Position numbers and translations under genes: made by a program | The notes under the pieces: generated by a model | Seen by the model: the letters and a program-made list of their open reading frames with translations, nothing else | What the model was told of the DNA's origin: nothing | Databases searched by the model: none | IMG/VR virus record: IMGVR_UViG_3300037189_022476 | Coordinates: 1 to 24,196 of that record | Strand: one strand, 5' to 3' | DNA: 24,196 nt | From: a virus | Part shown: positions 1-24,196 of the stretch, in pieces | Position numbering within the stretch: position 1 is the first letter of the stretch | Layout: each line of letters begins with the position of its first letter

Positions 1-1
1 C

Positions 2-451
2 ATGGGCGTTCTTCAGACCAACGCAAGCAACACCTGTATCAGCCTTCAGAACTCTGCCTCATCGGGCGCAACTCGTTACGTTATGGCTTTCTACAACAAC
101 ACTCCGGCAGTGGTTGGTAGTATTGCCCACAACGGGACGGCCACAACTTACGCAACGAGTTCCGACCATCGCCTGAAGGAAGACGTTGAGCCGATGACGG
201 GCGCGACTGCCATAGTGAAACAACTGAAACCGAGTCGATGGAAATGGAAGGCTACCGGCACGGATGGTCAGGGCTTCATCGCCCACGAGCTTCAGGCGAT
301 CGTCCCCGATGCTGTCACCGGTCACAAGGATGAGCTGGATGAGCAGGGAAATCCGCGCTATCAGGGGGTCGATCTTTCCTATCTTGTGGCGACTCTGACC
401 GCGGCGTTGCAGGAGCTTGAGGCTCGGATAGTAGAGCTGGAAGGCGCGTAA
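2..451 (+). CDS. Tail fibre/spike C-terminus with peptidase S74 intramolecular chaperone domain (5'-partial)
   Basis: The frame is open from the left edge, so the true start lies outside the window; 149 residues are visible. The end of the protein carries the S74 chaperone signature: SSDHRLKED at residues 53-61, then a GFIAHELQ segment near 91-98 and a C-terminal helical coiled-coil stretch (LEARIVELEGA). In this family the domain trimerises the fibre or spike and then cuts itself off with a Ser-Lys dyad. Ser54 and Lys59 have the expected spacing of five. The stop codon abuts the next ATG (TAAATG), so it is probably co-translated with the lysis genes. The host receptor-binding part is not in the window. 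Confidence 0.9.
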   Translation: MGVLQTNASNTCISLQNSASSGATRYVMAFYNNTPAVVGSIAHNGTATTYATSSDHRLKEDVEPMTGATAIVKQLKPSRWKWKATGTDGQGFIAHELQAIVPDAVTGHKDELDEQGNPRYQGVDLSYLVATLTAALQELEARIVELEGA

Positions 452-682
452 ATGCCCACCGAGCTTAAATACTGGATTGACCTCCTTATTAAAGCGGTGA
501 TTGGTATCGTGATCTCCCTCGTCAGCTTTGACTATCGACAGGTAAAAAACTCTCTAAAAGAACTTGAGGAGCACCGCTTCTTACTAGCTACCGAGGAGCA
601 GGTTTTGCGGGTGGAGCTTAACGGGGTGCGCGAGCGCCTTGAGCGAATTGACAACAAGCTCGATCGGATTCTGTCAAAATGA
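452..682 (+). CDS. Small one-TM protein with coiled coil, putative holin or spanin-like lysis protein
   Basis: This is a 76-residue protein with one hydrophobic segment (about residues 9-26, LLIKAVIGIVISLVSF) followed by a charged heptad-like helix that ends in IDNKLDRILSK. The layout, N-terminal membrane anchor plus coiled coil, is known from Rz-type inner-membrane spanins and from some holin accessory proteins, but 76 residues is short for Rz. It starts directly after the fibre stop and overlaps the next gene by ATGA, which places it in a lysis-cassette position just before a secreted protein. Lysis function is inferred from position and topology only. Confidence 0.6.
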   Translation: MPTELKYWIDLLIKAVIGIVISLVSFDYRQVKNSLKELEEHRFLLATEEQVLRVELNGVRERLERIDNKLDRILSK

Positions 683-1500
683 TCCGCTGGGCTGCCGCCG
701 CAGTGTTTGTGCTGGTAACCACCTCGAGCGTGGCAACGGCGCAGGGGGTAGGGTTATCCTATCTAGGGATCTGCAACAAAACTTGGCCCTGCCAAAAATC
801 CCTAAGCGCCTACAAGGGCCACCCTGTTATCCGCACCGGCTGGTTGGAGCAGTCGTTTGGGAGCTCCTGCCCGTGTGCTGATGCTATCCTCGCCGATCGC
901 CGCCCGAAGGAGGTGCGTATCCATGTGGCAAACGGGCCCTGTATGCGAAACCGCCGCTGTGGCCGCCACGAGGTGTTTTCTGGCTTCACCGTATCGGGGG
1001 CCCACCGAGACTTAAAGCGGGCCACGTCGCGCATCGTGGGGCGAATGGGGGCGATCCTTGAGCGAATACAGGCGAGGCTGGAAAAGAGCAGGGGGGGAGT
1101 CACTTGCTATCTCTCTCCCGTGCTCGAGTCTGATCTTAACGAGGAGGCGCGGCTGCTGCTACACCGGCTTGCGGGCGCCTACCTGCCTCAGTGTACGCTT
1201 GTGGATAGTCCGCACCGAGATCGATGCCTTTCTGGCTTTGTGTGCGAAAAGCATGGGGACAAGCCTAACCTGCGCGCCCCTTGTATCTCAGACCTCGATG
1301 GCATCTCGGCGCGTGATGTGGACGCGGCGCAGTTTTTAGCTCGGACCCGCAGCTGCGACCTGCGGTTTGTATGGGCGCACGGGTTCAACTGTAACGGGTC
1401 GGGGTCGTCATGGGCAGGCGACCCGATAAAGCGCAACTGCAAGCGAGCTGGCCCCGATATTGAGGCCCTCTCGCGTTGGTTGCACCGCACCTATCGGTGA
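679..1500 (+). CDS. Secreted cysteine-rich protein, possible cell-wall-degrading lysis enzyme
   Basis: The protein has 273 residues. The first ~21 form a typical Sec signal peptide (RW, then AAAAVFVLVTT, then a VATA-Q cleavage region). The mature part holds 14 cysteines, an even number compatible with disulfides in the periplasm, including SSCPCAD and GPCMRNRRCGRH. It also contains an LSPVLES stretch and a FVWAHGFNCNG stretch, which could be loops of an enzyme fold, but I do not recognise a named family. It starts inside the stop of the TM protein (ATGA) and ends 2 bases before the 3' end of the convergent tRNA. Position after a tail-fibre and TM gene suggests an exported endolysin; the evidence is contextual. 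Confidence 0.6.
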   Translation: MIRWAAAAVFVLVTTSSVATAQGVGLSYLGICNKTWPCQKSLSAYKGHPVIRTGWLEQSFGSSCPCADAILADRRPKEVRIHVANGPCMRNRRCGRHEVFSGFTVSGAHRDLKRATSRIVGRMGAILERIQARLEKSRGGVTCYLSPVLESDLNEEARLLLHRLAGAYLPQCTLVDSPHRDRCLSGFVCEKHGDKPNLRAPCISDLDGISARDVDAAQFLARTRSCDLRFVWAHGFNCNGSGSSWAGDPIKRNCKRAGPDIEALSRWLHRTYR

Positions 1501-1502
1501 AG

Positions 1503-1578
1503 TGGCTCCGTGGGCAAGGCTCGAACTTGCGACGCGCGGCTTAACAGGCCGCTGCTCTACCAACTGAGCTACCACGGA
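1503..1578 (-). tRNA. tRNA-Asn (anticodon GTT) with encoded CCA
   Basis: The reverse strand folds into a complete cloverleaf of 76 nt. The acceptor stem is TCCGTGG/CCACGGA, the D arm GCTC/GAGC with loop AGTTGGTA, the anticodon stem GCGGC/GCCGC with loop CTGTTAA, the variable loop has 5 nt, and the T arm is GCAAG/CTTGC with loop TTCGAGC. The discriminator base is G, usual for Asn, and CCA is encoded at 1503-1505. All stems pair perfectly, so it looks functional rather than a remnant. It lies 6 bases beyond the last gene of the leftward operon, in the same direction, and could be processed from that transcript. Confidence 0.96.
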
Positions 1579-1584
1579 TTTTGA

Positions 1585-1890
1585 TTAAAACGGGATCTTA
1601 TCGTCTTCAAACTTGTAGTCACTACCGATGATCGGAGTAGGTGGGGGCGCACCGCCCTCTTGTTTGCTAGCCTTTCGCCTCTCACTCAAAAACTCCTTTG
1701 CCTGAGCGGCCAGACTGACGAGGGCGTCGAGATCCCAGTCGGTCAGGTACTTACTCTCCTTCCACTCGCCGGTTTCCTTGTCCTTGTATCGCTTCGACAG
1801 GTTCCACGAGATCCCGCGCTCGTTTTCCCAGCCCGTGAGCTTCACTGAGCTGATTTTGCTTTCTAACTTAACTAAGGGCTCTCTACTCAT
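1585..1890 (-). CDS. Small phage ssDNA-binding-like protein with SSB-type acidic tail
   Basis: The protein has about 101 residues. Its core, VKLTGWENERGISWNLSKRY followed by KDKETGEW, matches a common small phage protein type with a WENE...RSYKD-like core that may form a PC4-like nucleic-acid-binding sheet. The last residues, FEDDKIPF, closely copy the acidic tip of bacterial SSB (DDDIPF), which recruits repair and replication proteins. A helix (LDALVSLAAQAKEFL) and a Gly-Pro linker precede the tip. The start at 1890 overlaps the upstream stop (ATGAGTAG); a TTG at 1917 or an ATG at 1899 would extend it. It is the last protein gene of the leftward operon. ssDNA binding is inferred. Confidence 0.75.
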   Translation of the reverse strand: MSREPLVKLESKISSVKLTGWENERGISWNLSKRYKDKETGEWKESKYLTDWDLDALVSLAAQAKEFLSERRKASKQEGGAPPPTPIIGSDYKFEDDKIPF

Positions 1891-2206
1891 CTTTGCCATC
1901 CCATAAAAGGGCCCCAACGCTACGCGCCAAGGGCCAATATCTACAAATCTCGCCAGCTAACTCACACCTTTTTGCGTGCGTCGGAGCTGCGCGAGCGATC
2001 ATCGTCCACCGGTAAAAGAGCTCCCAGTCAACCTGATCGATCGTTTTGTCACTCTTTCCCCGATGCGCCTGCTCAAACTCAAAATCGTGCAGGTTACAGC
2101 CTCGGGTGAAAGGGTGATCGTGTGGTAGCTTAAAAGGCCCGTACCCGCAGTCGTTTGAGGGGTCCTCGGGTAGGAGGTGACTCAGTAACTTTCTAAAAAA
2201 CGACAT
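1883..2206 (-). CDS. Conserved phage protein with a phospholipase A2-like CxxHD motif
   Basis: The protein has 107 residues. The segment CGYGPFKLPHDHPFTRGC is followed by NLHDFEFEQAH and, further on, QVDWELFYRWTMIA. The CNLHDFEF stretch resembles the active site of PLA2-fold proteins (Cys-x-x-His-Asp followed by an aromatic), and the later Asp in QVDWELF fits the second conserved acidic position. No signal peptide or membrane anchor is seen. A strong ribosome-binding site (GGAGGAGG) precedes the ATG, and the gene overlaps both neighbours. The fold assignment rests on the motif only, and the target lipid or other role is unknown. Confidence 0.65.
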   Translation of the reverse strand: MSFFRKLLSHLLPEDPSNDCGYGPFKLPHDHPFTRGCNLHDFEFEQAHRGKSDKTIDQVDWELFYRWTMIARAAPTHAKRCELAGEICRYWPLARSVGALLWDGKDE

Positions 2207-2660
2207 CTGCCTCCTCCCTACGCGCTACAATTTTGAAATCCTGCATGGAGAGCTCTGCAACGGGTCCTGACGGGTGCGTTTCCACCTCCGTATGCCGCTC
2301 CACCCACGTGACTCGAAGCGGCGCCTCGAGGTGGGTGAGGGGGCGATAGGCGATCACACCATCCTTTAAAAAGTTCACAACGTAGAAGTAGGGCACCGCT
2401 GACGCTGTGAACACACTTGTGGCCCATGTGACTTTTTGGAGGGGGACAAAGAGGGTTTTGTAGGTATTGCTTGAGCAGCTGCGGCAGCGGACCTCAATAA
2501 AAGCGATCACCTGCCCATCGTTATCAATCACCGCAAAATCGGCTAGGTACAAGCGATCCTCTGTTATCTTTCGAAGCTTACACTTCCACACCTTCTCCAA
2601 AACGTCGGCGACTTGCCGCTCGTTCTTCAGGTCCTCCGGTGTCTCGTTTCTGGGTGTCAT
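2193..2660 (-). CDS. Putative PD-(D/E)XK-fold nuclease
   Basis: The 155-residue protein has the order expected for a PD-(D/E)XK nuclease. A helix contains Glu14 (NERQVADVLEK), a strand ends in Asp41 (YLADFAVID), a second strand carries Glu56-Val-Arg58 (IAFIEVR), and a Q-K pair follows at 75-76. The usual Lys of the ExK motif is Arg here, a substitution that some members tolerate. The C-terminal third is unassigned. A second nuclease of this superfamily (DUF1064, 5616-5945) is in the same operon. It ends inside the start region of the PLA2-like gene. Likely a DNA repair or recombination enzyme, inferred. Confidence 0.6.
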   Translation of the reverse strand: MTPRNETPEDLKNERQVADVLEKVWKCKLRKITEDRLYLADFAVIDNDGQVIAFIEVRCRSCSSNTYKTLFVPLQKVTWATSVFTASAVPYFYVVNFLKDGVIAYRPLTHLEAPLRVTWVERHTEVETHPSGPVAELSMQDFKIVARREEADVVF

Positions 2661-2671
2661 GCAGGGCTCTG

Positions 2672-2914
2672 TTAGTCCTTTGTGCCTATCTGCATCCCCT
2701 GCAATATCTCTGAGAGGGGGATCTCCTCTTCATTCATCCACTCAACGAGGCGATCGAGCATCTCGCGGCGCCCGAGGAGGAGGAGGCGATAACTTTCTGA
2801 GCTACTTGCTAGCTTATCCTCTGTTTTCAGGTCGATATCGTTTGCCAACTCATCGATAAAAAACCAGAGGTTTTGAGCGCTCACGTATTTTGCCTCGTTC
2901 CAGTCTCCGCTCAT
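2672..2914 (-). CDS. Hypothetical small acidic protein
   Basis: The protein has 80 residues and is rich in acidic residues and helices (WFFIDELANDIDLKTEDKL, then MLDRLVEWMNEEEIPL). I recognise no family. Its ATG overlaps the upstream stop (ATGA), and 11 bases separate it from the nuclease gene, so it belongs to the coupled leftward operon. Coding is supported by the overlap pattern and the lack of a competing frame. Confidence 0.65.
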   Translation of the reverse strand: MSGDWNEAKYVSAQNLWFFIDELANDIDLKTEDKLASSSESYRLLLLGRREMLDRLVEWMNEEEIPLSEILQGMQIGTKD

Positions 2915-3138
2915 GAGGCCCCTGTGGTTTCTTTTGCCGTTGCTTGGATTATGTCGGTTTCAGACTCTTGGCAAAGCTGCTGCGTGTCTTTTGTCTGCGC
3001 TTGAGGTCGAGCTGGCATCTTTAGGTCGGAAAGTGCCGCGTCATAGCCAGCGACGAAGGCGTCGTAGGAGGCAAAGCGCTCACCGGTAATGGAAAGCGCG
3101 CGAGAGAAGGAGAGGGCAAGCTCATGCTGTCGCATCAT
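2911..3138 (-). CDS. Hypothetical small protein with an AFxAGYxAA helix
   Basis: The protein has 75 residues. The N-terminal half holds the stretch YDAFVAGYDAALSDLK, which matches the helical segment AFxAGYxAA found in the proteins at 3135-3473 and 3703-4050, with a weaker version at 4037-4399. The C-terminal half is polar and probably disordered (QAQTKDTQQLCQESETD). There is no DUF551 domain, so it looks like the N-terminal module alone. It is coupled to both neighbours by short stop/start overlaps. Function unknown. Confidence 0.65.
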   Translation of the reverse strand: MMRQHELALSFSRALSITGERFASYDAFVAGYDAALSDLKMPARPQAQTKDTQQLCQESETDIIQATAKETTGAS

Positions 3139-3473
3139 GGCGCCCCCACAGGGTCATCTGGGAGAGGGAGCCAGTGCGTCACCTCATCTGGGTGCACACT
3201 TGCAAGAGGGCCAACCCACATCCACCCGTCGTGATCTTGAACGATCTGCGCCGCCCACCATAGGATCTCAGGGCCGTAGATCATCACCACCTGACTGGGC
3301 TCCGGCAGCGCCTCAGTCACTGAGATCCAGCGGGGCTGCGCCGCCTTGTAGCCTGCCATGAAGCTGTCCTCTGCCAGTGCAAGCTCACTGACCAAGTAAA
3401 CGAGCTGGGTGCCATTTCTTCTCTGAGTGCGCTGCTTCGCCCACGCCTCTGCCAGTGTCTCGGGGCTTTTCAT
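3135..3473 (-). CDS. DUF551 domain protein with N-terminal AGY module
   Basis: The 112-residue protein has two parts. Residues 1-47 carry SPETLAEAWAKQ and DSFMAGYKAAQ, the shared AGY helix. Residues 48-108 form a DUF551 domain that opens with WISVTEALPEP and closes with VTHWLPLPD. DUF551 is a small domain common in early or accessory regions of phages and has no assigned biochemical function. The start is fixed by a strong GGAGGAG site and an ATGA overlap with the preceding gene. It is one of three clear DUF551 genes in a row. Confidence 0.85.
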   Translation of the reverse strand: MKSPETLAEAWAKQRTQRRNGTQLVYLVSELALAEDSFMAGYKAAQPRWISVTEALPEPSQVVMIYGPEILWWAAQIVQDHDGWMWVGPLASVHPDEVTHWLPLPDDPVGAP

Positions 3474-3706
3474 TTCTCCTCCTTCGGCGGCTGGGGTAGG
3501 GGCATCCAGTGCGTGAACTCTTCAATCGGATCGCCGTTGTCAGTTTCAACAATCAAGGCTTCCTGAAGAGGACGCACGAAACGAACACATTTTTCTACTC
3601 TGGCGATTTCTATAAATCCATCTGCTCTAAGCAATAGAACCCGATTGCTGTAATCATTTTCTGGAATCTCCGGCAACCGATTTTTTACGCTGATCCATTC
3701 GCTCAT
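3470..3706 (-). CDS. DUF551 domain protein (minimal)
   Basis: The 78-residue protein is almost only a DUF551 domain. It begins EWISVKNRLPEIPEN and ends FTHWMPLPQPPKEEK. Unlike its neighbours it lacks the N-terminal AGY helix. It overlaps both neighbours by ATGA, so the three DUF551 proteins are probably made in similar amounts. The DNA here is more AT-rich than the replication genes further upstream in the operon. Function unknown. Confidence 0.85.
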   Translation of the reverse strand: MSEWISVKNRLPEIPENDYSNRVLLLRADGFIEIARVEKCVRFVRPLQEALIVETDNGDPIEEFTHWMPLPQPPKEEK

Positions 3707-4050
3707 AACTCTTTCTCCGGTGGCTTAGGTAGCGGCATCCAGTGGGTGACATCATCTTCTCGATAAATAAAACCGTCTTCAGATTCCCAAGTGTGTTTCC
3801 ATTCTTGATCGCCATTGTATCTTCGCCTGACTCCAATAATCTCGGCAGGATCATTAAGAACCTGCCCATATACCAAGACTGGAAGATCCTCCTCCGGCAG
3901 CCTATCCTTTACGCTAATCCACTGCGGCGCAGCAGCTTGGTAGCCAGCAAGAAAGGCTGTTTCTGCTTCAACTATAATGTCGCTTGTTCCACAACAAGAA
4001 GTTGTAATTGTGTCTGCATACTTTTCAGCTAACTCTTCAGGTGTTTTCAT
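3703..4050 (-). CDS. DUF551 domain protein with N-terminal AGY module
   Basis: The 115-residue protein has KTPEELAEKYAD and ETAFLAGYQAA at the N-terminus, then a DUF551 domain from WISVKDRLPEED to VTHWMPLPKPPEKEL. The start at 4050 is chosen because GGAGG lies 5 bases upstream; the open frame extends to 4083 without a comparable site. The N-terminal module is nearly the same as in the gene at 4037-4399, with which it overlaps by 14 bases. A CC pair (TTSCCG) sits between the two halves. Function unknown. Confidence 0.85.
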   Translation of the reverse strand: MKTPEELAEKYADTITTSCCGTSDIIVEAETAFLAGYQAAAPQWISVKDRLPEEDLPVLVYGQVLNDPAEIIGVRRRYNGDQEWKHTWESEDGFIYREDDVTHWMPLPKPPEKEL

Positions 4051-4399
4051 CTTTGCCTCCAAACAATCCAGCATAAGGCCCAAGTTTCCCTACCGTTTCA
4101 AACGAACGATCGCTTAAATCCCAACTTGTGCGCTGTTCATCAACTACAATAACAATAGAACGAATCCGATCGTTGGCCTTGCAAAGAGTTTTGATACGCT
4201 CTTTTAACTTTGCTACTTCGCCGGTTACTTCACGCAATTTGCGTTCGTTATAAGTGTCTTTTACGACATCTTGAAACTTGCGTTCATTTCCTGTCTTAAA
4301 GCCAGCAATATAAGCCAATCGACACGCTGCTTTCACAGAGTGTACGTCATTCATCTTGCAGCAATATTCTTCTGCCAACTCTTCAGGTGTCTTGTTCAT
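4037..4399 (-). CDS. Hypothetical protein sharing the TPEELAE/AGY module, with a coiled-coil tail
   Basis: The 120-residue protein starts NKTPEELAEEYCCKM and continues with LAYIAGFKTG, the same N-terminal module as the neighbouring DUF551 genes. The second half is different: a charged helical region (REVTGEVAKLKERIKTL) and then IVIVVDEQRTSWDL. The start at 4399 has GGAGG five bases ahead; two in-frame GTG codons lie just upstream. It looks like the shared N-terminal module joined to another C-terminus. Its DNA is AT-rich compared with the genes upstream. Function unknown. Confidence 0.75.
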   Translation of the reverse strand: MNKTPEELAEEYCCKMNDVHSVKAACRLAYIAGFKTGNERKFQDVVKDTYNERKLREVTGEVAKLKERIKTLCKANDRIRSIVIVVDEQRTSWDLSDRSFETVGKLGPYAGLFGGKDENT

Positions 4400-4595
4400 C
4401 ACCACCTCCGATTATAAACCGTGCTCGTACATGCTCAACAAAGACACGCGCCGCCTCGGTCATCGTTACGCCTTCGCCGAGCACGATATCGAAGCCGTCC
4501 GCTGTCGGGACTATCCGAAAAATCTCTTTCTGGTCTGCCGGTATCACTTCCAGCTCAATGTCGGTTGACGCTTTTATCAAATCGTTGTCACTCAT
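4383..4595 (-). CDS. Hypothetical small phage protein
   Basis: The protein has 70 residues and a mixed alpha/beta pattern (IELEVIPADQKEIFRIVPTA, then MTEAARVFVEHVRARF). I recognise no named domain. The ATG at 4595 shares one base with the upstream stop (TAATG) and has AAGGA about 10 bases ahead; an ATG at 4604 would add three residues but has the purine stretch too close. The gene overlaps the next one by 17 bases, as expected in this operon. Confidence 0.7.
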   Translation of the reverse strand: MSDNDLIKASTDIELEVIPADQKEIFRIVPTADGFDIVLGEGVTMTEAARVFVEHVRARFIIGGGDEQDT

Positions 4596-4846
4596 TAGGG
4601 CCATTCCTTATACAAAACGACGCCGCAGTGAGCCCAGTTAAGGACCTCCACGGCGCTCACGTTATCTTCTGCCAGCAGCAGCCGCGCGAGTTCATCGAGC
4701 GGGAGCTCCTGATTGCGTTGTGCAAGTAGCGCAAGCTTCCCAAACGGCTCTGGCTCAAACTTGTAGTCGGGCCGCTCCGCACGCCAAATGCGGATCTCGT
4801 AGTTTGGGACGGTGATTCGGTGCATGGTTTCAACAAGCACGGTCAT
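4595..4846 (-). CDS. Conserved phage hypothetical protein
   Basis: The 83-residue protein contains EIRIWRAERPDYKFEPEP, then LDELARLLLAEDNVSAVEVL and a closing GVVLYKEWP. This layout is familiar from small phage and bacterial proteins of unknown function that end in a VVLYxxW motif. The ATG at 4846 has GAGG at a good distance; a GTG at 4852 is the alternative. It is linked by TAATG to the next gene. No catalytic motif is visible. Confidence 0.72.
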   Translation of the reverse strand: MTVLVETMHRITVPNYEIRIWRAERPDYKFEPEPFGKLALLAQRNQELPLDELARLLLAEDNVSAVEVLNWAHCGVVLYKEWP

Positions 4847-4857
4847 AGACACCTCGC

Positions 4858-4956
4858 CTAGTCGTCACCAAGCGCCTGCCAAGCGCACCCCATCGTAAAA
4901 AACACGGCGCACGAGATGCAGTACCAAGCGAATTTAAGGAAAAGGATATAAGTCAT
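4858..4956 (-). CDS. Tiny membrane protein (32 residues)
   Basis: This short frame lies in what would otherwise be a gap between two operon genes. It encodes about 32 residues that are mostly hydrophobic (YILFLKFAWYCISCAVFF, then TMGCAWQALGDD), that is, one probable membrane segment with three cysteines. The ATG overlaps the stop of the preceding gene as ATGA, and AAAGGA lies about 10 bases upstream. The frame ends 11 bases before the next start. The coupled overlap, usual in this operon, is the main evidence for translation. Function unknown. Confidence 0.6.
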   Translation of the reverse strand: MTYILFLKFAWYCISCAVFFTMGCAWQALGDD

Positions 4957-5177
4957 CGGTTTTCGTTCCTTTGTTTTAAGTATGCCACCTCTCGTTCCAA
5001 CTCCACGACCGCCAGCTTCACCACGTCGATGATGGCGTCCTCGCGTTGATTGAAAATCCTCATTAGACGGCGCAGGGCCGCCTCAACTGATAGCTGCCGG
5101 TGCTTGACCGATACGAGCACGGCGCGCAGTGCCCGAAGCACCCTGTCGTCACTAAAATCTGCCTGTTCATTACTCAT
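4953..5177 (-). CDS. Hypothetical helical protein
   Basis: The 74-residue protein is basic and strongly helical (DDRVLRALRAVLVSVKHRQL, then VVKLAVVELEREVAYLKQR). The C-terminal end has heptad-like Leu/Val spacing and may be a coiled coil. There is no recognised family. It overlaps both neighbours and starts with ATG. Confidence 0.65.
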   Translation of the reverse strand: MSNEQADFSDDRVLRALRAVLVSVKHRQLSVEAALRRLMRIFNQREDAIIDVVKLAVVELEREVAYLKQRNENR

Positions 5178-5385
5178 GGTGTTTTGCCTCTTTGTTTGGT
5201 GTTTCCACTTCCAGAAAATGTGAGACCTCTTTCCAGCTCAAGACCGTGCCCACGTTATGACCCGACAAGAGCGTGAAACTTGAGCCGGTGAGTGAAGCGA
5301 GCTCCCATGTGCGCTGCTGCGGCATCCAAATGAGCACGCGGCTTTGCTGACTGGGGACCCGTTGCTTAAATGTCGTCCACGTCAT
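5170..5385 (-). CDS. Divergent DUF551-like protein
   Basis: The 71-residue protein has the spacing of a DUF551 domain but has lost most signature residues. It begins TWTTFKQRVPSQQSRVLIW, where WTTFKQRVP replaces WISVxxRLP, and it ends WKEVSHFLEVETP, where SHFLEV replaces THWMPLP. This suggests a fourth, older copy of the domain in the operon. AGGGA lies 5 bases before the second of two ATG codons, which I take as the start. It overlaps the next gene by 8 bases. Confidence 0.6.
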   Translation of the reverse strand: MTWTTFKQRVPSQQSRVLIWMPQQRTWELASLTGSSFTLLSGHNVGTVLSWKEVSHFLEVETPNKEAKHHE

Positions 5386-5397
5386 CATCGTCCCTGT

Positions 5398-5619
5398 TTA
5401 GTTGAGCTCTCCGTGATAGCCTCTTTCGGTCAACTCCTCGTCCACGACTCGCTCCAAGGCGTTGAAAAACCCCCGCTCGAGCGAGCTTAAAGTGCGGTAG
5501 CCGCGCTTAAAGGCTTTTTGGGCAAACGTCCGATCGTTTATGTGACGATCCCGCTCTCCGCGTGAAGCGGCTCCCATGATGTAACCCATCAAAAATTGAA
5601 CAGCGTCCTTCTTGGTCAT
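5398..5619 (-). CDS. Hypothetical small protein
   Basis: The 73-residue protein is basic and helical (KKDAVQFLMGYIMGAASRG, then FAQKAFKRGYRTLSSLERGF). The start at 5619 overlaps the stop of the DUF1064 gene as ATGA; the frame is open to 5667 but without a better start. No family recognised. Its place directly after a nuclease gene in the replication and recombination part of the operon is the only functional hint. Confidence 0.65.
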   Translation of the reverse strand: MTKKDAVQFLMGYIMGAASRGERDRHINDRTFAQKAFKRGYRTLSSLERGFFNALERVVDEELTERGYHGELN

Positions 5620-5945
5620 GACAATACAAACCTCCACTGCGGATAGAGCAGCTTCACCATCTTCCATTTCAACTTAAACACGTCAGTCTCAAAGCCCTTC
5701 GCATCTTCCACCACGTGCTCGCCGTCCTGCTGGTAGCAAAAATCTGCGCGGTACGTGCAGACCTTGACCCCTGAGACGTATATGGGGATCGATACTTGTC
5801 GCTCTAAACCTGTGATCATCTTCGCTTGCTCTAGTGCCTTTAACTCACTCCACCGACGCGCTTCCTTTTTTGAATCAAACCGGAGCCCATCGACGACGGT
5901 TTTGACTGCCCCAAACTTTGAGCGCCCTCTAAAACTGCTCGGCAT
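5616..5945 (-). CDS. DUF1064 nuclease-like protein
   Basis: The 109-residue protein matches the DUF1064 pattern: a KFGAVKTVVDGLRFDSKKEA start with Glu28 in the DSKKEARRW helix, then Asp68 in TYRADF, and Glu80-Asp81-x-Lys83 in VVEDAKG. The family is regarded as PD-(D/E)XK endonuclease-like, related to phage enzymes that process branched DNA. All expected acidic and lysine positions are present, and the length is typical. It overlaps the upstream gene by 17 bases. Likely role: recombination or repair with the Sak4-type ATPase, inferred. Confidence 0.85.
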   Translation of the reverse strand: MPSSFRGRSKFGAVKTVVDGLRFDSKKEARRWSELKALEQAKMITGLERQVSIPIYVSGVKVCTYRADFCYQQDGEHVVEDAKGFETDVFKLKWKMVKLLYPQWRFVLS

Positions 5946-6540
5946 CGATCTTCACCGCCTCCGCAACAAGGGTATCCAAGAGGGTGAGGTATCGGCTGCG
6001 AAACTGCGAGGCAAACGACGCGGCTCCGCTCGTGAGGGTCACGAAGTGCTGAGGGCGAAGCTTGTGCGCCACGTAGGGGGCCCCAAGCTTTTCAATCGCA
6101 AACTCAAGCTTGCTCAACGTGCGACCGTTGACTGGCACCGTGTACTCTTTTGGAAGCCATCGGAGCGCGTTACCGTCACGCACCGGCTCAAAGCCTTTTT
6201 GGCGCATCATGACTGCCCGCTCGCGCATGGCGTCCCGAGCCTCGTCCAGCGTTTCGCCGTTATAGGCGATGTGCTTTTGCGTAGCGGGCTTTGTGACCTC
6301 GCGCGCTACCTTCACCCGCAGCTGCTCACCTGCGAGATAACCAAAGAGCGCGACTTTTTTGCCGACTTCCCAAACCTCAGTCGCGCTCTCAAAAACCTCC
6401 TCAAACACGCGGCAGGGCATCACCTTGCCGCCAACCTCTATTGCAAAATCCAGATACCACCCATTTTTTGTCTGTCGTTTTGCCGACAGGTTAAACGGGG
6501 CTGCTATGGTGCCGATGTACTCCCTATGCTCGTAGTTCAT
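5929..6540 (-). CDS. Putative OB-fold (SSB-like) protein next to the recombinase
   Basis: The protein has 203 residues. The first ~85 residues show alternating beta strands (EYIGTIAAPFNLSAKR, WYLDFAIEVGGKVMPCRVF, KKVALFGYLAGEQLRVKV), as in an OB fold. The rest is charged and helical (TLDEARDAMRERAVMMRQKG), ending in LLDTLVAEAVKID. Sak4-type recombinases of other phages often sit beside an SSB, and this gene directly follows sak4, so an ssDNA-binding role is plausible but not proven. AGGAG precedes the ATG. A terminator-like hairpin pair lies in the 69-base gap upstream. Confidence 0.55.
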   Translation of the reverse strand: MNYEHREYIGTIAAPFNLSAKRQTKNGWYLDFAIEVGGKVMPCRVFEEVFESATEVWEVGKKVALFGYLAGEQLRVKVAREVTKPATQKHIAYNGETLDEARDAMRERAVMMRQKGFEPVRDGNALRWLPKEYTVPVNGRTLSKLEFAIEKLGAPYVAHKLRPQHFVTLTSGAASFASQFRSRYLTLLDTLVAEAVKIDAEQF

Positions 6541-6564
6541 GATCTCCTCTCACGTGAGAAAAAT

Positions 6565-6599
6565 GCGGGGCCACGTCTAACGCCCGCCCCGCAGGGCGT
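6565..6599 (-). terminator. Terminator-like hairpin with overlapping alternative stem (pseudoknot-capable)
   Basis: Read leftward, two 6-bp stems interlock. Stem 1 is ACGCCC (6599-6594) with GGGCGT (6585-6580). Stem 2 is GCGGGG (6592-6587) with CCCCGC (6570-6565), followed by ATTTTTC. The 5' arm of stem 2 lies in the loop of stem 1, so they are either exclusive or form an H-type pseudoknot. Stem 2 with its T run resembles a factor-independent terminator behind sak4 and could lower expression of the downstream genes. Confidence 0.55.
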
Positions 6600-6609
6600 C
6601 GAGAAAGCC

Positions 6610-7572
6610 TTAGACGTTTGGCGAACTACTGAGATCCTCCGAGGTGGAGGTTTTCGGCGCTAGCTTAAGCAGCTGCTCGATTGCAAAGCGATCCGTCGGC
6701 TCAAGCTCGCGCGCGAGCGCTTTATAGATCCAGTCGGGATCTAAGCTGCCGATGGGTTGGCCCTGCTTACTGCATCGCGTTTCAATCTTGTGCTGGCTGA
6801 GCGTTGCTAAGTCGCCCGCAGCCGCAGCAGCCTTCAGAGTATCCAAGGGGGAGAATACCTTTGGTTCCTCTACTAGCGCTCCAGCAAGCCAAGCACCGAT
6901 TTCGGCGCCGATTTTGTGATCTGGTTTCATGATGACGCGATCCGCAAACATCGGAATACGTGTCTTTTCAAAAATAAGCCGGTGGTCGATGTCCATTGTG
7001 CACATGACATCAAACTCGTACTCACCGCCCTGGCGGAACACCGGCGCAAGCCCGACCTTCTTCGGCACCTGCCTCGTTTTGCCATCTGAGCCCGTGACTT
7101 CCTCCATCACGTAGTCGGTCTTGGCGCGCATGGTCGCGATGATATGGATCGGAGCTTTGACGATCGCCTCAACAAGTTGCTTGTAAATTGGGGTGACTGA
7201 TTTCCAAGCGGTAAAACTGTTCCCACGTCCTCGAGCTTGTACGTTGTCGACCTCTTCAAGAAGGTACTCCCACGCGTGGGAGAGGGAGTCGATCACAAGC
7301 ACGTCGTACTTGGCCGCCACGGCTGACTCGATCAGGTCGACGTAGGCTTTCACGCTTGTGTTCGGTAGGTCTACGTGATCGAAGATGAAATTGTCTGCGT
7401 AGAGTGCCGCTGAGCTCTGCTCGGTGTCGCCGAAAGCGATCCGACCGTTAGCTCCTGCCAAGCCTTTTGCAAGCTCAAGTGCGGTCCACGTTTTACCGCT
7501 CCCTGATGTGCCTGCTATGCAGCCCTTAAACTTCCTTTGGTGACGTTGTGCGCGTCTAAATGTAATAGCCAT
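6610..7572 (-). CDS. Sak4-like/RecA-fold ATPase, putative single-strand annealing or recombination protein
   Basis: The protein has 320 residues. Residues 17-28 hold the P-loop (CIAGTSGSGKT), and residues 91-97 a Walker B strand (VLVIDSL). A DTEQSS stretch at 50-55 is typical of the AAA_24/Sak4 branch of RecA-like proteins in phages. Such proteins promote annealing or recombination with SSB. The C-terminal ~70 residues (helices with KIETRCSKQG and LARELEPTDRFAIEQLL) extend past the core. AGGAG lies 8 bases before the ATG. DUF1064 and the OB-like gene immediately downstream complete a recombination module. The acidic/serine-rich C-terminal tip (TSTSEDLSSSPNV) is unassigned. Confidence 0.85.
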   Translation of the reverse strand: MAITFRRAQRHQRKFKGCIAGTSGSGKTWTALELAKGLAGANGRIAFGDTEQSSAALYADNFIFDHVDLPNTSVKAYVDLIESAVAAKYDVLVIDSLSHAWEYLLEEVDNVQARGRGNSFTAWKSVTPIYKQLVEAIVKAPIHIIATMRAKTDYVMEEVTGSDGKTRQVPKKVGLAPVFRQGGEYEFDVMCTMDIDHRLIFEKTRIPMFADRVIMKPDHKIGAEIGAWLAGALVEEPKVFSPLDTLKAAAAAGDLATLSQHKIETRCSKQGQPIGSLDPDWIYKALARELEPTDRFAIEQLLKLAPKTSTSEDLSSSPNV

Positions 7573-7610
7573 GTTTAAGCTCCTCTCGAAATAAGCAAAA
7601 AATGTTTAAA

Positions 7611-7636
7611 CGTACTGACCTGAGGCGGTTAGTACG
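7611..7636. repeat. Hairpin at the end of the 81-residue gene
   Basis: CGTACTGACC (7611-7620) and GGTTAGTACG (7627-7636) form a 10-pair stem with one mismatch on the leftward RNA and a 6-base loop. It covers the stop codon of the gene at 7629-7874. Read leftward it is followed by TTTAAACATTTTTT. It may be a weak terminator or processing site before sak4. A second palindrome, GTTTAAAC, lies next to it at 7604-7611. Confidence 0.4.
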
Positions 7637-7874
7637 GACGCCAGCTGTCATCCCCGCGAGCAGATACGTGCTCGGCGAGGTTTGCCTCATATTCGGCCAC
7701 GAGGGCGTCGGCTTGTTGCTCAAGCAGATCGGCGCTTGAGTTGTATGCCTGAAACGCTCCCATGCTCATGGGGCTCTGGGTCGGGTTTTTTGTATCGATT
7801 GAGGTGCTTTCTTGACGCGCGCGGGTGCGCAAGTCTGCGGCTAGCTGCCGCAAGAGCAGAACGGTATCTTTCAT
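7629..7874 (-). CDS. Hypothetical helical protein, first gene of the leftward operon
   Basis: The 81-residue protein is mostly helical (MKDTVLLLRQLAADLRTRAR, then SSADLLEQQADALVAEYEAN) with a polar Ser/Thr/Pro middle. The start at 7874 has AAGGA 7 bases upstream; the frame is open further to 8018 but would include the regulatory gap. It has no recognised domain. As the promoter-proximal gene it is probably among the earliest made. Confidence 0.65.
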   Translation of the reverse strand: MKDTVLLLRQLAADLRTRARQESTSIDTKNPTQSPMSMGAFQAYNSSADLLEQQADALVAEYEANLAEHVSARGDDSWRPY

Positions 7875-8008
7875 ATTATTGTCCTTATTAAATGTTCCCA
7901 CGTCCGAAAGTTCATTAGGCTTGCAGACGCATTGCGATAAAAACCGTATGATTCTTATCACGCCCCGACCATAGCGTAGCGGCGGCAGTGACGAAAGATG
8001 GAAAATGC
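7875..8008. promoter_or_regulatory. Divergent intergenic control region
   Basis: The gap separates the leftward early operon from the rightward Cro-like gene, the usual place for an immunity switch. An inverted pair GATAA (about 7937-7941) / TTATC (about 7956-7960), 14 bases apart, could be part of an operator. I see near-consensus -10 hexamers (TATGAT rightward, for example) but no well-spaced -35, so no promoter is placed with confidence. Confidence 0.35.
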
Positions 8009-8260
8009 ATGGGGTCAAAAAAAAATACGAAGCTCAGTTTGCACGAAATAATTCGAGCGCATCTGGGCTGGGAGAATCACGAACTGGCGCAAGCTTTCGG
8101 AGAGCCACGGCAGTGGGCATACAAGCGGCGCAACCCTGATCAACTGGTCAGAATGGGCGAGGTGCTTAAGTTGTACGAGGTGTCGGGCATGACCCCTGAG
8201 GAGTTCATCAAAGCGCTTCGGCAGGCAGCGGCAGCGGCAACAAAGTTGCCCAAATTATAA
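8009..8260 (+). CDS. Small Cro/HTH-like DNA-binding protein
   Basis: The 83-residue protein is basic and helical: LSLHEIIRAHLGWENHELAQ, then AFGEPRQWAYKRRNPDQLVR and MTPEEFIKALRQA. The order (helix, ELAQAFGEPRQWAYKR turn-helix, two more helices) fits a compact Cro- or XRE-like fold. The strand switch next to it supports a regulatory role. The ATG at 8009 has a weak GGA ahead; a GTG at 7988 would add seven residues. It ends in a Leu/Lys-rich tail. Repressor or Cro function is inferred from size and position. Confidence 0.55.
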   Translation: MGSKKNTKLSLHEIIRAHLGWENHELAQAFGEPRQWAYKRRNPDQLVRMGEVLKLYEVSGMTPEEFIKALRQAAAAATKLPKL

Positions 8261-8287
8261 TTTTAGACTCGAAGCAATACCTGTCTT

Positions 8288-8343
8288 ACGGTACACTGAG
8301 CAGCGTCAGCTACCGTTTTCGGCGTAATGAGCCGGAGGGGTAG
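8288..8343 (+). promoter_or_regulatory. Overlapping hairpins, attenuator-like leader element
   Basis: Hairpin 1 pairs ACGGTA (8288-8293) with TACCGT (8311-8316), has an inner CTGA/TCAG stem, and is followed by TTTT. Hairpin 2 pairs CTACC (8310-8314) with GGTAG (8339-8343) and has an inner TTCGGC/GCCGGA stem. They share bases 8311-8314, so only one can form at a time. Hairpin 2 would also hide GGAGGGG, the ribosome-binding site of the short leader ORF. This is the geometry of a terminator/alternative-stem switch; regulation is inferred. Confidence 0.5.
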
Positions 8344-8350
8344 GGAAAAA

Positions 8351-8413
8351 ATGAAAGCCGTCCGTTGCTGGAAAATGGTTATAATGACCCCACGTCTCCC
8401 CGTTGGCAGTTAG
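8351..8413 (+). CDS. Putative 20-residue leader peptide
   Basis: An ATG at 8351 follows GGAGGGG and AGGG at usable distances and opens a 20-codon frame (MKAVRCWKMVIMT..., ending PVGS) that stops with TAG at 8411-8413. The stop runs into GGAGGAG. The frame spans the hairpin arms at 8357-8367 and 8394-8399, so ribosomes translating it would change which stems can form downstream. It is too short for homology; coding is supported by the ribosome-binding site and the arrangement only. Confidence 0.4.
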   Translation: MKAVRCWKMVIMTPRLPVGS

Positions 8414-8433
8414 GAGGAGACACAACGGACGGC
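8357..8433 (+). promoter_or_regulatory. Perfect 11-bp inverted repeat around a TATAAT box and nested hairpins
   Basis: GCCGTCCGTTG (8357-8367) and CAACGGACGGC (8423-8433) are exact reverse complements, 55 bases apart. Between them lie a perfect -10 box TATAAT (8380-8385) with no good -35, a small stem GTCTCC (8394-8399)/GGAGAC (8416-8421), and a second CCGTTG (8400-8405) that can also pair with CAACGG (8423-8428). The set offers three competing pairings and could act in RNA (leader switch) or DNA (paired operator). Confidence 0.55.
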
Positions 8434-8447
8434 CACTTTTATACGGT

Positions 8448-9767
8448 ATGAACTCCGAGATCGACCTGCCTCGACCCACGAAACCCGTCTTAAAACCCGC
8501 TGGGGTAATGACTCCCGCGTTGCCTTTCAGCAGTCAGAAGACACCGTACGAGCCCACCTTACCGGCAATTTCGGAAATTGTCGATACAAAATTATTTAGC
8601 GATATTAGATCCTTAGATAGCGTGTTTGAAAATGCGCAAATTCCGTGGATTGAACACTGTTATAAAGCCGCAAAGAACCTAAAATATCAGGAACTTGGGC
8701 GGGCGCATCGCTACTTTACTAGAACTAGAAGGCGATCATCGCTAGTCTTTAACCTTTCGGATTTACTAAAACTTCTTTACCTCACCAGAACTCGAAACGT
8801 TGCTCAAATTAGAACACGTTTGGCGCTCGCTGAAATAGCGCATCGGCGTGCCTGTGCGGGGCGCGTTGGGCGATGGTCAATGACCGAGTTCAGGGTGCTG
8901 GTTGGCTCGACTCGGATCACGGATTCGGAGGTGCTGCGGGTAGTGCAAAACCCTCGGGTTGAGGTGCCTGAAGGGGCGCTCGAGGCGATGGCTGCCAAGC
9001 TGGGGCGACACAACCTACAGGGGAAGGTCTGGGTCCCGCGGCGGCTGGTGCGCTACCTAGCGAAAAGGGGAAGCCGGCTTGAGATAGCGGTCATGCTGAC
9101 GATGATGGCCCGCCGGATGGTCAACCGGTTTCAGAGGGCGCGGGTATCGGCTCGGCTTGTGGCGGAGCTCTCCGATAGTAAGGAGGCGCACGTGACGGCT
9201 GCGATGCTAAAGCTCCAAGAGCGGAGGCTCCTCATGCGCAACCGGCAAGCTGAGCGGTGGAGTGTCAACCGGTACGGGTCCCTCTGGGAGTTCCCTGAGG
9301 ATCTCTCGATTACGGCTGGCGAGGAGGTGAGGCCCTTAAGAGCTCCACCGAGGCGGGTGGGGAGGTTTGAGAGGCGCCCCTTAAAGGCCCTGTTGTCGGC
9401 CATGCTCAGAGCTACCCTGATGCAAAAAGGGGGGGATCTTATAAACACAGACCCTAGCTTGCAGCTAGAGCCGCAGCTGCTTATGGGGAAACCCCCTGCG
9501 GGGCCTCCGGTGGTGGCATCGGAGGTGGGCAGGGAGCGCAAACGGCTGGCTTCTGCTGCTGCTGCCTTAAAACTTTTTAGGGGAGAGCAGGGGGACGCCT
9601 ACCGGAGTGCGTGGTCGAATGTTCACACGGCTGCGGGAGCGGCTGAGGTTTTTGAGTTACGTGGTTTTGTTGATTATCAGCGGCTAAGGGATGAGTTCCC
9701 GCCGCACATACCGGAACGGAGGTTTTATGGGAAAAATGTTGGGTGCGATTCCATTGCGATTGGGTGA
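8448..9767 (+). CDS. Putative replication initiator-like protein with winged-helix region
   Basis: The protein has about 439 residues. The first third is polar with two TRTR repeats (FTRTRRRSS, LTRTRNVA). The middle (about residues 205-290) looks like a winged helix: EIAVMLTMMARRMVNRF, SARLVAELSDSKEAHVTAAM and LKLQERRLLMRNRQ. The rest is basic and has no recognised domain. One large basic winged-helix gene after a Cro-like gene fits a replication initiator, but a transcription regulator is possible. The ATG at 8448 lacks a close ribosome-binding site; the strong GGAGGAG at 8413 is 28 bases away. The 5' part (8540-8830) is clearly more AT-rich than the rest. Confidence 0.5.
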   Translation: MNSEIDLPRPTKPVLKPAGVMTPALPFSSQKTPYEPTLPAISEIVDTKLFSDIRSLDSVFENAQIPWIEHCYKAAKNLKYQELGRAHRYFTRTRRRSSLVFNLSDLLKLLYLTRTRNVAQIRTRLALAEIAHRRACAGRVGRWSMTEFRVLVGSTRITDSEVLRVVQNPRVEVPEGALEAMAAKLGRHNLQGKVWVPRRLVRYLAKRGSRLEIAVMLTMMARRMVNRFQRARVSARLVAELSDSKEAHVTAAMLKLQERRLLMRNRQAERWSVNRYGSLWEFPEDLSITAGEEVRPLRAPPRRVGRFERRPLKALLSAMLRATLMQKGGDLINTDPSLQLEPQLLMGKPPAGPPVVASEVGRERKRLASAAAALKLFRGEQGDAYRSAWSNVHTAAGAAEVFELRGFVDYQRLRDEFPPHIPERRFYGKNVGCDSIAIG

Positions 9768-10107
9768 CAAAGGGAAGGTGTTTTACAGCTGGACGCTCCA
9801 TGAGTTGATGAGCGAGCAGCGGCAGCAGCAGCCTGAAAGGCGCCTTCTGTGGGCCATGCTGAAGCGCTGGCTGCTCGACTATAGCGGGGTCTGTATTCGC
9901 AACCTAAATGCGGAGACCTCCCTAGAGGCTCGTTTCTCTGCCGTTGAGTGGGCATGGTCAAAGGAGCACGGGCCGTTTAGCTACTTGTGGGTCTGTGACG
10001 TGCTCGACCTCGACGCTGAATGGGTGCGGAGCAATGCGGACAAAATCGCCAGTCGCGTTGAATGGCAAGGCCCCCTTCTTGGCAGGATCGGCAGCCTTGA
10101 AATTTGA
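9727..10107 (+). CDS. Conserved phage hypothetical protein (FSF/CDVL-type domain)
   Basis: The 126-residue protein contains RRLLWAMLKRWLLDYSG, then ARFSAVEWAWSKEHGPFSYL and WVCDVLDLDAEWVRS. The second half resembles a small domain, seen in phages and several bacteria, with the pattern W(I)xSxxxxxPFSFxxVCxxLxLDxxxxR. Its function is not established. GGAGG lies 4 bases before the ATG at 9727. It overlaps the end of the preceding gene by 41 bases in another frame, and its own end overlaps a gene on the opposite strand by 131 bases. Confidence 0.75.
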   Translation: MGKMLGAIPLRLGDKGKVFYSWTLHELMSEQRQQQPERRLLWAMLKRWLLDYSGVCIRNLNAETSLEARFSAVEWAWSKEHGPFSYLWVCDVLDLDAEWVRSNADKIASRVEWQGPLLGRIGSLEI

Positions 10108-10333
10108 AATGCTTATGGAACACGAGGGCAGCCGCCGCGTGTGCGTCTGAGAGGTGGTACCGGTCGGCAACAGACCAACGATTCCCCACTTTCACCTCCA
10201 CGATGACCTCGTGGCGAGCGGTGAGCCAGACGCGCTCCGTGTCGTTTGATACCTTGAGCCACACTGCTGTGCGACCCTCTTTTGAGGTAGCAAGGGTGGG
10301 CAGGTCTAAGAGTTCCGTACCGCGTCGGGTCAT
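9977..10333 (-). CDS. Zinc-ribbon protein, antisense-overlapping at its 3' end
   Basis: The 118-residue protein has a beta-rich N-terminal half (TAVWLKVSNDTERVWLTARH, then EVIVEVKVGNRWSVADRYH). A C-terminal four-cysteine zinc ribbon follows: Cys81-x2-Cys84 and Cys98-x2-Cys101, with FCPHCSAPI around the second pair. The zinc-ribbon codons lie opposite the conserved domain of the rightward gene at 9727-10107. No close ribosome-binding site precedes the ATG; it may depend on the HNH gene that ends 17 bases upstream. Role unknown; nucleic acid binding is likely for such a ribbon. Confidence 0.6.
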   Translation of the reverse strand: MTRRGTELLDLPTLATSKEGRTAVWLKVSNDTERVWLTARHEVIVEVKVGNRWSVADRYHLSDAHAAAALVFHKHFKFQGCRSCQEGGLAIQRDWRFCPHCSAPIQRRGRARHRPTSS

Positions 10334-10350
10334 GCGGGAAGGGTTATACC

Positions 10351-10767
10351 TTAAAAGAGCCCCCGAGCGCAGATTTTTCTTATTGTCGCCTCTTTCCAGC
10401 GTGATTGCTGGGTTTTGGTAGGGACCCCGATGACGTCAAGGGCTTTGGCTATCTTCTGAAAGGCACTCCCCGTCGAGCGCCACAGCATGATGAGCTGGCG
10501 CACCCCAATATCGGGCTCGCACGGGTAGAGCTGCCCATCTTGGCACATGTAACCGAAGGGGACCCGCCCGCCGGTAAAACGACCCTCTTCCCGCTTCTGT
10601 TCGAGAGCCGCCTTGGTCAGTTCGCTTGTGTTCCAGCTCCCAGTTCGCCCGTGGGCAAGGGAGTGACAGGTATCGCACAAAGGGACGGTCTTTTTGCCGC
10701 CTAAAATACGGGGCACAACGTGGTGGCGGTTTTTTGCTGGCTTGCCACACTCAAAACAAGGCTTCAC
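10351..10767 (-). CDS. HNH endonuclease fused to a serine-recombinase-type DNA-binding segment
   Basis: The 138-residue protein has an HNH-type zinc/nuclease core at residues 1-40: CFEC (4-7), RHHVVPR (14-20, His15/16) and CDTCHSLAH (31-39). Residues 63-135 resemble the 'Recombinase' domain of large serine recombinases (GRVPFGYMC, then AFQKIAKALDVIGVPT and ATIRKICARG). No resolvase catalytic domain is present. The GTG start overlaps the RHH stop as GTGA, so the two are coupled. It could be a free-standing homing endonuclease or a packaging or repair nuclease. Confidence 0.8.
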   Translation of the reverse strand: MKPCFECGKPAKNRHHVVPRILGGKKTVPLCDTCHSLAHGRTGSWNTSELTKAALEQKREEGRFTGGRVPFGYMCQDGQLYPCEPDIGVRQLIMLWRSTGSAFQKIAKALDVIGVPTKTQQSRWKEATIRKICARGLF

Positions 10768-10925
10768 TTGTTTCCCGCCTTCTCGAGCACAAGCTTCTCA
10801 ATGTAGCGGCTCATGCTTAGGTTTTCATGTGCAGCCATCCGCCGCAGCCGTTCGTGAATATCGGGGCGCATGGCTAACATGATGCGCTTTCGCTTTTCGC
10901 TTGCTTTTGTTTTGGGGCGTGGCAA
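10764..10925 (-). CDS. Ribbon-helix-helix (CopG/Arc-like) DNA-binding protein
   Basis: The 53-residue protein starts at TTG, 5 bases behind a strong GGAGG. A basic N-terminal arm (PRPKTKASEKRKR) leads into IMLAMRPDIHERLRRMAAHE and then NLSMSRYIEKLVLEKAG: a beta strand, a helix, the NLSMSRYI turn and a second helix, typical of RHH repressors and antitoxins. An ATG at 10877 would give a 37-residue core. It overlaps the HNH gene (GTGA) and lies 42 bases after the gene at 10968-11231. It is a good candidate regulator of the operator-like dyads upstream of this operon. Confidence 0.82.
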   Translation of the reverse strand: MPRPKTKASEKRKRIMLAMRPDIHERLRRMAAHENLSMSRYIEKLVLEKAGNK

Positions 10926-10933
10926 AGAAACCT

Positions 10934-10947
10934 CCCGCAGATGCGGG
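10934..10947 (-). promoter_or_regulatory. Hairpin touching the ribosome-binding site of the RHH gene
   Basis: CCCGC/GCGGG with a 4-base loop forms in the leftward RNA, and its 3' arm runs directly into the GGGAGG that serves the TTG start at 10925. When folded it would cover part of the ribosome-binding site and hold down RHH translation. Short stem; effect inferred. Confidence 0.4.
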
Positions 10948-10967
10948 ATGGTGTGAGCCCCGCTGCT

Positions 10968-11231
10968 TTAATAGTTGTTTACCTGTGCAGTAACCCGATC
11001 CGCAAGAGTTTTTAATTTGTCCCCGACTCGAGGACCGCAACGAAGCAGGCGCTCTCTTGTCGCCCATGTATCAAAATCAACACGCAGGAGCGTCCGCTTG
11101 ACGCGCCACACACACCCCGACTCCGTGCTCCAAATGTCAACAACGCCTCCGCGTCCCGTGGCGCGATAGTGCACGCCGTTGCTTGCTCTGCCTCGGAAGA
11201 AAAGATCCATCGTTTTAAAATACTGGTTCAT
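10968..11231 (-). CDS. Hypothetical protein, first gene of the leftward accessory operon
   Basis: The 87-residue protein is basic, with a likely beta-rich middle (GVHYRATGRGGVVDIWSTES, then CVWRVKRTLLRVDFD) and a C-terminal helix (KLKTLADRVTAQVNNY). No family is recognised. AAGG lies 9 bases ahead of the ATG. The start codon region also carries CATACAA, a half-site of the dyads further upstream. It opens the operon that continues with the RHH, HNH and zinc-ribbon genes. Confidence 0.65.
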   Translation of the reverse strand: MNQYFKTMDLFFRGRASNGVHYRATGRGGVVDIWSTESGCVWRVKRTLLRVDFDTWATRERLLRCGPRVGDKLKTLADRVTAQVNNY

Positions 11232-11250
11232 ACAACACTGCCTTTTACAA

Positions 11251-11276
11251 CAAAAAGCGGGGCACTAATGGCCCCG
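11251..11276 (-). terminator. Factor-independent terminator-like hairpin between integrase and accessory operon
   Basis: Read leftward: CGGGGC (11276-11271), 7-base loop, GCCCCG (11263-11258), then CTTTTTG. This is a strong 6-bp GC stem with five T residues. It would end integrase transcripts. It also lies at the very start of the transcript predicted from the promoter at 11287-11315. Confidence 0.75.
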
Positions 11277-11297
11277 TTATGCAATAGTTATATAACC
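11276..11297. repeat. Operator-like dyad copy 1 (overlaps promoter -10)
   Basis: GTTATGCAATAGTTATATAA (extending to CC at 11297) matches copy 2 at 11338-11360 in most positions. It is an imperfect dyad: TATGCAA and TTATATA flank a TAG centre. It covers the -10 box and the predicted start of the leftward promoter, so a bound protein would block transcription. The centre is 62 bp from that of copy 2. Confidence 0.6.
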
Positions 11298-11315
11298 TCT
11301 TTTTTCCTAAGGCAA
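11287..11315 (-). promoter_or_regulatory. Sigma70-type promoter for the accessory operon
   Basis: On the reverse strand, TTGCCT (11315-11310) and TATAAC (11292-11287) are separated by exactly 17 bases. They match 4/6 and 5/6 of the -35 and -10 consensus. Transcription should start near 11280 and run left through the hairpin into the gene at 10968-11231. Confidence 0.6.
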
Positions 11316-11337
11316 CGTGGCAGGGGGGGTATCTTCT

Positions 11338-11360
11338 GTTATACAAGAGTTGTATATACC
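11338..11360. repeat. Operator-like dyad copy 2 (next to integrase stop)
   Basis: The site contains a perfect 7+7 dyad, TATACAA-gag-TTGTATA (11340-11356), and is nearly a direct copy of the sequence at 11276-11297. It abuts the integrase stop codon. It could be a second operator or an integrase-binding site of attP, which often lies beside the integrase gene. Confidence 0.6.
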
Positions 11361-12352
11361 TAAAATGACAACGATTTTGCAGGTGAGTGGTCGACTTCAA
11401 ACCGACGCTTATCATACACCTCGACCATAGTGATGCTTTTGTGGCGGCTAAATTCCTGCACCTGCCTATGGGGCACACCGTCAGCGAGGAGCTTTGTGAT
11501 AGCGGTCGCCCGAGCTGAGTGGGGGCTATAGTGAGGGGCAAGGCCAATCTTCTCACACGATCGTCGAAACAGGTGGTAGACGGCGCACGCAGGCATGGCG
11601 CGCGTGGTTGGGGTTTGCCCTCCCTGTCCGGTGTAGGTGACAAAGAGGGGATCCTCGGGGAGTGCCCCCATAGTTCGCCGCTCTGCGACTAGCGCCCACA
11701 CGCGCTCGGCAGCCCATGCGGGGAGTGCTTGCCGGTGATCTTGCCCGTCCTTTGTTTTGCTCAGTGCGAGGTAAGTGGTTCCCTGTGAGGTGCGTGCCAC
11801 ATCAGCAACGAGCAGCTTTACGATCTCGCCGCGTCGGAGGCCCCCTCCAAACAAGCAGGCAAGGATGGCGCTGTCGCGCGTTTCGCGGGGTCCCTTTTCA
11901 ATGCTTTTCATCAGGGGTCGCACACTATCGAAGGGGAGCATCTCCGTGTCGCGCTTTCGCCCGCCCTGGGGGTTTGGCAGGGGCAGGAGCTCCCGAAGAA
12001 ATGGATTGGTCGGCACGAGCTGGTGAGCAACTAAAACTCCGTAAAGCCGCCGCAGCACCATGATCTTTTTGTAAATGGTAGCGGGAGCAGCCTTGCTGGT
12101 GCCTTTCTTTTGGTATCTCGGGCGGTGTCCCAGTTGGTTTTTTGCCGCCTGTACGAAAGCGAGCGCCTGCGGGGCGCGCACCTCTTGGAGGAGGGTAGCT
12201 GCAACCCCTGTCCCCGCCTGAGCCCCAAGGAAGCTACAGAACTCTTTTATCACTGAAACGTAGGTCGTTTGCGTGGTGGGCGCAAGCTGGGCAAGCCACG
12301 CGGAAACGGCGAGCCAGAGGTTTGAGACAGTTGGGGTTTTTTGCAACTGCAT
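11360..12352 (-). CDS. int: Tyrosine recombinase, phage integrase
   Basis: The 330-residue protein has an N-terminal core-binding helical domain (about 10-115) and a catalytic domain with the full set of residues. These are Arg173 in GGGLRRGEI, Lys201 in the KTKDGQ hairpin, His278-x2-Arg281 in SPHSARATAI, His304 in SRHKS, and Tyr313 in VEVYDKRRF. It catalyses site-specific insertion and excision of the phage. No close ribosome-binding site precedes the ATG, so translation may be weak or leaderless-like. It is transcribed away from the late operon and ends at the dyad repeats. Nothing suggests truncation. Confidence 0.93.
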   Translation of the reverse strand: MQLQKTPTVSNLWLAVSAWLAQLAPTTQTTYVSVIKEFCSFLGAQAGTGVAATLLQEVRAPQALAFVQAAKNQLGHRPRYQKKGTSKAAPATIYKKIMVLRRLYGVLVAHQLVPTNPFLRELLPLPNPQGGRKRDTEMLPFDSVRPLMKSIEKGPRETRDSAILACLFGGGLRRGEIVKLLVADVARTSQGTTYLALSKTKDGQDHRQALPAWAAERVWALVAERRTMGALPEDPLFVTYTGQGGQTPTTRAMPACAVYHLFRRSCEKIGLAPHYSPHSARATAITKLLADGVPHRQVQEFSRHKSITMVEVYDKRRFEVDHSPAKSLSF

Positions 12353-12407
12353 AGGTCAATAGTCTCATATCGCTCGGCACGTAGCGGGTGCTTCAACTTT
12401 TTTCTCT

Positions 12408-12454
12408 CCAAGCGATTGGCCAAGCGTATAGGAGTGGTTCAATAAAGCTATAAT
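12408..12454 (+). promoter_or_regulatory. Late-operon promoter with upstream repeated CCAAGCG sites
   Basis: A perfect TATAAT (12449-12454) lies 23 bases before the first late-gene ATG, but no recognisable -35 box sits at the right distance. Instead, CCAAGCG occurs at 12408-12414 and again at 12420-12426, 12 bp apart, with a TTGGCCAA palindrome (12416-12423) between them. Their place, about -53 and -41, is where an activator would bind. The start site is inferred at about 12461. Confidence 0.5.
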
Positions 12455-12477
12455 GTGGATCACCTGATGGGGTAGGT

Positions 12478-12708
12478 ATGTCGATATCAGACAGCAAAAG
12501 TGCGTTTAAAAGCCTGACCGTGGTCGGGTCTCTTCTCTCGCTTGGAAGTGGGCTCGAGATTCTGCACAGTGCGCTCAGTCAGGTGCCTGCTGAGGCGTTG
12601 CCACCGAAGGCTGGCGCGGCTCTCACGGCTACAGTGGGGATCCTTGGCGCTGTGCTTTCAATTTTGGGGCGGTTTAGGGCTAGCAAGAAGATCAGCCTGC
12701 TCCCGTAG
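12478..12708 (+). CDS. Small two-TM membrane protein, putative holin
   Basis: The 76-residue protein has two hydrophobic stretches (about 14-32, LTVVGSLLSLGSG..., and 45-65, AALTATVGILGAVLSILG) joined by a Pro-rich turn, and a basic tail GRFRASKKI. Many phages encode a similar protein that ends in a GRxxAxKKI-like sequence and is often called a holin. The GGGGTAGG site is close to the ATG. Its position as first late gene, before the terminase, is unusual for lysis, and the TM protein at 452-682 is a second candidate. Confidence 0.6.
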   Translation: MSISDSKSAFKSLTVVGSLLSLGSGLEILHSALSQVPAEALPPKAGAALTATVGILGAVLSILGRFRASKKISLLP

Positions 12709-12720
12709 AGGGAAAAGAAC

Positions 12721-13203
12721 GTGACAAATCGGAAAGGGGTCGGTGGTCGCCCTTCTAAGTTTAAAGACGGTGAGACCATAGAGCAGGCGGAGCTCCTTTG
12801 TCGCATTTTTGCGGCAACGGATGATCAGCTAGCGCAGTTTTTTAAGGTGGATATTTCCACGGTCGATAAGTGGAAGCGCTCTAAGCCAGAGTTTTTCCAG
12901 ACCTTAAAAGATTCTAAGGCTGAGGCAGACGATAAGGTCGAGCTGAGTCTCTACAAGCGCGCAACAGGCTACACTCGCACCATTGAGCGTTTAACGCGTG
13001 ACGGCGAAGTGGTGCCGTGCGTGGAAGAAATGCCGCCCGATCCCGTGTCGTGTATCTTCTGGCTCAAGAACAGGCGACCAAAACAGTGGCGTGATAAACA
13101 GGAAGTCGAGCAAGTCAATCAGCAGCCGATGCAGGTGCAGTTTGTTGACGGTCCGAAGCAAGAATCGATGGGGGAGTGGCTGAAACGGCGCAAAGATGGA
13201 TGA
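12721..13203 (+). CDS. terS: Terminase small subunit
   Basis: The 160-residue protein begins with GTG behind GAGGG. Residues 37-53 form a helix-turn-helix (QLAQFFKVDISTVDKWKR) that should bind the packaging site. ELSLYKRATGYT and the stretch PDPVSCIFWLKNRRPKQWRD are typical of this terminase small subunit type, where the WLKNRRP...WRD part forms the core oligomer. The C-terminal tail (MGEWLKRRKDG) may touch the large subunit. It overlaps the next gene by 8 bases. Confidence 0.9.
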   Translation: MTNRKGVGGRPSKFKDGETIEQAELLCRIFAATDDQLAQFFKVDISTVDKWKRSKPEFFQTLKDSKAEADDKVELSLYKRATGYTRTIERLTRDGEVVPCVEEMPPDPVSCIFWLKNRRPKQWRDKQEVEQVNQQPMQVQFVDGPKQESMGEWLKRRKDG

Positions 13204-13510
13204 TCAGTTTGACCCGACAGAGCTCGCTACCAAGTGGCAGGAATCCCTACGGGAGGCGCATACCTACTTAACTGAATCAAAGGATCCTCTGTGGACGGAA
13301 GGGGACAGTGCTACTCGCAGCGCTTTGGTGCGGCTTGTGGCTGAGAATCGTATGGTGGCACATGGGTTTGTCCCGTCCTCGTGGACGTTTCGTGGCGTGT
13401 GCCGCACGTGTGGACCGGTCCCGCTTGATCACGAGGTGGGAGAGGAGCTGGTCGGGTGCCCGTGGTGCGCTGTCGGCTCTAAGCCGCGCGTGTTTGCCTG
13501 TAAGGTATGA
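13196..13510 (+). CDS. Zinc-ribbon protein between the terminase genes
   Basis: The 104-residue protein has helices at the N-terminus and a C-terminal zinc ribbon: Cys69-x2-Cys72 (CRTCGPVPL) and Cys88-x2-Cys91 (GCPWC). The pattern 'GFVPxxWTxRGxCxxCGPV...CPWC' is common in short phage and mobile-element proteins of unknown role. It is coupled to the small and large subunit genes by overlaps (the latter ATGA), so it may act in packaging, by inference only. Confidence 0.8.
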   Translation: MDDQFDPTELATKWQESLREAHTYLTESKDPLWTEGDSATRSALVRLVAENRMVAHGFVPSSWTFRGVCRTCGPVPLDHEVGEELVGCPWCAVGSKPRVFACKV

Positions 13511-14925
13511 ATCAGAGCACGTGGGCACCTCAGGAGGGACCGCAAGCGGAGGCGATAGCAGCGACGTGGTGCGATGAGTTGTTTTTTGGCGGCGCTCGAG
13601 GCGGTGGAAAATCCGACTACCTCCTAAACGACTACGCGCAGGACATTAACCGCTACGGGCGTCACTGGCAGGGGGTTCTCTTTCGTAAGAGCTACCCAGA
13701 GCTCTCGGGGCTAGTACAGCGCTCGCACGCTTTGTGGTCGCAGACGGGGGCAGAGTGGAAAGAGGCAAAGCACCAATGGCAATTCCCAAACGGTGCAATC
13801 TTGCGTTTTCGGCACCTCGAGCGAGACCTCGACGCAAACCGGTATCAGGGGCATCAGTACCCGTGGATTGGGTTTGATGAGCTCACCAACTGGGGCACGC
13901 CAGCTGCCTACAATATGCTTAAAGCCTGCCGCCGCTGGGCTGAGGCTGAGATCCCCACCAAACGTGTGCGCTCGTCGGGAAACCCTGGGGGTGCGGGGCA
14001 CCAGTGGGTAAAGAGCTTCTTTATTGATTCGGCACCGGCTGGCTACGAGCCCCTCTTTGATGATGAGAGCAAGTGGTGGAGGATGTATATCCCGTCGCGG
14101 GTGGCAGATAACAGGATTCTGCTCGCTAACGACCCAAACTACGTCAACACCTTAAAGGGCATCGGCTCCCGTGAGCTGGTACGGGCGTGGCTTGAGGGCG
14201 ATTGGTCGGCGATTGCGGGGGCCTATTTCGACACGTTTGCGGCTACCCGAGAAGGAAAGCCGTGGCACGTAGTGGAGCCCTTTCAGATCCCTGCCTATTG
14301 GCCGCGGTTTCGCTGCTACGACCACGGGTTTGCCTCTCCCTACTGCTGCCTCTGGCTTGCGGTGTCTGACGGCACGGTGCCCTACGTGGGGAAGAACTCT
14401 CTTGTCGTGTACCGAGAGCTCTATGGCGCTGTGGGGCCAAATGAGGGGGCGCGTCACACGATACAGCAGATCGCCGATGCCATTCGAAGTGTTGAGATGC
14501 CTGATGAGCGCATCGAGTACAGCGTGGCGGACCCTTCCATCTTTAAGTTTGAGGGAGGTCCGTCACTGGCTGAGGAGTTTGCGCGTCAGAAGGTGGTCTT
14601 TACTCGCGCCGATAATAACCGCCTCGCTGGCTGGGCACAGGTACGACAACGACTTGAGGAATATGATTCTGGGCCTCTTCTCCAAATCTTTAATACCTGT
14701 AAACACCTTATTAGGACCCTGCCAGCGCTTCAACACGATCCGGCAAAGGCAGAGGATCTTGACACGAAGGCAGAGGATCACGCCGCTGATGCCCTACGGT
14801 ATGGGGTAATGAGCCGACCGTACCAGAGGAGCGCACCGAAGGTGCTTGAGCCGATCCGAGGTGTAGAACGGGCAAGTTTGGACGAACTTTGGACACAACA
14901 GCCGAAAAAACAGAGAGCATGGTAG
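13507..14925 (+). CDS. terL: Terminase large subunit (ATPase/nuclease)
   Basis: The 472-residue protein has Walker A GGARGGGKS (28-36), a Walker B strand ending in IGFDEL (Asp124, Glu125), and the coupling motif region SSGNPGG (156-162). The C-terminal RNase H-like nuclease carries Asp272 (RCYDHGF), Asp342 (SVADPSIF) and an Asp in DHAADALRYG (424-432). It pumps DNA into the capsid and cuts it. Length and all catalytic residues are as expected. It is coupled by ATGA to the zinc-ribbon gene, and its stop overlaps the portal start. Confidence 0.95.
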   Translation: MNQSTWAPQEGPQAEAIAATWCDELFFGGARGGGKSDYLLNDYAQDINRYGRHWQGVLFRKSYPELSGLVQRSHALWSQTGAEWKEAKHQWQFPNGAILRFRHLERDLDANRYQGHQYPWIGFDELTNWGTPAAYNMLKACRRWAEAEIPTKRVRSSGNPGGAGHQWVKSFFIDSAPAGYEPLFDDESKWWRMYIPSRVADNRILLANDPNYVNTLKGIGSRELVRAWLEGDWSAIAGAYFDTFAATREGKPWHVVEPFQIPAYWPRFRCYDHGFASPYCCLWLAVSDGTVPYVGKNSLVVYRELYGAVGPNEGARHTIQQIADAIRSVEMPDERIEYSVADPSIFKFEGGPSLAEEFARQKVVFTRADNNRLAGWAQVRQRLEEYDSGPLLQIFNTCKHLIRTLPALQHDPAKAEDLDTKAEDHAADALRYGVMSRPYQRSAPKVLEPIRGVERASLDELWTQQPKKQRAW

Positions 14926-17228
14926 GAAAGCCTGCGGACCTAGCGAGGAAGCTTCTTGGTCAGGGGCGCCTGTACGACAAAGAGTTTGAGAACTGGCACT
15001 CTGAGTGCAAGCGCGTCACGCGCCGGTACAGGGCCGAGAAGGGAAGAGGGCTCGACCTCGAGGAGGATGCAGCCGCGTGGTTTAACCTCTACTGGAGCTC
15101 ACTCCAGACGGCGCTCCCAAGCCTCTACGCACGCACACCGCTGCCGCAAGTTGATCGGCGGTACAAGGATGCCGATCCCGTTGCTCGCGTGGCTGCCGAG
15201 ATCCTTGAGCGTGCAGTGCGCTTTGAGGTGGGGGATTTTGATTTTGACACCAACGTGACCTCAGCCGTGCTTGACCGGCTCCTCTACGGGCGTGGCGTTG
15301 CTCGAGTATACTACGAGCCTGAGATTGAGGTCATTGATGGGGTGGAGGCAAAGACTTTTGAGCGGGTGCGGTTTGGGTATGTGCAGCTGGTCGATTTTAG
15401 ACACTCGACTGCCCGCACGTGGGAGGAGGTAACGCAGGTATCTTTTCGCTCCTACCTTGGGAAAGAGGAGGCAGTTAAGCGCTTTGGGAAAGATAAGGCA
15501 AAGCTCCTCAGTTACACTCACGTGCCAGAGGCGCTCGATGACGAGCGGACGTTTGGAGAGGGTGAGCAGGAAGCCTACAAGAAGGCAGAGGTGTGGGAGG
15601 TCTGGGATAAGTCGACCCGCACGGTGATCTGGATTTCGCCCGAGCTTAAGGATGACGTGCTGGACATGGCGCCGGACCCGTTAAACCTTGAGAATTTCTT
15701 CCCCATGCCTCGTCCCCTCTACGGGACTCTGACCAACGATAGTTTGATTCCTGTACCGGATGCCCGCCAGTGCCGCCGACTCTATAACCTTCTTGATGAT
15801 ATCTCGGCAAAGATTGGCGCGCTTACCGAGGACCTACGCGTTGCGGGGGTCTACGACGCGCAGCTTGAGGAGATCCCTCGGTTAGTGAAGGGCGGCGACC
15901 GCCTTATCCCTGTCAGGAACTTTGCAGCGCTAAAGGCGCAAGGCGGCATCCAGTCAGCTGTCGAGTTCTGGCCCGTTGATTACGTGGTAAATGCGCTCAA
16001 CGTGCTCTACCAACAGAAAGAGCAGACGAAGAACGATATTTACGAAGTGACCGGCTGGGCTGACGTGATGCGCGGCACAAGCGATCCGAATGAAACAGCA
16101 GCAGCGCAGCAGCTTAAGGGGCAGTTTGCCTCCATTCGGCTCACGAGCGCACAGAACGACGTGCAGCGCTTCTGTCGGGACCTTATTGCTCTGATGGGCG
16201 AGGTGATTGCGGAGCAGTTTGAGCCTGCGCAGCTCATGAGCATGACAGGGTTTGAGTTTGTCCCTGGGGAGAGCCCCGAGGAGCAGCAGCAAAACTACCT
16301 CACGGCGGTCGAACTTCTACGTTCGGAGCCCATGCGGCGGTTCCGTATTGATATCGAGACCGACTCGACCCTTGCTGTAAACGAGGCGCTGAATCAGGAC
16401 GCCCGCTCTGAGTTCATGCAGTCACTGGTGGGAGCGCTCCAGCAGATTGGGCCGCTCTTTGAGCAGATGCCAGCGTTTGTGCCCGTACTCGGAGAGGCAA
16501 TCAACTTTGTGGCGCGCACGTACAAGGCTGGCAGAGCGTTTGAGGGCAGTATTGAGCAAGCTATTGAGCAAACAAAGCAGATGATTGCAGCACAGGGAGA
16601 GCAGCCGCCGCCGCCGGATCCGAAGATGCTTGAGGTACAGGGGAAGATGCAGCTTGAGCAATTTAAGGCGCAGACCCAGATGACCCTCGAGCAGCAGAAG
16701 GCCGAGCATGACATGCAGATCGCTCAGACCAAGGCGCAGCTTGAGCAGGAAAAGGCGCAAATTAAGGCGCTCCAAGAGATGGAGCAAACCCGCAATGCGA
16801 TAATCCTCGAGCAGGCTCGCCTCGATGCTGAGATCAGGGTGCAGCAGGCACAGGCGCAGGCAGATATTTCAATTAATCAGATGAAGGCCGAACTTGACAT
16901 TGCGATTAAAAAGCAGCGCAAGCTTGTAGACTCAAGCGATGTGCCGTCGGTAGCGGTGGCGCCGCTTAAGCTCAAACGTCGGCGGGTAGTGCCCCACGTT
17001 GATGAGGGAGGCATGAGGGCCTACCTGATTGAGGATGCGATGGAGGGCGAAGGCGGTACAGGATCGGTGGTGAAGCGCAAAGTGGTGCCGCACACCGACG
17101 CTAGTGGGCAAACTGCCTACGTGATTGAGGATGTGGCAGAGCCTGCTGAAAAGAATGAACAGCCCGAGGGCACCGTGCTTGACCTGAGAGAGGACAAGGC
17201 AGAAGGGGAGCCGCTCGTAACGTTGTAA
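14919..17228 (+). CDS. Portal protein with coiled-coil tail and duplicated C-terminal motif
   Basis: The protein has about 769 residues and resembles the P22-like large portal family. It is the ring through which DNA enters and leaves. Signs include ENWHSECKRVTRRYR at the start, the NLYWSSLQTALPSLYARTP stretch, and QTKNDIYEVTGWADVMRGTS in the centre. The part from ~570 to 680 is a long Gln/Glu-rich coiled coil. The final ~83 residues contain a tandem repeat, RRVVPHVDEGGMRAYLIED and RKVVPHTDASGQTAYVIED, 32 residues apart. The ATG at 14919 overlaps the terminase stop; a TTG at 14889 is an alternative start. Confidence 0.92.
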   Translation: MVGKPADLARKLLGQGRLYDKEFENWHSECKRVTRRYRAEKGRGLDLEEDAAAWFNLYWSSLQTALPSLYARTPLPQVDRRYKDADPVARVAAEILERAVRFEVGDFDFDTNVTSAVLDRLLYGRGVARVYYEPEIEVIDGVEAKTFERVRFGYVQLVDFRHSTARTWEEVTQVSFRSYLGKEEAVKRFGKDKAKLLSYTHVPEALDDERTFGEGEQEAYKKAEVWEVWDKSTRTVIWISPELKDDVLDMAPDPLNLENFFPMPRPLYGTLTNDSLIPVPDARQCRRLYNLLDDISAKIGALTEDLRVAGVYDAQLEEIPRLVKGGDRLIPVRNFAALKAQGGIQSAVEFWPVDYVVNALNVLYQQKEQTKNDIYEVTGWADVMRGTSDPNETAAAQQLKGQFASIRLTSAQNDVQRFCRDLIALMGEVIAEQFEPAQLMSMTGFEFVPGESPEEQQQNYLTAVELLRSEPMRRFRIDIETDSTLAVNEALNQDARSEFMQSLVGALQQIGPLFEQMPAFVPVLGEAINFVARTYKAGRAFEGSIEQAIEQTKQMIAAQGEQPPPPDPKMLEVQGKMQLEQFKAQTQMTLEQQKAEHDMQIAQTKAQLEQEKAQIKALQEMEQTRNAIILEQARLDAEIRVQQAQAQADISINQMKAELDIAIKKQRKLVDSSDVPSVAVAPLKLKRRRVVPHVDEGGMRAYLIEDAMEGEGGTGSVVKRKVVPHTDASGQTAYVIEDVAEPAEKNEQPEGTVLDLREDKAEGEPLVTL

Positions 17229-17237
17229 AGGTGCACT

Positions 17238-17684
17238 ATGGATCTGACATTACTGACCGAGGAGCTTAAAAAACCAGAGTACTCCACTCTCACCGATGCC
17301 GAGGCCGCTGAGGCGGTATCCGCAAAGGTGGTGACGGTAAGAAAGCCCCTCCCGACAAAGCGCCTCCGCCAAAAGATGATTGAGCGCGGGCTATATGCAA
17401 AGCTTGTCGATGCCTCAACCGACATAGACCTACCGGCTCCCAAAAGGCAGCTTGCCATCACTGTGCTTGCCCTTGTCGATACCGACAAGAGTGGGCTCTC
17501 AAGTATAGACATCGACAGCGAGCCGGTGAGCTCACTTCTTGATGCTCTCGTGGCGCAGGGCTTTTGCACCACAGAGGAGGCGAGCGAAGTGCGGGGGAGC
17601 GCTGCTCAGCAGGTCTCGTGGGCTTCCCACGTAGGGCTTGGCATAGTTGGTCTTGGGTTTGTGCGCTTGGCGCGTAAAGGGTAG
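17238..17684 (+). CDS. Conserved phage structural-region protein
   Basis: The 148-residue protein contains YSTLTDAEAAEAVSAKVVTV, then RKPLPTKRLRQKMIERGLYA, and SSLLDALVAQGFCTTEEAS. The N-terminal part is like that of a small protein often found among phage head and tail genes ('LTDxxAAxxLNxxxxTV...'); its biochemical role is not known. It starts 9 bases after the portal stop. It has no TM segment and is mainly helical. Confidence 0.75.
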   Translation: MDLTLLTEELKKPEYSTLTDAEAAEAVSAKVVTVRKPLPTKRLRQKMIERGLYAKLVDASTDIDLPAPKRQLAITVLALVDTDKSGLSSIDIDSEPVSSLLDALVAQGFCTTEEASEVRGSAAQQVSWASHVGLGIVGLGFVRLARKG

Positions 17685-17686
17685 TT

Positions 17687-18181
17687 ATGGCAGATATCAA
17701 ACTAGCATACGGCACGTCGTTTGACGCCTCGATATCGCTCGCAAGTCTCCTCTACGACGCAAATTTGCTTCAGGGGAGAGAGTCTACTGCAATATCGAAC
17801 TCGGCGGGCAACCTCGACTATCTCATATCGGGGAAGATTACGACCGGCACCGCTCCTGGCTTAGGCACTATTGAGGTGTGGGCGGTTGGCTCGATTGATG
17901 GCACTACTTGGCCCGACGTGTTTGACGGGACCGACAGCCCAGAGACAGTCAGCTCTCTGAGCGTAAAAAACGAGGTCTGTAAACTGGTGAGCGCCATCGC
18001 AAACTACAACATTTCAAATTACGCACAGTTTTTTGGTCCTGTTTCGCTTGCCTCAATCTTTGGCGGAACTGTTCCCAAGGCATTTGTTCTCTTTGTCGTA
18101 AACGGCTCTGGTGTGGCGTTAAATGCTACCGCAAGCAATCACCAAATTCGATTAACGCCAGTTTATGAAACGGTGGGATAA
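17687..18181 (+). CDS. Putative virion structural protein
   Basis: The 164-residue protein is beta-rich with small residues (GTIEVWAVGSIDGTTWPDVF, then AQFFGPVSLASIFGGTVPKA and FVLFVVNGSGVALNA). This composition is typical of phage structural proteins that follow head genes, for example decoration or tail-accessory proteins with the pattern 'FGGTxPxxxxxxVVNxSGxALxA'. It starts 2 bases after the previous stop, and its own stop (ATAATG) abuts the next ATG. Exact position in the particle unknown. Confidence 0.75.
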   Translation: MADIKLAYGTSFDASISLASLLYDANLLQGRESTAISNSAGNLDYLISGKITTGTAPGLGTIEVWAVGSIDGTTWPDVFDGTDSPETVSSLSVKNEVCKLVSAIANYNISNYAQFFGPVSLASIFGGTVPKAFVLFVVNGSGVALNATASNHQIRLTPVYETVG

Positions 18182-19407
18182 TGCGGCGGAAGCCCTATAT
18201 CAACCTAATGAAGGGCCTGATTGGGGCTTGGTGTCCTTCTTTGGGCGCTACTGGCAGAATTGCGCTTGATCGCACTAAGTACCATCGGGATTTAACTCTT
18301 ACAACCTACGAAGGTGGACAAGGCTATGGTGGTAGTGGCACCGGAATGGCTTTTGATTTTCAGCCTAGTTTCGGTGGCGCCTACACTTATGATGTAAGCA
18401 AAGTTCCAGACTACAATACAGGTCAACAAATTACCGTGAGCGGCTGGCATAGTCTGCGGAGTTTATATGATGGAGATGTTTACTATTGGAACAATGCAAT
18501 TTTTGAGATTATTACAAGTTACCAAGAGTATGGTCAGCGACTCATTTTGCAATCAACTTATGATTCCGATAACAACATAACCTATGTGTTTACCGACGGT
18601 GTTTTTGCCGAAAACAATCTTTATATCCAAGGAGCGCCAACCTTAAACCAGTGGTATCATTATTGTATCGTTATAACTGACCAAGAATATCGGTTTTACC
18701 TTGATGGAAATTTAAATCAGTACGGGATGTTTGCCTTTGACTACCTACTTGATCCCGCATATTTGTTAAATGTTGGCTTTCGTGACGGTTATGATAATTA
18801 TGACGGGCACATTGACGATGTTCGTTTGTATAATCGAGCACTCACTGGCGCTGAAGTAAAAGAACTTGCCAGTCGTCGGGGAGTTGGCCTTGAGCAGCGG
18901 CGGGTTCGGCGGAGTGTACTGTCTCTAGGTGACACCCACGACGGGAGCTCCTACAGCCCCTACCTTGTCTGGCCGGAAAAGGAGGGCAAGAAGAAGCCCT
19001 CAAAGCCTAAAAAACCTCGTTCGCAGAAGGGTCAGACCGACGACAACTCGGAGCTCCTCCTCGAGCCTCCAACGGCTGCCAACGTGGTGGCTGCGGCGGT
19101 TGATGGGCTTGATCTGTCCATCCTTCGGGAGCGGTTCGAGCTTTTGTCAGTACAGGCCGAGCTGGAGCTCCTAGAGGCGGCACAGGCGCAGTTACAGCAG
19201 CAGCTTGCCGCAGCAGCAGCCGACGCCGAGCAGCGGGAGCGGGAGAGGGTGGCTTTAGCGCACATTGAGGAGCTCGTGGCACAGCACCACAAGCGCCTTG
19301 AGGCCGAGCGGGCAGAGGTGGCTGACATTGTGGACCTCCTCGATAGTGACCTGTGGACGGCTCTTGAGGTGTTTGACTTTTCAGCCCGTACCTATCCCCG
19401 CAAGTAG
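18181..19407 (+). CDS. LamG/concanavalin-like lectin domain protein with coiled-coil tail
   Basis: The 408-residue protein has three parts. Residues ~10-232 form a LamG-like domain, seen in GLIGAWCPS, LNQWYHYCIVITDQEYRFYL and the signature GHIDDVRLYNRALTGAEVKE. Residues ~255-290 are a basic, Lys/Pro-rich linker. Residues ~308-395 form an Ala/Gln/Glu-rich coiled coil (QAELELLEAAQAQLQQQ). LamG domains bind carbohydrate, so a capsid- or tail-attached adhesin is likely. The LamG part is clearly AT-rich compared with the linker, the coiled coil and the flanking genes, which points to recent acquisition. Confidence 0.82.
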   Translation: MRRKPYINLMKGLIGAWCPSLGATGRIALDRTKYHRDLTLTTYEGGQGYGGSGTGMAFDFQPSFGGAYTYDVSKVPDYNTGQQITVSGWHSLRSLYDGDVYYWNNAIFEIITSYQEYGQRLILQSTYDSDNNITYVFTDGVFAENNLYIQGAPTLNQWYHYCIVITDQEYRFYLDGNLNQYGMFAFDYLLDPAYLLNVGFRDGYDNYDGHIDDVRLYNRALTGAEVKELASRRGVGLEQRRVRRSVLSLGDTHDGSSYSPYLVWPEKEGKKKPSKPKKPRSQKGQTDDNSELLLEPPTAANVVAAAVDGLDLSILRERFELLSVQAELELLEAAQAQLQQQLAAAAADAEQRERERVALAHIEELVAQHHKRLEAERAEVADIVDLLDSDLWTALEVFDFSARTYPRK

Positions 19408-19420
19408 GTAGACCTTTTTT

Positions 19421-19454
19421 CTAAAAGCGCCTTCTCCAAAACCTAAAAAGCGCC
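19421..19454. repeat. Short direct repeat and start-codon hairpin in the LamG-98aa gap
   Basis: CTAAAAGCGCC (19421-19431) and CTAAAAAGCGCC (19443-19454) are near-identical direct repeats. The second leads into CGCCA (19451-19455)/TGGCG (19462-19466), a 5-bp stem that includes the first base of the next GTG start. They may mark the join of a past exchange or tune translation. Confidence 0.4.
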
Positions 19455-19465
19455 ACCATGATGGC

Positions 19466-19762
19466 GTGGCACGACGTTTTTTCGTTTGGAGAGAGGGTGA
19501 GTTTATCGAGCTGGGCAAACAGCAGCCTGAAGTGCGCACCCAGATCATTACTGACTCCCTTCCTCCTGGGGGGCTTTGGCACCCAGCCACCGGAAAGTAT
19601 GTCGACTCGAAAAGCCGGTTTCGTCAGCACACGAAAGCAGCTGGCTGTGTAGAGGTTGGCAACGAAGTGCAAAAAGACACGCGACAGTGGGGCGTCTCGA
19701 ACTTAAAGGGCGACATACTCGCGGCTATGGAACAGACAAAAAATGGTAGCAGAAGACATTGA
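19466..19762 (+). CDS. Conserved phage protein upstream of the scaffold
   Basis: The 98-residue protein contains FVWREGEFIELGKQQ, then VRTQIITDSLPPGGLWHPAT and GKYVDSKSRFRQHTKAAGC with VEVGNE. The pattern '...SKSxFRxxTKxxGCxEVGNE' is well known from small phage proteins encoded just before the scaffold or protease and is of unknown function. It starts with GTG; no strong ribosome-binding site is visible. It overlaps the scaffold gene by 20 bases. Confidence 0.8.
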   Translation: MARRFFVWREGEFIELGKQQPEVRTQIITDSLPPGGLWHPATGKYVDSKSRFRQHTKAAGCVEVGNEVQKDTRQWGVSNLKGDILAAMEQTKNGSRRH

Positions 19763-20828
19763 TCTCGAAATGGAGAGCGTAGAGCAGGACGCTCCCGAGG
19801 TAGACACACCTGAGCGAGAGGAGGGGGAAAGTGACCTCCGATCGGTAATTAAGGCAGCGATGAGCGAGAGCTCAGACGAGACTGCCGAGCCGGAGGCGCC
19901 GAAGGCCGCAAAAGCGGGCCGCGATGAGCGGGGGCGCTTTCAGAAACAAGTATCAGACCAAGCGACGCAAGCAAAGGATAGCGAAGCGCTCAACGAGCAG
20001 CCCATCGCGCCCCCTTACTCGTGGTCTGCTGAGCACAAAGAGCAATTCTCGCAGCTCCCACGCCAAATGCAGGAATACCTGACACGGCGAGAGCAGGAGC
20101 GGGAGACGTTCTTAGGGCGAAAGTCGCAGGAAGTAACGGCGATACAAAACAGGTATGCACCTGTGGACAGGATCATCGAGCAGTATGGTGAGATGTTCAA
20201 GCGGGCAAACCTTGATCCGATGAAAGGCATCGAGAACTTAGTTCTTGCTCAGCAGTTCTTGGACCAAGACCCTGCGGGTGCTCTGAGGCTTATGGCGCAA
20301 AGCTATGGGCTTGATTTATCGCAGCTTGCCGGAGGCTCGGAACAGACGGGCTCACAGCCGCAAGCGTTTCCCCAAATGCACTATTTGACAGGCGAACTCG
20401 ACAACATTCGCGGCAAGCTAGCAGCCCTTGAGCAAGAGAAAGTGGCCCAGCAACAGCGCGCCGCAGTGGGTGAGGTAGAGGCGTTTGCCAGTGAGGTCGA
20501 CAAGGGAGGGAGGGCACTAAGGCCGTTCCTCGCCGATGTTCACGAGCAGATGATGGAGGAGATCCCTCTCATCCGCGCTCGCACACCGGAGCTCGCATCG
20601 AGGCAGATACTCCAACAGGCCTATGAAACGGCGTGCTGGAAAAATCCCTCAGTGCGATCGCGCCTCATTGAACAGCAGCAGCAGCCGCAGGCTCAAGCTG
20701 CTCGAGTGCAGCAGGCTCGACTGGCAGGTAGCTCTGTCAGGGGTGCCCCTGGGGCAAGTGCGCTTTTGGCTGACAATGGGAACTCCGTCCGGAGCGCGCT
20801 GATGGCGGCGTTCGATGCACATTCTTAA
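19743..20828 (+). CDS. Scaffolding protein
   Basis: The 361-residue protein is acidic at the N-terminus (EDIDLEMESVEQDAPEVD) and has a RDERGRFQKQ motif at ~60. It continues with the SWSAEHKEQFSQLPRQMQEY segment, then long helices with QEKVAQQQRAAVGEVEAFAS, and a Gln-rich, basic C-terminus. Acidic/helical order, length and position directly before the capsid gene fit a phage scaffold that guides head assembly and is then removed. The ATG at 19743 overlaps the previous gene; a second ATG at 19770 is possible. Confidence 0.85.
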   Translation: MVAEDIDLEMESVEQDAPEVDTPEREEGESDLRSVIKAAMSESSDETAEPEAPKAAKAGRDERGRFQKQVSDQATQAKDSEALNEQPIAPPYSWSAEHKEQFSQLPRQMQEYLTRREQERETFLGRKSQEVTAIQNRYAPVDRIIEQYGEMFKRANLDPMKGIENLVLAQQFLDQDPAGALRLMAQSYGLDLSQLAGGSEQTGSQPQAFPQMHYLTGELDNIRGKLAALEQEKVAQQQRAAVGEVEAFASEVDKGGRALRPFLADVHEQMMEEIPLIRARTPELASRQILQQAYETACWKNPSVRSRLIEQQQQPQAQAARVQQARLAGSSVRGAPGASALLADNGNSVRSALMAAFDAHS

Positions 20829-20846
20829 CTTGTAAGGGGGTAAACA

Positions 20847-21824
20847 ATGCCAACACCAAATGCAAATATAAGCGAGATAATCGCTACCACTATCCAAAAC
20901 CGGAGCAAAAAGCTTTCGGACAATGTAACCAAAAACACAGCGCTTCTGTTCAAGCTTAAGGCGAAGGACAGAGTTCGACCATTCAGCGGCGGATCGTCAA
21001 TCCTTGAGGAGCTCAGCTTCTCAGAGAACGGAACGTTCGGATGGTACTCGGGCTATGAGACCGTGAACGTGTCGCCGTCTGAAGTTGTTTCAGCAGCTGA
21101 GTTTGCGATGAAGCAGTGCGTTGTTGCTGTAAGCATCTCGGGTACTGAGAGACTTCAAAACTCTGGCCCTGAGGCGCTTATTGACCTCTTGGAGGCTCGC
21201 GTTTCCAACGCTGAGCAGACCATGATCAATAACGTATCTGTTGGATGCTACTCAGACGGAACTGCCAACAGCGGAAAGCAGATCGGAGGCTTGCAAGCTC
21301 TCATCGCTGACACCCCGACCTCGGGAACTGTCGGCGGTATTAACCGTGCGACCTACAGCTGGTGGAGAAACGTTTCCTACAGCTCAGTGACGGACGGTGG
21401 AGCTGCTGCGACGGCGCTCAACATTCAGGGGTACATGAACAACGTATGGGTTCAGCTCGTACGTGGAACGGATCGCCCTGACCTGATCTGTGCAGATAAC
21501 AACTACTATAAGTTGTATCTTGCATCGCTTCAGTCGATTCAGCGTATCGCTTCGGACTCCTTGGCTCAGGCAGGTTTCACAAGCCTGAAGTTCATGGATG
21601 CCGACGTGGTACTCGACGGAGGATACGGTGGAGCGGCTCCTGCGAACCACATGTACTTCGTCAACACTGACTACCTCTCTTTCCGTCCTCACAAGGATAG
21701 AAACATGGTGGTGATCGGTGGCGATCGTCAGGCTGTCAATCAAGATGCAACGGTTCGCCTCTTGGGCTGGGCAGGAAATCTCACACTCAGGTGTGCGTTC
21801 CTGCAGGGCGTTCTTAAGGCGTAG
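20847..21824 (+). CDS. Major capsid protein
   Basis: The 325-residue protein carries stretches typical of HMO-2011-type capsid proteins with the HK97-like fold: SGGSSILEELSFSENGTFGW, QLVRGTDRPDLICADNNYYK, then SLQSIQRIASDSLAQAGF with LKFMDADVVLDGGYG, and NHMYFVNTDYLSFRPHKDRN. It assembles the head shell on the scaffold. AGGGGG lies about 7 bases before the ATG, a strong site for a highly expressed protein. The C-terminal NLTLRCAFLQGVLKA is conserved in this group. Nothing odd in length. Confidence 0.93.
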   Translation: MPTPNANISEIIATTIQNRSKKLSDNVTKNTALLFKLKAKDRVRPFSGGSSILEELSFSENGTFGWYSGYETVNVSPSEVVSAAEFAMKQCVVAVSISGTERLQNSGPEALIDLLEARVSNAEQTMINNVSVGCYSDGTANSGKQIGGLQALIADTPTSGTVGGINRATYSWWRNVSYSSVTDGGAAATALNIQGYMNNVWVQLVRGTDRPDLICADNNYYKLYLASLQSIQRIASDSLAQAGFTSLKFMDADVVLDGGYGGAAPANHMYFVNTDYLSFRPHKDRNMVVIGGDRQAVNQDATVRLLGWAGNLTLRCAFLQGVLKA

Positions 21825-21854
21825 TTTAACAAAGAAAAAGAGGAGGATCTTAAA

Positions 21855-22337
21855 ATGCCATTTGTAAGTGTTGAAAATAGGGCAGGGCTTCAAGCTATTG
21901 CCGAGACGTCAACCACACAGCAGCACCCACTGGGGACAATCGTTCGCGCCGTCGACTCAACGTTCGGCGAGGGCGAGTTTATCTACCTGAAGGGCGTTGC
22001 TTCAACTGTCGTGGGCGATCTTGTGATCTTTGATACCTATGCAGGGACAAGCACTCGAGCCGTTGCCGGTTCGCGTGGTCCTTGTGCGGTAGCGATGAGC
22101 GCAAACGTTGCCAGTCAGTTCGGCTTCTACCAGATATCTGGTGCCGCCGTGGTGAAGGCGTCGACGGTTGCCGCTAACGGTAACGTCTATGTGACGGCTA
22201 CAGCCGGAACGGTAGACGATGCTGTAGTGACTGGCGATAAGGTCGACGGCGCACGCTTCAAGACCGCTGACGGAACTCCGGCAGCTGGTCAGGCAGTAGT
22301 GCAGCTTGCTCGTCCATCGCTTAATGCTAACGGATAA
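21855..22337 (+). CDS. Capsid-associated (decoration-like) protein
   Basis: The 160-residue protein is small-residue rich and beta-like (PLGTIVRAVDSTFGEGEFIY, then KASTVAANGNVYVTATAGTV and AAGQAVVQLARPSLNANG). Such proteins follow major capsid genes and often decorate the shell. An AAGAGGAGG ribosome-binding site lies upstream of the ATG. The terminator at 22353 follows 16 bases after the stop, which allows a high level of this pair of capsid genes. No catalytic motif seen. Confidence 0.75.
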   Translation: MPFVSVENRAGLQAIAETSTTQQHPLGTIVRAVDSTFGEGEFIYLKGVASTVVGDLVIFDTYAGTSTRAVAGSRGPCAVAMSANVASQFGFYQISGAAVVKASTVAANGNVYVTATAGTVDDAVVTGDKVDGARFKTADGTPAAGQAVVQLARPSLNANG

Positions 22338-22352
22338 GCAGAGCAATTTTTA

Positions 22353-22383
22353 GGGGGCGGCCAGTACGGCGCCCCCGCTTTTT
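22353..22383 (+). terminator. Factor-independent terminator after the capsid genes
   Basis: GGGGGCG (22353-22359) and CGCCCCC (22370-22376) form a 7-bp GC stem with a 10-base loop, followed by GCTTTTT. It is within the late operon, so it probably acts as partial terminator that keeps capsid mRNA abundant while some transcripts continue. Confidence 0.85.
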
Positions 22384-22396
22384 ATACAGGAGGTTT

Positions 22397-23074
22397 ATGG
22401 AAGCAGAGTTTGATTTAACGGGGATAGAAATTCCTGATAACGTTATCCAGCAGGGCTTCGGAGCCGTGCGCGATAAGTCGCCGAAAGCGCTTGTGCGTTT
22501 TGAGTGGCGACCGGTAGAGCTTAAGCAAAAAAGTTTACAAGAGGGGCGCCCTATCTTTGAGCAGCGCCTGTTTGCGGAGCGTCGCATCCCTGGCTCGCGC
22601 GACTTTCAGCCAGCCGATGTCGAGGTCGATTTCATTACAAACAGCCGAGGGCAGAAGGTGCCTGATCCTATGAATCGGATCGTGCGCGAGTATGGCCCTG
22701 AGCTGAAGCGATTCCTTGAGGCAGGGGAGAAGCCGCTTGATGGGACCCCGCTTGAGGAGTGGCGTCAAATTACGAAAGAGCGCATCGCCGTTTGTCACTG
22801 GCTTGACATTCGAACGATCGAGGAGCTCGCCAGCATGGAGAACAACGACACGGTCATTCAAAAGCTTGGCCCTGGGGGCCGCGAGCTTGTGGCGCAAGCG
22901 GATGCGTTCCTTAAGGTGCGAGCTGACAGTGCGTATGCCGAAAGGTTAGCAGCCGAAAAGGAAGCGATGAAGCGCGATAGCGAAGCAAAGATCGCACAGC
23001 TCCAGTCGCAGCTCGAGGCGCTTGCCGAGAAGTTTGAGAGCGTTGTGACTAAAAAGGAAAGCAAGGCTAAATGA
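22397..23074 (+). CDS. Conserved phage head-region protein with helical hairpin and coiled coil
   Basis: The 225-residue protein begins after AGGAGG. Its first half is charged and mixed (FEWRPVELKQKSL, then FEQRLFAERRIPGSRDFQPA). Residues ~118-165 (GTPLEEWRQITKERIAVCHW, then LDIRTIEELASMEN) look like a small helix-hairpin-helix-type fold. The last ~55 residues are a coiled coil (AEKEAMKRDSEAKIAQLQ). Similar proteins lie near capsid and adaptor genes of related phages; their role is not known. It overlaps the next gene by 4 bases (ATGA). Confidence 0.75.
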   Translation: MEAEFDLTGIEIPDNVIQQGFGAVRDKSPKALVRFEWRPVELKQKSLQEGRPIFEQRLFAERRIPGSRDFQPADVEVDFITNSRGQKVPDPMNRIVREYGPELKRFLEAGEKPLDGTPLEEWRQITKERIAVCHWLDIRTIEELASMENNDTVIQKLGPGGRELVAQADAFLKVRADSAYAERLAAEKEAMKRDSEAKIAQLQSQLEALAEKFESVVTKKESKAK

Positions 23075-23925
23075 ATGTTCTGACCCTCCTCCAAGATACA
23101 TGCCGAGAACTAAAGCTCCCTGTGCCATCGTCGGTCGCTAGTAGTAGCGATCGTGAGATACAGCTGCTCATCGGCTTGCTTCAGTTGGAGGGCGCAGAGC
23201 TTCGCTCAAAATACATCTGGCCCGTCCTTCGAAAAGAGTTCCTGTTTAACACGCAGGTCAACGTCGCAAGCTACGGGCTCCCAGAGGATTTTGACTTCGA
23301 ATACTTTCAGACCCACTGGGATAGAACAACGCGGTGGGACCTCCGAGGCCCACTGTCTCCGCAAGAGTGGCAGCGCAGAAAGAGCGGTATCACGACGGTG
23401 CTTCCTCGCTTTGGGTTCCGTGTTATGGGCGGCAGCAGCTTGCCGCTCTACCTTGAGCCAACGCCAACGGAAGCGCACGAGCTTGTTTTCGAATATCAGA
23501 GCGTGAACTGGCTAGCACCGGCGGCTGATTGGGTAGCCTCCACAGCTTTCACTGCTGGCAGCTACTGCAAATATCTCGGAAACGTGTACCAGACCACCTT
23601 AGGCGGTACGACGGGAGCAACCCCTCCCACTCACGATCAGGGGTCCGCTTCAGATGGCGGCGTCACGTGGACCTTGGCGTCCTATGAGCGCGTCGTGTCT
23701 GATACGGACGTGCTCGTGCTACCGCCTCAGGTCCTTAAGCTTGGCATGAAGTGGCGATGGAAGCGGGAGAACGGGCTTGAGTACGACACCTATCAGGCCG
23801 AGGCCGTCAACGCAGCCGAGAGGGCCGTCCAATCTGGCCGGTCAGCACAGGAGGTGCAGCTCACTGCAAGCCATGGATCAGCCTTGATCAACTACTGGTC
23901 TATTCCTGATGGGAGGTACGGGTAA
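23071..23925 (+). CDS. Head-tail adaptor protein with an inserted binding-type domain
   Basis: The 284-residue protein has the pattern of the phage adaptor ('tail tubular A'-like) family: LLQDTCRELKLPVPSSVAS at the start, EYFQTHWDRTTRWD in the middle, and PPQVLKLGMKWRWKRENGLE near the C-terminus. Between ~152 and 208 an extra segment interrupts it (DWVASTAFTAGSYCKYLGNV, then YQTTLGGTTGATPPTH and SDGGVTWTL). That segment resembles small beta domains that bind carbohydrate in other phage and chitinase-like proteins. It should sit below the portal. No catalytic residues expected. Confidence 0.78.
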   Translation: MNVLTLLQDTCRELKLPVPSSVASSSDREIQLLIGLLQLEGAELRSKYIWPVLRKEFLFNTQVNVASYGLPEDFDFEYFQTHWDRTTRWDLRGPLSPQEWQRRKSGITTVLPRFGFRVMGGSSLPLYLEPTPTEAHELVFEYQSVNWLAPAADWVASTAFTAGSYCKYLGNVYQTTLGGTTGATPPTHDQGSASDGGVTWTLASYERVVSDTDVLVLPPQVLKLGMKWRWKRENGLEYDTYQAEAVNAAERAVQSGRSAQEVQLTASHGSALINYWSIPDGRYG

Positions 23926-23927
23926 CC

Positions 23928-24196
23928 ATGGCAAATCAGTTCTCAGATGAGCAGAAGCGACAGCTCGCCGTGATTCTTGGCCTCATGGCTCAAGGGTCAC
24001 AGGGGCGTCAATACCTATCGGCGCTTCAGCCCGTGTTTCAGATCCTCGAGCAGAACAAACAGAAGAAGGAGGCCAAGCGAGCCGAGCGCGGCGCTATTTT
24101 GGGACAGCTTGGACAGATCGGAGGCCAAGTTGGAGGGCTCTACCTTGCAAGCAAGTTAATTGGGGGCGGAGCCGCAGCAGGCGCAGGAGCCGGTGC
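23928..24196 (+). CDS. Glycine-rich virion protein, internal/ejection-like (3'-partial)
   Basis: The frame starts with ATG 3 bases after the adaptor stop and runs off the end of the window. The ~89 visible residues have a polar helical start (NQFSDEQKRQLAVILGLMAQ), a basic helix (EQNKQKKEAKRAERGA) and then a glycine- and alanine-rich hydrophobic stretch (GQIGGQVGGLYLASKLIGG). Glycine-zipper-like segments are typical of proteins ejected into the host membrane by short-tailed phages. Weak GGGAGG lies upstream. Function inferred from composition and position. Confidence 0.7.
   Translation, partial: MANQFSDEQKRQLAVILGLMAQGSQGRQYLSALQPVFQILEQNKQKKEAKRAERGAILGQLGQIGGQVGGLYLASKLIGGGAAAGAGAG

Follow-up and report, generated by a model that had tools for sequence, protein, structure and literature searches.

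A probable leftward terminator in the leader of a weakly O-like replication gene of a temperate phage

What is the function of a leader that can be folded into several competing RNA structures in front of a replication gene? This question is raised by positions 8261-8447 of the stretch of viral DNA analyzed here, a 24,196-base virus record that represents a virus fragment (hereafter the window). A sequence-only reading had found two overlapping hairpins, an inverted repeat with further pairings inside it, a 20-codon ORF and a TATAAT box in this leader, and had taken them together for a translation-coupled attenuator or an antitermination leader of no recognizable type. Comparison with relatives suggests a simpler answer: the conserved core is probably an intrinsic terminator of the leftward (minus) strand, placed before an O-like replication gene. 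The conserved hairpin is thus of a known kind, and the layered attenuator is not supported (Table 1).

The relatives, reached via the replication gene (rep) and a Sak4-like gene, are four contigs, L002, L004, L005 and L010. L002 is 99% identical to the window in DNA, and the replication proteins of L004 (54%) and of L005 and L010 (53-54% over these relatives) are compared with that of the window at the amino acid level. L005 and L010 agree in the leader and are counted as one lineage, and the comparison rests on three independent lineages. An XRE-like HTH gene, the leader and the O-like replication gene follow one another in this order in the window and its relatives. That a replication gene lies downstream, as had been proposed, is borne out by this shared neighborhood and by a weak match of rep to the lambda O N-terminal model (TIGR01610, E = 0.003); a Phage_rep_O match (E = 0.068) comes from one member of the rep alignment, and the predicted rep fold was set aside for its pLDDT of 40. 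Also as proposed, no Shine-Dalgarno sequence is present near the ATG at 8448, and none precedes rep in L004 and L005. A small palindrome that may be a protein-binding site includes or adjoins the rep start codon in all lineages (8440-8452 in the window and 3767-3784 in L004; ATACGGTAT and TCATAGCGTTAACTATGA). In L004 (3897-4346) and L005 (3868-4347), an inserted divergent signal-peptide-like gene of 149 to 159 residues, which the window lacks, separates the HTH gene from the rep leader; no family match was found for the L004 copy. The HTH gene of the same two contigs has its ATG directly after TAGACT-CTTTTTT (L004 4589-4610, L005 4590-4611), as in leaderless mRNA.

Searches beyond these contigs added no further case. 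No relatives of the rep-leader region were found in the phage and plasmid records searched, and no bacterial genomes with rep or p9691 were found. L036 and L039, which came from a pattern search with the shared flank, were rejected as chance matches in which the neighboring genes are missing, the window-specific flank pattern returned the known sister contig only, and L023, a match of the HTH search, has a different gene context and no comparable leader. At the gathering score, Rfam recognized only the tRNA of the window, the best local hit having an E-value of 0.55, below the cut-off. This tRNA-Asn (GTT) gene (1503-1578, minus strand) lies far from the integrase gene.

Table 1. Features of the rep leader and its surroundings in the window (+, rightward; -, leftward).
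Feature	Positions	Strand	Remarks
Leftward terminator directly after the Sak4-like gene, positive control	6559-6593	-	same grammar; kept in three lineages
Small XRE/434-repressor-like HTH protein gene, Cro-like position	8009-8260	+	weak resemblance to XRE/434 repressor-type HTH proteins
Hairpin 1, then TTT	8288-8316	+	window and L002 only
Hairpin 2, excludes hairpin 1	8310-8343	+	window and L002 only
Candidate leftward intrinsic terminator (stem-loop and T-tract), place of lambda tO	8345-8441	-	position and architecture kept in L002, L004, L005 and L010; fold z = -4.1
T-tract after the stem, TTTCATTTTTTC (plus strand GAAAAAATGAAA)	8345-8356	-	GAAAAAATG common to all lineages
20-codon ORF	8351-8413	+	not conserved: MKAVR and two stops in L002, MPR and stop in L005
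3' arm of candidate terminator stem, CAACGGACGGC	8357-8367	-	exact 11-bp inverted repeat
Fast-changing loop part, holds TATAAT	8368-8387		almost wholly different in the 99% sister L002
Inner hairpin GTCTCC.../GGAGAC within the loop, holds GGAGGAG	8393-8421		window and L002 only
5' arm of candidate terminator stem, GCCGTCCGTTG	8423-8433	-	exact 11-bp inverted repeat
Replication initiator-like gene (rep), weakly O-like, without Shine-Dalgarno	8448-9767	+	TIGR01610, E = 0.003
Candidate leftward promoter within the rep start, TTCAAA-17-TAATAT, weak	8602-8630	-	p = 0.06 vs shuffles

All the pairings that had been named can indeed be drawn. Hairpins 1 and 2 share bases 8310-8316 and are mutually exclusive, the 20-codon ORF is present, hairpin 2 carrying its ribosome-binding GGAGGGG in the 3' arm, a second GGAGGAG occurs at 8413-8419, and the exact inverted repeat encloses the ORF region together with two inner pairings that compete with each other. 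Hairpin 2 folds at -16.5 kcal/mol, well beyond dinucleotide shuffles (z = -4.0), and hairpin 1 at -10.2 kcal/mol, only slightly beyond them (z = -2.1, p = 0.03). Hairpin 1 was said to be followed by TTTT, and here the sequence reads TTT and then C, the fourth T (8316) being part of the stem. At best, hairpin 1 would act as a weak rightward pause or attenuator.

The relatives leave little of this architecture standing. The leader ORF, on which a ribosome was to switch between hairpins 1 and 2 and the outer stem, stops after five codons in the 99% sister L002 and after three in L005, and is replaced by 23 unrelated codons in L004, so that it is probably not a gene, judged by its lack of conservation. 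GGAGGAG is absent from L004 and L005, TATAAT, found at 8380-8385 as described, is gone in L002, L004 and L005, and hairpins 1 and 2, which carry only TTT as a U-tract where they exist, are missing from L004 and L005. The mutual exclusion of the two hairpins favors an attenuator, as does the fact that the four substitutions in L002 break none of their plus-strand pairs (chance about 0.03), which is at most a hint. Against the losses above, it nevertheless seems extremely improbable that a translation-coupled attenuator operates here. An antitermination leader fares no better: no boxA-like motif (YGCTCTTW, at most one mismatch) was found on either strand of 8261-8447, and the conserved hairpin faces away from rep. 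This region shows how numerous alternative pairings, a short ORF and a promoter box may arise unconstrained around one constrained element, and how the comparison with one near-identical relative eliminates most of them. L002 and the window diverge far more in the leader than in the neighboring genes. A second hot spot of change between them is at 7871-7895, in the leftward early promoter/start region, and they are rearranged with respect to each other at 3135-4083 (minus strand), where three tandem DUF551 genes share DNA repeats. A moron remnant in the window leader was also considered, and its alignment was not convincing.

Of the stems in the leader, conservation extends to the outer inverted repeat only. 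At the corresponding place, L004 and L005 have the arms TGCCGCGGTG...CACCGCGGCA, a perfect 10-bp repeat of different sequence, and in each lineage the stem begins directly after GAAAAAATG. The loop between the arms measures 24 and 25 nt in L004 and L005, 55 nt in the window and 58 nt in L002. When the window and L004/L005 are aligned without gaps from the GCCG that they share, both sides have changed in five of nine pairs, all of which still pair; MAFFT favors an alternative, gapped register with fewer double changes, and the number of double changes is thus a range that depends on the register, although the stem is always intact. L002 has the same stem as the window, but an adjoining loop that is almost completely replaced. 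The minus-strand stem folds at -22 to -35 kcal/mol across the window and its relatives, and the fold of 8351-8445 is more stable than dinucleotide shuffles on both strands (z = -4.6 on plus and -4.1 on minus). An 11-bp inverted repeat alone means little, because about 1.5 are expected by chance per window: over the whole window, two with loops of less than 100 nt were observed vs 1.55 in shuffles. Such a repeat has a probability of 0.002 of occurring by chance in the 187-base leader, and of about 0.0015-0.002 per leader across the lineages. By these comparisons, the hairpin in the rep leader is a real one, conserved as structure and not as sequence.

The direction of this hairpin is indicated by its flank. 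Read on the plus strand, the shared flank forms an A-tract; read on the minus strand, it is a T-tract that follows the stem, and in all lineages a T-tract is present on that strand only. The minus-strand sequence after the stem has six T directly in L004 and L005 (ATTTTTT) and an interrupted tract, TTTCATTTTTT, in the window. The plus-strand side of the stem is followed by CACTTTTATA in the window and CACTAAAGAT in the relatives, which are not T-rich there. Because the T-tract is on the minus strand, the conserved hairpin points away from the replication gene, although plus-strand RNA can form the same stem.

As a positive control, we used the terminator of the Sak4-like gene, since an intrinsic terminator is expected at that place. 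It stands right after the stop codon of this leftward gene in all three lineages and is built as TGCGGGGC, 14 nt and GCCCCGCA-TTTTT in the window and as TGCGGCGC... in L004 and L005; the TGC...GCA-T4-5 build is shared by the control in three lineages and the leader element. A scan of the 24-kb window with a strict grammar (exact arms of 8 or more, with 5 or more T close by) returned only these two elements, with 0.4 hits expected. A standard terminator scan with loops of 3-8 does not flag the leader element because its loop is longer than in ordinary terminators: at 24-58 nt it exceeds the usual 3-10 nt, a length that is typical and not strictly defining, and it is partly filled by inner hairpins. 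The leader element can thus be called terminator-like from its sequence. Like ordinary phage intrinsic terminators, among them that after the Sak4-like gene, it has a perfect GC-rich stem and ...GCA followed by T4-6, and its place is kept while the stem sequence has changed; unlike them, it has the long loop and is antisense to the gene that it precedes. The control itself is conserved and lies within the leftward early operon, where it separates the Sak4-like gene from the gene that follows, which suggests that the genes beyond it need antitermination, read-through or a promoter of their own.

Termination itself, as well as the source and role of the leftward RNA, we infer as follows. RNA polymerase travelling leftward, antisense to rep, would transcribe the GC-rich stem (11 bp here and 10 bp in the relatives) and then the T-tract, where the RNA would be released before the polymerase enters the HTH/immunity region. 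The terminator would need none of the other features, namely the leader ORF, TATAAT, the inner hairpin and the two upstream hairpins, all of which are lineage-specific. The leftward RNA could derive from the int-HNH operon by read-through, or could be a short antisense RNA of the OOP type begun near the rep start; these two sources are alternatives within the terminator reading, and their probabilities overlap with its own and do not add to it.

An insulator that protects the immunity region, and the divergent 149-aa gene of the relatives, from int-HNH read-through is a serious possibility, somewhat short of an even chance. The leftward genes from 12352 to 9977 lead into the right-hand end of rep, no nearer leftward terminator was found for this operon down to 8433 (no other between 10000 and 8300, relaxed rules included), and in L004 and L005 the terminator stands just upstream of a leftward gene, but it lies about 1.5 kb past the last leftward gene of the window. 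On the minus strand at 10351-10767, a short protein is encoded whose HNH-like N-terminal part is joined to a segment similar to the Recombinase domain of large serine recombinases; a catalytic domain is missing. A dedicated short antisense RNA, which would run leftward from the rep start like lambda OOP and pair with the rep leader, is rather doubtful. Its place and direction would match lambda pO-oop-tO (PMC5869508, PMC3985674), and promoter-like sequences are present at the rep start, that at 8630-8602 ranking third in the whole window by a simple sigma-70 matrix. No leftward promoter is convincingly kept, however: significance against shuffles is uneven (p = 0.035 in L005, 0.06 in the window and 0.30 in L004), and the sites are not at exactly corresponding positions in the lineages. 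In addition, such an RNA would stop short of the upstream HTH gene, whereas OOP overlaps cII, and no Rfam match was found.

Two further explanations dispense with a leftward terminator. The stem could be a 5' UTR element of rep in the plus-strand mRNA, controlling translation or stability: it lies upstream of the rep ATG at a distance of 14 to about 40 nt, folds equally well on the plus strand, and is found where a Shine-Dalgarno sequence is missing in the window, L004 and L005. The conserved flank GAAAAAATG, however, fits a T-tract of the minus strand, GGAGGAG and the loops are not conserved across lineages, and the distance to the ATG varies, which makes this explanation unlikely. An element acting as DNA, such as part of a replication origin or a recombination site, would suit the adjoining O-like initiator gene and the fast-changing loop, but no repeat array (iterons or origin) was found in 8200-9770, which includes rep, the integrase gene is 3 kb away, and arms of differing sequence spaced 24 to 58 nt apart are unlike a protein-binding site; this is very unlikely.

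With the leftward terminator as the preferred reading, the closest known arrangement is that of lambda. In lambda, whose order is pR-cro-nutR-tR1-cII-O, OOP RNA is transcribed leftward from pO, which adjoins the start codon of O, as far as the tO hairpin, a leftward terminator placed just before the replication gene O (PMC5869508, PMC3985674). The nutR-tR1 segment between cro and cII has the same general place, from the Cro-like gene to the replication gene, and hairpin 1 with its TTT could be a weak rightward stop comparable to it, but the leader lacks a boxA-like motif and hairpins 1 and 2 are not kept beyond the sister. As at tO, a leftward terminator-like element just upstream of an O-type gene, though the O-type assignment is weak, occupies the short gap that leads up to the replication initiator gene, and a Cro-like HTH gene precedes this gap on the rightward early transcript. 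Differences from tO are that the loop here is much longer, that the leftward promoter and RNA are only candidates, that no cII-like gene lies in the gap and no sequence similarity is shown, and that some 85 nt separate the T-tract from the end of the HTH gene at 8260, leaving no antisense overlap as with cII. If the leftward terminator is real, it would mark the point at which the early transcripts of the two directions meet in a temperate phage group so far undescribed, and would be a testable parallel to lambda pO-oop-tO. An OOP-like module of antisense RNA and terminator before the O-like gene, with the stem rewritten between lineages and the loop fast-changing, is a bolder proposal that we regard as improbable at present; were it true, pO-oop-tO would be a recurrent solution for early replication control and not a lambdoid peculiarity.
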